DNA of 64,000 nucleotides from contig NC_016631.1 of the NCBI RefSeq assembly GCF_000178955.2, positions 1,674,001 to 1,738,000 on the forward strand. The letters run 5' to 3'. Within the stretch, counting starts at the first letter, position 1, and every line of letters starts with the position of its first letter. Below are positions 1 to 64,000 of the stretch, piece by piece. This DNA comes from Granulicella mallensis MP5ACTX8. GTDB lineage: Bacteria > Acidobacteriota > Terriglobia > Terriglobales > Acidobacteriaceae. The translations under genes were made by a program, and so were the position numbers. The notes below the pieces were generated by a model, which worked only from the letters and a program-made list of their open reading frames with translations, did not search any database and was not told the DNA's origin.

Positions 1-648
1 CTGGGTGCGGAGTTTCTCAAAGAGCGCTTCCCAACGATTGACGCAGCCTGCCGCACCTATGGATTCGACTGGGCGGTTCAGCCTGTTCCTGTGACTCCGG
101 CAGCGCACTATTGGATGGGCGGCGTGCGGACGGATGAGTGGGGACGCACTTCGCTACCGGGATTGTTTGCCGTGGGTGAGGTGGCCTGTACGGGTGTTCA
201 TGGAGCCAATCGGCTTGCTTCGAACTCGCTGCTCGAGAGCCTGGTGTTTGCGTGGCGTTGTGCGAGTCTTCTGCTGAATGAAGAAACCTTCAGCAAGGCG
301 TGGCCTGCTTTCAGCAAGAGTGAGGTTCATGTGCTTCCCGCAGAAGAGAACAGTACCGCGACTCCAGTAGATCGTGCGGCGTTGCAGAAGCTGATGTGGG
401 AGACCGTGGGCATCTATCGCGATGCGAGCGGGCTGAAGCGGGCGGCGGAGCAACTGCGTGGATGGCGTCGTGACGGTGCAACGGTGAGTGATTGTGAGAC
501 CGCGAACCTGCTTGATCTTGCACGCGTGATGGTTGCGGCGGCGAATATGCGGCAGGAGTCGCGTGGCGCGCACTGGCGCAACGACTTCCCCGAGACCCTG
601 CAGAGCTTCCAGCACCACCAGAACTTTCGCAGAGAGGTAAGCGCGTGA
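1..648 (+). CDS. nadB: L-aspartate oxidase, C-terminal part (window-truncated)
   Basis: This is the C-terminal ~215 residues of the flavoenzyme that oxidises L-aspartate to iminoaspartate, the first step of de novo NAD synthesis. The reading frame is already open at base 1, so the N-terminal FAD-binding half lies upstream. Visible family motifs are HYWMGGVRTD and GEVACTGVHGANRLASNSLLE-like FAD/dicarboxylate-site residues, followed by the helical C-terminal domain. The stop codon overlaps the nadC GTG start (GTGA at 645-648), which indicates translational coupling in a nad operon. nadA is not seen here and may lie upstream. Confidence 0.93.
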   Translation: MGAEFLKERFPTIDAACRTYGFDWAVQPVPVTPAAHYWMGGVRTDEWGRTSLPGLFAVGEVACTGVHGANRLASNSLLESLVFAWRCASLLLNEETFSKAWPAFSKSEVHVLPAEENSTATPVDRAALQKLMWETVGIYRDASGLKRAAEQLRGWRRDGATVSDCETANLLDLARVMVAAANMRQESRGAHWRNDFPETLQSFQHHQNFRREVSA

Positions 649-1511
649 TCGTTCCGCAGAATCTTATTGATCAGGCTGTGAGAGCGGCCCTGGCTGAAGA
701 TGCCCCTTGGGGAGATCTGACGTCGCAGACATTTATTCCGGAGTCGGCGATCGCTTCGGCTCTGCTGGCCGCGCGCGAGCCGGGTGTCTGCTGCGGAGCC
801 CAGGTCTTCACCACGGTGATGGGACTGACGGACGCGAGGATCTCGACTGTCTTTCATGCGGAAGAGGGCGAGCGCTTTGATACAGGCGATACGGTTGCAA
901 CGGTTATCGGTCCTGCGCGATCTGTGCTTCAGGCCGAACGTGTTGCGTTGAACTTTATGCAGCGGATGTCAGGGATTGCAACGCTGACTGCGAAGTACGT
1001 GGCCGAGATTGCAGGCACGCGAGCGCGCATCGTGGACACGCGCAAGACAACGCCGGGACTTCGTGTGCTGGAGCGCTACGCAGTGCGCTGCGGCGGCGGA
1101 ATGAACCATCGCTTTTCGCTCTCCGACGCTGTGATGGTGAAGGACAACCATCTTGCTGTGCTTACTGCGAGCAGCAAGCTCGGCGTGACGGAGGCTCTGC
1201 GCGAGGCGCGTTCGAGGCTTCCGCATACGGTGCACTTCGAAGTGGAAGTCGACCGCATCGACCAGATCGAGCCTGTGCTCGCTGCCGGGGTCGATACGAT
1301 CATGCTCGACAACTTTACGCTTGAGGAACTGCGGCAGGGAGTTGCCCTCGTCGCCGGCCGCGCGCTAGTGGAAGCCAGCGGTTCGGTGAGGCTTGAGACT
1401 GTGGGCGACATCGCTCGCACCGGTGTCGATATCATCTCGGTGGGTGCGCTTACGCATAGTGTGCGTGCGCTGGATCTTGGGTTGGATATTGAGATTGAGG
1501 CTGTTGTGTAA
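645..1511 (+). CDS. nadC: Nicotinate-nucleotide pyrophosphorylase (carboxylating)
   Basis: This 288-residue quinolinate phosphoribosyltransferase converts quinolinate and PRPP to nicotinate mononucleotide. Diagnostic substrate-binding residues are visible: DTRKTTPGLR at about 131-140 (Arg133, Lys134), MNHRFSLSDAVMVKDNH at about 153-169 (His155, Arg156, Lys166), and the C-terminal EASGSV and ISVGALTHS phosphate-binding segments. Length is normal for the family. It starts at a GTG embedded in the nadB stop. The cysteine desulfurase 93 bases downstream completes a typical NAD/Fe-S neighbourhood. Confidence 0.96.
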   Translation: MIVPQNLIDQAVRAALAEDAPWGDLTSQTFIPESAIASALLAAREPGVCCGAQVFTTVMGLTDARISTVFHAEEGERFDTGDTVATVIGPARSVLQAERVALNFMQRMSGIATLTAKYVAEIAGTRARIVDTRKTTPGLRVLERYAVRCGGGMNHRFSLSDAVMVKDNHLAVLTASSKLGVTEALREARSRLPHTVHFEVEVDRIDQIEPVLAAGVDTIMLDNFTLEELRQGVALVAGRALVEASGSVRLETVGDIARTGVDIISVGALTHSVRALDLGLDIEIEAVV

Positions 1512-1524
1512 GGGATTTTGCTTT

Positions 1525-1556
1525 GAGTTGCGAGTGATGAGTCGCGAGTTGCGAGT
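1525..1556 (+). repeat. Short direct repeat between nadC and the desulfurase
   Basis: The 11-mer GAGTTGCGAGT occurs at 1525-1535 and 1546-1556, separated by a related GATGAGTCGC segment. Such GAGTTGCGAG-rich spacers look like simple extragenic repeat material. No function can be assigned. Confidence 0.5.
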
Positions 1557-1604
1557 TCGGAGCTTGAGGCGGAATGAACTGTTTCTTTAATAGGAGCATG
1601 GCTT

Positions 1605-2744
1605 GTGATCTATCTCGATTCGGCAGCGACAACAGCAGTCCGCCGCGAGGTGCTCGAGGCGATGTGGCCCTATCTGACTGCGGAGTTCGGCAATCCTTCG
1701 AGTCACCATTCGCTGGGTGAGGCTGCGGCTCAGGCTCTGAAAACAGCACGGGCAACGCTTGCGCAGTTGCTCGGCTGCCGGGCCAGCGAGATCATCTTTA
1801 CCTCGGGTGGCACAGAGGCAGATAACCTCGCGATTAAGGGCATTGCGCTGGCTGCTCCACGAGGCCGCCATATTGTGACCACCACGATTGAGCATGAGGC
1901 AGTGCTGGAGTCCTGTGACTACCTGCATCGGCATCATGGTTTTGAGATCACCTATTTGCCGGTTGATCGCCAGGGTCTTATCTCCCTTGAGCAAGCGGCA
2001 GCAGCGATTCGTCCGGATACGACGTTGTGCTCGATCATGCTGGCCAATAATGAAGTAGGAACGATTCAGCCTATCCACGAGCTCGCTGGGATAGCTCATG
2101 CTGCGGGTGTTCCGATCCATACAGATGCCGTGCAGGCCGCTGGGGCGCTTGATCTGAATGTTGGCAATCTTGGGGTGGATGCTCTTAGTCTTTCAGGCCA
2201 TAAGTTCGGCGCACCAAAAGGAACGGGGCTGCTCTACCTGCGAGGCCGGTTGACGATTGAGCCGGTGTTGCATGGCGGTGGGCAGGAACGTGGTCGCCGG
2301 TCGGGAACAGAGAGTGTTGCGGGAGCTGTAGCTCTGGCCAAAGCCTTTCAGATGGCTGAGACCTCAAGGCTCGAGAGCGCGCAACGGCTCAGTAAACTTC
2401 GCGATGATTTTATTGCTGCTGTGCTCTCCTTTGTTCCGAGTGCGATCTTGACTGGCGACTCTGTGAAGCGTCTGCCGGGCAGCGCGTCGTTCTGTTTTCC
2501 GGAGACGAGCGGCGAGGCTGTGCTGCTCTATCTGGAAGAGCACGAGATCATCTGCTCCAGTGGATCGGCCTGTGCTGCCGGAGCGGATCACCCATCGCAT
2601 GTGCTTCTGGCGATGGGACTGGAGCCTGCGATCGCTCAAACGGCTGTGAGGTTTACCTTGAGCGAGAGTACGACTGCCGAGGAGTTAAGCAGGGTCGCGC
2701 TGACGATACGGAACGCGATTCATTCTCTTACTCGATCGAAGTAA
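1605..2744 (+). CDS. Cysteine desulfurase (NifS/IscS family)
   Basis: This 379-residue fold-type-I PLP enzyme moves sulfur from cysteine to a protein persulfide. Visible motifs are TSGGTEADNLAIKG (67-79), the PLP-stacking His in TTIEHEAVL (His97), NNEVGTIQP (148-156), the Schiff-base lysine in LSGHKFG (Lys200) and the sulfur-accepting cysteine in SSGSACAAG (Cys323). The start is GTG. Its position behind nadB-nadC parallels the nifS-nad operons of Firmicutes, where the desulfurase supplies the NadA [4Fe-4S] cluster; that role is inferred here. A strong hairpin follows the stop. Confidence 0.93.
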   Translation: MIYLDSAATTAVRREVLEAMWPYLTAEFGNPSSHHSLGEAAAQALKTARATLAQLLGCRASEIIFTSGGTEADNLAIKGIALAAPRGRHIVTTTIEHEAVLESCDYLHRHHGFEITYLPVDRQGLISLEQAAAAIRPDTTLCSIMLANNEVGTIQPIHELAGIAHAAGVPIHTDAVQAAGALDLNVGNLGVDALSLSGHKFGAPKGTGLLYLRGRLTIEPVLHGGGQERGRRSGTESVAGAVALAKAFQMAETSRLESAQRLSKLRDDFIAAVLSFVPSAILTGDSVKRLPGSASFCFPETSGEAVLLYLEEHEIICSSGSACAAGADHPSHVLLAMGLEPAIAQTAVRFTLSESTTAEELSRVALTIRNAIHSLTRSK

Positions 2745-2764
2745 GTTCTTCTTGTTAAGCGAAG

Positions 2765-2795
2765 AGCCGTACCTTTTCAAGTAAAAGGTACGGCT
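2765..2795 (+). terminator. Hairpin after the desulfurase gene
   Basis: A perfect 13-bp stem (AGCCGTACCTTTT at 2765-2777 with its complement at 2783-2795) encloses a 5-base loop, 20 bases after the stop of the desulfurase. There is only a weak T-run after the stem. It is probably the terminator of the nad operon. Confidence 0.65.
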
Positions 2796-2889
2796 TCTAA
2801 ACGCAGGAAAGAGATCCGGATGTCGAGTGGTGACTAGCTCATCACTCATCCCTACATACTTCCCAAATCTTATCCGTGGTCCCTAAGAC

Positions 2890-3036
2890 CTAGCGACGGT
2901 CGTAACGATGATGCCGGTAATGGTGGTAATGACGGTGATGGCGATGTCCAACCGCAATGACAACTTGTGCGTTCGCTGGAGCAGCTAGCGGCGCAAGGAA
3001 GAGTAGGAGGAGCAAGCCAAGCGTAAATTTTCTCAT
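2890..3036 (-). CDS. Tiny secreted His/Arg/Tyr-rich protein
   Basis: This 48-residue protein has a clear Sec signal peptide (MRKF then a Leu-rich core, cleavage after ANA near residue 23). The mature peptide has about 25 residues: a short QVVIAVG segment, then a tail almost entirely of His, Arg and Tyr. The start at 3036 is preferred because a GAAGAGAG ribosome-binding site precedes it; a longer in-frame reading to 3141 adds a segment ahead of the signal peptide. The AQVVI-x-(V/I)-G sequence just after the signal peptide recurs in the Gly/His-rich protein at 25090-25617. Metal binding is plausible from the His content. Function is unknown. Confidence 0.6.
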   Translation of the reverse strand: MRKFTLGLLLLLFLAPLAAPANAQVVIAVGHRHHRHYHHYRHHRYDRR

Positions 3037-3212
3037 ACTCTCTTCGATGTCGGGTTGGTTGGAGGGGTTGTTGTCTTCAGCAATAAATATTTCTACATCA
3101 GTAAGTTGCCGGTTTTCGAATATTGAAGATGAGGCCCTCACGAATAAGTCAAAGCCAAAAATGGACGCCAGCCTTAGCTGGCGTCCACAAGTTGCAAGGG
3201 CAGAGGAACAAT

Positions 3213-6200
3213 CTAAAAGATGTACCGCAGTGAGATCTGCTGGATACGCGGCTGGCTGAGCGTATGGGTGTATTGGCCCAGGGTACCGGTGCCTACCGAG
3301 TTCTTGAGCGAGGTAACAGGGTTTGTATCGAAGCGAACGGCATTGGTCACGTTGAAGACCTCCCAGTCGAACTTGAGACCCTGGCTATCGGTAATTCTCC
3401 ACGTCTTCATCAGACCGGTGTCCGCTCCGAAATATCCATCGCCCCTGTACTTGTTCCGCTGGCCGACCTCGCCCGGTAGAGGATAACGGAGGGGTGTGGT
3501 GCCTGTGTTTCCACCCACAAGTCCAGAGATGCCAGCCACCAAGGCCGTTGCGTTCGGAAAGACGTTAGGGGAACGTACGCCATTGATCTTGGTCTTCTTT
3601 GGGGCAAGGGCTCCTAGTGGAGCCGTTTGAATCGTGTAGCTTTGCTTCGGCCATGCTGTCATCCATCCACCGGAGATCTGGAGGCCGAAGGGCAGGCCGC
3701 TGGTCCAGCGTCCGAGACCGTTGAGCTGCCACCCACCAAAGATCGCGTCAACCCATCCACTTGGACTGTTCAGGAAGGCTTGTCCTCTTCCGAAGGGGAG
3801 CTTGTAGACAGCGTCTGTGGTGATGATATGCGTGGTATCGAAATCGGCCACGCCCTTATTGAGAGAGGGGTTGAAGGAGTTGATGAGAACGCCGGTGGAG
3901 GCATCCGCCGTCGTACCGATGGCCGTGCAACTGGTGCAGGTACGTTCCGTATCGGAGCCAATATCGATTGCCCTGGAGTAGGTATAGCTGAAGTCCATCT
4001 GCAGACCATGGGACATGGCATGACGAAGAATGAGCTGTCCTGCGTCATAGGTGCTGAAGCCGATGGTGCTATCGGCGTAGAGTGAGCTGAAGGCGCCGTT
4101 ATAGTAGCGATACAACTGTCCTCCGCAACCGGGGGAGCAAAGCGTGTCCATGAGATTCAGATCGTCCGTCGCGTTCAGCGGCTGCGCTTTGTACTGGTTA
4201 TAGATATTCTGCGTGGCTGAATTTCCAGGCTGGCAGACTGTCTTGGGACACGGTATGGAGGCCTGGGGAGAGCCTGCAGCTCCTGCTGCATCGGGGAAGA
4301 GATTCTCCCAGTAGGGAATCTTCGCGACGCTGGCTGTGGGGACTCCCTTGCTGCCGTTGGCGTAGGCCTGCTTCTCCAAGAGGGAAGCGGCGGTGAAGTA
4401 GTCCATGCCACTCTTTGGGTCGACCAGATCAAGAGGCATTCCCAGATCGCGCTGTACGATCAGGTGCCGCCCTATACGACCGACATAGGCAGCTTCCAGT
4501 ACAAATCCTTTGGGTAACTCACGCTGTACATCCAGATTCATCGTGTAGGAGTAAGGAGTCTGGAGCTTGTCGTCCATGGCCCACGCAAAGGCCTGGCCGG
4601 ATGCGGGCGGCGCGTAAGGATAAGTGATTTTTGCCGCCGGTGCAGGCAGGAGGCTGGGAGGCAGGATGCTTGGAGAATAAGTCGGCAGGGTCGTGATGCT
4701 GGTGAAGCGTGGGGCTGTGTCCGGACTGAAGAAGCCTGCCGGTGTGGATTCTGAACCGCCGAGACCATACGAACCCAGCTCCGAGAAGTTACGCACTACA
4801 CCTTCACCGAAGTGATCGAAGTAGAGGCCAAAGCCGGCGCGGATCGATGTCTTGCTATCGATTGCGTAGGCGAGTCCCAGGCGAGGAGAGAAATTCTTCC
4901 AGTTCATGGGGAAGAATGGTTTTCCGCCGTTCGCCTTTCCGGAGGGGGCGAAGGTGAAGTTAGGTTGATCGACGATACCGAGGGCTGCCTGGGAGACGCG
5001 TGTATTGAACCAGTCGTGCAGGCTGATGCTGGGCTGCACCTGCTGGCCATGAACCTCATAAGGCGTTTGCAGGATGGTGTGACGTATGCCGTAGGTGAGT
5101 GTGAACTTCGATGTCGCTCTCCATTGGTCCTGGAAGTAATACTCAAATTCATTGGCTTTGAAGTTACGCTGGACCAAGGCTCCCGTGTTCAGGAGGCTGG
5201 CCGTGCCATCGCCATTGGCATGGTATTGATAGGCGATAGACTCCGAGGCCACGACACCTGCTACGCCCATTGCAAGGCTGCTATAGGAAGAGCCGAAGGA
5301 GGAGATGACGGGAGCGTAGTTAGCCGCTATGCCTTCTGGTGAGGCAGGGTCAAGGGTTTGTCCGGTGTTGGAGATAGCATCGAAGTTTTCACCCGAGCTG
5401 GCAGTCGCGGAACTATACGATTTTGAATCGGTCGCAATGCCATCTTCAACTAAACGGTAATTGACGCCGAACTGGAAGTTATGGGAGTTCTTTGTCCAGG
5501 TGAGGTCGTCGATCAGGTTGTAGAAGGGGACAAGGATGATCTGGGTACGTGCTGTAGAGAAGGGAAGCCCTATGACCGTCGGTGTCGTGTAGGCGGTCTT
5601 CCCAGGCCCCTGATCGGAGTAGCTTTGGCGCGTGTATCCAAAGCGTACGTTATTGATCAGGTTATTCGAGATCATCCACGTTTCACCGATAGCGAATCCT
5701 TTGGTGCCGTCGCTATGAATGTCTGAAGGTGGTTGCGCTACTGGAGAAAAGTAGCCGGGTGCTCCGAACGTGGGAAAGGCGGGCGGAGAGAGTTGTTTGT
5801 CATCCTGAAGGTCGGCACGGAAGAAGAGGCGATGCTTCTGGCTGATCACATAGTCTAATCGCATAATGCCTGTGTTGAGGTTGGTTGGGTTCGGTGCGGA
5901 CCAGGTGAAGCCTGAGGTGTTATAGGTGTCTCCGCCAGGAGTGTTGGGAAGGGGAAACTCGTTTGCGAGGGCGATCACATTGGGATCGACACCATGCCCC
6001 CAGGGACAGCTTGACGTGCAGTTAGGATCAAGCACGGCAAACTGAGCAGGTGTGAGCTGAGCGAGATAAGTGCCGGTTCCCACCTGGCCTACGACGTTGC
6101 TTCCCGTCGCATCGCCCGTGGTGTATTGGAGTATCCCGCTGCGCAATGCGGCGGTAGGTACTGTAGTTGTGATTTGCTGATTTTCCGCTGTACGCTGGCT

Positions 6201-7139
6201 CTCATAATTCCCAAAGAAAAATAGCTTGTCCTTGAGGATTGGGCCACCTACTGCCACGCCGAAGGTATTGCGGATGAGCTTTCCGGCCTGGTTGGGTATG
6301 TGCTCCAAAGCCTGGGACTGCTTATTAAACCAGTCATTGGCTGAGAGATCGGTATTGCGGTTGTACTCGTAAAAGCTTCCGGTAAATTTATTCGTGCCTG
6401 CTTTTGTAACCACGTTCACCTGGGCTCCGGATGTGCGGCCAGAGTCGGCATTATTGCCTGTGGTGGTAACGCGAAACTCTTCCACCGAGTCCAGGGTAGA
6501 ACGAAGAACGCCATTGAAGGCTAGTCCGGTAACCTGATCGTTATTGTCCAGTCCATCCAGCGTGACGTTGCCCTGATCGGAGCGGGCACCCGCCACTACA
6601 CCGCTGCGGCTGTCTTCATTTGCCTGGGTGAGGTTGTGCCCCAGGTAGAGCACTCCAGGTTGAAGACTGAGCAGATCCGGTACATTGCGTCCTTCCATCG
6701 GAAGAGCCTCAACTGTGGCGCTGTTCACGGAGTTACCGATGGTGGCGTCGGTAGTGTTGAGCGCGGCCTCCGTGGCTTCCACGCTGACTGTTGTCGTGTC
6801 CGATACGGACAATGCGAAATTGACGGTTGCGGGTTGAGCTACGAGCAATTCCACAATCTTCTCTGTCTTCCCCATTCCCGGAGAGGAGACGGTAATTCCA
6901 TATTTTCCAGGCACAAGCTGTTGGAACTGATAATCGCCTTTTTCGTCGCTGACCATTGTTTTATGAACATTGGCAACCTTATCCATTAGATCAACCGTTG
7001 CACCGGGAATCGCTGCGCCTGTTGCATCGGTAATGGAGCCTCGAACGGAGGTAGTCGACTGTTGACAATCCATCCGGCAGGAGAGCAGCAGGACAAACAC
7101 AAACAGGAGCGGCAGATAAAAACGTTGCATACGAATCAT
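3213..7139 (-). CDS. Oar-like TonB-dependent receptor with carboxypeptidase-regulatory domain
   Basis: This outer-membrane receptor has about 1308 residues: a signal peptide (MIRMQRFYLPLLFVFVLLLS), a carboxypeptidase-regulatory Ig-like domain from about residue 30 (GSITDATGAAIPGATVDL ... GDYQFQQLVPGKYGI), a plug with VEALPMEGRNVPDLL and NVTLDGLDNND, and a long beta-barrel ending in an aromatic residue (RYIF). The start at 7139 is chosen because a GGAG site lies just upstream and the signal peptide begins there. Family members of this size are abundant in Acidobacteria and are thought to import large substrates. No SusD partner or TonB gene is adjacent, so the ligand is unknown. The neighbouring exported amidases may act on the same material. 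Confidence 0.92.
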   Translation of the reverse strand: MIRMQRFYLPLLFVFVLLLSCRMDCQQSTTSVRGSITDATGAAIPGATVDLMDKVANVHKTMVSDEKGDYQFQQLVPGKYGITVSSPGMGKTEKIVELLVAQPATVNFALSVSDTTTVSVEATEAALNTTDATIGNSVNSATVEALPMEGRNVPDLLSLQPGVLYLGHNLTQANEDSRSGVVAGARSDQGNVTLDGLDNNDQVTGLAFNGVLRSTLDSVEEFRVTTTGNNADSGRTSGAQVNVVTKAGTNKFTGSFYEYNRNTDLSANDWFNKQSQALEHIPNQAGKLIRNTFGVAVGGPILKDKLFFFGNYESQRTAENQQITTTVPTAALRSGILQYTTGDATGSNVVGQVGTGTYLAQLTPAQFAVLDPNCTSSCPWGHGVDPNVIALANEFPLPNTPGGDTYNTSGFTWSAPNPTNLNTGIMRLDYVISQKHRLFFRADLQDDKQLSPPAFPTFGAPGYFSPVAQPPSDIHSDGTKGFAIGETWMISNNLINNVRFGYTRQSYSDQGPGKTAYTTPTVIGLPFSTARTQIILVPFYNLIDDLTWTKNSHNFQFGVNYRLVEDGIATDSKSYSSATASSGENFDAISNTGQTLDPASPEGIAANYAPVISSFGSSYSSLAMGVAGVVASESIAYQYHANGDGTASLLNTGALVQRNFKANEFEYYFQDQWRATSKFTLTYGIRHTILQTPYEVHGQQVQPSISLHDWFNTRVSQAALGIVDQPNFTFAPSGKANGGKPFFPMNWKNFSPRLGLAYAIDSKTSIRAGFGLYFDHFGEGVVRNFSELGSYGLGGSESTPAGFFSPDTAPRFTSITTLPTYSPSILPPSLLPAPAAKITYPYAPPASGQAFAWAMDDKLQTPYSYTMNLDVQRELPKGFVLEAAYVGRIGRHLIVQRDLGMPLDLVDPKSGMDYFTAASLLEKQAYANGSKGVPTASVAKIPYWENLFPDAAGAAGSPQASIPCPKTVCQPGNSATQNIYNQYKAQPLNATDDLNLMDTLCSPGCGGQLYRYYNGAFSSLYADSTIGFSTYDAGQLILRHAMSHGLQMDFSYTYSRAIDIGSDTERTCTSCTAIGTTADASTGVLINSFNPSLNKGVADFDTTHIITTDAVYKLPFGRGQAFLNSPSGWVDAIFGGWQLNGLGRWTSGLPFGLQISGGWMTAWPKQSYTIQTAPLGALAPKKTKINGVRSPNVFPNATALVAGISGLVGGNTGTTPLRYPLPGEVGQRNKYRGDGYFGADTGLMKTWRITDSQGLKFDWEVFNVTNAVRFDTNPVTSLKNSVGTGTLGQYTHTLSQPRIQQISLRYIF

Positions 7140-7600
7140 TGATAGGTCTCCAAAATATTGTGGAATGTAGGCCTGATGGCCTCCGATATGCTCTGGCTTT
7201 AGGTGCACGACCGCTGTCCCGTTTAAATCTCGATGAGAAGTCATCGGAAGGAACAGACTGTATAGGCAGAACCGTGGCCATCTTGCGATAGCCCGGCAAC
7301 TATGGGTTGTTCTGAATTTTTATTCTGAGACGAGTTGATAATCCCACGTATTGCGGACGCGTTAAAGCGAAAAGGTACGAAATGCCTAGGGAATGGCCGG
7401 TTTCCGAGCTTCGGCACGTTAGCGCTTCAGTATCATCACGGATTTCGCTCTATTTCGCTTGTGAGGTTTGCGTGTTGCCGTTACGCTCGCCGAGTAATCC
7501 AAAATAGGAAGCTGCTACCCACTGCAAATATCAAGTAGCCCCATGAAGGGTGCTTGTATCCCTTATCTTTCCAATTCCAAATAGATAAAGAGAGCTAATC
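7140..7600. other. Intergenic region between divergent receptor and amidase genes
   Basis: These 460 bases carry the 5' regions of the TonB-dependent receptor (minus strand) and the first amidase (plus strand). Apart from the receptor's GGAG site near 7145-7150 and an AGAGAG site before 7601, I see no convincing gene, strong palindrome or promoter pair. The upstream in-frame extension of the receptor (to 7244) lacks signal-peptide character. Confidence 0.5.
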
Positions 7601-9175
7601 ATGGCAATGGTTACAAGGCGGGACTTTACTCTCGGAGCTGCAGGACTGCTGGCTGCGCACACCTTTGGCAGAAAACTGTTCGCTCTTGCCGCAGAGTCCT
7701 CTGCCACGGATCTAACGGCTCTCACTCTGGCCGAAGCTAGTGCCAAAATTCGCGCGGGGACTGTTACCTCTACTCAGTTGACCCATGCCTGCCTGGAACG
7801 CATAGGAATCTATGGGCCTAAGCTGGACTGCTTCATCACCGTGATGCGGGATAAGGCGCTTGCCCAGGCCGCGATGCTGGATGGAGAACAGAAGGCAGGG
7901 AAGCTGCGTGGACCCCTGCATGGAATCCCTGTTGCGCTTAAGGACAATATCGATACGGCCGGTACGAGAACGACAGCGGCGAGCGGTGTGTTTCAGGACC
8001 GTGTTCCGATGGAAGATGCGCCGGTTACGGCTCGTCTGAAGGCTGCCGGCGCCGTGATTATCGGTAAGACGAATCTGCATGAGTTTGCCATGGGCGCTGG
8101 GGATGTTTCCTTCTTTGGTCCGGCACGGAATCCATGGGCGTTGGATCACAACACTGGGGGATCGTCGTCAGGTTCCGGTGCTGCCATGTCAGCCGATCTC
8201 TGCTACGGATCGTTAGGTACAGATACTGCCGGTTCTATTCGCAACCCCGGTTCGTTTTGCGGAGTTGTAGGAATCAAGCCCACCTATGGCCTTGTGCCGA
8301 TCCGTGGCATTGCTCCTCTTGTTGTGTCTCTGGATCACTGTGGCCCGATCACCAGGACGGTAGAAGACGCTGCCATCATGCTGAATACTCTGGCGGGCTA
8401 CGACAAGCTGGATATTACCAGCGTCGATCATGCGAAAGAAGATTATGTGGCGGGCATGAAGCAGCCTATTGCAGGCTTGCGACTTGGCGTTCCTGTTGGT
8501 GCCTTCGATGGGGTCAATGAAGAGGTAGGTCAGATTGTGCAAGTGGCGATCGACTTACTCGCCAAGATGACGAAGGGTGTGAAGGAGGTTAGCCTGCCTT
8601 CTACCAATGAGGTCTCCTATCAGAACTTTGCTACCTTTGGCGAAACCTATGCCTATCATGAGCAGTTCTTCAAACTGCAGGCATCGCGGTATCAGCCGAT
8701 CGATAGGCGCAGGCTTGAAGCAGAGGTCGAAGCGCATCCGAGGGCGGAGGATTACATTCGGCTTCGCTGGGAGCTCGAGATGCTTCGTCGAACGATAGAC
8801 GATGCTTTCGCTGACTTCGATCTTGTTCTGCTGCCAACCCAGAAGACAACGGCGCCGGTGCTGGACGACATGATCAAGAGAAATCTGCAGTTGCTGGCTG
8901 GTCCTACAAACGCCGTCATGACGGGAGGTGTGGGCTCACCTGGTGGTGGATCCAATGTCGGGACCTATAACGCCTATGGCATTCCCTCGCTGACGATTCC
9001 TTGCGGTTTCAGCAAAGAAGGCCTGCCCGTCGGCTTAATGATCTGCGGGCCACATTTCTCGGAGTCAAGAGTGTTTGCTCTCGCCAATGCGTATGAAAAG
9101 GCAACTTCCTGGCATAAGCAGAAGCCGCCGTTGACACCGGATACTCCGGTCCCGCCGCTTATTACTCATTTGTAG
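7601..9175 (+). CDS. Tat-exported amidase (amidase-signature family), paralog 1
   Basis: This 524-residue amidase-signature hydrolase carries an N-terminal twin-arginine signal (VTRRDFTLGAAGLLAA). The Ser-cisSer-Lys triad is readable: Lys114 in VALKDNIDTAG, the cis-Ser188 in TGGSSSGSG, and the nucleophile Ser212 in GTDTAGSIR (Ala replaces the usual first Gly). It resembles GatA-type amidases, but export and the absence of gatB/gatC nearby argue against tRNA amidation. It is the first of three paralogs within 6 kb and is followed 49 bases later by the second. Substrate is unknown; peptide amides or plant/soil amides are possible. Confidence 0.9.
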   Translation: MAMVTRRDFTLGAAGLLAAHTFGRKLFALAAESSATDLTALTLAEASAKIRAGTVTSTQLTHACLERIGIYGPKLDCFITVMRDKALAQAAMLDGEQKAGKLRGPLHGIPVALKDNIDTAGTRTTAASGVFQDRVPMEDAPVTARLKAAGAVIIGKTNLHEFAMGAGDVSFFGPARNPWALDHNTGGSSSGSGAAMSADLCYGSLGTDTAGSIRNPGSFCGVVGIKPTYGLVPIRGIAPLVVSLDHCGPITRTVEDAAIMLNTLAGYDKLDITSVDHAKEDYVAGMKQPIAGLRLGVPVGAFDGVNEEVGQIVQVAIDLLAKMTKGVKEVSLPSTNEVSYQNFATFGETYAYHEQFFKLQASRYQPIDRRRLEAEVEAHPRAEDYIRLRWELEMLRRTIDDAFADFDLVLLPTQKTTAPVLDDMIKRNLQLLAGPTNAVMTGGVGSPGGGSNVGTYNAYGIPSLTIPCGFSKEGLPVGLMICGPHFSESRVFALANAYEKATSWHKQKPPLTPDTPVPPLITHL

Positions 9176-9224
9176 TGCAGGTACAACCTAAAAGGCCCAA
9201 CAAGCAAAAGGAGCGTACGAAAAG

Positions 9225-10853
9225 ATGAAGCTTACACGACGTGGATTTGGCATATTGGCCGGTGGTGCAGTGATTGCGGAGACGCTTTTGGGGAACTGGC
9301 CGATGCTGGCACAACCTGCAGCCGGTGAGGTTGCGGATGCCGATAAGTTATCCGCCATGAGTCTGACTGAAGTTTCGGAGATGGTTCACAATAAAACCAT
9401 TACTTCGACCCAGCTTGTCAAAGCCCTGCTGGACCGGATCAATGTCTATAACCCCAAGGTCAATTGTTATGTCACGGTGATGGCGAAGGAAGCGCTAGGG
9501 CAGGCTGCGCAACTGGATGCGGAGCAGAAGGCTAATAAGTTTCGTGGGCCGTTGCACGGAATCCCAATCGCGTTGAAGGACAATATCGACACCGCCGGCA
9601 CGAGGACTACGGCTGCAAGCCCCATGTTCAAAGACCGTGTCCCGACGGAAGATGCCGATATCGTGCGCAGGCTGAAGGGGGCGGGAGCCATTATTCTTGG
9701 TAAGTTGAATCTCCACGAATTTGCTCTTGGATGTACGGGGGATATCTCCTACTTCGGGCCGACGAGAAACCCCTGGTCTCTGGAATATGTAACGGGTGGA
9801 TCATCGGCAGGTTCCGGAGCTGCGGTATCGGCCGCTCTCGTCTATGGCGCGCTGGGGACGGATACAGGAGGCAGCATCCGGTGTCCGTCCGCATGGTGCG
9901 GCATCGTCGGCCTGAAGCCGACGGTTGGACTGGTCTCGATCCGAGGCATTATTCCCTGTACCGCCGATCTCGACCACTGCGGACCTATGGCACGTACGGT
10001 AGAAGATGTGGCACTGATGCTGGGCCAGATGACGGGCTATGACAGCCTGGATATCTTTAGTGTTCAAAGTACTCCCGAGGATTACGTAAAGGCGATGAAG
10101 CAGCCGGTCTCCAGCTTCCGCCTGGGGACGCCGCAGTCGTTCTACGATCACCTCGATCCGGAGATCGATAAGGCTGTAAAAGCGGCGCTTGAGGTGCTTA
10201 CAAAATTAACTGCGGGCGTTACTTCAAGCGCTCCTCTCTGGGATGGAAGTCCTGGCGCCGGTACAGGGGATGCTGATTTCTATCATCACGATCTGATCGA
10301 GAAATATGGCCTGAACTATATGCCGCCGACTCGTGCTCGCTTTGAGAAGCTCGAGAATCCTCCGCCGGGAACGAAGGTGCCTACGGCTGCCGATGCCGCA
10401 CGGGCACACCAAAAGTTGATGACGACCCGCCGCATGATCGACTCATCCTTCAAGGACTTCGACCTGGTCGTTGTTCCGACGACCAGGCTGCTCGCACCGA
10501 AGATTAATGATTCACTTGCCATTGAAGCGAAAGGCGGTGGTTTTGGTGGAGGGGCAGGCGGGGCCTCTGGAGGTAAGGTCTATGACTGGTTTGCTCCAGG
10601 TGGCGGTTGCATGAACACTTCTCCCTTTGATGCTTATGGGGTTCCAGCGATCTCTCTGCCATGCGGATTTACTGAAAGCGGGATGCCGATCGGACTGATG
10701 ATTGCCGGTCCACATTTCACGGAAGGAAAGGTGTTGGCCCTTGCTTATGCCTATCAGCAGGCTACCCAGTGGCATAAGAAACAGCCGCCATTGACTGCTG
10801 AAACCGTAGTTCCACCCATTATTGAGAGTAAGTCGAGCCCCGAGAATAAATAG
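9225..10853 (+). CDS. Tat-exported amidase (amidase-signature family), paralog 2
   Basis: This is a 542-residue paralog of the preceding amidase, with the signal LTRRGFGILAGGAV. Catalytic residues are Lys118 (IALKDNIDTAG), cis-Ser193 (TGGSSAGSG) and Ser217 (GTDTGGSIR). It is longer in the C-terminal half because of a Gly-rich loop near 435-450 (GGGFGGGAGGASGG), which may alter the substrate entrance. It probably shares a transcript with paralog 1. Its 3' end overlaps the convergent transporter gene by 35 bases. Confidence 0.9.
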   Translation: MKLTRRGFGILAGGAVIAETLLGNWPMLAQPAAGEVADADKLSAMSLTEVSEMVHNKTITSTQLVKALLDRINVYNPKVNCYVTVMAKEALGQAAQLDAEQKANKFRGPLHGIPIALKDNIDTAGTRTTAASPMFKDRVPTEDADIVRRLKGAGAIILGKLNLHEFALGCTGDISYFGPTRNPWSLEYVTGGSSAGSGAAVSAALVYGALGTDTGGSIRCPSAWCGIVGLKPTVGLVSIRGIIPCTADLDHCGPMARTVEDVALMLGQMTGYDSLDIFSVQSTPEDYVKAMKQPVSSFRLGTPQSFYDHLDPEIDKAVKAALEVLTKLTAGVTSSAPLWDGSPGAGTGDADFYHHDLIEKYGLNYMPPTRARFEKLENPPPGTKVPTAADAARAHQKLMTTRRMIDSSFKDFDLVVVPTTRLLAPKINDSLAIEAKGGGFGGGAGGASGGKVYDWFAPGGGCMNTSPFDAYGVPAISLPCGFTESGMPIGLMIAGPHFTEGKVLALAYAYQQATQWHKKQPPLTAETVVPPIIESKSSPENK

Positions 10854-11826
10854 TGTTGGGCAATGCGTCGTCTTCGTCAAGATAGGGTCGAAAGGCTGTG
10901 GTGTTTGCTATATCCTTTCGACCGTTACTCTCCGTCGGTATCCTTTGCGCCCGCCAGACTAGAATAACGCTCGCAAGAATTGTCGCCGCTCCCACGATCT
11001 GCATAGGAGAACACCTTTCATGGACAAGGCCAATCCCCAGCATCATGGCTACGATCGGATTGACATAGGCTGCCGTTGAGACGAGAGACGCAGGCTCATG
11101 TGAGAGAAGCCAATGGAAGGCCGTAAAGCCAACGACAGATCCGCCCAGCACGAGATAGGTCATCCCTAAGAGTGGTTGATAGCTGAACATCTGGCCGATC
11201 GATGGAAGGTGTGCTCCTTCATGCAGAGCACGCGAGATGGCCAGCAACAAGAGGCCCGAAGAGGTCAGTTGCAAGCCCGCCGTCTGAAGAGGCGAAGATG
11301 GCAGCTCTATTGCTTTGAGTGTCAGAGTTCCTGCGGACCATACAAAGGCAGCTGCCAGAACGGCGCCTGCAGCAATGGCAGAGAGCATTTGGCCGCGATG
11401 AAAGGTAGCTCCTACTAGAAAGGGCATGCCTGCCATGCCCATGAGCAGTGGAAGCAGAACGCGTGCCCTAAGGTAGTTGGTGCGCAGGATCAGGCACTCA
11501 CCCAGATAGGTCCATAGGGAAGTAGTGGAGATAAGAACTGCGACGAGCCAGGAGGTGAGGTGTATCTCCGCCCAGAACACAACAGCATAACCGAAGGCGA
11601 ACATCGCTATACCGCTAAGGACGCTATTCAAAACCTGGCTACGGCTGGGAAGAGTATTCCCCCTTATGACAAGGCTCAACAAAAGTAGAATCAATCCGCT
11701 CAGGATGTAACGAATGGACGCAGCCAGCATCGGCGGAATCACTTGCACCACAAGACGTACTGCCAGGTACGATCCACCCCATAGCAGATAGACAGCGGCA
11801 TAAGCGGACACGCGCTTGATGAGCAT
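10819..11826 (-). CDS. EamA/DMT-family transporter
   Basis: This inner-membrane protein of about 335 residues has roughly ten hydrophobic helices arranged as two EamA repeats, beginning YAAVYLLWGGSYLAVRL in the first half and with the conserved ...PIVAMMLGIGLVHE...IVGAATILASVILVW segment in the second. DMT carriers export metabolites or amino acids; the substrate cannot be read. An ATG at 11826 is favoured over an upstream TTG (11841). It sits between paralogous amidases in the opposite direction, which suggests insertion into an amidase tandem. The hydrophilic C-terminal tail, about 40 residues, lies in the overlap with amidase 2. Confidence 0.85.
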   Translation of the reverse strand: MLIKRVSAYAAVYLLWGGSYLAVRLVVQVIPPMLAASIRYILSGLILLLLSLVIRGNTLPSRSQVLNSVLSGIAMFAFGYAVVFWAEIHLTSWLVAVLISTTSLWTYLGECLILRTNYLRARVLLPLLMGMAGMPFLVGATFHRGQMLSAIAAGAVLAAAFVWSAGTLTLKAIELPSSPLQTAGLQLTSSGLLLLAISRALHEGAHLPSIGQMFSYQPLLGMTYLVLGGSVVGFTAFHWLLSHEPASLVSTAAYVNPIVAMMLGIGLVHERCSPMQIVGAATILASVILVWRAQRIPTESNGRKDIANTTAFRPYLDEDDALPNTIYSRGSTYSQ

Positions 11827-11845
11827 ATTTGATTTTATCAACTAA

Positions 11846-11866
11846 AAATAGGTTTTCATCCTATTT
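11846..11866. promoter_or_regulatory. Palindrome between divergent transporter and amidase 3
   Basis: AAATAGG (11846-11852) and CCTATTT (11860-11866) form 7-bp arms around a 7-base spacer. The element lies in the short divergent intergenic region upstream of both the EamA gene and amidase 3. It has the shape of a dimeric repressor site, but no regulator is identifiable. Confidence 0.35.
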
Positions 11867-11915
11867 CGCTTGCCTGCAAATATTTTGTACGAGAGAACAG
11901 TGATGAGGGATATAG

Positions 11916-13487
11916 ATGAAGATGCTTAACCGTCGTGAGTTTGTCGTTATGAGTGCCGGTGTCGCCGCATTACAAGCCGGAGCGCCTCTACAACAGGCCT
12001 TTGCCATGAGCAGTGATGGGGACAAAGAACTTACAGGTCTTACTTTGAGCGAGGCCTCGAAGCGCATTCATGCTGGGAGCGTGACTTCGACGCAGTTGAC
12101 GCAAGCCTTGCTGGATCGCATCAAGATCTATAACCCCAAGGTAAATGCATTTATTACGGTAATGCATGCTGAAGCTCTGGAGCAGGCTGCCAAATTGGAT
12201 GCCGAGGCAAAGGCGCGTAAGTTTCGCAGTCCATTACACGGAATTCCTATTGTCCTGAAAGACAATATCGATACTGCCGGGACACGAACGACTGCCGCCA
12301 GTGAGGTCTTCGATGACCGCATTCCGGAGCAGGATGCAGAAGTTGTGTTGCGCTTGAAAGAGGCAGGCGCCGTCATCCTGGGTAAGGCGAATATGCATGA
12401 GTTTGCTTCGGGAGGATCTTCTGCTTCGACTTACTTCGGTCCGGTTCGCAATCCATGGGCGCTGGACCACATTCCTGCGGGCTCTTCCGGTGGCTCGGCG
12501 GCGGCAGTGATCTCGGATCTGGCTTATGGTGCACTGGGGACGGATACGGGCGGATCTGTTCGAATGCCGGCAGCCTATTGCAGTATCGTCGGTCTGAAGC
12601 CTACTTATGGTCTTGTTTCGATTCGCGGCATTATTCCTTTAACCTATTCGCTCGATCACTGTGGCCCTATGACGAAGACCGTGGAAGATGCAGCGATGAT
12701 GCTGAACCACATGACCGGTTACGACAAACGTGACGTCGCCAGTGTGGACCATCCCAAGGAAGATTATGTCGCTTCAATGAAGCAGCCTGTTTCTTCTATA
12801 CGGCTGGGAATACCGAGAGCTCCCTTCTACGATCTCCTGGATCCTGAGACATTGAAGGCGATCGATGCAGCGATAGAAGTGCTGTCGAAACTAACCAAGA
12901 GTACGACCGAGTGTCATCTGCCGAGTACGGCCGGTTTCAGTGCGCTGGCGTTAGGTGGTGAGCGAGAGGCTTATCATCTTGAACTATTTCGGCGGAACGC
13001 GCAGCGGTACTCGCTAGGGGTGCGCCAGAGCCTGCAAACTGCGCAGAAGACGATGGATGACGTCACCTCGGAACCATGCTCTGAGAAGGTCGTCGATTAT
13101 GTGACCTCGAACTGGCAGCTTATTCTCACGCGTAAGAGCATTGACGATGCCTTTACTAACTTCGATCTCGTTGCGCTGCCTACGATGCGTATTCTGCCGC
13201 GGACGATCAATGACGCGCTCAACCGGGAGGAAGAGATCAAACAATTGGAGCCCGAGGTCATCTCCAACTGCACGCCGTTCAACATCTTTGGACTGCCTGC
13301 AATTTCTATTCCGTGCGGATTTTCAGCAAGCGGTCTGCCTATCGGGTTGATGATTGCCGGGCCGCGTTTCTCGGAGGGCAAGGTGCTTGCACTTGCCAAT
13401 GCCTACGAGCAGGCCACGCAGTGGCATACCAAACGTCCTGCTCTAAGTCCCGATATGGTGGTTCCACCGGTTACGCGGAAGATATAA
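11916..13487 (+). CDS. Tat-exported amidase (amidase-signature family), paralog 3
   Basis: This is the third amidase paralog, 523 residues, with an N-terminal NRREFVVMSAGVAALQ twin-arginine signal. The triad is Lys115 (IVLKDNIDTAG), cis-Ser190 (AGSSGGS) and Ser214 (GTDTGGSVR). It shares long identical stretches with paralogs 1 and 2 (for example KDNIDTAGTRTTAAS), so the three arose by duplication. It has its own promoter region, divergent from the EamA gene, and is followed by a hairpin terminator. Confidence 0.9.
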   Translation: MKMLNRREFVVMSAGVAALQAGAPLQQAFAMSSDGDKELTGLTLSEASKRIHAGSVTSTQLTQALLDRIKIYNPKVNAFITVMHAEALEQAAKLDAEAKARKFRSPLHGIPIVLKDNIDTAGTRTTAASEVFDDRIPEQDAEVVLRLKEAGAVILGKANMHEFASGGSSASTYFGPVRNPWALDHIPAGSSGGSAAAVISDLAYGALGTDTGGSVRMPAAYCSIVGLKPTYGLVSIRGIIPLTYSLDHCGPMTKTVEDAAMMLNHMTGYDKRDVASVDHPKEDYVASMKQPVSSIRLGIPRAPFYDLLDPETLKAIDAAIEVLSKLTKSTTECHLPSTAGFSALALGGEREAYHLELFRRNAQRYSLGVRQSLQTAQKTMDDVTSEPCSEKVVDYVTSNWQLILTRKSIDDAFTNFDLVALPTMRILPRTINDALNREEEIKQLEPEVISNCTPFNIFGLPAISIPCGFSASGLPIGLMIAGPRFSEGKVLALANAYEQATQWHTKRPALSPDMVVPPVTRKI

Positions 13488-13510
13488 CTGTATCTTCCAC
13501 GGCATGACGG

Positions 13511-13530
13511 GGCGGGACTTTGGTCCCGCC
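13511..13530 (+). terminator. Rho-independent-like terminator after amidase 3
   Basis: The stem GGCGGGAC/GTCCCGCC (8 bp) with a TTTG loop is followed at 13537-13542 by a short T-run. It lies 24 bases after the amidase stop and separates convergent genes, so it may work in both directions. Confidence 0.65.
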
Positions 13531-13596
13531 GTTCATGCTTTTTGAGTTATAGGATAATTTTGTCGAAGAGCTACTTACAGTAGAGCCAGGTTCCAG

Positions 13597-15324
13597 TTAC
13601 ATCTGGTAGTTGGACGATGCAATTTCCTGAAATCCAGGTGTGTCTCGCAGGTTAAAGAACCTTGGATCCTGCTTGATAAAGATGGTCTTCATGTCTCTTA
13701 CTTCATAGGCCCTGGAGAGGCTTTCCAGTGCCTGCTCTTTTTGATTGAGGATAGCGTGTACTGCCGAGATATCGTAGGCAGGGAAGCAGGCATCGTTACT
13801 TCGGCTCTTGAGCCCGTTGAGGATTTCATTGGCCCTGCGTGCATCGCCACTACCCGCATGAGCATAGGCCAGGAGTGCCTGGCTGTAGAGAGAGTGGTTC
13901 GATACTTCTACGGCCCGGTTGAAGGCCGCCATCGCGTCGGTCCAGTTGCCACGCTCGGATTCGATGCGACCGAGCATGGCATATCCCATGATGTATTGGG
14001 GTTCTAACTCAACCGTGCGTCGAATAAAAGAAAGAGCACTCTCATAGTCGCCACCATAGAAGTAGGCCAAAGAGACCTGGTTGTTCACGGGGGGCGCGAG
14101 CGGCTCGAGGCGGTGAGCATGAAGGGCAAGACTGATAGCCTCTTCGTGGCGTCCCTGCGATCCCATCAGGCTGGAATAAAGCTGGATCGTTCTTCCATTC
14201 ATCAGGCCCGAATCAACGAGCTGCTTGCATTCCTGCTCCGCCTTGGACCATTCCCAGGTGCAGTTCGTCAATACATTGATAAGGGCATTGCGGACGGTTA
14301 GAGAACTTCTGTCGAGCTTGATCGCCGTCTGTACCGCTTCGTAGGCGCTGACAGCGGCCTGACGCGCGGGTAACAGGTGGTTATAGGACATGGAGACATA
14401 CGAGTTTGCCATGCCGGCATAGGCTAGAGCGCACTGTGGATCGATCTCCAGGGCATCCTTGAAGTATCCGATCGCCTTCATCAGTGTTGCGCGGCTGCGC
14501 TGGTTCCAGAAGTGAAGGCCTATTCTGCATGCCTGTTCGGCGAGGGAGTGAGTTGCGGAAGGTTCGGAGGGGGAAGGTTTTGTTCGATGAAACGTTTGCT
14601 GCGGTATTCCAGAGATAATGCGCGAGGCCAGCGATGACTGCGATGTCAGAAACCCTTGTTGTTCGCAATCGAAACGGTCAGACCAGAGACATCGCAGATC
14701 GGAGCCATCGATGAGTTGCACAAAGACCCGTATCTGATTGCCTGAATGGCGCATCGTTCCGCTCAGAAAGAGGTCGACAGAGAATTCCTTCGCGACGGTC
14801 TTCATAAAGCTCAGGCTGCTGGTGCCGGGCGAGGGAAGCGCTTTGGCGGGAAGGATGATGGTATGTAACTGGGTGCGAGCCAGTTCGGCGGTAAGTTCGT
14901 CGCGGAGGCTATGGATGAAGCGATCCATCGTCTGGCGTTGCATGATGCGGTCCGCGGCCGTGTGGACTAACTCGAAGGGCAAGGCAAGAATACGCGGATA
15001 GCTTGCCGCAGTAGGTTCAGGCGAACTTGTCGGGGCTTCGGCTCGTTGGGCATGTAGTTCCTGGGATGCCTGTTTGCCATAAGTAGAATTCATGGCGGAA
15101 CGAGCAATCCACCATTGTTCCAGTTCACGACGGTAGGCATAGATGCTGCCTAATTTGCTATGGTGCTGACGCCGAACCGGCAGGCCTTCTCTCTTTTCCC
15201 AGAGCTGGACGGTGCGTACTTCTCTTCTGAAGAACGACGCAACTTCTTTCCACGAATCGAGCCGTTCTCTCGGCCATTCCGGAGGAAGGGGCATTCCACA
15301 ATCTTGAAACGATGAAGGATGCAT
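13597..15324 (-). CDS. Helix-turn-helix and TPR-repeat protein
   Basis: This protein of about 575 residues has an N-terminal excisionase/MerR-like DNA-binding segment (SWKEVASFFRREVRTVQLWEKREGLPVRR), a central segment resembling the adenylate-cyclase-associated tetratricopeptide regulators of Acidobacteria, and C-terminal TPR repeats (ALAYAGMANSYVSM, YIMGYAMLGRIESERGNW, SLYSQALLAYAHAGSG). The start at 15324 is chosen because AGGAGG lies 10 bases upstream; a TTG at 15366 is possible. No membrane segment or enzyme domain is visible. Its regulatory target is unknown; the surface-protein module next door is a candidate by position only. Confidence 0.75.
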   Translation of the reverse strand: MHPSSFQDCGMPLPPEWPRERLDSWKEVASFFRREVRTVQLWEKREGLPVRRQHHSKLGSIYAYRRELEQWWIARSAMNSTYGKQASQELHAQRAEAPTSSPEPTAASYPRILALPFELVHTAADRIMQRQTMDRFIHSLRDELTAELARTQLHTIILPAKALPSPGTSSLSFMKTVAKEFSVDLFLSGTMRHSGNQIRVFVQLIDGSDLRCLWSDRFDCEQQGFLTSQSSLASRIISGIPQQTFHRTKPSPSEPSATHSLAEQACRIGLHFWNQRSRATLMKAIGYFKDALEIDPQCALAYAGMANSYVSMSYNHLLPARQAAVSAYEAVQTAIKLDRSSLTVRNALINVLTNCTWEWSKAEQECKQLVDSGLMNGRTIQLYSSLMGSQGRHEEAISLALHAHRLEPLAPPVNNQVSLAYFYGGDYESALSFIRRTVELEPQYIMGYAMLGRIESERGNWTDAMAAFNRAVEVSNHSLYSQALLAYAHAGSGDARRANEILNGLKSRSNDACFPAYDISAVHAILNQKEQALESLSRAYEVRDMKTIFIKQDPRFFNLRDTPGFQEIASSNYQM

Positions 15325-15562
15325 CGTGGTCGGGCCTCCTGTAGATAGCTGTGCCAACTCCGTCAACGCAAGCGTTGCAGAGGGAAGACGTCAGTTACTT
15401 GGGAACCTGAGAAACGGTCGTGGATATAAAAGGACCTGTATATGGGTGTATCAAAGGTTATGTCTACCGTCAAGCATTTACTTTACGAACAAATCTCAGG
15501 AAGGTATCGATGAAACAACGAGCAAGACCGTGACTAGAAAGTCGAGATACAGTCATAAAACT

Positions 15563-16411
15563 ATGAATATTGTTTTGAAGCTGGCGACGCCTGAGGATCA
15601 AGTTTTTCTTGCTGACCTGTATAACGATGTTCGCTCCGTAGATTTTGTTTCTCTCGGGCTGCCGGAGCCGACGCTTGCACAGCTACTCGCTATGCAGTTT
15701 CAAGCACAGCAGATCGGATATGCGACACAGTTTCCGCATGCCGTCGACCAGATTCTCTGGACCGGTACGACGCGCATCGGGCGCATGCTGGTGAATGAGA
15801 GTGAGAGCGAGATCTGGCTGGTGGATATAGCCATCCTGAGTGCCTATCGTGGACAGGGATTGGGCGGGCACTTTCTCCAGGAGCTTTGTGTCCGCGCTAC
15901 TGCTGCGCAACTGCCGCTGCGTCTCTCTGTACGATTCAACAATCCGGCGCAGCGGCTCTATGAGCGGTTGGGATTTGTCCGTACCGGTGGCGACGGGATG
16001 TATATCGCCATGGAGCTTCACACGCAGAAGTCGATCGACGAGACAGGCAGGTCTCAGTTTGCTTTTGCTGCAACAGAGGGAGAGAGGGTTGAGCAGGGAT
16101 TTACCGGGGCTTATTTTCGAACGTTGATTGGTCGCCGGATGAAAGGGCAGAGTCTGGACGGGGCGGTAGCCGATCTGCTGGTGGAAGACGTGAAAGGCTT
16201 GCCGTTGCCGAAGAGCGGGCCGGAGCTGGATTCAGGTGACAGCTTCGTCGTCTACTTTAGGGGACCGCTTACTCCCGCTTTTCCGGATGCCTGTGCGAAC
16301 CTGACTCCTGAGCATGGCGAGGCCATGACGATCTTTCTGGTTCCGATTGAGCGGGATGCCCAAGGGATGAAGTATGAGGCTGTATTCAATCGAATGGTGC
16401 CTCGTACCTAA
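15563..16411 (+). CDS. GNAT acetyltransferase fused to a DUF6916-like domain
   Basis: This 282-residue two-domain protein starts with a GNAT N-acetyltransferase domain (residues 1-~150) with the acetyl-CoA loop in AYRGQGLGG (about 95-103) and an LYERLGFVRTGG C-terminal strand. The second half (about 165-280: FEGVEQGFTGAYFRTLIG-type start, VVYFRGPLTPAF, HGEAMTIFLVPIERDAQGM) resembles the small beta domain I know as DUF6916, recalled rather than searched. The next gene on the other strand encodes the same kind of domain with a Tat signal. As I recall, GNATs and such domains occur beside tail-collar proteins, which lie 7 kb downstream. Upstream in-frame codons to 15326 look non-coding. Confidence 0.75.
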   Translation: MNIVLKLATPEDQVFLADLYNDVRSVDFVSLGLPEPTLAQLLAMQFQAQQIGYATQFPHAVDQILWTGTTRIGRMLVNESESEIWLVDIAILSAYRGQGLGGHFLQELCVRATAAQLPLRLSVRFNNPAQRLYERLGFVRTGGDGMYIAMELHTQKSIDETGRSQFAFAATEGERVEQGFTGAYFRTLIGRRMKGQSLDGAVADLLVEDVKGLPLPKSGPELDSGDSFVVYFRGPLTPAFPDACANLTPEHGEAMTIFLVPIERDAQGMKYEAVFNRMVPRT

Positions 16412-16472
16412 GCGGTTGCCTTGAGACGTAAGGGCAATCGCTTCATTTGAACCTGCGGCGGGTTTAACGGAA

Positions 16473-17057
16473 CTAATTGGCAAATACGCCAGGGCGCATG
16501 GGGAGAGAAACCAGGAGTGCAGACGAAGGGACTAAAGGTCTGATTGCGCCATTTGCGAGATAGCAGAAGGTTGCGCCGCAGGTTCCACTGCCTTTGACTG
16601 CATCTCCGGGAACTATAAACGCAGCGAACCGTCCGAGAATGCCGTGATCGAGCAGATAGGTTCCCTGATTGAAGACGGCGCTTGTGCTGAAGGTGAGATG
16701 GAAGGCGGTCATCTGTTGCTGCGCGGCTGCTACGGTGCGTTGTGTCGCGAGGGTAGCTGCGGGCTGGAGCGAATTGGCTGTTGGCAAGGACGGGTTTGTG
16801 GCGGTCGTGCTTGCTTGAAGTCCATCGACTTTTTGCAGGAGCAGATAACCGACGGCGTTATTCTCCAGAAACGCGGTGAAGACGGAACCCAGGTGTTTCT
16901 CAAAGGTGGTCTGGGTCAGGAGTCCTTGGGTATAGGCTCCGAGGCTGGCGTTAGTGAAGACATCACCGCCCAAACGTTCAGCAAACAGCGAGTGGGGCAG
17001 GGCAGTGCCGGTTATAGCAGCGGCTGCAGCAGCAAGAAAATTGCGGCGGCTAGGCAT
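16473..17057 (-). CDS. Tat-exported DUF6916-like protein
   Basis: This 194-residue protein has a twin-arginine-like signal (SRRNFLAAAAAAITG) and a body that matches the C-terminal domain of the preceding GNAT fusion: FEKHLGSVFTAFL, then FHLTFSTSAVFNQGTYLLDHGILGRFAAFIVP. A low-complexity Ala/Thr/Gln linker (about 80-110) splits the domain. It is convergent with the GNAT gene and divergent from the CSLREA protein gene. The likely location is the periplasm or cell surface. Function is unknown. Confidence 0.65.
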   Translation of the reverse strand: MPSRRNFLAAAAAAITGTALPHSLFAERLGGDVFTNASLGAYTQGLLTQTTFEKHLGSVFTAFLENNAVGYLLLQKVDGLQASTTATNPSLPTANSLQPAATLATQRTVAAAQQQMTAFHLTFSTSAVFNQGTYLLDHGILGRFAAFIVPGDAVKGSGTCGATFCYLANGAIRPLVPSSALLVSLPMRPGVFAN

Positions 17058-17348
17058 GGAACACCTCTAAGAGTTGAAAAGTTTTTCAATCCTACGCGCA
17101 ATGATGTTGATTGCACGAGGAATAATTTTTTCGTTTGAGTCAGCTTTCTTCTTGCTGAAATTTACATTCCGGTAGTACAGTTGCACTCGACTCTCGATTG
17201 ATAAATTTTCGGAAGTAGCTTGAACGCAGTTTCTCTTTCGGAGGAACCGTGTTCTTATTAACTTTTCATTAAGCTCAACGAATTTTCCTTTGCTCCATGG
17301 GCCCGTGGTCGTAACTGACCCGATTTTCCGTTACGTTTGGAGTGCGTT

Positions 17349-20300
17349 ATGTTCTCCGTTGCAATGCCTCGTCTTGCGTCTATAGGTCTCGTCGTTTCAG
17401 GGGTTCTAGCTTTCTCCGGCAGCACTGCCAATGCGCAGCAGACGCAGTACAGTTCGGTGCATCGCAGTGCCGAGCGCACGCTGCCGCAGACCCTGAGTGG
17501 CGGGACCAAGGCGCTGCGGGCGAAGCTAGCGGCGGGCCGCAGCGGTATCTCGCTTGCGCTGGCGGACTTCGATGGCGATGGAACTCAGGATCTGGTTACG
17601 GGGTACAGCACCTCAAGTGGTGGTGCGCTCACGCTCCAGCTTGGCTCGTCATCGGCAACGGCACCGTCAGCCTCTGACTGGGCGGCCATGCAGCGTGGTG
17701 AGTTCGTAAGTCCTTTTGCACAGAGCTCAGTGGTGACTGAGCTGCCTGTGCAGCCCGACTTCCTGAAGGCTGCCGACATCAATGGCAATGGAACGATCGA
17801 TATCGTGGTTGCGGCGCGCGGCGGCAGTTCCATTTACGTTCTTCTGGGAGATGGCCATGGTGGATTCTCCAAACCCCAGGCCCTGCCTGTGCAGGGAACG
17901 ATTACGGCTCTTAGTACCTTGCGTACCTCTGACGGGCCCAGCTTTCTGGTTGCCAGCGTATGCGGCGGAGCGGGAGGCTGTGTTTTACAGGTGATGACCG
18001 CAGACGGTTCTGCGCGCGCCTCGTTGGTGCTTCCTGAGGCTGCCCGTGTTCTTGAAGCGATCTCCGCCAACGGCCATCAAACTCCGGATATCGCTGTAAT
18101 TGCCGGTGGCAAGTTGTTGCTGGCTGATGGTCCTGCGATCGCGGCGGGCACTGCAAAGTTTGAGAGTCTGCCGGTAACGAATGCCGCTGCCCTTAGTGCG
18201 GGGTCGTTTGTGTACGACCGCCGTGGCTATGTTCAGCTTGCAGTGCTTGATTCCGCCGCAACGTTGCATCTGCTGGCGCGGACCGGCGTCGACAGCAGTG
18301 TCGTTACTCAGGCGGAATCACTGGCAGGTCGGAAAAATCGTTCCAAGGTGGTCGCGACTCCTAGCCCCGCAGGGCTTGGCTGGGCGGAGGTGGAGACACT
18401 GAACAGTGTGGGCTCCGGCGGGGCGGCGCCCATCCTGCTGCGTGCTCGCTTGAGTGGAAGTGGCGGCGACGATTTACTTGTGCTCTCCGGTTCGGAGTAT
18501 GTCACAGTCCGCCATGCTATCGATACGTCCGGCGCAACGGTGAAGACGACACCGTCTGTCACTCTTGACTCCACGAGCAACCGTGCTACCGCGGCCGTTG
18601 CGGTGCGAGTGAGCCCGGATGCCCGCCAGGGCGTGGTCATCGCCGACGGCACCGCGAGCCCAAATGTTGCGCCGACGCTGCCTACGGTCAATAAGATTTA
18701 TACGGTAAATACCACAGCCGACTCTTTCGATAACTTATCCACGGCGGGTCGCTGCACAACGAGTATCACTTGCTCGCTGCGCGACGCCATGGATCTGGCC
18801 AACAAGGATTCGGCTTCGAATATCAGCAGCGGCAAGATCGACACGGTAAACCTGCCCGCTGGGACCTATAAGCTGACGAACAACACGAGCTATACAGATC
18901 AAGGGGCGGATCTTTCCTACCACATTGAGATCACCGGTCCGGTAAACCTTGTTGGTGCAGGGGCAGGTGGCACCATTATCGATGGCCAGCAGAATGACAA
19001 GATCTTTTCCATCAACTCCGGCATCAACGTAGGCCAGACCATCTTCGATACCTTTATCTCCGGAGTCACACTACAGAACGCGAAAAACAACAGTAACTTC
19101 AACAATGGCGCCTTCGATTTTTACGGCGGCATCCTGGATTGGGATGCGGATGGTGGCGGTAACCTTACGATTACGAACTCCACTCTTCAAAACAGCACTG
19201 CTCCCTGGGGTCCTGGCGGTGCGATTGCAGCCTTTGATGCGACCCAAGACGGCACGGGGACGGTAGAACTGGACAATTGCGTTGTGCTTGGGAACTCTAC
19301 CCCTGAAGAGGGTGGCGGTCTTTACATCACTACAGGTGTACCGCTGATTCTGAATGCCACAACGGTCGCTAATAATAAGGCCCTGGTTTCTGTGAATAGC
19401 GGTGATTCAGCTGCCTTCGGCCAGGGCGGCGGCATCTTTTACGAACAGGAGACGTCGAGTGTCCAGTCGGCGATCATCAATGGCAGCGTCATTTCAGGCA
19501 ACCAGGCGACGGACTCCGGCGGCGGTGTTTATACAAATACCGGGCTAGCCATTACTGCTTCGACACTTAGGAACAATACTTCCGGTGCTTCCGGTGGCGG
19601 CCTGTTCTTTGATGCCAGCAACCAGATCGGTACGATCACCTCCGGCACATTTACCTCCAACCATGCGAGTACCGATGGTGGAGGAATCTTTGTTCAGTCC
19701 GGTATGGCCGGCAACACCTTGAACATGCATTACTCGCGCATTCAGGGCAATACCGCGGGAACACACACGGGTCTTGGCGATGGCTCTGCCGGGGATAACC
19801 CCGCAGCGACAGTCAATGCCACAGATAACTGGTGGGGCTGCAATGGACCAGCCACTGGAACTGGCTGCGATACAGCCGGGGCAAGCCTGGGAACACTGAC
19901 ACTCACGCCCTACACCACGCTTGCGATCTCGCTCAACAGCACCACGCCTGCCTCCGGCACCAATGTCATCGCGACGGGCAGCCTGGGGCAGGATTCGGGG
20001 GGCACCACTTATACGAAGGCACAGGACGCAGCCTACTTAAACGTTCCTGCAACGCTGACGATCACACAGGGCGGCGCAACGGTGAACTCCTCTGCGACTG
20101 CACTCGATCCCAATGCGACGATCACTACGAGCACACCCGCGACTGCCTCCGGTACGGCTACGGTTACTGTGGATGGCACCAGTGTTTCAGCGAGCTTTTC
20201 TGTAACTTCGCCGACCCTAAAGGTCACCAGCACCCACCTCGGTAGCTTTATCGCGGGCTCAAGCGGGAACAACTACACCCTGTCTGTAGCCAACAGCGGC

Positions 20301-21842
20301 AACGCTTCGACCTCTGGCACGGTGACGGTGATAGATACACTGCCCAGCGGCTTCACGGCAACGGCTATCAGCGGCACAGGATGGAATTGCGTTCTGGGTA
20401 CCTTGACCTGCACTACCACCACCGTGCTCGCGACCGGTTCTTCTCTTCCTGCAATCACTCTTACGGTCAGCGTCAGCGGGACGAACATTGGGGTGTATAG
20501 CAATGCCGTTGCGGTGAGCGGGGGAGGGGCAGCCAGTGGGGTTGGAACCGATTCGACCACGGTCGTCGGTCCGCCAACGATGGTCCAAGCCTTTGTCCCC
20601 AATACGGCGGGGGTCAACCAGGTTGTGGCTTGGACGTTCCAGATCTCGAACCCCAACACCACGACAGCCCTTACCGGAATCAGCTTAGTCGATATTCTTC
20701 CGACGCAGATGGTCATCACCACGCCCAACGGTCTCACCAATACCTGTGGTGGTACGGCGCCGACTGCAGCCGCTGGCGGCAATGCAATCATCATCAGTGG
20801 CGCGACGTTGGCGGCAGGCGCCAATTGCACCGTCTCGGTCAATGTCATCGCCAACGCCCCTTCAGTCTATCTAGTCAACTCCGGCCCCATTAGCGCGCAA
20901 AACGGAGGACTCGGTCTATCGGGTTCGGCTATGCTCACGGTGAATAAACCTCCTACCCTGGTGTCGGTGACTCCGGGCACATCGTCGATCTTCGTGGGGG
21001 GCGCGACTTCGCTCACTTACGTTCTGAGTAATCCCAACGGAGGCACCAGCCTGACGGGGGTTGCCCTTACAGACACTCTGCCTGCGGGACTTATTGTCGA
21101 TCTTCCGAATGGAGCTTCCACTACCTGCAGCGGGGGAACGGTTACAGCTCCCATTGGGGGTAGCACGATCTCTCTAAGTGGTGCGACGCTGGCTGCGAAT
21201 ACGAACTGCAGCTTCACGGTTGATGTGTTCGGAACCTCCGGCGGCGACAAGACCTTCAGCTCAGGAGCACCGACTTCGACGAATGGCGGGACAGGCGTAG
21301 CTTTATCGGTGGACATCAACGTCATTGCAGAATCGATCTGGCTGATCAACGCGAACGATACGCTGGTTCCAGTCAATAGTGTCGGTAACTCTACCGGGGC
21401 TATTGGCACCGCAGGCGGGGTTGGAATGCTTGGCGCTGTGGCCTTCGATCACGCAGGCAATGTCTGGGCGGTCGCTAACGGTACAAGCTCCGTTATCGGG
21501 TTTACAAGTGTCGGCACGGCGATCACGGTATCGGGAAATGCCGCTGCCGGAGTCAGCTCGCCGACCTCGCTGGCTATCGACGGCCTGGGCATGATCTGGG
21601 TCGCGAATGGGAACAACACTGTCAGCGTGCTTGATTCGTCAGGAGCTGCGGTGACGCCGAGCACTGGATATAAGGGCGGATTGATCAGTGCGCCGACCGG
21701 CATCATCGTCGACAACTCCGGTTCGGTCTGGATCAGCAATGGCGGCAACGGTTCTGTGACCAAGATCATCGGCGGGGCCGCTCCGGTTACAACGCCTACG
21801 GTTACCGGCACCCTCAACAACACGCTCGGAACACGGCCCTAA
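17349..21842 (+). CDS. Large secreted CSLREA / beta-helix / DUF11-repeat protein
   Basis: This extracellular protein has 1497 residues. After a signal peptide (cleaved near STANA) come FG-GAP-like Ca-binding stretches (FDGDGTQDLV, DINGNGTIDIVV), a CSLREA motif (TVNTTADSF ... CSLRDAMDLAN at about 455-485), right-handed parallel beta-helix repeats rich in Gly/Asn/Thr (about 490-840), three DUF11-like Ig repeats (about 960-1320; TDTLPAGL, SGATLAANTNCSF), and a C-terminal NHL-like propeller (GMIWVANGNNTVSVLDSSG). No LPXTG, PEP-CTERM or autotransporter tail is visible. The start is set by a GGAG 8 bases upstream. An adhesin or polysaccharide-binding role is inferred from the folds. The lipoprotein downstream shares the NHL motif. 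Confidence 0.85.
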   Translation: MFSVAMPRLASIGLVVSGVLAFSGSTANAQQTQYSSVHRSAERTLPQTLSGGTKALRAKLAAGRSGISLALADFDGDGTQDLVTGYSTSSGGALTLQLGSSSATAPSASDWAAMQRGEFVSPFAQSSVVTELPVQPDFLKAADINGNGTIDIVVAARGGSSIYVLLGDGHGGFSKPQALPVQGTITALSTLRTSDGPSFLVASVCGGAGGCVLQVMTADGSARASLVLPEAARVLEAISANGHQTPDIAVIAGGKLLLADGPAIAAGTAKFESLPVTNAAALSAGSFVYDRRGYVQLAVLDSAATLHLLARTGVDSSVVTQAESLAGRKNRSKVVATPSPAGLGWAEVETLNSVGSGGAAPILLRARLSGSGGDDLLVLSGSEYVTVRHAIDTSGATVKTTPSVTLDSTSNRATAAVAVRVSPDARQGVVIADGTASPNVAPTLPTVNKIYTVNTTADSFDNLSTAGRCTTSITCSLRDAMDLANKDSASNISSGKIDTVNLPAGTYKLTNNTSYTDQGADLSYHIEITGPVNLVGAGAGGTIIDGQQNDKIFSINSGINVGQTIFDTFISGVTLQNAKNNSNFNNGAFDFYGGILDWDADGGGNLTITNSTLQNSTAPWGPGGAIAAFDATQDGTGTVELDNCVVLGNSTPEEGGGLYITTGVPLILNATTVANNKALVSVNSGDSAAFGQGGGIFYEQETSSVQSAIINGSVISGNQATDSGGGVYTNTGLAITASTLRNNTSGASGGGLFFDASNQIGTITSGTFTSNHASTDGGGIFVQSGMAGNTLNMHYSRIQGNTAGTHTGLGDGSAGDNPAATVNATDNWWGCNGPATGTGCDTAGASLGTLTLTPYTTLAISLNSTTPASGTNVIATGSLGQDSGGTTYTKAQDAAYLNVPATLTITQGGATVNSSATALDPNATITTSTPATASGTATVTVDGTSVSASFSVTSPTLKVTSTHLGSFIAGSSGNNYTLSVANSGNASTSGTVTVIDTLPSGFTATAISGTGWNCVLGTLTCTTTTVLATGSSLPAITLTVSVSGTNIGVYSNAVAVSGGGAASGVGTDSTTVVGPPTMVQAFVPNTAGVNQVVAWTFQISNPNTTTALTGISLVDILPTQMVITTPNGLTNTCGGTAPTAAAGGNAIIISGATLAAGANCTVSVNVIANAPSVYLVNSGPISAQNGGLGLSGSAMLTVNKPPTLVSVTPGTSSIFVGGATSLTYVLSNPNGGTSLTGVALTDTLPAGLIVDLPNGASTTCSGGTVTAPIGGSTISLSGATLAANTNCSFTVDVFGTSGGDKTFSSGAPTSTNGGTGVALSVDINVIAESIWLINANDTLVPVNSVGNSTGAIGTAGGVGMLGAVAFDHAGNVWAVANGTSSVIGFTSVGTAITVSGNAAAGVSSPTSLAIDGLGMIWVANGNNTVSVLDSSGAAVTPSTGYKGGLISAPTGIIVDNSGSVWISNGGNGSVTKIIGGAAPVTTPTVTGTLNNTLGTRP

Positions 21843-21864
21843 GCCTTAGAAGCAGGAGAATACG

Positions 21865-23208
21865 ATGCGAATCCTGAAGACAACACGACAGACGATGGAA
21901 CGTACCACCTTCGTTCTAGCCCTGACCCTGGCAGCCAGCGGGGCACTCACCGGCTGCAGCACGGGAGCGGGAATGGGTTCTGGTCCTATTCCAGTTCAAG
22001 GTGCCGCTGTGCATGGCAACGTGCATGGTGGCCAGCAGCCGATCGTCGGGGCCATCCTTCAGCTCTATGCGGCTGGTTCCAGCGGTTATGGTTCGGCAGC
22101 CACGCCGCTCATCTCTTCCGTCGTCAAGACGGACCCTTCCGGCAACTTCAGCATTGGCGGCGACTTTACCTGCACTTCGGGATCGCAACTGATTTATCTC
22201 ACCGCGACGCAGGGAGATGCGGGAGCCGGCAACAATCCAAACCTTGCTTTGATGGTTGCGTTGGGGCCGTGCAGCGGCCTTGCCTCTATTCCTTTTGTCT
22301 GGCTCAACGAAGTTACTACCGTCGCTTCGGTATGGGCTCTGTCGCCCTTCATGACCGGCCTCGCCAATGTTGGCGCACCCGCGTCCAACGTCACCGGCCT
22401 GACGAACGCCTTTGCCGATGTCAATACGCTCGTTGACGTTACGAAAGGATCGTCGCCAGGAGCCGCTTTGCCATCAGGTACTTTCGTGCCCTCGTCGGAG
22501 ATTTACACGCTCTCCAATATTCTGGCGTCCTGCGTTAACTCTGCCGGTGGTGCAGCCGGCACGCCGACTACGAATTGCGGAAAGCTCTTTTCCAGCGTCA
22601 ATCCCGGTACCGGAGCAGCTCCTTCGGACACGATAGCTGCGGCCATGGACATTGCACAGCATCCCGGATTCAACGTGGGTGCGCTCTATACTCTTCCAGG
22701 TCCTGATGGCGCGGCTTTTCCGTCGGGACTCACCCTTCAACCTAACGACTTCACGATCGCCGTGAACTTTACGAGCGGTGGAATCAGCGCTCCTGCGGCC
22801 CTGGCCGCGGATGCTTCCGGCAATGTGTGGGTTGCGAATGGTACCGGAGCCGCGGTAACCGAACTCTCACATAGCGGCACACCTGTACCCGGCTCTCCGT
22901 TTGCAGCTAGCCTATCCGGAGCTTCGGCGATCGCAATCGACGCCTCGGGCGGTCCCTGGATTACGAACAAGACCGGAAATTCGGTGAGTCGCCTTACCTC
23001 TGCCGGCAGTGTTGTCGCCGGTTCGCCTTACAACACCACGGGATTCTTCGTGGCGCCTACCGGCATTGCTTTCGATCTTATGGGCAATGCCTGGATTAGC
23101 AACAGCGGTGATAACAGCGTGTCGGTACTTAATAGTGCCGGTTCGGTGCAGCGCCATTCTCCGACTGGGCTTAGCACGCCGGTTGGCATTGGAGTTAATC
23201 CGCGCTAG
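21865..23208 (+). CDS. NHL-repeat lipoprotein
   Basis: This 447-residue lipoprotein has a lipobox (LTGC near residue 31), then a carboxypeptidase-regulatory-like segment (VHGNVHGGQQPIVGAILQLY), a helical middle, and NHL-type propeller blades at the C-terminus (AADASGNVWVANGTGAAV, AFDLMGNAWISNSGDNSVSVLNSAG). The blades closely resemble those ending the upstream 1497-residue protein. Only 22 bases separate the two genes, with AGGAG before the ATG, so they form one transcriptional unit. The C-terminal propeller ends directly at the stop. Function is unknown. Confidence 0.8.
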   Translation: MRILKTTRQTMERTTFVLALTLAASGALTGCSTGAGMGSGPIPVQGAAVHGNVHGGQQPIVGAILQLYAAGSSGYGSAATPLISSVVKTDPSGNFSIGGDFTCTSGSQLIYLTATQGDAGAGNNPNLALMVALGPCSGLASIPFVWLNEVTTVASVWALSPFMTGLANVGAPASNVTGLTNAFADVNTLVDVTKGSSPGAALPSGTFVPSSEIYTLSNILASCVNSAGGAAGTPTTNCGKLFSSVNPGTGAAPSDTIAAAMDIAQHPGFNVGALYTLPGPDGAAFPSGLTLQPNDFTIAVNFTSGGISAPAALAADASGNVWVANGTGAAVTELSHSGTPVPGSPFAASLSGASAIAIDASGGPWITNKTGNSVSRLTSAGSVVAGSPYNTTGFFVAPTGIAFDLMGNAWISNSGDNSVSVLNSAGSVQRHSPTGLSTPVGIGVNPR

Positions 23209-23310
23209 TTCCGGCGTGTTGGATCTTCGGGCTATGTCTCATGAAGTGCAGACGCAAACTACAAATAAGGCTCGTCATTTATTTATGGCACTTAAATCAA
23301 GGAGTAACCA

Positions 23311-23811
23311 GTGGGACAACCTTACGTTGGTGAGATACGGGCTGTAGGTTTCAACTTTGCGCCCGTGGGATGGGCGTCGTGCAATGGATCGCTCCTGTCG
23401 ATCAGCGAGTACAACGTTTTGTTCGTCCTGCTCGGCACAACCTTCGGCGGCGATGGCGTTCAGACCTTTGGTCTGCCCGATCTGCGCGGCCGGACGCCTG
23501 TCCATCAAGGTGCAGGTTTCGTTATGGGGCAACTTGCCGGAACCGAAAATGTGAGTCTGACGATACCGACTCTGGCGGCTCATCGACATCCAATTACAGC
23601 TCAGAATGGGGATGGCAATACAGGTTCTCCGTCTGGGGCTGTCTTTGCGACTTCGACGGCGGACCAATATGGTCCTGTTGCCAATGGCACTTCCGCTTCC
23701 GGCCCCATCCTTGCGCAGACAGGCTCGAATCTCCCGCACAATAATCTACAGCCGTATCTCTGCGTCAACTACATCATCAGTCTATTCGGCGTCTTCCCAA
23801 GCCAGAATTAA
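23311..23811 (+). CDS. Phage-tail-collar (MdpB-like) protein 1
   Basis: This 166-residue protein of the tail-collar/microcystin-dependent-protein type begins GQPYVGEIRAVGFNFAPVGW and contains the conserved SLLSISEYNVLFVLLGTTFGG-type fold signature and the QTFGLPDLRGRTPVHQG motif. It starts at GTG behind AAGGAG. Two homologs follow within 1.2 kb. No head, portal or tail-tube gene is nearby, so this is not an obvious prophage; such triplets occur widely in free-standing form in bacteria. Location and role are uncertain. Confidence 0.88.
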   Translation: MGQPYVGEIRAVGFNFAPVGWASCNGSLLSISEYNVLFVLLGTTFGGDGVQTFGLPDLRGRTPVHQGAGFVMGQLAGTENVSLTIPTLAAHRHPITAQNGDGNTGSPSGAVFATSTADQYGPVANGTSASGPILAQTGSNLPHNNLQPYLCVNYIISLFGVFPSQN

Positions 23812-23819
23812 GGATTTAT

Positions 23820-24338
23820 ATGAGCTTAGTTTATCTAGGACAGATTCAGCCGTTTCCTTTCAACTTTGCCCCTAAAGGCTGGGCTGTGTGCAATGGCCAG
23901 ATCCTGTCAATTGCACAAAGCTCGGCTTTATTTTCCCTCCTCGGAACGACCTATGGAGGCGATGGAATTACCAACTTCGCCTTGCCCAATCTCCAGGGAT
24001 CATGCGCGCTGTCCATGGGGATTGCGCCATCCAGAACTTCTTACCAATTGGGGCAGAAATCCGGCGAAGCAAACCATACTCTCTTAGCCACGGAGTTGCC
24101 TGCGCACACACATCTTCCGGTGTGCTCGACTACAGCCGGCAATCGGCCGACACCCGTTGCCAGCTTTCCGGCTGCCCCGGCGACCAGTGTTTACTTCTCT
24201 CCTTCACCCACTGCTGCGACGACACTGGGACCGGGGTCCAATCTTACGGGTGGAAGTCAGCCTCATTCGAACCAGTCACCTTATCTTGTACTCAATTTCT
24301 GCATAGCTTTGTCGGGGATCTTTCCTTCGCGCAACTAG
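23820..24338 (+). CDS. Phage-tail-collar (MdpB-like) protein 2
   Basis: This 172-residue paralog begins MSLVYLGQIQPFPFNFAPKGW and carries SALFSLLGTTYGGDGITNF and LPNLQGSCALSMG. It differs from its neighbours in a shorter central variable region (STTAGNRPTPVASFPAAP) and an extra Cys/His pair before it. It starts 8 bases after the stop of protein 1, so the two are co-transcribed. Confidence 0.88.
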   Translation: MSLVYLGQIQPFPFNFAPKGWAVCNGQILSIAQSSALFSLLGTTYGGDGITNFALPNLQGSCALSMGIAPSRTSYQLGQKSGEANHTLLATELPAHTHLPVCSTTAGNRPTPVASFPAAPATSVYFSPSPTAATTLGPGSNLTGGSQPHSNQSPYLVLNFCIALSGIFPSRN

Positions 24339-24443
24339 CTTGTTTTATTGCGCGATAAAGATATCAGGTGATCTTTGCATCCGGGTTGCCTAGTTATGCG
24401 AGACCAGAGCGGCTGTTAAGAGTTATCAGTAAGGAGTCTCTTT

Positions 24444-24974
24444 ATGTCATCACCTTTTGTCGGCGAGATCGAAATCTTCGGCTTCAATTTTGCACCCCAG
24501 GGCTGGGCTCAGTGCCAAGGGCAGTTGATGCCTATCAGTCAAAATGCCGCTCTCTTTTCACTTCTTGGCACTCAGTACGGCGGTGATGGGAAATCAACCT
24601 TTGCGCTGCCAAACCTGCAGGGCCAGATACCTGTCGGCCAGGGCCAGGGGCCCGGGCTGTCTCAATACAATGTCGGAGAAACAGCCGGCTCTGAGACTGT
24701 GACTCTCACGCTGGCAGAAATACCAAGCCACACCCACACCTTGCCTGTAGATGCAGGAGATGGAAGAGCTCCTGCACCTTCGCCTACTACTGTGCTGGGA
24801 GCTACAGGTAGAGGAGCCATGGACGTCTACGCAGCCGCAGCGACTTCTGGAGCCACGATGACCGTTAACAGTGTTGGAATGGTCGGTGGATCACAGGGAC
24901 ACAACAATATGATGCCGTATGTTGCCTTGAATTACTGCATCTCGCTGGGAGGAATTTTCCCGGCGCGCCAGTAA
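24444..24974 (+). CDS. Phage-tail-collar (MdpB-like) protein 3
   Basis: This third member of the triplet has 176 residues and begins MSSPFVGEIEIFGFNFAPQGW, with AALFSLLGTQYGGDGKSTF and LPNLQGQIPVGQGQG. It ends YVALNYCISLGGIFPARQ, matching the C-termini of the other two. A 105-base gap separates it from protein 2, and a perfect 21-bp hairpin follows. Confidence 0.88.
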   Translation: MSSPFVGEIEIFGFNFAPQGWAQCQGQLMPISQNAALFSLLGTQYGGDGKSTFALPNLQGQIPVGQGQGPGLSQYNVGETAGSETVTLTLAEIPSHTHTLPVDAGDGRAPAPSPTTVLGATGRGAMDVYAAAATSGATMTVNSVGMVGGSQGHNNMMPYVALNYCISLGGIFPARQ

Positions 24975-25029
24975 ATAAGTGCTGGCCGAGCGGAGTATCT
25001 CTGGGCTGTGCAATAGACTACTAGCGGTT

Positions 25030-25072
25030 AAACAACAAGCGGCGAAGCTATTAGCTTCGCCGCTTGTTGTTT
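25030..25072. terminator. Perfect 21-bp bidirectional hairpin
   Basis: The stem at 25030-25050 pairs perfectly with 25052-25072 around a single central T, and A/T-rich ends give T-runs on both strands. It lies between the convergent collar-protein gene and the Gly/His-rich gene and should terminate both. Confidence 0.75.
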
Positions 25073-25089
25073 GATCCAGTCGCCTGGCT

Positions 25090-25617
25090 TTAGCGATGTC
25101 CACCACCGCCGGCGTGACCGCCACCACCGCCACCAGCATGTCCGCCACCACCTCCAGCGTGTCCACCACCGCCACCGGGCCGTCCGCCGCCGCCGACATG
25201 ACCGCCGCCACCGGGACGTCCACCACCACCGACATGACCACCGCCACCGTGTACGGCCCCACCACGATAGCCGCCTCTATATCCGCCGCGCCCGCCACCA
25301 TATCTGCCGCGACCGTACCCGCCACGTCCGGGAACATAACGGCCACCACCACCGCCACCGAAGCGATGACCGCCCCAGCCATGGCCGTAGCCCCAGTTAG
25401 CCCACGGGCCAACACCAAGGAAGATGCCGTTATAGAAATAGCCTGGCCCATAAAAACCGCCTGGAGCGCAGGAATAAGGAGGATATTCGTAGTAGCCGTA
25501 GGGGCAGACTGGGGGAGGGCCGCCTATGCCGATCACCACTTGTGCATGACTCACTGGCGCAAAGGCCAGGGCTGCAAATAACGCTGTTCCACCCAATAAC
25601 GCTTTCAATCCAAACAT
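25090..25617 (-). CDS. Secreted Gly/His-rich repeat protein
   Basis: This 175-residue protein has a Sec signal peptide (cleaved after SHA near residue 25), an AQVVIGIGGPPPVCPYGYYEYPPYSC segment with two Cys, a GPGYFYNGIF patch, then a long Gly/Arg region that turns into GGGHAGGGGGHVGGGG repeats. Homologous N-terminal halves occur in many Acidobacteria proteins. The AQVVI-x-(V/I)-G motif also follows the signal peptide of the 48-residue His-rich protein at 2890-3036. Repeats at DNA level (GGCGGTGG-type) could expand and contract. Role unknown, possibly a matrix or metal-binding surface protein. Confidence 0.75.
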   Translation of the reverse strand: MFGLKALLGGTALFAALAFAPVSHAQVVIGIGGPPPVCPYGYYEYPPYSCAPGGFYGPGYFYNGIFLGVGPWANWGYGHGWGGHRFGGGGGGRYVPGRGGYGRGRYGGGRGGYRGGYRGGAVHGGGGHVGGGGRPGGGGHVGGGGRPGGGGGHAGGGGGHAGGGGGGHAGGGGHR

Positions 25618-25760
25618 ACTGGAACCTTCTTTCTCTTTGGTGCGGTTCCTTAAGACGTATTGGACACGGCGGCATCCGCGTTCACAGATCTTAAGCGCTT
25701 GCCTGAACTAGCGCGCAACTAAATGAGAATAGAAATAATCGGGAAAGGTTGCCCTGAATC

Positions 25761-26240
25761 CTAATGCACGAGGGTATAAAGGATCGTCTGTTCGCCTTTG
25801 GATTTAGAGCTTTGGCGGATACGCTTCAGCGTGTTTCCGTTGTCGGCCAGGCTCCAGATCTCTGTGGTGTCGATGATGCGGCCATCTTCGTGCTCAACGA
25901 TGGTGAAGACGAGAGCCTGGTCGCGCCAGGCGATCTGCGTATGAAAGCTGTCACCGTCGGCTCCGGTCGTGACGGACTCCTTGCCGTCCGTGGTGTAGTG
26001 CTGGAGGGCATGCTGCTTCGGGAGAAGGGTACGAAGTGTCGTGGTCTCCACCGTCAACTCGGGATCGTGGTGCTCGATGCGCAGGGTGGTGTCGCCGGAG
26101 CGTGCAGGGATGCTGTGCGCATTGTCCTGCTTCCATAGGCCGGAGAAGTCCGGATGGGCCTGGGCATACGCCGGCAACACGCAGAGGGATAGGAGGAAGA
26201 AGATTGCGTGGACAGGGAAGAGCTTTCTTAACGCCAACAT
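25761..26240 (-). CDS. Small secreted protein of unknown function
   Basis: This 159-residue protein has a signal peptide (AIFFLLSLCVLPAYAQA) and a beta-rich body beginning HPDFSGLWKQDNAHS and ending ETIWSLADNGNTLKRIRQSS-like strands, a pattern common in small lipocalin-like secreted proteins of Acidobacteria. No catalytic motif is evident. It is transcribed alone. Confidence 0.65.
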   Translation of the reverse strand: MLALRKLFPVHAIFFLLSLCVLPAYAQAHPDFSGLWKQDNAHSIPARSGDTTLRIEHHDPELTVETTTLRTLLPKQHALQHYTTDGKESVTTGADGDSFHTQIAWRDQALVFTIVEHEDGRIIDTTEIWSLADNGNTLKRIRQSSKSKGEQTILYTLVH

Positions 26241-26349
26241 GCGATCAGATTAATCGAGCCGGGCTTCGGCAAGGCTGCACTGCGGTCAATTTTTATTCTG
26301 ACAGCAGCATTGATTTCGGAAGGTGCTGTTGTAGCGTTGGCTGCGGGAA

Positions 26350-27558
26350 TCAGTCTTTCATCAGCGCCAGCATGCATTCATGCGCGATCTGCAGGCCTTC
26401 TTCCGCGGGAATGGCCCAGGCCTGTAGCCGTGAGCCTTTCGTCGAAATGCGAACCATACCTGCAATCGAACGATTGGCCTCATGGTCGAGTTCGAGACCC
26501 CATCCTCCCAAACCAGCGCATACCCCTTCGCGCAGCCAGGGCGAATCTTCGCCAATGCCGCCGCCGAAGAGGATGGCTTCTGCTTTACCAAGAGCTGCAA
26601 GATAAGCTCCTACCGCAAGGCGAACCCGATAGCTGAACATCTCAAGTGCAAGCTTTGCCTCAGGATCGCTACGTTTTACGAGCTCTCGCGTATCGAGTGA
26701 TCCACCCGCGATCCCTCGAAGCCCGGAGCGCTTGTTGAGCAGAGTCAAAATCTCTTCTCCGCTTTTGGACTCCTTCTGCATAAGGTAGGGAACGATGGCT
26801 GGATCGATACTTCCGGAGCGGGAGCCCATCATTAACCCTTCCAGTGGCGTAAATCCCATGGTCGTGTCTACGGATCTTCCGGAGGCGATCGCACAGGCGG
26901 ACGAGCCACTTTCCAGATGCAGCGTTACCAGAGAGAGCTCATCCGGACGCTTGCCGATGGTGTACGCATAATGCTCCAGCATGTAGCGATGCGAAACTCC
27001 GTGAAAGCCGAACTTGCGGATTCCATGGCGATCTGCCGTTTCTCGCTCGATCGGGTAGCGCCATGCTTTCTCCGGCAACGTGTGATGAAAGACCGTGTCA
27101 AACGTTGCAAATGCCGGTATGCCGGAGAGTTCTTCGGCTAAGGCATCAAGGATGTCGAGCGAGCTTTTGTTATGCAGTGGCGCTAGTTCCTCCAGCTCTG
27201 CGATGTCGCTCCGGACGTTCTCCGTAACGCGCACGGCACTCTTATACTTCGATCCACCATGCACTACGCGTACGGCGGTGAACGTCAGTTGTTTCAGCTT
27301 GTGGGATAGTTCGTCTTGCTCACGTAGCCAACCAAGGGCTGCTCGAACGGCCGATTGCATGTCTGCAACATCAGCATCGCGTTCAGAGACAATCTCACGA
27401 CCTCTGTAGACCGAGAGTTTGGTATCTTTGCCGATATCGTCGAGCGCAGCACTGGCAAGCTTCGTTGCCTGTGAAGCGGTATGCTGCTTCTCATCAAGCT
27501 CCAGTAACTCAAACTTCAGCGAATTGCTGCCCGGATTAAAAACCAATGCGATAGCCAT
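26350..27558 (-). CDS. ackA: Acetate/propionate kinase
   Basis: This 402-residue ASKHA-fold kinase interconverts acyl-phosphate and carboxylate with ATP. Motifs are NPGSNSLKFELL near the N-terminus, VVHGGSKY, FDTVFHHTLP, HGIRKFGFHGVSHRY, GRSVDTTMGFTPLEGLMMGSRSG and FGGGIGEDSPW. The segment HLESGSSACAI replaces the classical HLGNGAS, as in a divergent clade of this family. The start at 27558 is chosen because family homology begins there. No phosphotransacetylase or phosphoketolase gene is adjacent. Confidence 0.9.
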   Translation of the reverse strand: MAIALVFNPGSNSLKFELLELDEKQHTASQATKLASAALDDIGKDTKLSVYRGREIVSERDADVADMQSAVRAALGWLREQDELSHKLKQLTFTAVRVVHGGSKYKSAVRVTENVRSDIAELEELAPLHNKSSLDILDALAEELSGIPAFATFDTVFHHTLPEKAWRYPIERETADRHGIRKFGFHGVSHRYMLEHYAYTIGKRPDELSLVTLHLESGSSACAIASGRSVDTTMGFTPLEGLMMGSRSGSIDPAIVPYLMQKESKSGEEILTLLNKRSGLRGIAGGSLDTRELVKRSDPEAKLALEMFSYRVRLAVGAYLAALGKAEAILFGGGIGEDSPWLREGVCAGLGGWGLELDHEANRSIAGMVRISTKGSRLQAWAIPAEEGLQIAHECMLALMKD

Positions 27559-27648
27559 AAGTATTGGATGCCGAGTGCGCGATAAAAATCTGGTATGAGA
27601 TGGATGGTTCGCGAAGAGATAGATGGAGAGAAGCACCACTCGACGACT

Positions 27649-28395
27649 TCATCCGCGGCTATTAAGCAAGGGCAGAGGCTCGTCTGGATTCGGGCAGACC
27701 AGCATCTCCGGACCGTTGTTCTTCACATTGCCTACAGCTGAATTACAAGGACCCAACTGCATCGCATCAGAGTCGTAGGGTTTGAGCAAATGCAAGGGGG
27801 GAGGGCGAAGGCCATCACGGTCCAGCCATTCTGCCCAGTCGCGCTGGCTTAGGATCACAGGCATCCGTGTGTGAACTTGAGACATGAGCTCGTTGGCTTC
27901 GGTGGTAATGATGGAGAAGCTTTGCAACCATGTGTCCACGGTCTGCGGTGAGCTCTTGGGCTCTTTCCATGCATCCCAGAGGCCAGCAAATGCCATTGGC
28001 TCGTCGTCCGTGAGGCTAATAGCGTAGGGCTGCTTTTTGGGCTTCCTGGAGCTATCCAACGCCTTCCACTCATAGAATCCATCCGCAGGTACGAGGCAGC
28101 GTCGGCTCTTGAGGGGTGCTTTCCAAGTGGGAGAATTTGAAAGCGTCTCAGCCTTGGCGTTGAACGTGGAGAACCCTTTGAAGTCCGCAAGGCTCCTGGC
28201 GGAGAAAGGGACCAGGCCCCACCTGGCTAAGACCATCTCGCGTTCGCTGCTGTCTCGCTCCTGGCGAACGATGGGCTGGAAGGTGCTCGGAGCGATGTTG
28301 TAGTTCGGTGGCAAGGGGTCGGCAAAGACTTTGGACGCCTGGAGCTTTTCGGCTATCTTCTGTTTCTTGCGCTTGTTGTAGTACCGGCCACACAT
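27649..28395 (-). CDS. SRAP-family abasic-site sensor (YedK/HMCES-like)
   Basis: This 248-residue SOS-response-associated-peptidase-family protein forms a thiazolidine crosslink to abasic sites in ssDNA. The catalytic Cys2 (MCGRY) is present, together with the conserved PPNYNIAPS, FNAKAETL, CLVPADGFYEWK and HTRMPVIL residues. Length is typical. It is in the same orientation as ackA and 90 bases before its start, but a functional link is not implied. Confidence 0.92.
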   Translation of the reverse strand: MCGRYYNKRKKQKIAEKLQASKVFADPLPPNYNIAPSTFQPIVRQERDSSEREMVLARWGLVPFSARSLADFKGFSTFNAKAETLSNSPTWKAPLKSRRCLVPADGFYEWKALDSSRKPKKQPYAISLTDDEPMAFAGLWDAWKEPKSSPQTVDTWLQSFSIITTEANELMSQVHTRMPVILSQRDWAEWLDRDGLRPPPLHLLKPYDSDAMQLGPCNSAVGNVKNNGPEMLVCPNPDEPLPLLNSRG

Positions 28396-28486
28396 GGCTA
28401 GACCTTATTACATTTAAGCAGGTTGCGCTGAAGAGGGATGAGTGGCGTTAGCGCAAGAGGCAAGTGAAGCTGAGTGAGACACAAAG

Positions 28487-28518
28487 ACGCCCGGTCCTCG
28501 TGTGAGATTGCCGGGCGT
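28487..28518. terminator. Hairpin with T-tract
   Basis: ACGCCCGG (28487-28494) pairs with CCGGGCGT (28511-28518), followed on the plus strand by five T residues. It lies 50 bases beyond the 3' end of the lysine-rich gene and likely terminates it on the minus strand, although the T-run faces the other way. Confidence 0.45.
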
Positions 28519-28567
28519 TTTTGCTTGCCTGTACTGCGATTTGGGACGGTCTAGTTACTAAGTCCGG

Positions 28568-28984
28568 TCACTTGCCCGAGTAAGGATTGCCGTCGAGGTA
28601 AAGGCTGTCGTGCCTTTCCATGCGGCTCTTTACGAGGCTCTTTTTGACTGCTTTCTTTGCGGGAGCCTTTTTTGCGAGGGACAGTGGTCTCATGTCGGTC
28701 CAACGACCTTTAACGGCTGTTGTCTTCTTGGCAGCTTTCTTCGCAGTCGCTTTCTTGATGGCTTTCTTCGCTGGGGCTTTCTTCACTGCTTTCTTCGCGA
28801 CTGCCTTCTTTGCCGGTGCTTTCTTCGATGGCAGGGCGTTGTAGGCCCCGATGTACATGAGCGATTTTGCTGGGGACTTCTTGACGGCTTTCTTTGCAAC
28901 TGCCTTCTTCACGGCTTTCTTCGCCGGGGTCTTCTTGGCGGCTTTCTTTGCAAAATTAAGATTAGGATGAATATCTTTCTTCAT
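28568..28984 (-). CDS. Histone H1-like lysine/alanine-rich protein
   Basis: This 138-residue, strongly basic protein is built mainly of AKKA/PAKKAVKK repeats like histone H1 C-terminal tails and bacterial AlgP/Hc-like nucleoid proteins. Three non-repetitive islands interrupt the repeats: SLMYIGAYNALPS, KGRWTDMRPLSL and a C-terminal RMERHDSLYLDGNPYSGK. The start at 28984 (MKKDIHPN) is chosen because GGAGG lies 7-8 bases upstream; the longer reading to 29101 has no such site. DNA compaction or RNA binding is inferred from composition. Confidence 0.65.
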   Translation of the reverse strand: MKKDIHPNLNFAKKAAKKTPAKKAVKKAVAKKAVKKSPAKSLMYIGAYNALPSKKAPAKKAVAKKAVKKAPAKKAIKKATAKKAAKKTTAVKGRWTDMRPLSLAKKAPAKKAVKKSLVKSRMERHDSLYLDGNPYSGK

Positions 28985-29135
28985 TCGCATTACCTCCATG
29001 ATTGATTTTTGGGAGCCCACGCCATGTTTACGCAGGGCTCTGCGAATAACAAGAACCTTGTTTGGTGCAGGCTCACCCCTTCTGCTTGAGGAACTGCTCA
29101 CCCGTGAGATCCAGCAGGCAAGAGAGAGAAACAGA

Positions 29136-29160
29136 AACCCCCTCCACGTTGGAGGGGGTT
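29136..29160. terminator. Terminator-like hairpin downstream of tRNA-Val
   Basis: A perfect 11-bp stem (AACCCCCTCCA / TGGAGGGGGTT) with a CGT loop lies about 90 bases past the 3' end of the minus-strand tRNA-Val, and T-rich sequence follows on that strand. It is the likely terminator of the tRNA transcript. Confidence 0.65.
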
Positions 29161-29187
29161 ATCTTTGCTTCTAACGGCTTGAAAAAG

Positions 29188-29246
29188 AAATGGTGGGCAG
29201 TGATGCTGCTGCGCGTTTCTACAATCACTTGTGGTTATAGCGAAAA

Positions 29247-29259
<13 letters not shown>
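29188..29259. repeat. 16-bp direct repeat containing the tRNA-Val 3' end
   Basis: AAATGGTGGGCAGTGA occurs at 29188-29203 and 29244-29259. The second copy is the 3' end of tRNA-Val with CCA; the first stands free 56 bases downstream of it. It could be an attachment-site scar or the remnant of a second tRNA. Confidence 0.6.
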
Positions 29260-29323
<64 letters not shown>

Positions 29324-29374
29324 GCTATGCGCGAACTTATCTAGTGTAGGACAGAGAAGGGCTGTGCGCCAAAT

Positions 29375-30697
29375 TTAGAGCTTTGGCTCCCAGCCCTTTT
29401 CGTACTCGCGCCGGGTCAGAGCGAGTGCCGCAGGGTCGTTCACGATGTGTCCATTGGCCGGATCGAGCTTCAGGACGCGGTTGGTCTCCCAGGCGTAGTT
29501 TGCCAACTGCAGCATCGTGACCGCTACGTAGCCCGCTGAGACCGGCGAATGCAGCGCCTCGCCCTTCTGGATGGCTGCGATCAGGTTGCCGAAATGGGCG
29601 TCCGTCATCGAGTCCTTGCCGGTGAGGTCGGAGGAGGAGGTCTTCTGCGTGTTGACCTTGAACTCGTCCGTCTTTTTTCCGCTACCGTTGTAGACCTCGT
29701 AGCCGTCGCGGTCTACGAGGACCGAGCCGTTGGTTCCCATGATGAGTGAGCCGCGGTCGCGGTCGTAACGCTTCATGGGATTGCAGCAGCGGCCCTCCCA
29801 GGTGATCAGCTTGTCGTCGTACTTCCAGTTGACTTCGAGTGTGTCGTAGAACTGCCAGTCGTCTGAGTAGGCGTAGCGTCCGCCTGAGGCCTCGACGCTG
29901 TTGGGGAACTCGGCCCCGAGGGCCCAGCGGCAGACGTCGACCTCGTGGGTGCCGTTGTTCAGGGTCTCGCCGGTGCCCCAGTGCTTGAACCAGTGCCAGT
30001 TATAGGGCTGGTAGTTGTCGTGATACGGCTTGCGTGGCGCAGGCCCCTGCCAGAGGTCCCAGTCCAGGGTGGAGGGAACCGGAACTTCCTTCCCGACGCC
30101 AATGGACTTGCGGTTGTTCGCATACCAGGCTGAGGCCATGTAGGCCTTGCCGATCAGGCCGTTGTGGATGTCGCCGACGATCTTGATCGTGTGCGGCGAA
30201 GAGCGCTGTTGATTGCCCATCTGGGCATGCTTGCCGTACTTCTTCTGGGCAGCGACGAGAAGTTCGCCCTCGTGCGGGTTGTAGCTGCAGGGCTTCTCCA
30301 CGTAGACATGTTTGCCGGCTTCGAGGCCGAGGATGGCCATGGGGGCGTGCCAGTGGTCGGGGGTGGCGATGGTGATCGCGTCCACATCCTTGGAGGCGAG
30401 GACTTTACGGAAGTCCTTCGCGGTGGCGGGCGCATAGCCAAGTTCCTTCTGGGTCGCGCCGGCGAACTTATCGAGGATGTTGCTTTCGACGTCGCACACG
30501 TGCGTGATGCGAGAGGTGGCCTGATTTGCCTTGAGCGCGGAGAGATGAGCATAGGCGCGGCCATTCAGCCCAATGACGGCGAAGTTTACGCGGTCGTTTG
30601 CGCCTGCGATCTGGGCATAGCTTTTCGCCGAGGATGCGACGGCGAGGGTTGCTGCTCCTGCAGCCAGGGTGCCGGTAAATTCACGTCGAGAGATCAT
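29375..30697 (-). CDS. Tat-exported Gfo/Idh/MocA-family oxidoreductase 1
   Basis: This 440-residue NAD(P)-dependent sugar oxidoreductase-like protein has a twin-arginine signal (SRREFTGTLAAGAAT). The Rossmann region is in VNFAVIGLNGRAYAHL, and the family catalytic motif is EKPCSYNPHE (EKP, about 158-160). Later motifs include WDLWQGPAPRKPYHDNY and NNGTHEVDVCRWALG. The start at 30697 has GAGGAGGAGAC upstream. Substrate is unknown. It is divergent from the sugar isomerase and probably part of the same catabolic theme. Confidence 0.88.
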   Translation of the reverse strand: MISRREFTGTLAAGAATLAVASSAKSYAQIAGANDRVNFAVIGLNGRAYAHLSALKANQATSRITHVCDVESNILDKFAGATQKELGYAPATAKDFRKVLASKDVDAITIATPDHWHAPMAILGLEAGKHVYVEKPCSYNPHEGELLVAAQKKYGKHAQMGNQQRSSPHTIKIVGDIHNGLIGKAYMASAWYANNRKSIGVGKEVPVPSTLDWDLWQGPAPRKPYHDNYQPYNWHWFKHWGTGETLNNGTHEVDVCRWALGAEFPNSVEASGGRYAYSDDWQFYDTLEVNWKYDDKLITWEGRCCNPMKRYDRDRGSLIMGTNGSVLVDRDGYEVYNGSGKKTDEFKVNTQKTSSSDLTGKDSMTDAHFGNLIAAIQKGEALHSPVSAGYVAVTMLQLANYAWETNRVLKLDPANGHIVNDPAALALTRREYEKGWEPKL

Positions 30698-30963
30698 GTC
30701 TCCTCCTCGGAGGGTTCTTTGGGGTTGTCGTTGCGGGCGACGCCGATGTGGCGCGCTGACATAGAACAAACTTTCTTGCGGGATAACGTTACATCACCGC
30801 CAAGGTCTTTTCAAATTACGTTCGATATTCAAGCGGTTTTCAAGTAGGAGGCTGGATTGTTTCACCTGTGCACCCCTTCAATCAGTGCTGGAAGACAACT
30901 CATTCTCACCTGTGACAGAATTCTGAAGACTGGTATCGATCCCAGCAATCTGGAGGGAAGTGT
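30698..30963. other. Divergent promoter region (oxidoreductase / sugar isomerase)
   Basis: This 266-base interval holds the 5' regions of two divergent exported sugar-metabolism genes. A strong GAGGAGG site precedes the minus-strand gene. No clear operator or promoter pair is legible. Confidence 0.4.
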
Positions 30964-31947
30964 ATGGCGGTTTCGCGAAGAGAGTTTGTCCTGGGGGTGG
31001 CGGCTGCGGCCGTGTCGACGAAGATGATCGCGCAGAAGACGCAGACGTGCCCCTTTCGTCTTGCGGTGATCAACGATGAGATTGGCACGGACTTCGAGCG
31101 CTCCTGTCATATCGCTGCGCATGACTTTGGCTTGAGCTGGATTGAGATTCGCACGCTGTGGGGCAAGAGCCTTACGGATGCGAGCGCGGATCAGGTGGCG
31201 GAGGCGAAGAAGATTCTCGCGAAGTACAACCTGAAGGTCACCGACCTGGCCAGCCCGCTCTTCAAGACGGATCTGCCGGGCGCTCCCAGTTCGAAATCGA
31301 GCACGCCTCACGATACGTTCCACTCCGACGTTCCGTATAAGGAACAGGATGAGCTGCTGGAAAAGCTGATCGATCTGTCGAAGACATTCGGCACCGATCG
31401 TATTCGCTGCTTCGATTTCTGGCGTCTTCAAGACCAGAAGCCCTGGCGTGCGGAGATCAACCGCAAGTTGATCGAGGCTTCGGAGAAGTGCGCGAAGCAT
31501 GATCTGATCCTGCTGCTGGAGAATGAGATGGCTTGCAACACGGGCTCCGGCCCAGAGGCTGCCGCTTTGCTGGCCGCTATTCCGAACAAGAACTTCATGC
31601 TCAACTGGGACCTCGGCAACTCCGGAACCTTTCCCGGCGATGTGCCGTATCCGAATGACTACGAGAAGCTGCCGAAGCACCGCATCGGACATGTCCACTG
31701 CAAGAATGTGAAGCGCACTCCGGGGGGGAAGGCTGAGTTCCAATGGCAGCCCGTGGACGTTGGCCTGGTCGATTGGGTTGGCCAGTTCAAGGCGCTGAAG
31801 CGCGACGGATACCACTACGCCGTGAGCCTGGAGACGCATTGGCGTGGGGGGCCTGGAGATACGCCGGACGCCATCGCAGAATCCTCGACCCGCATCAGTA
31901 TGAAGGGGTTGAAGGATTGTCTGGGCAAGGCTGGAATTAGCTGCTAA
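30964..31947 (+). CDS. Exported sugar phosphate isomerase/epimerase (xylose-isomerase-like TIM barrel)
   Basis: This 327-residue protein has a Tat-type signal (SRREFVLGVAAAAVS) and a xylose-isomerase-like TIM barrel: IEIRTLWGKSL, LLLENEMACNTG, NFMLNWDLGNSG, HRIGHVHCKNVKR and YAVSLETHWRGG supply the metal-binding Glu/Asp/His positions. It likely acts on an oxidised or rearranged sugar together with the Gfo/Idh/MocA enzymes. The ApbE-like gene starts 10 bases downstream, so the two are probably co-transcribed. Confidence 0.85.
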   Translation: MAVSRREFVLGVAAAAVSTKMIAQKTQTCPFRLAVINDEIGTDFERSCHIAAHDFGLSWIEIRTLWGKSLTDASADQVAEAKKILAKYNLKVTDLASPLFKTDLPGAPSSKSSTPHDTFHSDVPYKEQDELLEKLIDLSKTFGTDRIRCFDFWRLQDQKPWRAEINRKLIEASEKCAKHDLILLLENEMACNTGSGPEAAALLAAIPNKNFMLNWDLGNSGTFPGDVPYPNDYEKLPKHRIGHVHCKNVKRTPGGKAEFQWQPVDVGLVDWVGQFKALKRDGYHYAVSLETHWRGGPGDTPDAIAESSTRISMKGLKDCLGKAGISC

Positions 31948-31957
31948 GACCGGCAAG

Positions 31958-33004
31958 ATGGAAGCGATCAAGCGCAAATTCGCGACCGCGCTGATGATGG
32001 CGGCTTTTGCTACGACACCCGTGGCGAAAGCCGTTGCGCCTCGGCCTCTCACGCTCTATACGACGACGCATCCGGCTATGGGCACGGAGTTCACGCTGTA
32101 TCTCTACAGCTCGGATGCGGCTGTCGCTGCGGAGACTTCAGAGGAGGTGTTCGATGAGGTGGATCGCGTCGAGCAACTGCTTTCGAACTATCGCGATTCC
32201 AGCGAGCTCTCGCGTATCAACCAGAACGCGGCTGCGTCGCTTGTAACCACAGACCCGGAGATGCTGGACTTCCTTACGCAGTCGGAGCACTGGAGCCGCG
32301 TCAGCGATGGAGCCTTCGACATCACCGTTGGCCGGCTAATGAAGGCGTGGGGGTTCTATCGCCATAGCGGACGTATTCCTCCGGAGGAAGAACTGCGGCA
32401 GCTACGAACAGCAACCGGTTGGGAGAAGGTGCAACTCGACCCGGCTGCGCGTACCGTGCATTTCACTTCGCCTGGTGTGGAGCTCGATCCCGGAGGTATC
32501 GGCAAAGGCTTTGCGGTCGATGCGGCTGTGCGCATTCTGCGTGCGCAGCATGTTGTTGCTGCGATGTTCTCGGCCGGTAGCAGCACGCTGTATGCCCTGG
32601 GGGCCCCACCCCACCTTGCCGGATGGCGCGTTGTAGTGCCGGGGCCTCTGCCTTCGCATGACAGCCTGTCGGTCATCACGCTGCGCGATACTTCGCTCTC
32701 CAGCGCCAACTGCAGCGAGAAAAACTTTACAGTAGCCGGTCATCTTTACTGCCACATCATGGACCCGCGCACGATGCGTCCGGTCGAAGGCCGCATTCAG
32801 GTCAGCATTGTCGATCCGTCTGCCACGGCAAGCGATGCGCTCTCGAATGTAATCTTTGTGGAGACGCCCGGGCAGAGTGTGGAGACTCTGAAGAAGTATG
32901 CTCCCGAAGCTCGCGCTCTCATCGTCTCCGGCGATGCGGGGCATCCTCACTGCACGATGTTTCATTGGGGCGTAGCGATCGACTCCAAGCGCTGCCCCCT
33001 CTGA
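31958..33004 (+). CDS. ApbE-like FAD:protein FMN transferase
   Basis: This 348-residue exported protein (signal FATALMMAAFATTPVAKA) belongs to the ApbE family, which attaches FMN covalently to Thr of flavoproteins such as Nqr/Rnf subunits. Family motifs are TTHPAMGTEFTLYLYS, VDRVEQLLSNYRDSSELSRIN, ELDPGGIGKGFAVDAAVR (Mg/FAD site), HIMDPRTMRPVEG and SATASDALSNVIFV. The usual GG of the second FAD loop reads FSAGSSTLYALG. The partner flavoprotein is not in the window. Its location between sugar genes is unusual. Confidence 0.85.
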   Translation: MEAIKRKFATALMMAAFATTPVAKAVAPRPLTLYTTTHPAMGTEFTLYLYSSDAAVAAETSEEVFDEVDRVEQLLSNYRDSSELSRINQNAAASLVTTDPEMLDFLTQSEHWSRVSDGAFDITVGRLMKAWGFYRHSGRIPPEEELRQLRTATGWEKVQLDPAARTVHFTSPGVELDPGGIGKGFAVDAAVRILRAQHVVAAMFSAGSSTLYALGAPPHLAGWRVVVPGPLPSHDSLSVITLRDTSLSSANCSEKNFTVAGHLYCHIMDPRTMRPVEGRIQVSIVDPSATASDALSNVIFVETPGQSVETLKKYAPEARALIVSGDAGHPHCTMFHWGVAIDSKRCPL

Positions 33005-33031
33005 ACAAATTTATGAATTCTAAGGGTATCT

Positions 33032-34261
33032 ATGAACCGTCGAGACTTTCTGCAATCCGCCTCAGCCGCTGCTCTTGCCTCCACGACCATCGCCCGTGCC
33101 GCAACGCCGGCGGTCAAGCCGGTCCGCCTCGGTGTCATCGGCGCCGGGAGTCGCGGGCAGGAAGACCTTCGCCAGTTTCTCCGCGTGCCTGGAGTCTCTG
33201 TTGAAGCGATCTGCGACATCTATCCGCCGCGCTACGAGCAGGTGAATCGCATTGCCGGCAAGCGGGTGCCCGCGACGGCGAACCATCATGAGCTTCTGGC
33301 GCGCACCGATCTCGATGCCATCCTGATTGCTTCGCCGGTATCGCTTCATGCGGAGCATGTCATCGCCACGGCGCAGACCGGGCGGGCGATCTATGGAGAG
33401 AAGGCGCTGGGGTTCACGGTCGAGGACAATCACAACATTCTTGCCGAGGTCACGCGCCACAAGGTGCTCTTCCAGATCGGCCACGAGTATCGCTATGCGG
33501 CGTGGGCGCAGGAGGCGATCCGGCGCGTTCATGCCGGGGACATCGGCACCCCGACGCACATCTATGCCTACTGGCACCGCAACGGAGACTGGCGCCGCGC
33601 TGTGCCGCAGCCCGATCCGGAAGGGAAGCTCGAGCACCTTATCAACTGGCGTCTGTATCGCGAGACCTCCGGCGGACTCGGCACGGAACTGGGTTCGCAC
33701 CACATCGATATGGCGAACTGGGTCTTCGACGAGCAGCCGCAGAGCGTTATTGGGACCAACAGCATCTGTCGTTATCACGATGGACGCACCGTCGGCGATA
33801 ACGTACAGGCTGTCTTCAGCTACTCGCAGGGGCGGCGGCTTGTCTTCTCGTCGATCACCGATAACGCGAAGCAGGGCTGCGAGCTCTGGATCTACGGCAC
33901 GGAGGGTAGTGTGCAGATCACGATTGAAGATGCGACCTTCTACTACGAGAAGAAGCGCTCCAATGCGCCTTCGGCGGATAAGGCCGATAGCAAAACGGTC
34001 GTCGAACGCGGTGTTGTGACGGGGGCGTCGTATTCCACGGCGGGTGAGATGCCGTATCGTGGGCCGGGGGAGAAGGTGGTGACGCCTACGTCAGAAGATC
34101 CGACGCTCGCGGCTGTGCGTTCTTTTATCGGGGCTGTTCGTGGGGAGCACGAGATCTTCGCCGATGTTCATTGCGGCTTTCGCGCGGCCATTGCGTGCGC
34201 AGTCGCGCATGATGCGGTGTTTGAAGAGAACAAGATGGCGATTCCCGGTATGAGAGGGTAG
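33032..34261 (+). CDS. Tat-exported Gfo/Idh/MocA-family oxidoreductase 2
   Basis: This 409-residue protein has a twin-arginine signal (NRRDFLQSASAAALAS) and a Rossmann start (VRLGVIGAGSRGQEDL). The EKP catalytic motif is replaced by GEKALGF (about 131-137), and GLGTELGSHHIDMANWV provides the C-terminal substrate-domain signature. It follows the ApbE-like gene by 28 bases. It is only distantly similar to the 29375-30697 protein, so the two probably act on different sugars. Confidence 0.88.
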   Translation: MNRRDFLQSASAAALASTTIARAATPAVKPVRLGVIGAGSRGQEDLRQFLRVPGVSVEAICDIYPPRYEQVNRIAGKRVPATANHHELLARTDLDAILIASPVSLHAEHVIATAQTGRAIYGEKALGFTVEDNHNILAEVTRHKVLFQIGHEYRYAAWAQEAIRRVHAGDIGTPTHIYAYWHRNGDWRRAVPQPDPEGKLEHLINWRLYRETSGGLGTELGSHHIDMANWVFDEQPQSVIGTNSICRYHDGRTVGDNVQAVFSYSQGRRLVFSSITDNAKQGCELWIYGTEGSVQITIEDATFYYEKKRSNAPSADKADSKTVVERGVVTGASYSTAGEMPYRGPGEKVVTPTSEDPTLAAVRSFIGAVRGEHEIFADVHCGFRAAIACAVAHDAVFEENKMAIPGMRG

Positions 34262-34279
34262 AGCGGTTCTTGCTGTTGT

Positions 34280-34432
34280 TTGTTTTTCGTCGTCATCCTG
34301 AGCGGTACGCGAAGGACCCCCGCATTGGGCACCACCACGGTATCCCGTAGGCCGATGGTCGCCCATTACGTTCGTGGCCCTACCCAATGCGGGGATCCTT
34401 CGGCTACGCCTCAGGATGACGACGAAAAACAA
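34280..34432. repeat. Long extragenic inverted repeat
   Basis: A 23-bp perfect arm at 34280-34302 (TTGTTTTTCGTCGTCATCCTG...) pairs with 34410-34432. A second inner arm pair (GGAcCCCCGCATTGGG with CCCAATGCGGGGaTCC) extends the stem. It lies between convergent genes. The GTCATCCTGAG/AAGGACCCC core resembles repetitive extragenic palindromes I recall from Acidobacteria genomes. It could act as a terminator or be a non-autonomous element. Confidence 0.75.
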
Positions 34433-34444
34433 GATCTGTGTTTA

Positions 34445-36976
34445 CTAGTGCAGAACAATCTCAATCCCATCGCCCTTATCCGGCGTCGCGATCACAATCG
34501 CATTGTCGCTGGATGTGAACTTTCCTGCATGGCCATTGATCGTTACACTCGCCGGTGCTTTGGCCGCACCCTCGACGTCGACGACGATCTCCTTCCACCA
34601 AGCTGGGTAGCTGCCCTCATGCTTTCCGATATGCAGGGCAAGGCTGCCGTCCTTCGCTGAAGCGTCGCACGTAAACTTCATGCGTAGGAACTCGCCCCGC
34701 TTGTAGGCGAAGCTGGTGCCGTCGTCCTGGTAGAGCTGTCCTGCACACGCAGGGCCGGGGAAGACGCGGAGTGTCAGCGGGCCGTTCGGACGCTCGCTGG
34801 TGTTCTGCGTGAGCGGTGCGAGAGGCAGGATGGCTCCCGGACGTACGAAGACAGGCAGACTCGCGAGTTCAGGATGCAAATGCACGACGGACAATACTGG
34901 ACCCGTCGCAGCCTCAGGCTGTAGTCCGCCTGTGCTCGCTTTCGTTTCGGCTTTGTCGACGTGCGCGCCGGTCCAGAAGTCATACCAGCCGGAAGAGGGA
35001 AGCTTGGCGTCGTAGTCGTCTGTCTTGTCGAAGAACGGTGGTGCGGCGACGAGAAGATCTGGCCCGACCATGAATTCACCCGAGGCATCAAGATCGACAT
35101 CGAGAGGATGATGGTCCGGCGCGGCGTCGGGGAACTCCAGGAACAGCGGCCGCAGCAGCGGAAGGCCCGTGCGGGTGTTCTCCTCCATCACCGTGTAGAG
35201 ATAGGGCAGCAGCTTGTAGCGCTGCTCGATGAAGCGACGGCGAATGTCTTCCTGTTCCGATCCGCCAACCCAGGGCTCATGGTCGCCGGTGCCTTTCTCC
35301 GCGTGATCGCGATCGATCGGCTGAAAAGCTCCAATCTCAATCCACTTGGTGAGCAGCTCCGGGGTGGGAGTGCCGGCATAACCGCCAACATCCGCGCCGG
35401 CCATCGAGAAGCCGCTGAGGCCGAGGTTCTTCAGCATCGAAGTGGTAAGCCGCAGATGGTTCCAGGTGGCGGAGTTATCGCCTGTCCACGTAGCGGCATA
35501 GCGCTGGCCGCCGGCATAGGAGGCTCGCGTGAGTACAAACGGTCGCACATCGGGCCGCAGGGCAAGCTGGCCGTCGAAGGTGGCGCGGGAGTTCTCCATG
35601 CCGTAGACGTTGTGGAGTTCGCGATGCGTCGCTGTGCGAGTAGCAAAGCCGGGTTCGTCGATGCGGTGCACGACGTCGTCCGGGATCGTGAGATGGGCAG
35701 TGAAGACCGAAGGCTCATTCATGTCGTTCCAGAAGCCGTCGATGCCCATGTGGTCAAAGTCTTTGTAGAGAGTGCCCCACCAGAGGCGCGTCTGCTGCCG
35801 CGTGAAGTCAGGAAAGGCGCTGGGACCGGGCCAGACAGGGCCGGTGTAGAGCGAGCCATCGGGATTCTTGACGAAGTGGTCGCCCGCGCTGCCGCTGTCG
35901 AATGGAGCATAGCCTTGTCCTGGCTGGTCCGCGATATGCAGGTCGGTGATTGCGATGACATGGAAGTGTTCAGCATGCAGCGCGGCAACCATGCCGGACA
36001 TGTCGGGAAAGGTGGTGGTGTTAATCGTGAAGGGCCGATTCCTGTCCTGGTAGTCGATGTCGGTATAGATCGCGTCCGCAGGAATTTTGTCGTTGCGCAG
36101 ACGCCCGGCTACTTCGAGGACACGTGCCTGGCTCATGTAGCTAAAACGCGACTGCTGAAATCCAAGAGCCCAGAGCGGTGGCAGTGGGGTCGGCCCGGTC
36201 AGCCACGCATAGCTTGCAAGCACCTTTTTGGTGGAGGGGCCGTAGAGCAGGTAGATGTCCGCAGGCCCGTTCTCGGCGCGGTACTGAACGGTGTCGGTGA
36301 CTGTCTTGCCGAAGTCGAAGGATGAGGGCCAGGTGTTGTCGATCAGTACTCCGAGCACGGTTCCCGCACGATAGCTCAGGTAGAACGGAATGCTCTTGTA
36401 GAGCGGATCGGTGGACTCCTGCCAGGCATAGGCGTCGGTGTTCCAGAGACGGAAGGCCTGTCCGCGCCTGTCGAAGGCGCCGGTCTTGTCGCCGAGTCCG
36501 AAGTAGTGCTCGTCGGTTGGCATGGTCTTGGCGAGGTGCAGACGGTCGCCTTCAAACTGCAGCGGTTCGGCGTCCTGCTGGAGCACTTTGCCGGAGAGGT
36601 CACTCAGGGTAAGCAGACCCGTAGCTCGATCCATTGCAATGCGAAGGCTGCCGGTATGAAAACCGACGGTCGCTGCGCCGGTGTCTTGCGTGACCGCGAC
36701 GGAGGCCGTGCGCGCTTCGGGCAGCACAGCCCATGATGCGTCTTCGGGGAGGGCATTGTTACGTCCGGCGCGGATGCGCAGCACGTCGTCACGCAGAGCG
36801 GTGATGCGCATGACGAGTGCGCCATCGTGAAGCTCGATGCCGTTGGGCAGTGGCGTGGCTGCGGTGACTTGCGAGAACGAAAGCAAGCTGGAAGGAGACT
36901 GTGCGTTCGCAGCGAGGCAGGCGATTCCCAGGCCTACACAAAGGACAACAAACCTGGACACACTTTGTGCGCGCAT
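34445..36976 (-). CDS. Glycoside hydrolase family 31 (alpha-glucosidase/alpha-xylosidase type)
   Basis: This 843-residue secreted GH31 enzyme has a Sec signal (SRFVVLCVGLGIACLAANAQ). The N-terminal beta-sandwich is followed by the barrel with GVLIDNTW, FQQSRFSYMSQARVLEVA, the nucleophile Asp in DGFWNDMNEPS, the AGADVGGYAGTPTPELLTKWIEIGAF active-site segment and RYKLLPYLYTVMEE. The start at 36976 has GGAGATATCC upstream. It releases alpha-linked glucose or xylose from oligosaccharides in the periplasm; exact specificity is not readable. Confidence 0.92.
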   Translation of the reverse strand: MRAQSVSRFVVLCVGLGIACLAANAQSPSSLLSFSQVTAATPLPNGIELHDGALVMRITALRDDVLRIRAGRNNALPEDASWAVLPEARTASVAVTQDTGAATVGFHTGSLRIAMDRATGLLTLSDLSGKVLQQDAEPLQFEGDRLHLAKTMPTDEHYFGLGDKTGAFDRRGQAFRLWNTDAYAWQESTDPLYKSIPFYLSYRAGTVLGVLIDNTWPSSFDFGKTVTDTVQYRAENGPADIYLLYGPSTKKVLASYAWLTGPTPLPPLWALGFQQSRFSYMSQARVLEVAGRLRNDKIPADAIYTDIDYQDRNRPFTINTTTFPDMSGMVAALHAEHFHVIAITDLHIADQPGQGYAPFDSGSAGDHFVKNPDGSLYTGPVWPGPSAFPDFTRQQTRLWWGTLYKDFDHMGIDGFWNDMNEPSVFTAHLTIPDDVVHRIDEPGFATRTATHRELHNVYGMENSRATFDGQLALRPDVRPFVLTRASYAGGQRYAATWTGDNSATWNHLRLTTSMLKNLGLSGFSMAGADVGGYAGTPTPELLTKWIEIGAFQPIDRDHAEKGTGDHEPWVGGSEQEDIRRRFIEQRYKLLPYLYTVMEENTRTGLPLLRPLFLEFPDAAPDHHPLDVDLDASGEFMVGPDLLVAAPPFFDKTDDYDAKLPSSGWYDFWTGAHVDKAETKASTGGLQPEAATGPVLSVVHLHPELASLPVFVRPGAILPLAPLTQNTSERPNGPLTLRVFPGPACAGQLYQDDGTSFAYKRGEFLRMKFTCDASAKDGSLALHIGKHEGSYPAWWKEIVVDVEGAAKAPASVTINGHAGKFTSSDNAIVIATPDKGDGIEIVLH

Positions 36977-37112
36977 GGATATCTCCGGAAAGTGGCTTAT
37001 TGAAAAGACCGAAGGCCGTGGTGAGATCACGGCCTTCGGTTGATGTATCGCTGCAATTGTAGAGGTGATTTGGGATGCGTGTCCTGTTCTTCAAAACATA
37101 AAGCAGGTTCGC

Positions 37113-38525
37113 TTAGCTTCGCCGGCCTACGACGCGGAAGTCTTCCTGCTCTTCCGCGCAGGGGATATCCCACCCTCCAGGAGGAACAACGTTTTGTTGT
37201 GCCTCCTGCGGCCCCCAGGTGTGGGGTTCATATTGATAGACGGGCGTTGCTGCCTTCAAAACCGGATCGACGATACGCCACGCCTCTTCGACATAGTCCT
37301 GTCGAGCGAAGAGCGTTGCATCCCCGGCGATGGCGTCGGTCAGCACTCGTTCGTAGGCTTCCATCTCGTTGGAGCGAGGATGACGAGTGGCTACGAGCTC
37401 TACCTCTTCTCGTTTGCCTTCTCCGTTTGGGGACGTGACAGAGACGGCCATGGCCACTGTCATCTCGGGGCTGATACGGAAACGGATGTAGTTCTGCGGC
37501 ACGTCGGGTTCGGTGTAGTTCGTGGTGGGCGGTTTGCGGAGCCGGGCGATGACTTCCATACAGGTCAGCGGCAGATTCTTTCCGGCACGAATGTAGAACG
37601 GAACCCCATCCCATCGCCACGACTTTACCTCCAGGCGAAGAGCCGCGAAGGTTTCGACCTGCGAGTTCGGCGCTACGCCCGGTTCGTCGAGATAGCCGTG
37701 GAATTGTCCGCGAACCAGATTCTGGGGCTCCAGGGGAGGAATGGCGTTCAACACCTTGACCTTCTCATCGCGCATGGCCTCGCTGTCGTTTCGCGCTGGA
37801 GCTTCCATGGCGAGATTGCAGAGGACCTGGAAGATATGGTTCTGGATCACATCGCGAATGGCGCCTGTCTGGTCGTAGAAGGCTCCCCGGCCCTGGATGC
37901 CGAAGTCCTCCGCCATGGTGATCTGCACGCTTTCGACGTAGTTACGGTTCCAGAGCGGCTCGAGGAACGAGTTCGAAAAGCGGAACGACACCATGTTGTG
38001 AACGGGGCCTTTGGCCAGGTAATGATCGATGCGGAAGATGGAAGGCTCCGGAAAGGCGGCCAGCAGGATGCGATCGAGTTCCTGCGCCGAAGCCAGATCG
38101 TGTCCAAAGGGTTTCTCCACGATCATGCGGGCACCCTTGGCGCAGTCCGATTTCACCAGCTGCTCCACGACCTTCTCAAAGAGCACCGGTGGAATCGCCA
38201 GATAGTGAGCCGGTCTTTCGGACGTCCCAAGCTCTTTCCTGACGGCACAGAACGTGGCGGGGTCCGCATAGTCGCCATCGACGTAGCGCAACAGGGAACT
38301 GAGCTTCTCCCAGGCAGCCTGGTCGAGGCCTCCGTGTTTCTCGAGGCTGTCCTTGGCGCGTGCCTTGAACTGATCCAGGTTCCATCCGGCCTTGGCCACT
38401 CCGATAACAGGAATGGTGAGACTGCCGTGCTTGACCATGGATTGCAGGGCCGGAAAGATCTTTTTGTAGGCAAGGTCGCCGGTGGCACCGAAGAAGACTA
38501 GCGCATCGGAATGAGTTTGGCTCAC
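37113..38525 (-). CDS. zwf: Glucose-6-phosphate 1-dehydrogenase
   Basis: This 470-residue cytosolic enzyme oxidises glucose-6-phosphate to 6-phosphogluconolactone. Motifs are [17 protein letters not shown] (NADP site), [18 protein letters not shown], the substrate-binding [14 protein letters not shown] (canonical RIDHYLGKE with a K-G shift) and [13 protein letters not shown]. Length is normal. No pgl or gnd gene is adjacent. The GH31 gene downstream on the same strand is a plausible source of glucose for it. Confidence 0.93.
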
Positions 38526-38662
38526 GTATTTCTCCTTTGGGTCTTAATGCTACTTGGGAATGCTGAAATCCCGAAAGGCCCTCTGAGATTATGGACGATT
38601 ACGTGATTTGTGTTCAGTTTGTGGCCTTGTAATCAATAAATTTGTAACGTTCAATCAACAAA

Positions 38663-38685
38663 GGCCGCCGGGTTCGCCGGCTGCC
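38663..38685 (-). terminator. Terminator-like hairpin after the NAD(P)-binding protein
   Basis: A 9-bp stem with one mismatch (GGCAGCCGG/CCGGCGGCC on the minus strand) and a 5-base loop is followed by TTTGTTG. It lies 30 bases past the minus-strand gene ending at 38715. Confidence 0.5.
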
Positions 38686-38714
38686 TCTGGCTTTTTAGAA
38701 TCTGAACTTGTTTA

Positions 38715-39335
38715 TCAATATCCGACGGTAAAGCGAGCCTTCACGTTCCTGGGATTCTCAACCTCATCCAGGAGAGCAATCGAATAGTCATCAAAGCTGA
38801 TCCAGCTCTTGCCGTCTGCAGCAGTGAGAAGGGTGTCTTTGCCCAGACGGAAGATGCCTGTTCGGTCTCCTTCGACGAAGAGTGCGGAGGGACTGAGCAT
38901 GGTCCAGTCCAGATCGGTAACGACGCGAAGCGTATCGAAAAAGACCTTCCCTGCCAGTGCTTCTGTTCTTATCCACTCTGGAAGCTCTGCGAAGTGTGGA
39001 GTGTCGAGCAGTAATTTGCCTGGAGCGACTTCGAGGGCGCCGGCTCCGCCGACGACCAGGTACCGCTTCACTCCAGAGCGGCGTACGGCCTCGATGAGTC
39101 TCGCTGGGACGCTGCTGCGAAAGGGGACGCTGCTGATGACGACGTCATGCCCTTTGAGCAAAGAGGCGAGAGCTTCGGGCTGATCCGCATCGCCGGATAC
39201 GAGTGTGAGCCCATCCCGCGGCGACAGTTTGGACGTATCGCGGGCGATGCCGGTGACCGTGTGGCCGCGGCGGAGCGATTCATCGAGGATGTGCTTTCCG
39301 ACATTGCCGGTAACGCCAATGATTGCTAGCTTCAT
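38715..39335 (-). CDS. NAD(P)-binding (NmrA/SDR-a5-like) protein
   Basis: This 206-residue Rossmann protein begins [19 protein letters not shown] (GxxGxxG) and contains [37 protein letters not shown] and [15 protein letters not shown], as in the atypical SDR/NmrA-like putative NADH-flavin reductases. The start at 39335 is the beginning of homology. It is divergent from an HxlR regulator, the classic arrangement for such stress- or quinone-related reductases, so the regulator probably controls it. Confidence 0.85.
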
Positions 39336-39413
39336 GGTGAAAGATCTCCGTGGTCCAGTTTCTGGCATGTCTCAATGCCTAGTGCTACTCTCAAAAAGAG
39401 AGTTGAACTCACT

Positions 39414-39863
39414 ATGTCATCCCCAAGATTGCCCGTAAAGAAGGCAGATTTAAGTCACCTGGTTACCTCAAAGGAACCAGCAGCGGTCAAGCGTGCTGCA
39501 AAGAAGCCCAAGCCCGAAGCCAAACGGGAGCATCAGGACTGTGCCATCCGCAATGTATTGGATCGCATCGGGGACAAGTGGAGTTATCTGATCGTGATGA
39601 AGCTGCAGAAGCCGCAACGCTTCGGCGCGCTTCGCCGCGACATCTCGGATATCTCGCAGCGAATGCTGACGGAGACGCTGCGCAGCTTGCAGCGGGATGG
39701 CTTGATTGAGCGAACGGTCTTTCCTACAACGCCGCCCAGTGTCGAGTACAAGCTCACAAAGCTTGGCTGTTCTCTGTTCGATCAGATGGGGGTGCTCGTG
39801 GAGTGGGCAGAGCGCAACCAGGCGAAGATCCTAAGCTCACGTGAGATCTTCGATCGGAAGTAG
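39414..39863 (+). CDS. HxlR-family transcriptional regulator
   Basis: This regulator of about 149 residues (162 from an upstream ATG at 39375) carries the HxlR winged helix: [55 protein letters not shown] and [14 protein letters not shown]. An N-terminal Lys-rich extension (about 40 residues: [13 protein letters not shown]) is unusual for the family. It likely represses the divergent NAD(P)-binding gene through the short shared intergenic region. Confidence 0.85.
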
Positions 39864-39902
39864 AGGGACATCCGTTGCTTTTGTGGGGTGAAGTTCGAAA
39901 CT

Positions 39903-40466
39903 CTAGGGCTTCCTGGCTGCTGGTCCGTTGAGGATCTGGTTGACGGGATCGGGCAGTTCCTGATCGGCATTCTTCAGCAGAAGGCTTACCTCCCACATCT
40001 CCCTGTCGGAGAGGACGTGCGTGAAAGATGGCATACCCGTGAGACGGATGCCGTTGGCCACGATCCAGTAGGTGGAACCAGCCTCATCATCACTGACTCC
40101 AACTACTCCATGTGGACCATGTTTCTTCCAGAGTTGGGGCGCAGCGGGATACATGTGTTTTGCAAGCAGGGAGTCATGGCCGGGGGTGCCGTGGCACATC
40201 GCGCATTGAGCTTGATAGATATGTGCTCCCTCTTCGAAGACATCCTCACTGATACCGAAGGGAGCATGTTGCATCTGGCGTTTGATGCGCGCCTTCAGAG
40301 GCGTCTTGACCACCTGCCGTTCGAAGGGGAAGGGGGCATCGGCGACAGCGACTGGATGCGGACCGAATTTGAGGTACAGGAAAAAACCAATGGTGAAAAG
40401 AACGATTGTGACGGCGACTCCCAGAAAAAACTTGCCAATACCTTTATTGCTTCGAGCTTTAGCCAT
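39903..40466 (-). CDS. Membrane-anchored class I cytochrome c
   Basis: This 187-residue protein has an N-terminal signal anchor (FFLGVAVTIVLFTIGFFLYLKF) and one haem c site (CAMCHGTPG, about 92-100). The likely axial Met lies in RLTGMPSFTHVLSDREMWEVS. It is a periplasmic electron carrier. It is divergent from a Moco-fold protein, suggesting a redox pair, although no catalytic subunit is in the window. Confidence 0.85.
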   Translation of the reverse strand: MAKARSNKGIGKFFLGVAVTIVLFTIGFFLYLKFGPHPVAVADAPFPFERQVVKTPLKARIKRQMQHAPFGISEDVFEEGAHIYQAQCAMCHGTPGHDSLLAKHMYPAAPQLWKKHGPHGVVGVSDDEAGSTYWIVANGIRLTGMPSFTHVLSDREMWEVSLLLKNADQELPDPVNQILNGPAARKP

Positions 40467-40599
40467 TTAATTCATTTCCTTGATGCGATAGGGGCCGCGC
40501 TCTACACGGCGGCTGAGTTCTTGACGCTCAATCCTGATGGTTTGGGTTCCAGATACCGCGCTATATACGGCTCCCCACCTGCTAGTTTACCTTTCCCGT

Positions 40600-41151
40600 A
40601 TGAAGCTCATCACGGTTGCCGCTCTCATCCTCGCTCTCGCGCCGCTGTCCATCGCCGCTCAAGCTCCCTCGAAGCAGGGTGGCGACACTGCCATGGAGCC
40701 TGCTAAGCCGCCTGTTCCACCTTCAAAGAGCATCAATGTCACCTTCGAGGGAAAGACCATCACTCTCACGATCGAAGAGTTGCTTAATCTGCCGCAGGTG
40801 ACTTTGCACGTGCACAACGCGCATCGCAACACCGATGAGACCTACACAGGACCGTTGCTCGCCGATGTGCTTGCTCGCGTGGGTCTCAAGGCCTCGCGCG
40901 AGACGCAGCCGCTCATCCTGCATTCGAGTCTCATCGCCACGGGTTCCGATCACTACTTCGTTCTTTACTCGGTCGCGGAGGTCGAGCCCAGCTTCAGCAC
41001 AGGCCAGGTCATCGTTGCCGTGATGAAGTCCGGACTGCCTAATACTGAAGGCGGCGCCATCGAGCTGATCAACACCGTCGACGCGAAGCCCGCTCGCTGG
41101 GTTCATGGTCTTACGGATCTCAACATCATGAGCATCGCTCCCAGCAAATAA
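40600..41151 (+). CDS. Exported molybdopterin-oxidoreductase-fold protein
   Basis: This 183-residue protein has a signal peptide (MKLITVAALILALAPLSIA) and a body like the small sulfite-oxidase-type molybdopterin-binding domain: ITLTIEELLNLPQVTLHVHNAH, YTGPLLADVLARVGL, HYFVLYSVAEVEPSF and GAIELINTVDAKPARWVHGL. The Cys that ligates Mo in sulfite oxidase is absent (no Cys in the mature part), so it may bind the cofactor differently or not at all. The start at 40600 begins the signal peptide. It is divergent from the cytochrome c. Confidence 0.65.
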   Translation: MKLITVAALILALAPLSIAAQAPSKQGGDTAMEPAKPPVPPSKSINVTFEGKTITLTIEELLNLPQVTLHVHNAHRNTDETYTGPLLADVLARVGLKASRETQPLILHSSLIATGSDHYFVLYSVAEVEPSFSTGQVIVAVMKSGLPNTEGGAIELINTVDAKPARWVHGLTDLNIMSIAPSK

Positions 41152-41400
41152 CCTCGAGAGATGATTGCTGCCGCTCTCTTTCGTCAGGAACTCAATATGA
41201 GTTTTCAGAAGTGGAGAATCTTTCTGATTCCACAGGAGGAACGCTCGCCAACGTGGGGCAAAAAGAAAATCTTTGCTACAATTGAATCAACGGAACGGTG
41301 ACAGTTTCGTGGTTCGCGGTCGTCTGTAGAAGCAGGCGAAAGTGTGGACAGCAAGAAATTTAGTACACTCTGTGGCTTGCAGAAGTTGACGCAAACCAGA

Positions 41401-41475
<75 letters not shown>

Positions 41476-41477
<2 letters not shown>

Positions 41478-41506
41478 TACATTCCAAAGGACTTAAGGAA
41501 TGTATG
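41476..41506 (+). terminator. Hairpin directly after tRNA-Asp
   Basis: CATACATTCC (41476-41485) pairs with GGAATGTATG (41497-41506) across an 11-base loop, overlapping the last bases of the tRNA CCA. It may be a weak terminator, or part of an old attachment site. Confidence 0.4.
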
Positions 41507-41556
41507 GGACCCAAGGGACAAGCAAATCCGGACACAATAAGGGCACACTAAGTGAA

Positions 41557-41790
41557 TTACGCTTCTGTACCCGTTCGTGCTTGATTCCGCTTTGTGCCCA
41601 CACCGGGCACCATCATCTGAACAGCCTTGCTCTGTGCGGCTTGCTTATGTGAGTTCATGGCCTACGTGTAAACGTCAAGCGTGATCTTGCTGTTGGCATG
41701 TTGTAAAAGTCCCTGGACGGTCTTCACGTCTTCTCCGTTGCCCTTCAGCAATGTGCCGAAGGAATGGCGGAAGGTGTGTCAGGGCAATGC
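41557..41790 (-). pseudogene. C-terminal remnant of a tyrosine recombinase (integrase)
   Basis: Translation of the minus strand gives [15 protein letters not shown], then [16 protein letters not shown] and ITLDVYT, which is the catalytic core of phage-type integrases (Arg of HxxR, the LLxHxxxxTxxxY signature with the Tyr nucleophile). An in-frame TAG (41662-41664) falls directly after the DVYT motif, where a Gln codon is expected, and a TGA (41779-41781) precedes HTFRH. The sequence continues AMNSHKQAAQSKAVQMM to a TAA at 41557. No N-terminal half is present. Its C-terminus faces the tRNA-Asp 3' end, the usual geometry of a tRNA-integrated element. Confidence 0.85.
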
Positions 41791-41944
41791 CATACTTACG
41801 TCAGCGGGGCGGTACAAGGGCAACAAATGCCAAACAGCCTGGCTATCGAGTGCGATGTGCCTGGTATTATCCCCCAGCCTACCTGTTTACCCACCCTTTT
41901 CGAACGAGGCGTATGGTTTGTCAGAGGCAGGAGAGCACGTAGCT

Positions 41945-43252
41945 ATGTCCATTCGCAAATTAATCAGTTCGCCCGTCGTATGGATTGCTCTTGGCTTGAG
42001 CCTTTTGACTCAGGCGACCTATTTCACTCTGGATCATGAACACTATGGAGCAGATACACCATCGTATTTAATCCCGGCCGACAATCTTCTGCATGGGCAC
42101 GGATTTGTGAATACACTGCACCAGCCGGAGTTGCTGAGGACGCCAGGCTATTCGCTTCTGCTTGCCCTCTTCCGGATTGCTCCGCTAAAGGTTGAGTATC
42201 TGATTGTTGTGCAGCATCTTCTCTGTGTGCTGCTGGCCGTTGCGGTTGTCGCTATCGCTCTCCGAATTACCGGCAGCCGATTGGTTGCATGCGTTGCCGC
42301 AGTCGTTATGTCTTTGGACCTGGCTACTCTCCGTGTGGCGAATCTTCTATTAACCGAAGTTGTGTTTATGGTTCTGATCTCTTTGATCTGTTGGATTCTT
42401 TATCGTGCGATGACGAATCCGGCGGGCAAGGGGATTGCGATCGCAGGCGCCGGACTTCTGGGGGGGTATGCCGTACTTGTCCGTCCCGTCGGCGTCTTGT
42501 ACTTTGTACCTCTGTCGCTCTGCCTATTTCTGGTGTTACGGCGGCGTGCCTTGCGTCCTGTTTTGATCTTTGCCGTATTTTTTCTGATTCTTCCGGTGTT
42601 GTGGGCCACGCGGAATTTTGTCGAAGGAGGGTACTTCGGCATTAGTGCCGTCGGCGCAGAGGATATCTTGTACTATCGAGCTGCGGGAGCCATCGCGATT
42701 GAGCGGCCCGGAAGCTATACCGCGAATATTCTCAAGGTGAATGGCGAGTTGATCCAGCAGACATGCGCCGATCTGGAGCAGATGTACCACCGGGATTGCT
42801 CGCAGATCACCGACAAACAACAAGCTGCATACGCCTCACGTAAGGGGATGAGCATCATCCGAGAGCATCCTTTAAGCTATCTTCACTCCATCACGGTGTC
42901 GCTGGCGTACCTTGTTTTTGGTGGCGGTGCGGAAGCCTTATCCAGGGTTAGTCATATCAGCCCACGGATTGCGGAAGGCATTGTTTTGCTCTTCACCGTA
43001 CCTGAGGTATGTCTGGCCCTGATCGGATGCCGGTACTGGTACCGGCGCGATCGAATTCTTTGCTGGCTTCTTGTTCTTACTATCGTGTACTTCCTGGGAA
43101 TCTCTGCCGGAGGAGAGGCCTATTCGCGCTTCAAGGTTCCCATCATGCCGATGTACGCCTTGTTGATTGGAGGCGGCGCGGCAGGGATGGTGGAGTGGGC
43201 TCAACGGGCTCGAACACCGCGCGCCTCCTCTGCTGCTGCGATTGCTGGCTAA
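41945..43252 (+). CDS. GT-C-type membrane glycosyltransferase-like protein
   Basis: This polytopic membrane protein of about 435 residues resembles GT39/ArnT-like enzymes: an early periplasmic loop with HYGADTPSYLIPADNLL (acidic substrate motif) and RTPGYSLLLALF, then about nine further hydrophobic helices. Such proteins use polyprenyl-phosphate sugars in the periplasm. The start at 41945 (MSIRKLISS) is preferred; the upstream in-frame part to 41681 overlaps the integrase remnant and is not protein-like. It is the first gene of the polysaccharide region. Confidence 0.75.
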   Translation: MSIRKLISSPVVWIALGLSLLTQATYFTLDHEHYGADTPSYLIPADNLLHGHGFVNTLHQPELLRTPGYSLLLALFRIAPLKVEYLIVVQHLLCVLLAVAVVAIALRITGSRLVACVAAVVMSLDLATLRVANLLLTEVVFMVLISLICWILYRAMTNPAGKGIAIAGAGLLGGYAVLVRPVGVLYFVPLSLCLFLVLRRRALRPVLIFAVFFLILPVLWATRNFVEGGYFGISAVGAEDILYYRAAGAIAIERPGSYTANILKVNGELIQQTCADLEQMYHRDCSQITDKQQAAYASRKGMSIIREHPLSYLHSITVSLAYLVFGGGAEALSRVSHISPRIAEGIVLLFTVPEVCLALIGCRYWYRRDRILCWLLVLTIVYFLGISAGGEAYSRFKVPIMPMYALLIGGGAAGMVEWAQRARTPRASSAAAIAG

Positions 43253-43266
43253 CCGTAGTTTGTTTC

Positions 43267-44034
43267 TCAGCGGATGCCGCGTGCGATCCTGTGCTTCAGG
43301 TATTGGAAGAGGGTTGGGTGAGTCCATAGCTTTGACTTGCCTGCCGGCGCGGAGAGGGTCTCGAGCTTGTCGTCGAGTGCGTTGCGGATGGCCTGTTTCA
43401 GGATCGGAATCGCAAGCGCAATCTGCAGCAATGGGTAAGTAGAAAAGTTGTCGGAGCTGGATGGGCTGTCCGATGCCTGAGCCACGATCTCTCCCGTGTC
43501 GATTCCTTTGTCTATTTTGTGAATCGTTACTCCGAAGTGCTCGGGATCGCCGGAGGCCTGAGCCCAATATCCACCATGTACTCCCCGATAGAGCGGCGTA
43601 ATGCCGACATGCGTATTCAGGAAGACTCCATCGCTTGCCTGCAGTACCTTTTCTTCGAGAATGCGCGTTCCATTTACGACGATGACTCGCGGGGAGAGCT
43701 TCTGCAGAATGGTGATCACCTGGGCATCGTTTACCGACAGCACGTCTGTGATGTACTCAGCAGGGATGGGGGACTCGTCCATCCCGTACTGTTGCTTGAT
43801 CTCCGCCCGGCGCTGGATAGCTTCACGCCTCAACAGAGGGACCAACCCTGCGGCAAACAGGATTTGTCCTGCCAGGGTGCGCCAGCCCAGTTTCTTTAGC
43901 CGCCGCTTTAGAAAGATCGACCGGGGAATCCTGGCTTCCCGGATCACTACGTCGATGCGGAACTCCTTCGCCAGCGCGTGGTAGACGATACGCGAGAGGT
44001 CGCTGTGATCGATGAGCAGGACTATACCGTGCAC
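43267..44034 (-). CDS. Formyltransferase-fold protein
   Basis: This 255-residue protein resembles methionyl-tRNA/sugar formyltransferases in its second half: VIVVNGTRIL, NTHVGITPLYRGVHGGYWA and GVTIHKIDKGIDTGEIVAQ contain the conserved Asn, His and Asp positions. The C-terminal tRNA-binding domain of Fmt is missing. In a polysaccharide locus a sugar N-formyltransferase role is plausible. It starts with GTG inside the preceding deacetylase gene (13-base overlap), so the two are translationally coupled. Confidence 0.75.
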   Translation of the reverse strand: MHGIVLLIDHSDLSRIVYHALAKEFRIDVVIREARIPRSIFLKRRLKKLGWRTLAGQILFAAGLVPLLRREAIQRRAEIKQQYGMDESPIPAEYITDVLSVNDAQVITILQKLSPRVIVVNGTRILEEKVLQASDGVFLNTHVGITPLYRGVHGGYWAQASGDPEHFGVTIHKIDKGIDTGEIVAQASDSPSSSDNFSTYPLLQIALAIPILKQAIRNALDDKLETLSAPAGKSKLWTHPTLFQYLKHRIARGIR

Positions 44035-45020
44035 TGCGGTTTCTCCGCGCGTAGGATGTTCTCGGCAACCTCGGACATGGTTCGAGAGGGCCAGCCGGTT
44101 TCACTATTCAGGTTGGCATAATGCTCCGCGATACGGGTGAGGATAACGATGTTTTCCTCCAAGTTCACACCGAAGTTGTGTGGGTGCCACCAGAGATGAA
44201 AGGTCTGATGGCTGTTCGCCGCTGCGTCCATGGAGGCAAGAATCCGTTTGAGCCGCAGGTTCTCGAATCCTTTTAGCGACTTACTCCATGGCCGCAAAAA
44301 TCTCGATTGGGAGACACGCACAATGGGATATTCCTGGTCGAGAGAGGGGGTGGCGCATCCATCGCCGCTTAGCGGGAGGTAGGCATCGGCGAGTCGTCTG
44401 GCTTTGTTGAACAGGCCGTTTCCCGCAGCGATCCAGGGTTCTGCCTCCGTGCTGCGATAGGCGATGAGACCTTCTTCCGCGCAGATGCCTATGTGCGGCC
44501 TCGAAATCTGATTCCGTGGGAAGACGATGCTCTTGAGCACGATTCCGTATTGGGCTGCCGCAGACTTTGCGCTTCTGAGGTCGGCACGAAAGGACTCTAA
44601 GGTAGGGCCTGGAGCCAGCGCATAGTAGTGCGAGAAGGTGTGCGTGCCGATCTCCTGCCCCTTATGCGCTTGTATCTCCCGGATCAGGCTCGGTGCGAAA
44701 TGAAAGGGGTCTTCTTCTTCGTTCCTGCCTGCTTCAGAGAAGGCTGCATAGGGATCCAGGATGGTGTCACGGTACTGCGGCAACTCAGCAGGCCATGCGG
44801 CTTTCAAGTCGTCACGATTCTCAAAGAATAGAAAACCTACCGTGGCCCAGGTGGCGCGGATTCCATACCGTTCAAAGAGACGGAGCATGGCGGGGATGGC
44901 CTGGCGAACTCCGAGCAGGTTTTCGCGATACTGGTCGACGGTGCGATGGTCTCTGACGCCCCAGTGCAGCTCGAAATCGAGACTGATGACAAACGATCCG
45001 GGATTTTGCAAAGTATCCAT
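44022..45020 (-). CDS. Polysaccharide deacetylase family protein
   Basis: This 332-residue NodB-like carbohydrate esterase has the metal-site start VISLDFELHWGV (Asp), ATWATVGFLFFENRDD, and GTHTFSHYYALAPG (His-His pair). Further motifs include VFPRNQISRPHIGICAEEG and the C-terminal FHLWWHPHNFG. It probably removes N- or O-acyl groups from a lipid-linked or polymerised sugar. It lies 2 bases after the GT4 gene and overlaps the formyltransferase-like gene, forming a three-gene operon. Confidence 0.85.
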   Translation of the reverse strand: MDTLQNPGSFVISLDFELHWGVRDHRTVDQYRENLLGVRQAIPAMLRLFERYGIRATWATVGFLFFENRDDLKAAWPAELPQYRDTILDPYAAFSEAGRNEEEDPFHFAPSLIREIQAHKGQEIGTHTFSHYYALAPGPTLESFRADLRSAKSAAAQYGIVLKSIVFPRNQISRPHIGICAEEGLIAYRSTEAEPWIAAGNGLFNKARRLADAYLPLSGDGCATPSLDQEYPIVRVSQSRFLRPWSKSLKGFENLRLKRILASMDAAANSHQTFHLWWHPHNFGVNLEENIVILTRIAEHYANLNSETGWPSRTMSEVAENILRAEKPQCTV

Positions 45021-45022
45021 CT

Positions 45023-46111
45023 CTAGTGATTGATCAGTGACAGATAACTCGCAGCGACACTGCGGACGGTGAACTGCTGCAGGTGCTTGTAGCTATCGAT
45101 TGGCTTTGGATTGTCCAGGGCGGCTAAGAGGGCCTGCGCCATGGCTTTATGGTCTCCTACAGGTACGAGCGCGCCATATCTTCCATTGCAAAGCACCTCT
45201 GCCGGGCCATATGTGCAGTCTGTCGAGACCACGGGCATGCCCAGGGCCAGAGCCTCTACCAACGCTACTCCGAATCCTTCCCACTGCGATGAGAATGCAA
45301 AGACGGCGGCACGCTTCATGAATCGATAGGGGTTCTGTTCGAAGCCGGGGAGGGATACGTCCGCTGCGAGACCGGCTTCCTGGATGGTTTGTTCGATGCG
45401 GGCTCTATCCGGACCTTCGCCGAGGATCATCAGGCGAGCGGGGCGCTGGTTTCTAACGATGCGGAATGCCTGCACCAGCATCGGAAAATCTTTCTGCTTA
45501 TCCAGCCTGCCTACGCCTAATAGCACCGGCGGCTGGCCCGGCTGGAACCATGGATGTTCGACCGTTGCCGCGGCTGCGGATTGGAGGGCCTCTGTGATGA
45601 CAGGATTGTAAATAACCTGAATTTTTTGCCGAGGGATTCCGGTTCGCGCCGAGAGGTCGTCGGCGACTCCGCCGGAGACGGCCACGATGGCGTCTGTTGC
45701 ACTGAGAGCCCATCGGCTCCACAGCGGCATCAGGCGATATTTGAGCCCGGAGGCGTTGGCTATGACCTGCGACATCGTGTTGTGTTCGGTGGCGATGACC
45801 TTTGTTTTTCCGCCGGCGATTGCCCTTGCGATAACTGCCGCGGCGCTGCAATGCGTCATGCCGGCGATCAATGCCTCCGGTTGCCTTGCCCGAAGATACT
45901 TTGCGATCTTCGGTACGCTCCTCATCATGCGGTCGGATTCGAGGTCGAAGATCTGAATGTCCTTTTCGAGGAGCCTCCCCATATCACCGCCGGCCCTTCC
46001 TGCGACCAGGTCCACTTCGGCGCCGCATTGGCGGAGGCCATTGGCCAGGTTGACGAAGACGCGTTCGACGCCACCGATCACCAGCGTCGGCACCAACAAT
46101 GCGATTCTCAT
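45023..46111 (-). CDS. GT4-family glycosyltransferase
   Basis: This 362-residue GT-B glycosyltransferase begins MRIALLVPTLVIGGVERVFVNLANGL (family-4 acceptor site). It has VIYNPVI, LLGVGRLDKQKDFPMLVQAF and the EX7E region in FSSQWEGFGVALVEALALGMPVVSTDC. It transfers a sugar from a nucleotide donor to a growing glycan on the cytoplasmic side. It heads the minus-strand operon with the deacetylase and formyltransferase-like genes. Confidence 0.9.
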   Translation of the reverse strand: MRIALLVPTLVIGGVERVFVNLANGLRQCGAEVDLVAGRAGGDMGRLLEKDIQIFDLESDRMMRSVPKIAKYLRARQPEALIAGMTHCSAAAVIARAIAGGKTKVIATEHNTMSQVIANASGLKYRLMPLWSRWALSATDAIVAVSGGVADDLSARTGIPRQKIQVIYNPVITEALQSAAAATVEHPWFQPGQPPVLLGVGRLDKQKDFPMLVQAFRIVRNQRPARLMILGEGPDRARIEQTIQEAGLAADVSLPGFEQNPYRFMKRAAVFAFSSQWEGFGVALVEALALGMPVVSTDCTYGPAEVLCNGRYGALVPVGDHKAMAQALLAALDNPKPIDSYKHLQQFTVRSVAASYLSLINH

Positions 46112-46165
46112 GGCATGCGTTCCCTGGACCGGAACCTTCCGATCCAACGGTATGATTCATTGTGC

Positions 46166-47314
46166 ATGGGAAACCCTGAAAAACATTGTGGTGAAGACCC
46201 AATTTTGCGACCGGTGATGCCGGAGTTAAACACGGTTCGCGGAATCGCTGTTTTGATGGTGTTCCTCTTTCATGCTTTCGAAGATTTTACCCCCGCTGCT
46301 CAGCACCTTCCGGCATGGGAACGCGTGTTCTTATCTACCTTGAGCTTAGGGTGGATGGGAGTCAACCTCTTCTTTGTTCTTTCTGGCTTCCTGATTACCG
46401 GTATTTTGTTGGGAAGTGTGAGCAAGCCGCACTATTATTCGCGATTTTATCGTCGCCGTGCGCTGCGTATTTTGCCTGCTTATTATCTCCTGCTTGTGGT
46501 GCTGGCTTTGGTGAGCAGGTTGAGTTTTGTGAGACAGCATACGTCGCTGGCCTTTGCCGGACTGAGTTTCGTTTATCTCTCCAACATCACGCCCCTGCTT
46601 GGAGTGCCGAGAGATTATGCGCCGCTCTGGTCGCTGGCGGTGGAGGAGCACTTTTACCTGATCTGGCCCGCAGCCGTGAGAGTTTTTACCCGGCGAGGCC
46701 TTGCGATTGCTGCCGCTTCGATCTGTATCTGCGAGCCGGTGCTGCGAGCCTTTGCTGTTGCCCGCGGGGGACTATGGTGGGGGCCTTACACGTGGCTTTC
46801 GGCCGATGGATTAGCTCTAGGTGCTCTGCTGGCTATCTTTGCTCGTTCGCAATGGGGCTCCCGGACGAACGTCTTGAAGCTGGCCGGTTTTAGCGCTCTC
46901 CTTGGGATGATCTTACTGGTGATGAGCTTGCCTGTTCCGCGATTTATAGCCATCAGCTTGCGGGCCACCAGCGTGAATTACGGATCGCTCAGCGCCCTTG
47001 CGATTGCGCTGTGGTTAGGAACGGGACGCTACAGAAGGCTGGCGAATCTGCGGATTTTGTCCTTCTATGGATTCATCAGTTATGGCCTCTATCTGATTCA
47101 TCCGCTGATCTTCCACCTCTATAACGATGTATCTGTGAAATATGCATCTTTCTTCTATGTCGGGAATAGCTTTGGAAGATGCCTTCTCCGGCTGCTGGTG
47201 GTTCTTGTTCTTGCGATGGCGGTAGCTTATGTGTCGCGTATTACCTATGAAGAGTTTTTTCTGCGGAGGAAGGATGAGCCCGGTCAACCGCAAGAAAAGC
47301 CGCGACTGGTTTGA
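46166..47314 (+). CDS. Acyltransferase-3 (OafA/NodX-like) membrane protein
   Basis: This 382-residue integral membrane O-acyltransferase has the AT3 hallmark start ELNTVRGIAVLMVFLFHAFE (RGxA, with the catalytic His), FFVLSGFLITG, YYSRFYRRRALRILPAYY and the EEHFYLIWPA segment. About ten hydrophobic helices follow. It probably O-acetylates the polysaccharide. The ATG at 46217 (365 residues) is an alternative start. It is divergent from the GT4 gene; its TGA abuts the convergent membrane-protein gene within the palindrome TGATCA. Confidence 0.9.
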   Translation: MGNPEKHCGEDPILRPVMPELNTVRGIAVLMVFLFHAFEDFTPAAQHLPAWERVFLSTLSLGWMGVNLFFVLSGFLITGILLGSVSKPHYYSRFYRRRALRILPAYYLLLVVLALVSRLSFVRQHTSLAFAGLSFVYLSNITPLLGVPRDYAPLWSLAVEEHFYLIWPAAVRVFTRRGLAIAAASICICEPVLRAFAVARGGLWWGPYTWLSADGLALGALLAIFARSQWGSRTNVLKLAGFSALLGMILLVMSLPVPRFIAISLRATSVNYGSLSALAIALWLGTGRYRRLANLRILSFYGFISYGLYLIHPLIFHLYNDVSVKYASFFYVGNSFGRCLLRLLVVLVLAMAVAYVSRITYEEFFLRRKDEPGQPQEKPRLV

Positions 47315-48457
47315 TCAGCAAAGAGCGTCTTTTTCGGTTGTTGAACTAGGTGCGTGAGCCACCTGTATGAGTGCGATGCCTGCAAGCAGATAGGCCCATA
47401 AGAAATACCTGTCTTCTACGTTCGGATAGATCGCCAGCCTGGCCAGAGTGCAGAGGCCTGCAAGAGGCAGCAAGGTGCGAAGGGCCGACTTTGGCGGGAG
47501 CTTCCTCCATGCTGCTGCCGCCACCAGAAGCCAGATCGTCATGTAGGTGTAGGGAATCACTCTCAACGCCGCGATGGCATGCAGATATCCGGCAAAGCTG
47601 ATCGGGATGGGGTGCTTGACAGGTTCCATCTCCGGCTTGATGAACGAGTGTTGCATGAGAACACGCCATCCGTAATAACTGGAAAAGTGGTTCGTCAAAA
47701 CTACGCAGCCTGCGCTGAGTGCTCCGAACAAGGCTCCGAGGGAGAGGCTGAGGCGCTTCTTCCAGATCATCCATGCCAGCAGGATGAGTACAAGGATCGC
47801 GTTGTCGAACCTTAGCAGGACGCTTGCAGTCAGAAGTTCCGCAGCAAGCAGGTCTTTGTTCTTTGCGAAGGCAAGCAGGGCAAGAAGAACGATGGTGGTT
47901 GAGAGGGGATCGACGGTGACCATTCGTCCCATCGTCAGTACGGATGGCGCCAGCAGTAACAACGCGGATAAGACGGTCTCGTGCGTCCAGGCAAGGACAG
48001 CAAGGCCTGTGATCAGGAGGCAGCAGGCCGATAGGAGACGCAGGCCGGTGAGGATGGGCAGGCCCGCGCGCCAGAGCGCGTATCCTGTGGCTACGTAACC
48101 CAGCTTCACGCGATAGAAGCCCAGTTGCTGCATGAAATGATCCGGGTTGTTATAGACATCGGTAAAGTAGGGTTCGGCGGACACATTTTCGAACTGGAAA
48201 GGATCTGGCTGTGCGTCGAACTCAGTGCGCGCAATGCGTTGAATCGTTGCCGGATCGGAGTAGCGCAGAGAGGCGACCGCGCCTGCGTACAGGTATCGGT
48301 CGAAGGTCGGCAGCGGGCGAAGATAATCTGCCACGGCCAATGCCAGGCAAAAGATTACGTAAAGAAGCAAAGCTGGAGCGGAGCAGCCGAACCAGCTTCG
48401 TGCGGGTGAAGAGCTATTACCAGCCGTGCTGGGACGAGAAATTGTGTCTGACGTCAT
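47315..48457 (-). CDS. Polytopic membrane protein of the polysaccharide locus
   Basis: This membrane protein of about 380 residues has 9-10 hydrophobic helices, an early loop with LPTFDRYLYAGAVASLRYSD, and a later YYGWRVLMQHSFIKPEM loop. I do not recognise a family with certainty; general architecture suggests a GT-C or polymerase-like protein. The start at 48457 has GGGAG 7 bases upstream; a GC-poor extension to 48478 is possible. It is the last gene of the minus-strand operon from 53780. Confidence 0.65.
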   Translation of the reverse strand: MTSDTISRPSTAGNSSSPARSWFGCSAPALLLYVIFCLALAVADYLRPLPTFDRYLYAGAVASLRYSDPATIQRIARTEFDAQPDPFQFENVSAEPYFTDVYNNPDHFMQQLGFYRVKLGYVATGYALWRAGLPILTGLRLLSACCLLITGLAVLAWTHETVLSALLLLAPSVLTMGRMVTVDPLSTTIVLLALLAFAKNKDLLAAELLTASVLLRFDNAILVLILLAWMIWKKRLSLSLGALFGALSAGCVVLTNHFSSYYGWRVLMQHSFIKPEMEPVKHPIPISFAGYLHAIAALRVIPYTYMTIWLLVAAAAWRKLPPKSALRTLLPLAGLCTLARLAIYPNVEDRYFLWAYLLAGIALIQVAHAPSSTTEKDALC

Positions 48458-48508
48458 TTGCATCTCCCGCTTCCGCATCCAGATCTTGCCTCTTCTTTTT
48501 TAGCCATG

Positions 48509-50275
48509 TTACTGGCTGGCGTGAAAGAAGTAGACATAGGCGTCGGTGCCGTCTATTTTCCTCCAGGGCGCTGGAACGATGGAGGGCTCGAACCCCTGGA
48601 TGACGTCACTCTGCGGATCGGCAATGACAGCTTCGGCTCCGGTTTGCTCGAGAATCCCTAATGCTTTCTTCTGCTGCTCCGGTCCGGACTCCCAGTAATC
48701 GAGTGCAGGGTGAACTTGATACCTGCGGATGTTCGCAGGGATCTCGGCCACTACCTGCAGCCGGGCAAGATGTGCCCAATAAGCTTCCATGCTGTCGCCG
48801 ATGACTGCTACCCGGCCGCCCGGGCGCAGGCCATTCTGAAGCAGAAACGTTGCAATGACGGCGCTGCGGGGACTTCTGCCCGCCGCATGGTCACTTCTCA
48901 GCGCCTCCTGACTTGCTTGTAATATCAGCGTTCCTCCAGTGACAATCAGGGCTGCGAGTCCTACGCATGAAACCAAGCGAGGTGTGCCGCTGTTTTTCGG
49001 CAGCGAGCAGGCACAAATGGCACCTGCAAAGAGAAGGATCAGCCAGCCACCCATAAAGCGCGGCTCGACGTGGACAAGCGCAAACATAGGCAGTGCCATT
49101 GCGGCCGGCAACCACAGAGGCCAGAGCTTCCGAATATTTTTGATCCATTGCCCTCGATCCATTGCCATCAGCACCAGAACGATCGTGGCGCAAACGATGC
49201 CCGCCCCTGTCTCCATGATGGTTTGAAATTCCAGGATCAGGTTTGCCACGAAGACCTTTGCTTGAAGACTCCAGTTGAGGTGCGGCGCTAAACCCTCGTA
49301 CCAGTATGTCGGATCGAACCAGGGCGGATAGGTGCCCATATCTTTCGCTGCGAATTCGTAGATCTCTGGAAGATCATTCAGCTTGCGCGTGGGATGAACC
49401 GGCATTCCTGAGCCTGAGGGACCACCCTGCCAATGCACATAGTAGGAGACGCCATTGATGTAAAAGGCCTGGCTCAGGCGAGCCGACTCTCCAAAGGTGA
49501 AATGGTGCTTCGACAAAGAGATCGCGCGAATGAAAGGAGCGCATAGCAATAGAAAGAGAACGAGTGCGGTTCCGCTCAGAAGCAGCCTTCGCCGCGACAG
49601 CGGAACGCTGAAGCCGGCGCATGCGATAAAGATGAATCCTATGGGGAAGAACGGTGCTTTGGCGTAGTAACCCAGGGCCAGAAAGAGGCCCAGCAGCAGC
49701 GCGGTTCCGAGGCGCGGAGAGCGCCGGAGTCTCAGTACGCTCCATCCGGCCAGGCAGCAAAATACGGCCCATAGTAAATCCGGTCCTACGCGGCTTACGG
49801 GGATGACACTGAGCGTTGCAATGCCGAAGACCGAATAGCCCAGAGCCCAGAAGGCCGATGCGGGCATTGCGGCGGCGTCCTGCTGCGCGAGGCTCTCGTG
49901 CCATCGCCGCACTTCACTCCAGAACAACTGAAAGCTGGCCAGCCCTCCTGCGAAGATCAGCACGTTTACGAGATGTGCCAGAGGGCATTCCCAATAAGCG
50001 TTGGGATGAAACAGCCATAGAAAAAATGAAAGGAGCACAGGATAACCAGGCGCCCAATAGGCATGTACGGCCAGACCCGGATGGCCGTCGACAATGGCCC
50101 TGGCGATGTCCAGGTAGGAGATGGAATCTCCGTCGAACTCGTAGCGGGTATACCAGGCTCGTACAAGAGCAATGGCTATGAGTGCGACCCAGACCCACAC
50201 CTGAAGCCTTCGTGTATCGATAGGGGAGATCGAATCAGGCTGCGTCTCTGCCGACGACACGGCGACCTCGTTCAT
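48509..50275 (-). CDS. GT39/ArnT-like membrane glycosyltransferase
   Basis: This 588-residue protein has an N-terminal helix then RYEFDGDSISYLDIARAI (GT-C acidic motif), HAYWAPGYPVLLSFFLWLF, about ten more helices, and a soluble periplasmic C-terminal domain (VAVIGDSMEAYWAHLARLQVVAE, AVIADPQSD) that looks Rossmann-like. It likely transfers a sugar from a polyprenyl-phosphate donor. The start at 50275 has AGGAG upstream. It lies 42 bases past the GT2-methyltransferase gene, in the same operon. Confidence 0.8.
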   Translation of the reverse strand: MNEVAVSSAETQPDSISPIDTRRLQVWVWVALIAIALVRAWYTRYEFDGDSISYLDIARAIVDGHPGLAVHAYWAPGYPVLLSFFLWLFHPNAYWECPLAHLVNVLIFAGGLASFQLFWSEVRRWHESLAQQDAAAMPASAFWALGYSVFGIATLSVIPVSRVGPDLLWAVFCCLAGWSVLRLRRSPRLGTALLLGLFLALGYYAKAPFFPIGFIFIACAGFSVPLSRRRLLLSGTALVLFLLLCAPFIRAISLSKHHFTFGESARLSQAFYINGVSYYVHWQGGPSGSGMPVHPTRKLNDLPEIYEFAAKDMGTYPPWFDPTYWYEGLAPHLNWSLQAKVFVANLILEFQTIMETGAGIVCATIVLVLMAMDRGQWIKNIRKLWPLWLPAAMALPMFALVHVEPRFMGGWLILLFAGAICACSLPKNSGTPRLVSCVGLAALIVTGGTLILQASQEALRSDHAAGRSPRSAVIATFLLQNGLRPGGRVAVIGDSMEAYWAHLARLQVVAEIPANIRRYQVHPALDYWESGPEQQKKALGILEQTGAEAVIADPQSDVIQGFEPSIVPAPWRKIDGTDAYVYFFHASQ

Positions 50276-50317
50276 CCATGCTCCTTTTTGCAGGCCCCCT
50301 ATTGTTGATGACACGCC

Positions 50318-51814
50318 CTAAGCCTGCGGCTTTGTCGCCACAGCAATCAGGCTGAGACCACCCCAGGGAAGGATAGGATCCAGCCGCCGCAGCACCGGCA
50401 TGAGCATCTGCAGGACTTTCAATTGGACAGGCGAGAATGTTTTGCGCTTCAGTACCTTTCCATTGAACCACCAGCCGGGGACGGAAAAGCGATTGAAGTC
50501 GAAGATACGCTCGACCTGGAAGCCGGCCTGTTCCAGGCCTTGCCGCAGCGACTGCGGCGTGTATCGCTCGCGATGATCGAGCGCGTGATCGAGTGTGCCG
50601 TAAAGCGCGGGATGCTGCGGGACGAGGATCACGGCCCGTCCGCCGGGCATCAGCGACGATTTGATATTTTCAAGTGTGATCTGCTCATTCGGCACGTGCT
50701 CCAGGACGTTGACCATCAGCACGGTATCGAACTGTCCCTCGGTGCTCGCAAAATCTCCCGGGACGCCAGCATCGATATGGCGCACGCGGAGATAAGGTTT
50801 TCCAACGGAGTAGGAGCGCAGATAGGAAAGATACGAAGGATTAATGTCAGAGGCGAGATACAACTCACGCGGGATAAACTGCCCGGTCAATGTGCCGATG
50901 CCCGAGCCAATTTCCAGCACGCGATCGCCTACATACGGCGCCAGTGTCTGCCCCATCCATAGGTTGAACCTGCGTGCCTTTTCCAGACTCGCGAGGATCT
51001 GCGAACCGTACTGATCTTCCTTGTAGATATCGTCGATGAACCAGAAGTGCAGGATCGCGGACAGGGCGAGCCATATATCCTTATGGCCTATCTTCTTGCC
51101 TTCCTGGTAGCTTCGGGCAAGATAGCTGATGGGCGCCTCGAAGATGCGTGCGCGCCGCTTCGCCAGCTTGAAAGCTATTTCTATTTCGAAGCGAAAATCG
51201 TTGTGGCGCAGCGGGATCGATTGGAACAGAGGCGTGCGGATCGCCTTGTAGCAGGTCTCGATGTCGCTCAGGTTCAGGTCGGTGAAGATATTGGCCAGAA
51301 AAGTAAGCGCCTTGTTCGACAAGGTGTGCCGGAACATGAGCGCGCGGCGATAATGCGACGAAAGATATCGCGATCCGAATACGGCATCCGCAGACTCGGT
51401 TGCGAACGGTTTCAACAGAAGAGGGATATCCGCCGGATTGTATTCGAGGTCGGAATCGTGCACGATGCTGATTTCGCCGGTGGCTTTCTCCAGCGCGGTG
51501 CGCAGCGCTGCCCCTTTGCCCATGTTGCGCTCGTGCCGCAACAGAACGACGCGGTCATCCTCGGAGGCGATCTGCTGCAGAATCTCCCGGCTTCCATCCG
51601 TGCTGCAATCGTCGACAACGATGACTTCCATGCTGTGGATGATAGGGTCCTGCAAGGCGAGCAGGCGGCGCAAGCTGGGTTCGACGAGATAACGCTCGTT
51701 GTAAACCGGCACCAGAACGCTCAGGCTGAAGGACGTGCTGATGGGGCCTTCCATCATGGTCACATGCGACCATCTCTGCATCGGTTCCAACAGTCTCTGA
51801 TCCTGCACGCTCAT
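50318..51814 (-). CDS. GT2 glycosyltransferase fused to a class I methyltransferase
   Basis: This 498-residue bifunctional protein has an N-terminal GT2 domain (about 25-250) with LSVLVPVYNERYLVEPSL, VVDDCSTDGSREIL, GKGAALRTALEKATGE and the DxD-like HDSDLEYNPAD, typical of polyprenyl-phosphate sugar synthases. The C-terminal half (about 285-495) is a SAM methyltransferase (VLEIGSGIGTLTGQF, LASDINPSYL, FDTVLMVNVLEHVPNE, LMPGGRAVILVPQHPALYGTLD). The domains share one frame with no internal stop. It could make a lipid-linked sugar and methylate it or its product. Confidence 0.88.
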   Translation of the reverse strand: MSVQDQRLLEPMQRWSHVTMMEGPISTSFSLSVLVPVYNERYLVEPSLRRLLALQDPIIHSMEVIVVDDCSTDGSREILQQIASEDDRVVLLRHERNMGKGAALRTALEKATGEISIVHDSDLEYNPADIPLLLKPFATESADAVFGSRYLSSHYRRALMFRHTLSNKALTFLANIFTDLNLSDIETCYKAIRTPLFQSIPLRHNDFRFEIEIAFKLAKRRARIFEAPISYLARSYQEGKKIGHKDIWLALSAILHFWFIDDIYKEDQYGSQILASLEKARRFNLWMGQTLAPYVGDRVLEIGSGIGTLTGQFIPRELYLASDINPSYLSYLRSYSVGKPYLRVRHIDAGVPGDFASTEGQFDTVLMVNVLEHVPNEQITLENIKSSLMPGGRAVILVPQHPALYGTLDHALDHRERYTPQSLRQGLEQAGFQVERIFDFNRFSVPGWWFNGKVLKRKTFSPVQLKVLQMLMPVLRRLDPILPWGGLSLIAVATKPQA

Positions 51815-51860
51815 GGGTATCCTTTGAAATAAGGTTCTTTGAATAGCGGTTAGGATACTG

Positions 51861-53780
51861 CTAATTCGCGATGGCCATCGGAGTTACTTCCATTTTTTCA
51901 GGGCAGTAGTCGATGGGGAGCTGATAAAGCAGTTCCTGGATCTCTGCGCCTGACTTCCGGGCGCGTGCCGCACGCTCGAGTTCTGCAAGAAGCTGCGGAA
52001 AGCCTGCGGGTACGATGCCGGCTTGCACCTGAAAGACTTCACGAAACGGTGTGGGGGTTACCAGCGCGTCATCTCGCCATAGTTTTTCATGAAGTTTTTC
52101 CCCTGGCCGGATGCCTACGACCTTGATGTCAATGTCTTTTCCGGGGACCAGACCGGACAATTGGATGATCTCTTTCGCAAAATCGATGATCTTGACGGGA
52201 TCGCCCATATCCAGGAGATAGACATCTCCGCGCGATGCGAGCGTGGCGGCCTGCAGGACGAGCTGCACGGCTTGCGGGATGGTCATGAAGTAGCGGGTCA
52301 TCTCCTCGTGCGTAATGGTGACCGGGCCACCTGCGGCAATCTGGCGAAGAAAGATGGGAACCACACTGCCCCGGCTGCCCAGAACATTTCCAAATCGCAC
52401 GCAGGCAAAATGCGTTTGGAGGCCGGTATTCTCGATAGCGCGTTGTTGAATGAGCATCTCCGCCGTGCGCTTGGTTGCGCCCATGATGCTGGAGGGATTC
52501 ACGGCCTTGTCGGTAGAGATCATGACAAAGCGCTCGCAGCCGAATTCGATGGCGGCATCGGCAAGCTCACGCGTGCCGGCGACGTTGTTCAGAACCGCTT
52601 CGCAGCAGTTGTCCTCCATCACTGGAACATGTTTGTAAGCAGCGGCATGAAGGACGATTTGCGGGGAATACAGCTTGAAGGTCTGATGGACGATGTCATG
52701 ATCGCGGATGTTGCCCACGATCGGCACTACTTTTCTGCCGTTCAGGTCGCCCAGCTCATTCATCAGCTCGAAGATTGAATTCTCGTCATGATCGAGCACG
52801 ATGAGACGGTCAACGTTTAACGCCGCAACCTGCCGCGCCATCTCTGAACCGATGGAGCCCCCGGCTCCCGTGATCAAAACGGTTCGCGCGTTGAAGCACT
52901 GAACCACTGCGGGATGCGCCGCATTCAAGATCTTTGTGCCGCCTTGCGTCAGCTGATCGATGGAGACCTCGCGGTTCACCTTGACCCTGCCGTCCATCAA
53001 CTCACTGCCTGAAGGAAGGATGCGAACCTGAACATCGAGGAGGCTGGCATCGCGAATCACCTGCGCGGCGCATCTCAAATTCGCACCGGAGAGGACCACA
53101 ACTTCGATACGGTGACTCACCAGAAGGCTGGCCAGAGAGTCCGGATGGCCGAGGACAGGCCTGCCTGCGATGTTCGCACCGGCCAGGCGTACATCCTCGC
53201 TTACCAGGCCTAATACGTGAGCTTCGTTCGATGTATGAAGATGATGGACCGCCGTTGCCAGGGTCGTCTCCGACCCGACAATGAGCGCGCGCGGCCGGTC
53301 CACTGGGGTGTGGGCCGCGTCATTGATGAGACGCCGTGTCAGGCGCAGCGTGCAGGCAAAGACAAGAAAGATGCCGAATTCAAGAATGAGAACGCTGTAA
53401 GGAACGATGGGAAGAGCTTTGGGCTCCTGCCAGCGCACCAGCAGTAGAAGAACAGTCACAGGCAGCGAGCGAAAGGCCAGAAAAAGCCCATCCCGCACAT
53501 CGAAGAAGCGCCAGGTTGACCGGTATCCTTCCCGCGAGAGGTGAATTGACAGGGGGCGCAAGACTACTACGACACACAACCATGTCCACATGCTGCGCTG
53601 CATTTTGGGTTCGATATGAAAATCAAACCGGAGCACATAGGCATAAATCATAGCCATGGCCGCAGTGAGACCATCGAGAATTACACGAATATACCCATGA
53701 AACACCCAGCTCGGAATTAGATTGGCGTATCTTTCACGTCTACGGTCAGGGACAACCAACAGTTTGTGACTGTACTCCAC
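51861..53780 (-). CDS. Membrane nucleotide-sugar 4,6-dehydratase (WbpM/PglF/CapD type)
   Basis: This 639-residue protein has four N-terminal transmembrane helices, a degenerate cytosolic Rossmann domain (ALIVGSETTLATAVHHL), then an SDR dehydratase domain: TGAGGSIGSEMARQ at about 301-314, VPIVGNIRDHD, HAAAYKHVPVMEDN and VMISTDKAVNPSSIMGATKR. The last motif shows Met in place of the SDR Tyr (MxxxK), the Ser-Met-Lys triad of WbpM/PglF-type UDP-GlcNAc 4,6-dehydratases. The start is GTG with AGGAGGG upstream. It commits UDP-GlcNAc to 6-deoxy sugars and is the first gene of this operon. Confidence 0.92.
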   Translation of the reverse strand: MEYSHKLLVVPDRRRERYANLIPSWVFHGYIRVILDGLTAAMAMIYAYVLRFDFHIEPKMQRSMWTWLCVVVVLRPLSIHLSREGYRSTWRFFDVRDGLFLAFRSLPVTVLLLLVRWQEPKALPIVPYSVLILEFGIFLVFACTLRLTRRLINDAAHTPVDRPRALIVGSETTLATAVHHLHTSNEAHVLGLVSEDVRLAGANIAGRPVLGHPDSLASLLVSHRIEVVVLSGANLRCAAQVIRDASLLDVQVRILPSGSELMDGRVKVNREVSIDQLTQGGTKILNAAHPAVVQCFNARTVLITGAGGSIGSEMARQVAALNVDRLIVLDHDENSIFELMNELGDLNGRKVVPIVGNIRDHDIVHQTFKLYSPQIVLHAAAYKHVPVMEDNCCEAVLNNVAGTRELADAAIEFGCERFVMISTDKAVNPSSIMGATKRTAEMLIQQRAIENTGLQTHFACVRFGNVLGSRGSVVPIFLRQIAAGGPVTITHEEMTRYFMTIPQAVQLVLQAATLASRGDVYLLDMGDPVKIIDFAKEIIQLSGLVPGKDIDIKVVGIRPGEKLHEKLWRDDALVTPTPFREVFQVQAGIVPAGFPQLLAELERAARARKSGAEIQELLYQLPIDYCPEKMEVTPMAIAN

Positions 53781-54130
53781 CTACCCTCCTAGGGGTTTTC
53801 ATTTTTGCGCAGGAGAACCTCTGACGGACAAGTTAGGTCTTGTCGAGAAAAGCCAGCAACCTTTTCTTCCAGTACCTAGTTCGATCACTTTATCAGGTTT
53901 GTTTAATTTCGCAATAGCAACAAAATTACGGCAGAGGATGAGAAATTATTCTGATCCAATCATTCAATAATAATTTTTATCTGCGTGTCACCAACAAGAA
54001 TACAATTGCAAAGCTACCGTTCTACCGGCTACCTGTTTACTCTGGATTGAACAGTAGCTGGGGATGCTTCTTCTTGTGCAATCGTTTGATGCCGTGAGCA
54101 TTTGCCATGGTTGCGTTGCGGAGATTAACG
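53781..54130. other. AT-rich intergenic region before the FecR-domain gene
   Basis: This 350-base interval separates the divergent dehydratase and FecR-domain genes. It is noticeably A/T-rich between about 53890 and 54000, in contrast to the flanks, and probably holds promoters for both. I see no gene in it. Confidence 0.5.
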
Positions 54131-54141
54131 ATGATCATCGT
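54128..54141. promoter_or_regulatory. 14-bp perfect palindrome over the FecR-gene start
   Basis: ACGATGATCATCGT is self-complementary and contains the ATG at 54131. GGAG lies 7 bases upstream of that ATG. The palindrome could be an operator or a hairpin that masks the start; no partner regulator is known. Confidence 0.3.
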
Positions 54142-55018
54142 GCAATTACGCTCAGCTATCGCACTGTTTACCTGTAACTGCCTTGTGAGCATGGCCATAG
54201 CCTCCTCATCAAGCATTGGGCTAGTTATGGCTACGGGGGATGTCGTAGTCGATGGGCAGCGCGTACCGGGCAACTCAGCGATCTTTTCCGGAAGCCGAAT
54301 CTCTTCGGGCGATAAGACCTCGAACCTGCAGTTTTCAGACGGCACAAGCGCGGTCATGAACCCAGGTACGACGATGACTGTGTACCGGGAACGCTCTGTC
54401 CTGCAACAAGGCGTGACGACGCAACGTGGTATCGATAAGCATTTCGTGCTTGCCAATGGATTGAGGATTTCCAGCACAACCTCGAACGTCACCGCCCTGG
54501 TTGGTGTAAAGAATGATTCTTATATGGAAGTCTCTGCGCGAGACGGAGAAGCGGATGTCTGGAGTGCCTCTGGAAAGCTTGTAGCCAAGGTGGAGCCGGG
54601 GCAACCTCGCAGCTTTACCTATCAGCAGGTTCCTCAGCAGGCTCCGGCGGAAGGCTCGGTAGGCTCCGTAGACCTCTGCGGCCGGCTGCGTCCAGGGTAC
54701 CTGATTTCGGATAAGTCTACCCGTACTACCTACAAGCTGAAAGGATCAGACCTCGATCCCTTTGTGAATAAGCGGGTCCGGGTCGCCGGAACGATGGTTT
54801 TTACAAGCGGCACTCCTTCCTCCACTGCACCTTCCGTTGTAACGGTGGATGGCATTCAAAAACTGCAGGGTTCCTGCGAGGCAGCAGGGGATGACAGGAA
54901 GCGGGACGCCCTGATCCTTATAGGTGCGCTTGCAGCGGCTGGAACCCTGATTGGCGTGAGTATCGGCGGTGGGTCCGCGCCCCCCTCGCCACCGCCGGTG
55001 ACGCCCTCAGTCCCCTAG
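54131..55018 (+). CDS. FecR-domain exported protein
   Basis: This 295-residue protein begins with a signal/anchor (LRSAIALFTCNCLVSMAIA), then a FecR domain (MATGDVVVDGQRVPGNSAIFSGSRISSGDKTSNLQFSDG ... ALVGVKNDSYMEVSARDGEADVW), a middle domain and a hydrophobic helix near the end (LILIGALAAAGTLIGVSIGGG) with a Pro-rich tail. No sigma factor or transducer is adjacent, so it may be a structural FecR-domain protein of the kind found in surface-polysaccharide loci. The start at 54131 has GGAG upstream; 54107 is an alternative. Confidence 0.82.
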   Translation: MIIVQLRSAIALFTCNCLVSMAIASSSSIGLVMATGDVVVDGQRVPGNSAIFSGSRISSGDKTSNLQFSDGTSAVMNPGTTMTVYRERSVLQQGVTTQRGIDKHFVLANGLRISSTTSNVTALVGVKNDSYMEVSARDGEADVWSASGKLVAKVEPGQPRSFTYQQVPQQAPAEGSVGSVDLCGRLRPGYLISDKSTRTTYKLKGSDLDPFVNKRVRVAGTMVFTSGTPSSTAPSVVTVDGIQKLQGSCEAAGDDRKRDALILIGALAAAGTLIGVSIGGGSAPPSPPPVTPSVP

Positions 55019-55029
55019 AGCCGTTTCTG

Positions 55030-55256
55030 TATAGGTGTAGAGGGTTCTTTTCAAATTCACCCCAAAACTGTCATCTCGACCGGAGGCGGCGTTCTTTGCC
55101 GCCGGAGTGGAGAGACCTGCAGGCTTTGCCCATGGAGGCTATATTGCCCGCGCACGCGAACCTGCAGGTCTCTCCACTTCGCATGACATAAAGCCGTCAT
55201 GCTTCGGTCGAGATGACAAGGTATGGGTAATTGGGGGGAAAGCCTCTACACCTATA
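55030..55256. repeat. Nested extragenic palindrome
   Basis: Three concentric inverted repeats are visible: TATAGGTGTAGAGG (55030-55043) with its complement at 55243-55256, TGTCATCTCGACCG (55069-55082) with 55205-55218, and an 18-mer AGTGGAGAGACCTGCAGG (55106-55123) with 55161-55178. A GGCGGC/GCCGCC hairpin lies on the left arm. The design matches the 34280-34432 element (GTCAT..., GACCC/GACC near the arms), suggesting the same class of dispersed palindrome. Confidence 0.75.
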
Positions 55257-55267
55257 GGGAAACTGCC

Positions 55268-56482
55268 CTAAGATGTCCTGGAAAAACGTTCGAGCAAAAG
55301 CCTTATGGGCCTGACGATGTAATACAGAAAATGTAGCGGCTGCGGTAACCGCACCTGCTGCCAATCCGGCTCTGCGGGAATAAATAGACGTTCGAAGAGG
55401 AAGCTGCTCTGAGCGCGCCAGCTTTTTACAAAGGCCAGGTGGTAGTGCAAGGTTTCGCGATAGCCGATATCGTTGCCTTTGCGAAACAGAAATGCCGATG
55501 CTGTCTTGGCGAGCGTCTGCGCTTCTACCTCCTCTTCGCAATGTTGCTGGACTTGCGACGGCAGTTTCAATCCCAGGACCTGCTGCGCCAGAAGCAAGGC
55601 GTGTTTCAGCACAAGGTCGCAGTTAGCTGACTTTGCCCAGGCCATGCACTGCTCCCAATCCAAGGTCTGCGTAGATACAGAGCAGGCCACGTCACATAGA
55701 TCCCTCAGGTTCAGCCAGCAGTGTTTGGTTCCGTGAGCGCAAAGATAGAGCAGCAGATGCTCCGGGGAGAGCGTCAGAAACGAGACTCCCTCCCGGTGTT
55801 CGACTCGCGCCGATTGGAAAAGCTCCCGAACCGGCAGTTGAAACGGGAACATCGTGTGCAGCGGGCTCCAGTGCAGATCGATGACTGTGCCTCGATCGTC
55901 GTTGATAAAGTCCATCTGGCGATTCCTGGAGCCCAGCAAGGTAGACCTGTCCGCGGGAGACTGGAGCCGATAACCCTCGCGCACAAGAAGCTCGGACGCC
56001 ACGGGAACGTCCTCGGGGCTGACCAGCAGGTCGAGGTCCGTGAATTCTCTGAGAGCGGCATTCCGGTAGGCCAGTAACGCAAGCGACGGACCTTTCAAGG
56101 AAATAACTGGAAGACCTGCCGCATCGAATGCCTGCAGAAGCCGGAGCCACTCCTGCATCTGGATCAGGTTGTTCCGGGCGGCCAGCAGCCATTGCTGCTG
56201 GAAGCGATCGCGTACTTCCCGGGGAATCTTCTCCGCGCCGTATTGATTCAGAACATAGATGACAAGCGGTTTGATTGCGTGGCGATCCGCTATGCGTTCG
56301 ATCGCTTCCCAATGGAGAGGCTGTGCCAGCGCTGTCTGAAGGCCGCCGTCATCTCCACCAGCAAGATACACGCGAGCAGCCTGCACCACTAGATTGCCTT
56401 CGCTGCCCTCTATCCCCTGGTAAACGGCCTGAGCAAGTGGGGCATGGATGCTATTTTCGTGGATAGGTTTACGTGAATACAT
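55268..56482 (-). CDS. PF14907-type nucleotidyltransferase
   Basis: This 404-residue protein resembles the uncharacterised nucleotidyltransferase family PF14907: LPVISLKGPSLALLAYRNAALREFTDLDLLVSPEDVPVASELL holds the Lys and the paired Asp (DLDLLV) of the NTase core at about residues 130-165, followed by DFINDDRGTVIDLHWSPLH and a helical C-terminal part. In lasso-peptide clusters such proteins accompany HprK-like kinases and PqqD-type proteins, which are both present 3-5 kb away. It is divergent from the propeller-RiPP operon. The extragenic palindrome sits at its 3' end. Confidence 0.82.
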   Translation of the reverse strand: MYSRKPIHENSIHAPLAQAVYQGIEGSEGNLVVQAARVYLAGGDDGGLQTALAQPLHWEAIERIADRHAIKPLVIYVLNQYGAEKIPREVRDRFQQQWLLAARNNLIQMQEWLRLLQAFDAAGLPVISLKGPSLALLAYRNAALREFTDLDLLVSPEDVPVASELLVREGYRLQSPADRSTLLGSRNRQMDFINDDRGTVIDLHWSPLHTMFPFQLPVRELFQSARVEHREGVSFLTLSPEHLLLYLCAHGTKHCWLNLRDLCDVACSVSTQTLDWEQCMAWAKSANCDLVLKHALLLAQQVLGLKLPSQVQQHCEEEVEAQTLAKTASAFLFRKGNDIGYRETLHYHLAFVKSWRAQSSFLFERLFIPAEPDWQQVRLPQPLHFLYYIVRPIRLLLERFSRTS

Positions 56483-56786
56483 TATTACTTTGCACGAGCA
56501 GACTACCTAAGTGTAGTATGGCGACACTTCGTACGCTGTAGACTAGAAAGTAGAAGCTAAGACTTTTACTTTTGGTAATGGGCCCTGTACTCGGAAGAGC
56601 ATTGGTTGCCTGCTGTATCTGCGGCTCGGCCGACATAAAGGCGAGCATGTGCATAAGCTGGTCTCTCAAACAGAGAAATGCTGCTAAAGATAGATACGGC
56701 AGGGTAGAGATTTCTTCCTTGCTGCGGCGAACGAATCGTTTCGTTCTTCTCAGCCATTCGACCGATTCCGTTGGAGGGATTGTCCT
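56483..56786. other. Divergent intergenic region upstream of the RiPP-type operon
   Basis: This 304-base interval separates the NTase gene from the plus-strand operon. Beyond the possible promoter at 56490 and the GGAGGG site before 56787, I see no gene; a 72-codon reading at 56572 lacks support. Confidence 0.45.
56490..56519 (+). promoter_or_regulatory. Possible sigma-70-like promoter for the propeller-RiPP operon
   Basis: TTGCAC (56490-56495) and TAGTAT (56514-56519) are separated by 18 bases, each matching the consensus at four of six positions. It lies in the divergent intergenic region about 270 bases before the GTG at 56787. Weak evidence only. Confidence 0.25.
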
Positions 56787-58634
56787 GTGAGACTCATCGA
56801 TAATTTTGTAGGAAGATATGTTGCTTATCCTGCAGTTGCAGCTCTTTTAGCCGCATGTATCACCATGTCTGCTCCTGCTCAACAGAATCCTCCCCCTGGC
56901 GGTCATCTGGTCGATGACTGGACGCATCATCATGTCATCTTCTCCGACCCCGGTACGGAGCAGGACGCGATCAAGAAGGGCAGGCACGCGGAATGGCTGC
57001 GCATTGTGAACGATCCTCGCTATCGTATGCAGCAGATCCGGCGGGCAGCTGAAGCCAGGCAAGCATCACACTTTGGCTCAGACCCCTGGAATGATAGGGA
57101 ACACGACAGGCGGAGGGACGGGCATCCTCCCGCAGGGAGTGAGGATGAGTCTATCCAGAGAGACTGGGCCGTGACGGTGGGTGCAGCGGGGGCGTCTACT
57201 GCGATCGATACCTATCCTGCGAAGTTCACGTTTGACGTAAATGCCGTTCCTAGCTGCTCTCAGGATTACGTGATTTACCCTGTCAATGTTGCCGGCTCCA
57301 CGACTCAGGCAAATATTCTTGGCGTCAACAATCTCTACAAAACCACCTGCACCACGGGAACGGTGCCAAATGTAGAGTTTGCTTATAACGTTGGCACAGG
57401 CATCGTCGAAACTTCTCCGGTTCTTTCTGAGGATGGCACCAAGGTCGCTTTCGTGGAGAGCATTCAGGGTGGCCTCTTGAATCTTTCCGGGTCGATCTTT
57501 CACGTTCTTACGCTGGGCACCAATGGGAACACAGGTTGCCCTAGTTCTCCATGCAACGGAAATGCCAGCAACAAACCTGTGGCTCCAGGCACCCTGAACA
57601 ACGCAAAGGACGTCAAAATTCTGATGCAGGCCGCTACCCTTCTCGGCCTGAATGCTTTCGGTTCTACTGATTTCAAGTCATCGCCTTTTGTCGATTACAC
57701 GAACGACATTGCGTATATAGGGGACCTCAACGGAGTGCTGCACAAATTCACAGGGGTATTTCAAGGAATTCCAGCCGAAGTCATTACCGGGGGGTGGCCG
57801 TTTGTCGCCCCGGTGCCTCTTCTCGGTACAGCAGCCTCTTTTGGTAGCCCGGTTTTCGATGGAGGGGCTAGTCAGAACATCTACGTTGCCAGCCTTGCGA
57901 ACGGCTCTAACACCGGGGGGCAGATCTTCTGCGTTACCACGGCGGGTGCTGCCTGTGCTACTCCTAGTATCCAGGCTGGTACCGGCGGCATCCAGGATAG
58001 TCCGATTGTAGACAGCACGACAGAGAAGATCTTTGTAACGAATAACAACGGTTCATCGAATGCGCTGCTTCAGGTGTCTACGTCGTTAGCCTCAGCGTCG
58101 TTGATTACAGCCAACATGGGCGCAGCCGGGACCGACCTCTATGATGGGGCATTCGATAATGCCTATTTCGCAAACGGAACCAACACGGGACATATGTACT
58201 TCTGTGGAGGCGGCACGCTGTACCAGGTCCCGATCTCAAACGGCACCATGGGGACTGCGGCTGCTGCCACTACTCTCAAGCTAAGCACTGCCACAGGCGG
58301 GCAAGCTGATTGCACGCCGCTTACCGAGGTCTTTAACCCGAATATCACGATCAGTGGAACCACGGGCCATGACTTGCTCTTTCTGGGGGTGACGAACAAG
58401 GGCGCGCCCACAGGCTGCAATGGCGGAGCGTGCATCATGACCTTCGACATTACCAGTGGGGCCGTTCCCACTGCTCCCATAGCGACGTTCCCCTTAGCGA
58501 CGGGTACGACGCTGCTGGGGACGAGTGGATTAGTTATTGACAACGTCTCCACTAGCACTGGAGGATCGCAGGTGTACTTCGGAAACCTGAATGCAGGTAC
58601 TGGAGTGCAAGCTTCTCAAGCAGGGCTTCAATGA
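56787..58634 (+). CDS. Secreted beta-propeller-like protein heading the RiPP-type operon
   Basis: This 615-residue protein has a signal peptide (YPAVAALLAACITMSAPA), a charged His-rich linker (WTHHHVIF, REHDRRRDGHPP), and a Cys-rich beta-propeller-like body with repeating motifs such as VETSPVLSEDGTKVAFVES, FKSSPFVDYTNDIAYIGDLNG, SFGSPVFDGGASQNIYVASLANG and QDSPIVDSTTEKIFVTNNNG. The start is GTG with GGAGG 9 bases upstream. The stop overlaps the possible first ATG of the precursor gene (ATGA at 58631-58634). Homologs are not recognised; it might export, display or bind the peptide product, or be a surface protein sharing the transcript. Confidence 0.78.
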   Translation: MRLIDNFVGRYVAYPAVAALLAACITMSAPAQQNPPPGGHLVDDWTHHHVIFSDPGTEQDAIKKGRHAEWLRIVNDPRYRMQQIRRAAEARQASHFGSDPWNDREHDRRRDGHPPAGSEDESIQRDWAVTVGAAGASTAIDTYPAKFTFDVNAVPSCSQDYVIYPVNVAGSTTQANILGVNNLYKTTCTTGTVPNVEFAYNVGTGIVETSPVLSEDGTKVAFVESIQGGLLNLSGSIFHVLTLGTNGNTGCPSSPCNGNASNKPVAPGTLNNAKDVKILMQAATLLGLNAFGSTDFKSSPFVDYTNDIAYIGDLNGVLHKFTGVFQGIPAEVITGGWPFVAPVPLLGTAASFGSPVFDGGASQNIYVASLANGSNTGGQIFCVTTAGAACATPSIQAGTGGIQDSPIVDSTTEKIFVTNNNGSSNALLQVSTSLASASLITANMGAAGTDLYDGAFDNAYFANGTNTGHMYFCGGGTLYQVPISNGTMGTAAAATTLKLSTATGGQADCTPLTEVFNPNITISGTTGHDLLFLGVTNKGAPTGCNGGACIMTFDITSGAVPTAPIATFPLATGTTLLGTSGLVIDNVSTSTGGSQVYFGNLNAGTGVQASQAGLQ

Positions 58635-58642
58635 GGGGCAAC

Positions 58643-58822
58643 ATGAATGGACCGGAAGAGATCGACGAGATAACCGCGCAATCGGAGATACAGCCGCCGG
58701 CGAAGAAGCTCTATCGCAAACCTGAGTTTCGCTTCGAGCGCGTCTTCGAGACTCGGGCTCTGAGTTGCGGCAAGATATCGACGATCCAGGCCCAGTGCGC
58801 CCACAATCGAAAAAGCTCGTGA
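58643..58822 (+). CDS. Candidate RiPP precursor peptide
   Basis: This 59-residue peptide (63 from an ATG at 58631) has an acidic N-terminal leader (GPEEIDEITAQSE), then KKLYRKPEFRFERVFETRAL and a C-terminal SCGKISTIQAQCAHNRKSS. Tyr24-x-x-Pro27-x-Phe29 matches the YxxPxL leader motif that PqqD-type RRE domains recognise in lasso-peptide systems. Cys42 and Cys52 bound a 9-residue spacer in the putative core. GAGGGGCAAC precedes the ATG at 58643. Its TGA overlaps the peptidase GTG start (GTGA at 58819-58822), so it is translated together with modification genes. The precursor role is inferred. Confidence 0.72.
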   Translation: MNGPEEIDEITAQSEIQPPAKKLYRKPEFRFERVFETRALSCGKISTIQAQCAHNRKSS

Positions 58823-59304
58823 CGGGCGATGTCATGCCTGTGGGGTTGCAGCAGCGCTCGGCATTGGGTTGTGAGCTGGTTGCCGAGGTGGCTCACAGCT
58901 TCGGTGAGGTCTGCCTCCAGGTCACAGGCTCCAGCATGATTCCGGCGATCTGGCCGGGCGATGTGGTTGCCGTCCGGCGCTCTGATCTGGGAGAGTTGCG
59001 GCCTGGCCAGATTGTTTTATATCGACAGGAAAGAGGGCTGGTGGCTCACCGGATCGTCCATATTCAGGGCAATCTTTTGACTACTCGAGGAGATACGCTC
59101 CGGCATGACGACCCGCCGGTCAAGGCCTCTGATCTCGTGGGGCAGGTGCTTTCACTGGTTCGTAAGGGACAACGGGTGAATCTACGCCAATCCTCGTGGC
59201 AGTGCATCAGCGCGTCACTTCTGCGGCACTCGGACCTCTGCCTGCGCATGACGCTGCGTCTGGGGCTTCGCCTGCGGCGGCAGGGAACTGAGGAGATGGC
59301 ATGA
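58819..59304 (+). CDS. Soluble S26-type (SipW/SEC11-like) peptidase
   Basis: This protein of about 161 residues has the catalytic Ser in VTGSSMIPAIWPGDVVAVRR (Ser39) and the His-type general base in GLVAHRIVHIQ (His77), followed by the TRGDTLRHDDPPVKASDLVGQV signature of ER/SipW-type signal peptidases, which use Ser-His instead of Ser-Lys. No transmembrane helix is visible at either end, so it should be cytosolic. A GTG overlapping the precursor stop is the favoured start; a TTG at 58765 and an ATG at 58834 are alternatives. The context suggests a leader peptidase for the peptide. Confidence 0.8.
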   Translation: MTGDVMPVGLQQRSALGCELVAEVAHSFGEVCLQVTGSSMIPAIWPGDVVAVRRSDLGELRPGQIVLYRQERGLVAHRIVHIQGNLLTTRGDTLRHDDPPVKASDLVGQVLSLVRKGQRVNLRQSSWQCISASLLRHSDLCLRMTLRLGLRLRRQGTEEMA

Positions 59305-60116
59305 CGCATGAGCCCGTCACAGCTGCCGGGCAGGGAATCATCATTGAGATCGGCGGCATACCCATCCAGGTGCGTAGTGAAAGCCCGGAGTTTCTGCGCA
59401 TGTTGGAAGAGCGCTATTCCGGCTTTCTCAACGATGAGGCACACCCGGTCTTTGAATTCGATGTCGAGCTGGTGCAGCCGCGAAGGATCAGCGAAGAGGA
59501 CGATGTCGTGGTGAGCTTCGATTCGGGCCGATGGTTGATCGAGCGTGGCGACTTTCGTGCGGAGTGGGAGCCGGAGACGCGGCGCGGAAAGATTATCCAG
59601 TCGGCAAACCCTTACTCGATTGACTCTGTTCTTCGCATCGTTCACACGCTCGTTCTGGCGAGGGAGGGCGGTTTGCTGGTGCATGCAGCCAGCGCGGTTC
59701 GGAATGGCAAAGCCTTTCTGTTTGCAGGTGTCTCCGAGGCGGGAAAAACAACGATCTCGCGTCTGGCTCCTGGGGATGTTACGTTGCTCACCGACGAGAT
59801 TTCATATCTACGACGCGATGGAAATGGCTACGCCGCTTATGGCACGCCGTTTGCCGGAGAGCTGGCGAGGGCGGGAGAAAACGTTAAGGCTCCACTGGCG
59901 GCCTTGTATCTTTTGCGGAAGGGAACGGAGAATACGATCGAACCGGTGCGGCCGAACGATGCCGCGCGGATGCTGCTCGAAAACGTGCTGTTCTTTGCCT
60001 GCGATCCGGATCTGGTCGGTCTGGTCTTTGACGCAGCCTGCGAATTGGTGCAGCATGTCCCTGTGTACCGTTTGACTTTTTTCCCCGATGCACGAGTTTG
60101 GGAGCTGATTGGATGA
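59301..60116 (+). CDS. HprK-related kinase (RiPP/exosortase-context type)
   Basis: This 271-residue protein resembles the C-terminal kinase domain of HPr kinase. HAASAVRNGKAFLFAGVSEAGKTT (about 128-151) carries the P-loop GVSEAGKTT, where SG of HprK's GxSGxGKS is replaced by SE. LLTDEISYL (about 162-170) is the Walker-B-like loop. The N-terminal 100 residues lack the HprK receptor domain. The ATG overlaps the peptidase stop (ATGA). HprK-like enzymes in lasso systems phosphorylate the peptide, so the substrate here is probably the 59-residue precursor. Confidence 0.85.
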   Translation: MTHEPVTAAGQGIIIEIGGIPIQVRSESPEFLRMLEERYSGFLNDEAHPVFEFDVELVQPRRISEEDDVVVSFDSGRWLIERGDFRAEWEPETRRGKIIQSANPYSIDSVLRIVHTLVLAREGGLLVHAASAVRNGKAFLFAGVSEAGKTTISRLAPGDVTLLTDEISYLRRDGNGYAAYGTPFAGELARAGENVKAPLAALYLLRKGTENTIEPVRPNDAARMLLENVLFFACDPDLVGLVFDAACELVQHVPVYRLTFFPDARVWELIG

Positions 60117-60439
60117 GATCCGTTTATATTTCCAGGGCAACCGCCGTGGCCGCTCGTTCGCTCGATGGTGAAATGATGATCATGTCTGCCAGGGATTCCA
60201 CTTTGTTCACACTGAATCCGGTAGGCACCATCATCTGGCAGTCGGCAGACGGAAAGATGCCGCTGGCGGAGATCGTGAAACAGAAGATTTGCGTGGAATT
60301 TGACGCTGACCCAGCGGAGGCATTGAAAGATGCCGAGCAATTTGTGAGCGATTTGGCTAGTCATGGCATTCTGGTCCTGTCCGACAGTCCGATCGCTCAG
60401 CCCGAGCTACACAGCAAAACTGTAACAAGGGGGTCATGA
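60113..60439 (+). CDS. PqqD-family peptide chaperone (RRE)
   Basis: This 108-residue winged-helix protein has the PqqD pattern: ISRATAVAARSLDGEMMIMSARDSTLFTLNPVGTIIWQSADGKMPLAEIVKQ and DAEQFVSDLASHGIL. PqqD-type RiPP recognition elements hold the leader for the radical SAM enzyme. Its ATG overlaps the kinase stop and its stop overlaps the radical SAM start, so all four genes overlap by 4 bases. The C-terminal 20 residues (SPIAQPELHSKTVTRGS) are outside the fold. Confidence 0.9.
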   Translation: MRSVYISRATAVAARSLDGEMMIMSARDSTLFTLNPVGTIIWQSADGKMPLAEIVKQKICVEFDADPAEALKDAEQFVSDLASHGILVLSDSPIAQPELHSKTVTRGS

Positions 60440-61533
60440 TGAGCCTGATGCAGGAGCTTGGACAGCGTGCTTTGGACCGAGGCGTGCCGCTTAGCGTGCA
60501 ACTCGACGTTACCTACCGCTGCAACGAGCGCTGCGTCCATTGCTATCTTGACCACGACGACCACGGCGAGATGACCACTGCGGAGATGCGCGATGTGTTG
60601 GATCAACTGGCTGACGCGGGCGTTTTTTTCCTTACCTTGAGCGGCGGCGAAGTCTTCATGCGCCAGGATTTTTTCGACATTGTGGAATACGCGCGCTCTT
60701 TGATGTTCTGCGTAAAGATCAAGACCAACGCATTCATGATCGGAGAAGAAGAGGCGCGCCGCCTGCACGAGCTGATGGTGCAGGATGTTCAGGTCAGCAT
60801 CTACTCCCATCGCGCAGAGGTTCATGATGCCATTACGCTGCTTCCGGGCTCGTTGAAGCGGACCGTTGAGGGAATACGGCGGCTGCGGGCACAGGGGGTT
60901 AAAGTCATCGTCGCAAACGTCCTGATGATGCAGAACCTGGGCGACTATGGCGGAGTGATTCAACTTGCAGAGGATCTTGGCGCCGAATACACCATTGACC
61001 CGACGATCACCCCGATGATGGATGGGGATAGGAATGTACTCCGGCTGGGCCTGGGCGTGCCGCAACTGCAGGACGTGTTTCGCAACTCCGATCTGGTGGG
61101 GGACGTCGATGAGTTTTGCGCCCCGCCGCCTGCAATGCATGAGGATGTCCTAAGAGAGTTACCGTGCAGCGCCGGTCACACGGCATGCTATATCTCGCCT
61201 TACGGAGACCTGTACCCCTGCGTGCAGTTCCCTTTGCCCAGCGGTAATGTGCGCAGCCAGAAGTTCATGGACATCTGGCTCCACTCCGAACAACTTAACG
61301 ATGTTCGTTCCATCTCCGCGGCCGATCTGCCGGTGTGCTCGGGCTGTGGTCATGTCGGCTCCTGTTCACGCTGCCCCGGACTGGCTTATTTGGAAGGAAA
61401 TATGCGTGGACCCTCCACGCAGGACTGCCAAAAATCCTTCGCGCGGACTGGGATCGAATCTGCGAACATGCGGCTCAAAAAGGCTGGATCAGGATCTTCA
61501 AGTCTGGTTCAGATTGCCGCGTTGCCAGCCTGA
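60436..61533 (+). CDS. Radical SAM/SPASM peptide-modifying enzyme
   Basis: This 365-residue radical SAM enzyme has CNERCVHC (Cys29, 33, 36) for the SAM cluster and GGE (70-72). Its C-terminal SPASM region has Cys228, 244, 251, 262, 301, 304, 310, 313 and 331 (CSAGHTACYISPYGDLYPC, CSGCGHVGSCSRC), enough for two auxiliary Fe-S clusters. It resembles PqqE/sactisynthase-type enzymes, which form C-C, C-S or other crosslinks on peptides. With the PqqD partner and precursor directly upstream, it likely modifies the Cys-bounded core; the bond type cannot be read. Confidence 0.92.
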   Translation: MMSLMQELGQRALDRGVPLSVQLDVTYRCNERCVHCYLDHDDHGEMTTAEMRDVLDQLADAGVFFLTLSGGEVFMRQDFFDIVEYARSLMFCVKIKTNAFMIGEEEARRLHELMVQDVQVSIYSHRAEVHDAITLLPGSLKRTVEGIRRLRAQGVKVIVANVLMMQNLGDYGGVIQLAEDLGAEYTIDPTITPMMDGDRNVLRLGLGVPQLQDVFRNSDLVGDVDEFCAPPPAMHEDVLRELPCSAGHTACYISPYGDLYPCVQFPLPSGNVRSQKFMDIWLHSEQLNDVRSISAADLPVCSGCGHVGSCSRCPGLAYLEGNMRGPSTQDCQKSFARTGIESANMRLKKAGSGSSSLVQIAALPA

Positions 61534-61566
61534 AGTTCAGATTTTGGTGGGAGCTCCGGAGAGTGC

Positions 61567-62256
61567 ATGCCTGAAAACAGTAATGAAGCTACATGGGACC
61601 CGGTGTGGGAAGAGATCTTCCAGCGTAAGGAATGGGGTAAGTATCCGCCTGAGCACGTGGTTCGTTTTGTAGCGCGTAATTTTTACCGGGCTACAGAGCG
61701 CAGCGGCGTTCGGATTCTGGAGATCGGTTGCGGACCGGGTGCAAATGTCTGGTTTATGGCGCGCGAAGGTTTTGCGGTCTCTGGTATCGATGGTTCTTCG
61801 ACCGCTATCCAGAAGGCAGGCCAACGATTGAGCAACGAAGGCCTGGCGGCTGATTTGCGCGTCGGCGATTTTGCTCAGTTGCCGTGGCCGGATGCAAGTT
61901 TCGATGGCGTCGTAGAGAATGTCAGTCTTTATACAAATCCCTTGAACAGCATCCAACGCGCGTTGCGCGAGGTGCATCGTGTGTTGAAACCTGGGGCACC
62001 GTTTCTTTCTTCGTCTTTTAGCGATCGAACGTGGGGCTATGGTCTGGGTGAATGGGTGGAGCCTGATAGCTTTACAAATATCCAGGAGGGCCCGATTGCC
62101 GGTACCGGGTTCTGTTTTTTTCTGAAGCGAGAGAAAGTTCCCGGCCTCTTTCAGGATTTCTCCGATGTGACTATCGAACGAATCTCCCAGACGCTGGACG
62201 GGGAGCAACATCTGGTAGAACAGATTGTGGTCACCTGCCGTAAGCCTGGGAAATGA
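61567..62256 (+). CDS. Class I SAM-dependent methyltransferase
   Basis: This 229-residue Rossmann methyltransferase has ILEIGCGPGANVWFMAREG (motif I, about 49-67), VSGIDGSSTAIQKAGQ, DLRVGDFAQLPWPDASFDGVVEN and LREVHRVLKPGAPFLSSSF. Its acceptor is unknown; it may methylate the peptide, a lipid-linked sugar or a small metabolite. It lies 33 bases after the radical SAM gene and 3 bases before the FemAB-like gene, so it is in the same operon. Confidence 0.85.
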   Translation: MPENSNEATWDPVWEEIFQRKEWGKYPPEHVVRFVARNFYRATERSGVRILEIGCGPGANVWFMAREGFAVSGIDGSSTAIQKAGQRLSNEGLAADLRVGDFAQLPWPDASFDGVVENVSLYTNPLNSIQRALREVHRVLKPGAPFLSSSFSDRTWGYGLGEWVEPDSFTNIQEGPIAGTGFCFFLKREKVPGLFQDFSDVTIERISQTLDGEQHLVEQIVVTCRKPGK

Positions 62257-62259
62257 ATC

Positions 62260-63360
62260 ATGCAAAAATCCGCACTTGAGCTTCTGACTGTAGCGGATTC
62301 AGAGCGATGGAGCACCTTGGTTGTTCATTCCGCCACGCCTGATGTCTACTACTTGCCTGCATACGTCCACGCAACGGCAGAGATCGAACACACGGAGCCT
62401 GTGGCTGTCGTCGCAGGACAGGATTCCTGCCGGCTCCTCGCGCCCTTACTGGTTCGCAAGATGACAGCCGGGGTGAACGGTTCAGAGAATGCGCCGGGAG
62501 ACGTCTCCGGCATCCAGTGGAGCGATGCTTGTTCTCCCTATGGCTATGGAGGTCTCCTGCCTCTATCGAACAGCCAGACAGTGGATGCCGACAGCCTGCG
62601 CTATTTTTTTGACGACCTTCGCGGTTGGTGTTCTTCTCGTGATCTGGTTTGCTGCGTGCTTCGTTTGCATCCGCTCATGAATCAGGCCGAGTGGTTTCTG
62701 CAGGAGGAGCCATGGCAGAAGGACCTGAAGATAGATCTTCGGGGCTCGACCGTCGCAATCGACCTGGGTCGCTGGGATGACGCCCGGGATTGTCCGGACG
62801 GGATGAGAAAAGGCAGGCGTTCCGATCTGAACGTTGCCCGGCGCGACTTGCGCGTGACATGGACCAGCGGGGAAGACCTTGACGTCGGCCTGAACCTCGA
62901 TCGTTTTCTTGCTCTGTATGAACAGGCCATGGAAAATCATGGCGCCGCCGGTTTCTACAAATTTCCTCCCGAGTATTTTTCACGTTTGGCTTCACTAGAA
63001 CAACGTTTCAGCATTGCTTTTGCATGGCTGGGCGATCAACTCGCCGGAGCAAGCATCTTTCTGGCAGGGCGCGATTATGCTCATTATCATCTTGCCGCCG
63101 GCAATGAACTGGGGATGAAACATAAGGCTGCCACGCTGCTGCTGGTCGAGGGTGCGAAGTGGGCGCGACGGCAAGGCTGCAAGCTGCTGCATCTCGGCGG
63201 CGGAGTGAGTCCCGGCGATTCGCTCGAAGATTTCAAGCGCAGCTTCGGGACAGAGTTATATCGTTATGCTTATCTTGTAATGGTCACCGATCCGGAACGC
63301 TTCGAGCAGCTCTGTCAGTTACCGAATGCACCGTGGCCCTACAACGTGAGCCGCACATGA
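62260..63360 (+). CDS. FemAB/GNAT-like acyltransferase
   Basis: This 366-residue protein resembles the FemAB-type GNAT fold. It has the N-terminal half with SDACSPYGYGGLLPLS, the second GNAT repeat with RKGRRSDLNVARRDLRVTWTSGED, FYKFPPEYFSRLASLEQRFSIAFAWLGDQLAGASIF and the hallmark LGGGVSPGDSLEDFKRSFG near the C-terminus. Such proteins transfer aminoacyl or acyl groups to amino sugars or lipids. The neighbouring NeuC-type gene, whose ATG overlaps its stop, suggests an amino-sugar substrate. Confidence 0.85.
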   Translation: MQKSALELLTVADSERWSTLVVHSATPDVYYLPAYVHATAEIEHTEPVAVVAGQDSCRLLAPLLVRKMTAGVNGSENAPGDVSGIQWSDACSPYGYGGLLPLSNSQTVDADSLRYFFDDLRGWCSSRDLVCCVLRLHPLMNQAEWFLQEEPWQKDLKIDLRGSTVAIDLGRWDDARDCPDGMRKGRRSDLNVARRDLRVTWTSGEDLDVGLNLDRFLALYEQAMENHGAAGFYKFPPEYFSRLASLEQRFSIAFAWLGDQLAGASIFLAGRDYAHYHLAAGNELGMKHKAATLLLVEGAKWARRQGCKLLHLGGGVSPGDSLEDFKRSFGTELYRYAYLVMVTDPERFEQLCQLPNAPWPYNVSRT

Positions 63361-64000
63361 GTTTGGAAAGAAAGGGACGGACGCCATTGAGATCGATTGG
63401 AGTCGTGACGACGTCGCGCGCGGACTATAGCTGCTATCGCCCGCTCCTGAATGCCTTCCAGGCCGATCCGGAGATATCGCCTAAGTTATATGTCTCCGGC
63501 ACGCATCTCTCTGCGGAGTTTGGGATGACTGTGCGGTCCGTTGAAGACGACGGAATCGAGATTGTCGAACGGGTGGAGATGCTGCTCTCCTCCGACACGC
63601 CGGAAGCTATTGCCAAGTCGATGGGGCTGGGCCTGATCGGGTTTGGCCAGGCCTTCAGCAGGTACCGCCCGGAGATCCTCATCGTGCTGGGTGACCGGTA
63701 TGAGATGCTCGCCGCAACACTCGCCGCGCTACCCTTCAAGATTCCCATCGCACATCTCAGCGGGGGCGAACTGACGCAAGGCGCGATCGATGACGCTCTA
63801 CGGCACAGTATTACCAAGCTGAGCCATCTGCACTTTACGGCTACGGAAGCCTATGCTCGCCGCGTCATTCAATTAGGCGAAGACCCAAAGCGTGTTTTTG
63901 TATCCGGTGAACCGACGCTCGATCATATTTCGACCGCACCGAGGCTCACTCCCGAGGAGCTGAGAAAACGCTTTGGCATCGACGTCGAGCGTCCCTTCCT
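63357..64000 (+). CDS. neuC: UDP-GlcNAc 2-epimerase (hydrolysing), NeuC-type, N-terminal part
   Basis: This is the first ~214 residues of a NeuC/LegG-type enzyme that converts UDP-GlcNAc (or a UDP-bacillosamine derivative) to the free 2-epimer for nonulosonic acid synthesis. Visible are the N-terminal GVVTTSRADYSCYRPLLNAF, LIVLGDRYEMLAATLAALPFKIPIAHLSGGELTQGAIDDALRHSITKLSHLHF and a C-terminal start LDHI. The frame runs off the window. It follows the FemAB-like gene (ATGA overlap). NeuB-type and other nonulosonate genes are expected next. Confidence 0.9.
   Translation, partial: MSLERKGRTPLRSIGVVTTSRADYSCYRPLLNAFQADPEISPKLYVSGTHLSAEFGMTVRSVEDDGIEIVERVEMLLSSDTPEAIAKSMGLGLIGFGQAFSRYRPEILIVLGDRYEMLAATLAALPFKIPIAHLSGGELTQGAIDDALRHSITKLSHLHFTATEAYARRVIQLGEDPKRVFVSGEPTLDHISTAPRLTPEELRKRFGIDVERPF

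Follow-up and report, generated by a model that had tools for sequence, protein, structure and literature searches.

The question raised by this locus of the soil bacterium Granulicella mallensis MP5ACTX8 is whether five small, tightly packed genes form a RiPP pathway and, if so, to which described systems they are related. The genes occupy positions 58643-61533 of the window (the whole 64,000-nucleotide stretch of DNA that was analysed), and each junction between them is a 4-base overlap. An earlier note had proposed precisely such a set as a candidate RiPP system, and the positions and gene types are confirmed here. All on the forward strand and in the order A-B-C-D-E, the genes encode a precursor peptide of 59 aa plus stop (58643..58822), an S24/S26 signal-peptidase-like putative leader peptidase (58819..59304), an HprK/PEPCK-fold kinase (59301..60116), a stand-alone PqqD-type RRE protein (60113..60439) and a radical SAM/SPASM enzyme (60436..61533). 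A conserved leader motif in the precursor, beside the RRE and modifying enzymes, supports the RiPP-type assignment. The cassette belongs to a real, recurring RiPP-type system, which is a radical SAM variant of the LPP/paeninodin phosphopeptide kind with predicted phosphorylation, cleavage site and radical chemistry.

Recurrence was examined in 80 acidobacterial loci recruited via the radical SAM enzyme. The PqqD-type protein and the radical SAM enzyme are present in all 80, the kinase in 76, the peptidase in 73 and the precursor in 68 plus L082; eight loci having enough sequence show no precursor. The order A-B-C-D-E is found in 65 of the 80, in line with the expectation that the five genes would recur together. 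Because this set had been recruited by the radical SAM enzyme, a kinase-first survey of 396 genomes, with about six candidates scored per genome, was taken as an independent view. This survey found a related kinase in 107 of the 396 sampled genomes of the phylum, and a related radical SAM gene lies at most 10 kb away in 97 of 148 kinase match rows, including the ten strongest, with 51 rows lacking one inside 10 kb; as the rows behind these and the other counts given here are related to each other, they do not represent independent events. Five short precursors found across the phylum (L126, L128, L130, L131 and L133) were considered as possible orphans, which was rejected since each genome carries a related radical SAM gene elsewhere. 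In three genomes (G226, G210 and G150) it lies 12-16 kb from the short precursor on the same contig.

The precursor peptide and its C-terminal Ser

The predicted RRE-binding leader motif of the precursor, Y24-x-x-P27-x-F29 (58712..58729, forward strand), is of a class described for Linear Polyphosphorylated Peptides (LPP; PMC13381572). Its retention by homologues, on which the earlier note had staked its proposal, is evident: Tyr-x-x-Pro occurs in 67/67 evaluable precursors, the sixth position being F in 59 of them and one of V, Y and L in the other 8. Exactly 11 residues separate the Tyr from the Phe of a second conserved element, F-[EV]-[TV], in 67/67 precursors. This Phe is present in 68/68, followed by E or V (48/20) and then by T or V (60/8). 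In the window the element reads F35-E36-T37 (58745..58753, forward strand), letter for letter the site at which LppS removes the LPP leader by cutting after the T of FET (PMC13381572), and it is the predicted leader end. Cleavage by an Ala-x-Ala rule, between A and [LV] of [TV]-x-A-[LV]-x-C, also fits 68/68 precursors, yet it was ranked lower because LppS cuts after FET and the Phe is invariant.

A cut after FET would leave the 22-aa core RALSCGKISTIQAQCAHNRKSS (58754..58819, forward strand), which homologue conservation marks out by Cys42, Cys52 and C-terminal Ser59. Across the precursors of the 80-locus set, A-[LV]-x-C and the second Cys are kept, and two Cys are found in 68/68 predicted cores. 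Nine residues lie between both Cys in 56/67 precursors, CGK occurs in 63/67, and core length is 21-24 aa in 67/67 (L108 left out). Residue 3 is L or V in 68/68 cores and residue 4 is Ser in 35/68; the net charge is nearly always positive.

The C-terminal Ser, a feature absent from the earlier note, is conserved in 68/69 precursors (67/68 plus L082). It extends to more distant loci: in 40 distant kinase plus radical SAM loci, Ser is the last residue of 29 of 49 motif-bearing ORFs, against 4 of 67 opposite-strand controls (Fisher p 2.3e-10), and it recurs there in quite different precursor families. Precedents for its modification come from paeninodin-type peptides, in which PadeK and likewise PsmK phosphorylate the C-terminal Ser and PsmN has been linked to a hexose on the phospho-Ser (PMC9266682). 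Given this proven kinase activity and the retention of Ser in 68/69 precursors, Ser59 (58817..58819, forward strand) is the predicted phosphorylation site, and by analogy the kinase target is probably the last Ser of the peptide. The LppK phosphosite is core Ser3 and not the C-terminus (PMC13381572).

The kinase carries His128, P-loop Lys149 and Asp165-Glu166, of which H128 (75/75), K149 (74/74) and D165 (75/75) are invariant across the homologues. In our own mapping, Glu166 sits where the second Asp of the His-Lys-Asp-Asp motif of paeninodin-type kinases might be expected. The nearest fold is that of PEPCK, a small-molecule enzyme, and in sequence both the kinase and the peptidase match PDB entries weakly. 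It is conceivable, if improbable, that the kinase acts on a non-peptide substrate such as a sugar, a lipid or a regulatory protein of the exopolysaccharide locus, with the Ser being kept for the peptidase, the radical SAM enzyme or stability. The PEPCK likeness and the position of the locus among polysaccharide genes would suit such a substrate, as would three loci (L048, L071 and L090) in which the Ser is retained although the sequence examined shows no kinase gene; for L071 and L090, the same genome also carries a kinase-bearing cassette. The recurrence of the C-terminal Ser in different precursor families, together with the proven phosphorylation of this residue by HprK-type kinases of lasso clusters (PMC9266682), argues instead for the peptide as substrate. 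Four WxxP precursors in kinase loci (L160-L163) have D, L, G or R as their last residue.

Relation to described systems

LPP of Bacillota (LppA, S, K, B, N, D; Popov et al., May 2026, PMC13381572) combine a SpI-like peptidase, an RRE, an HprK kinase and an NTP transferase but no lasso cyclase; on the parts of that paper available, they are the closest described system found, nearer than paeninodin. Like LPP, the acidobacterial loci feature a SpI-like Ser-His-Asp leader peptidase beside the RRE gene (73/80), a stand-alone RRE together with an HprK-like kinase (80 and 76 of 80) and an NTP transferase (41/80), along with a YxxPx plus FET leader, a polysaccharide-locus setting and a missing lasso cyclase; LPP and paeninodin genes are often in capsule loci (PMC13381572). 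Unlike LPP, for which the available text names no radical SAM enzyme, a SPASM protein adjoins the RRE in 80/80 radical SAM-recruited loci and 97/148 kinase-first rows. The core also differs: here it spans 21-24 aa, contains two Cys and ends in Ser, whereas LPP cores are variable. In the printed LPP consensus, YxxPxVLxHQxIxFETxxS with Ser3 phosphorylated, the Tyr-Phe distance is 13 rather than 11, and with L or V at core residue 3 the full consensus is not matched here. Furthermore, no MsbA-like pump of the LPP kind is present among neighbour families common to at least 8 of the 80 loci, and the host phylum is Acidobacteriota, whereas LPP are called Bacillota-restricted (PMC13381572).

Phosphorylated lasso peptides of the paeninodin type (PadeK, ThcoK, PsmK/PsmN; reviewed in PMC9266682) likewise share the HprK-type kinase, the PqqD-type RRE, the NTP transferase partner and the conservation of a C-terminal Ser where the cluster bears a kinase. 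They differ in that a radical SAM enzyme and S26 peptidase here replace the B2 peptidase and lasso cyclase, and in their leaders, which feature WxxP instead of YxxP (PMC13381572). The absence of a cyclase and of a transglutaminase-type peptidase, previously noted, is borne out. A genome-wide search for Transglut_core3 (PF13471, B2-type peptidase) gave no match at E 0.001, and none of the three genome matches to Asn_synthase (PF00733) lies within the cassette: only one is strong, an AsnB-type protein that also has a GATase domain and lies among glycosyltransferases in a polysaccharide locus ~12 kb downstream, and the other two, weak at E 1.3e-7 and 6.8e-6, are far away. Since the genome gave no B2 match and the cassette lacks a cyclase, a paeninodin-type lasso peptide was rejected.

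The SynChlorMet (SCM) cassette of NCBIfam is a further, partial relative. Among NCBIfam models the kinase matches ScmC best, and ScmC may, judging by this match, itself be HprK-like; the PqqD-type protein matches the PqqD-related ScmD best, and ScmE/ScmF are SPASM enzymes, but the scores fall far under the curated cut-offs (ScmC 42.5/125, ScmD 36.5/100, ScmE/ScmF 96.3/400). In addition, one radical SAM enzyme is present here versus two in the SCM names, and the best matches of the peptidase lie elsewhere. No mention of SynChlorMet was found in the literature searched.

A short peptide, a PqqD-type RRE and a SPASM radical SAM enzyme also make up the systems for PQQ (PqqA/D/E) and mycofactocin (MftA/B/C). 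The cassette shares this layout but has a kinase and an S26 peptidase in addition, and its radical SAM enzyme scores under the PqqE and MftC cut-offs. Identity with the PQQ cluster was rejected, as the second PqqD of the genome sits in a separate PQQ-like cluster (gene names assigned by eye). The two invariant Cys and a best PDB match to SkfB recall sactipeptides and ranthipeptides, although no radical SAM cut-off is passed among the matches listed.

Taken together, these comparisons modify the claim of the earlier note that the cassette is a different combination and a new system: it overlooked LPP, a relative closer than paeninodin, and the related models of the SynChlorMet cassette already named in NCBIfam. 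Relative to the portions of the LPP and paeninodin papers available, three features are new: a SPASM radical SAM enzyme joined to an LPP-type set, a compact core with two Cys, and the conservation of Ser at the C-terminus. No description of a radical SAM enzyme combined with such a kinase was found in the literature searched.

Predicted maturation

Profile matches and conservation point to Ser39-His77 (Asp92/Asp98) as the catalytic residues of the peptidase, with S39 kept in 73/74, H77 in 73/73 and D98 in 72/72 homologues; their pairing with those of LppS is our own assignment. The archaeal-type signal peptidase model TIGR02228 scores the protein just under its cut-off (50.3 against 51.85 bits), and a hydropathy test of full ORFs detected no membrane-type segment. 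The PqqD-type protein (PF05402) has a PDB sequence match to TbiB1 (E 5.9e-6), a lasso RRE. In the radical SAM enzyme, C29, C33, C36, C228, C244, C262, C301, C304, C310, C313 and C331 are kept in 81/81 sequences. This protein passes no NCBIfam cut-off among the best 25 of 68 matches, and its chemistry is therefore not readable from family assignment. Anti-phage defence was rejected as a role, PADLOC showing merely a generic radical SAM likeness to viperins (53.2 bits), and a plasmid search returned only radical SAM proteins below 60% identity.

The best PDB sequence match of the enzyme is SkfB (E 2.3e-21), a thioether-forming enzyme. This match and the two Cys present in every predicted core argue for chemistry at Cys. 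A rather unlikely alternative is a linear LPP-type phosphopeptide on which the radical SAM enzyme performs epimerisation, decarboxylation or C-C cross-linking, the Cys pair forming an extracellular disulfide. It would agree with the highest family scores, which among those 25 matches belong to heme b synthase (138.5 bits) and mycofactocin maturase (136.2 bits), both below cut-off, and not to a sactipeptide enzyme. Furthermore, the available parts of PMC13381572 describe no Cys chemistry for LPP. A PqqE-type Tyr cross-link is disfavoured by the near absence of Tyr (0.1%) from the predicted cores. A point against the pathway proposed below is that the residue preceding the first Cys is larger in four of 68 precursors (R in two, F in one and Q in one).

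The architecture, recurrence and conservation described above are observed, and we hold with moderate confidence that they reflect a five-step RiPP pathway in which every catalytic step is predicted. Judging from the motif and the family, the PqqD-type protein would bind the leader of the precursor via YxxPxF and hand the 22-residue core to the SPASM enzyme, which would most likely form a thioether or related carbon cross-link on one or both invariant Cys, the exact chemistry being uncertain. The kinase would phosphorylate the C-terminal Ser hydroxyl, perhaps repeatedly, and the phosphate may be decorated further by an NTP_transf_5 protein where one is encoded, in roughly half of the loci. The soluble Ser-His signal-peptidase homologue, together with the PqqD-type protein, would then release the core, the most likely cut being after F-[EV]-[TV], as with LppS. 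The activities described for LppS, LppB and LppK (PMC13381572) lend support to this scheme. The 21-24-residue product may be exported via ABC-2 in some loci and by another route in those that carry a homologue of the secreted protein p615 instead, including that of the window.

More tentatively, it is plausible that these loci define a phylum-wide RiPP class in which a short, radical SAM-cross-linked two-Cys core always ends in a Ser tagged with polyphosphate or a phosphosugar by the kinase and often an NTP transferase, with the leader cut by a soluble homologue of ER/archaeal-type signal peptidases and the product acting at an exopolysaccharide surface with a new secreted propeller protein. 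If so, this would be the first instance of a peptide combining radical cyclisation with C-terminal Ser phosphorylation. The compact cassette links two RiPP branches, radical SAM maturation and HprK-type Ser phosphorylation, extends the phosphopeptide idea from Bacillota to Acidobacteriota, a major soil phylum, and yields a precise prediction, namely that the final Ser is phosphorylated. Having a second lineage whose genes lie in exopolysaccharide loci also helps to ask what LPP/paeninodin-like peptides do.

Accessory genes and locus setting

Upstream of the cassette lie two putative accessory genes, one for the NTP_transf_5 protein (PF14907; 55268..56482, reverse strand), with a homologue in 41/80 loci, and one for p615 (56787..58634, forward strand), a secreted 615-aa protein that is probably a beta-propeller and has a homologue in 45/80. 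The p615 gene, single-copy in the genome, ends 8 bases upstream of the precursor start. This proximity and recurrence, along with the PQQ/mycofactocin layout, would accommodate a cofactor or sensing peptide of that kind, such as a small redox cofactor used by p615. We regard this as very improbable, since neither the kinase nor the conserved C-terminal Ser would be expected in a cofactor system, p615 has no match in Pfam at E 0.1 or in NCBIfam at E 10, its fold matches are generic propellers (YncE, BamB and WD40; model mean pLDDT 69.7), and 19 of the 20 loci (of 80) with an ABC-2 exporter are without p615. For the same lack of a family match above cut-off and the generic propeller matches, p615 was rejected as a named enzyme.

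Returning to the proposed modified phosphopeptide, polysaccharide genes follow downstream of the cassette, and this exopolysaccharide-locus setting suggests that the product may have a role at the cell surface. The ABC-2 count excludes L087, whose sole ABC ATPase lies ~10 kb off. A free functional exchange between p615 and the ABC exporter was considered and rejected: with the ABC-2 genes counted, only 3 changes occur on the radical SAM tree, and the p615/ABC-2 split is thus largely inherited.

Recurrence of the five-gene cassette

The five genes at 58643-61533 (+) of the window encode a 59-residue precursor, an S24/S26 peptidase, an HprK/PEPCK-fold kinase, a PqqD protein and a SPASM radical SAM enzyme (rSAM), and form a real, recurring RiPP-type system. 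The five reading frames and four 4-base overlaps described in an earlier note were confirmed by reading the sequence; the precursor starts 8 bases past the stop of a 615-residue ORF and has GAGGGG upstream. In family scans, three products (peptidase, PqqD protein and SPASM rSAM) pass Pfam cut-offs. The kinase is recognized only weakly by sequence, but a confident structure model of it resembles PEPCK and HprK/P.

When 61 related genomes were searched with the kinase, 8 gave matches, with cassette genes again beside several of these. A profile search of genome contigs with an rSAM alignment provided the locus set, of which the best 80 of at least 538 loci were used. In these rSAM-recruited loci, the order precursor-peptidase-kinase-PqqD-rSAM is kept in 65 of 80, so that the genes do recur together, the absence of which the earlier note had named as refuting its reading; PqqD and rSAM are present in all 80, the kinase in 76 and the peptidase in 73. 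The closest named locus among these 80 is that of Granulicella mallensis X5P3 (rSAM 96% identical to that of the window, whose genome is a single contig of 6,237,577 bases). The precursor was found in 68 of 80 loci with a leader-only profile and in one more, L082, once long frames were admitted. Among the other 11, L057, L067 and L101 start at a contig end that falls within the cassette, and no precursor was found in the sequence covered of L049, L053, L062, L068, L076, L083, L104 and L114.

Because these loci were recruited by rSAM, a kinase-first search was also run, and its counts are lower bounds since only about six candidates were scored per genome. Of 396 genomes from the phylum, at least 107 contain a kinase match (E 1e-15; 148 rows, with that of genome G321 counted twice), and a related rSAM (E 1e-45) lies within 10 kb in at least 97 of the 148 rows, including the 10 strongest. 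The rSAM is a frequent, non-universal partner of the kinase.

Precursor leader, core and C-terminal Ser

The leader motif Tyr-x-x-Pro-x-Phe, which the earlier note expected homologues to keep, is indeed retained: Tyr-x-x-Pro is present in 67/67 evaluable precursors (L084, which is cut, was left out), and motif position 6 is F in 59 of them, the other 8 having V, Y or L. A Phe follows exactly 11 residues past the Tyr in 67/67, and is succeeded by E or V (48 and 20) and then T or V (60 and 8). Past this predicted leader end, F-[EV]-[TV], the core is 21-24 residues long in 67/67 (L108, whose ORF runs on, was left out), opens with x-A-[LV]-x-C, with C-G-K in 63/67, and has a net charge of +1 to +6 in 66/67. 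Two Cys are found in 68/68 precursors, separated by 9 residues in 56/67 cores.

The last residue is Ser in 67/68 precursors (68/69 including L082), the sole exception being L108; as the profile stopped short of the C-terminus, this feature was not selected for. A distant test set comprised 40 loci in which kinase and rSAM lie together, all from other families within the phylum. Here, 29 of 49 [YW]xxPx ORFs close to the cassette genes and on their strand, obvious non-genes included, end in Ser vs. 4 of 67 opposite-strand ORFs with the same motif (Fisher p 2.3e-10, a value that is too small because the rows are related). The Ser-ending distant precursors include families as unlike as KPYEKPAVVYREKIEAKAG..C...YVS and RPEEAVLGxCK...IGS. 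Against a link between Ser and kinase, the WxxP precursors of L160-L163, four loci in which the kinase is present, have D, L, G and R as their last residues. This subfamily reads WxxPxIEWEExYEPVV..C...C or near and has kinase and rSAM without a C-terminal Ser; L159 is of the same WxxP type, yet ends in Ser. In L048, L071 and L090, Ser is kept and the kinase is absent from the sequence covered; the genomes of L071 and L090 also contain L079 and L081, both kinase-bearing. The L071 and L090 cassettes, which lack the kinase, have an additional PqqD-like ORF upstream of their precursors.

Enzymes and relation to known systems

Peptidase residues Ser39 (73/74), His77 (73/73), Asp92 (73/73) and Asp98 (72/72) are conserved, and a 19-residue hydropathy test detected a membrane-type segment in 0/72 full peptidase ORFs. 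At L020:10100-16480 and L021:10123-16548, an S26-like profile match falls inside a single reading frame of more than 2,000 codons; further along, that of L020 carries Pfam DUF11 repeats and a peptidase C25 domain, with S24 below cut-off only. Kinase His128, Lys149, Asp165 and Glu166 are invariant wherever present. The rSAM retains CxxxCxxC and eight more Cys in 81/81, and its closest solved structures by sequence are SkfB and PqqE. In the PqqD protein, Asn35 and Asp73 (each in 73/81) are the putative counterparts, equated by inspection only, of LppB N33 and D70, which hold the leader motif (PMC13381572).

That paper describes the closest published system found, the Linear Polyphosphorylated Peptides (LPP) of Bacillota, in which an SpI-like peptidase, assisted by the RRE, cuts after FET, an HprK kinase places several phosphates onto Ser3, and clusters set in capsule loci also encode an NTP transferase and a pump. 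The terms 'Radical SAM', 'rSAM', 'SPASM' and 'Acidobacteri' are absent from its main text. The C-terminal Ser has its closest precedent in the lasso peptide paeninodin, whose kinase phosphorylates that residue; PMC9266682 calls it 'the extremely conserved site' in clusters that carry a kinase. Among family models, the kinase and PqqD protein score best against those named SynChlorMet (NCBIfam), but far under the cut-offs. The combination was not found described in the literature searched, which took in only a minority of subscription papers and preprints, nor in term-matched passages of PMC7470986, PMC12710340, PMC4289311 and PMC8692599. The mechanism is inferred with fair support. Of the 'candidate new RiPP system' originally proposed, the recurring RiPP-type character stands and categorical novelty does not; the cassette is judged to belong with the LPP and paeninodin phosphopeptides, as a variant with a radical SAM enzyme.

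Genomic neighbourhood

An NTP_transf_5 (PF14907) protein is encoded in 41/80 loci. The 615-residue protein upstream of the precursor (p615; 56787-58634, +) is secreted, probably a beta-propeller, and has an N-terminal motif like DWSHxHLIFS; its structure model is moderate and propeller-like, family scans gave no family match over cut-off, and the genome holds one copy. A p615-like secreted protein occurs in 45/80 loci, in 34 of which it immediately precedes the precursor. An ABC-2 exporter is present in 20/80; 18 of these share the strand of the cassette, and those of L109 and L110 lie opposite to it. The two are nearly exclusive, occurring together only in L110 of the 80. In the 48 loci that have a precursor and more than 3.2 kb of upstream sequence, p615 is present in 32, the exporter in 15 and both in one, with neither in L087 and L122. 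This split is mostly inherited, since 3 changes suffice on the rSAM tree.

Directly downstream of the cassette, 61567-63998 encodes a methyltransferase, a FemAB/GNAT-like protein and a NeuC-type UDP-GlcNAc 2-epimerase (255.2 vs. the NCBIfam cut-off of 235.9), and a polysaccharide locus starts here. Genes for Wzz, O-antigen ligase, glycosyltransferases, a sugar transferase and an aminotransferase lie downstream and make up an exopolysaccharide locus.

At L138 (G321:C3), a precursor copy stands in a stretch where no cassette gene was found, and L136 (G132:C29) is a second copy without the expected stop; because each genome carries one cassette-type rSAM elsewhere, such precursors could work in trans or be undergoing decay. 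Very short precursor-like ORFs of about 37-41 residues (L126, L128, L130, L131 and L133; e.g., MKKPYEKPAIVHTEKIEARAVSC...S) adjoin apparent secreted proteins, and 3/5 of their genomes have a related rSAM 12-16 kb off on the same contig.
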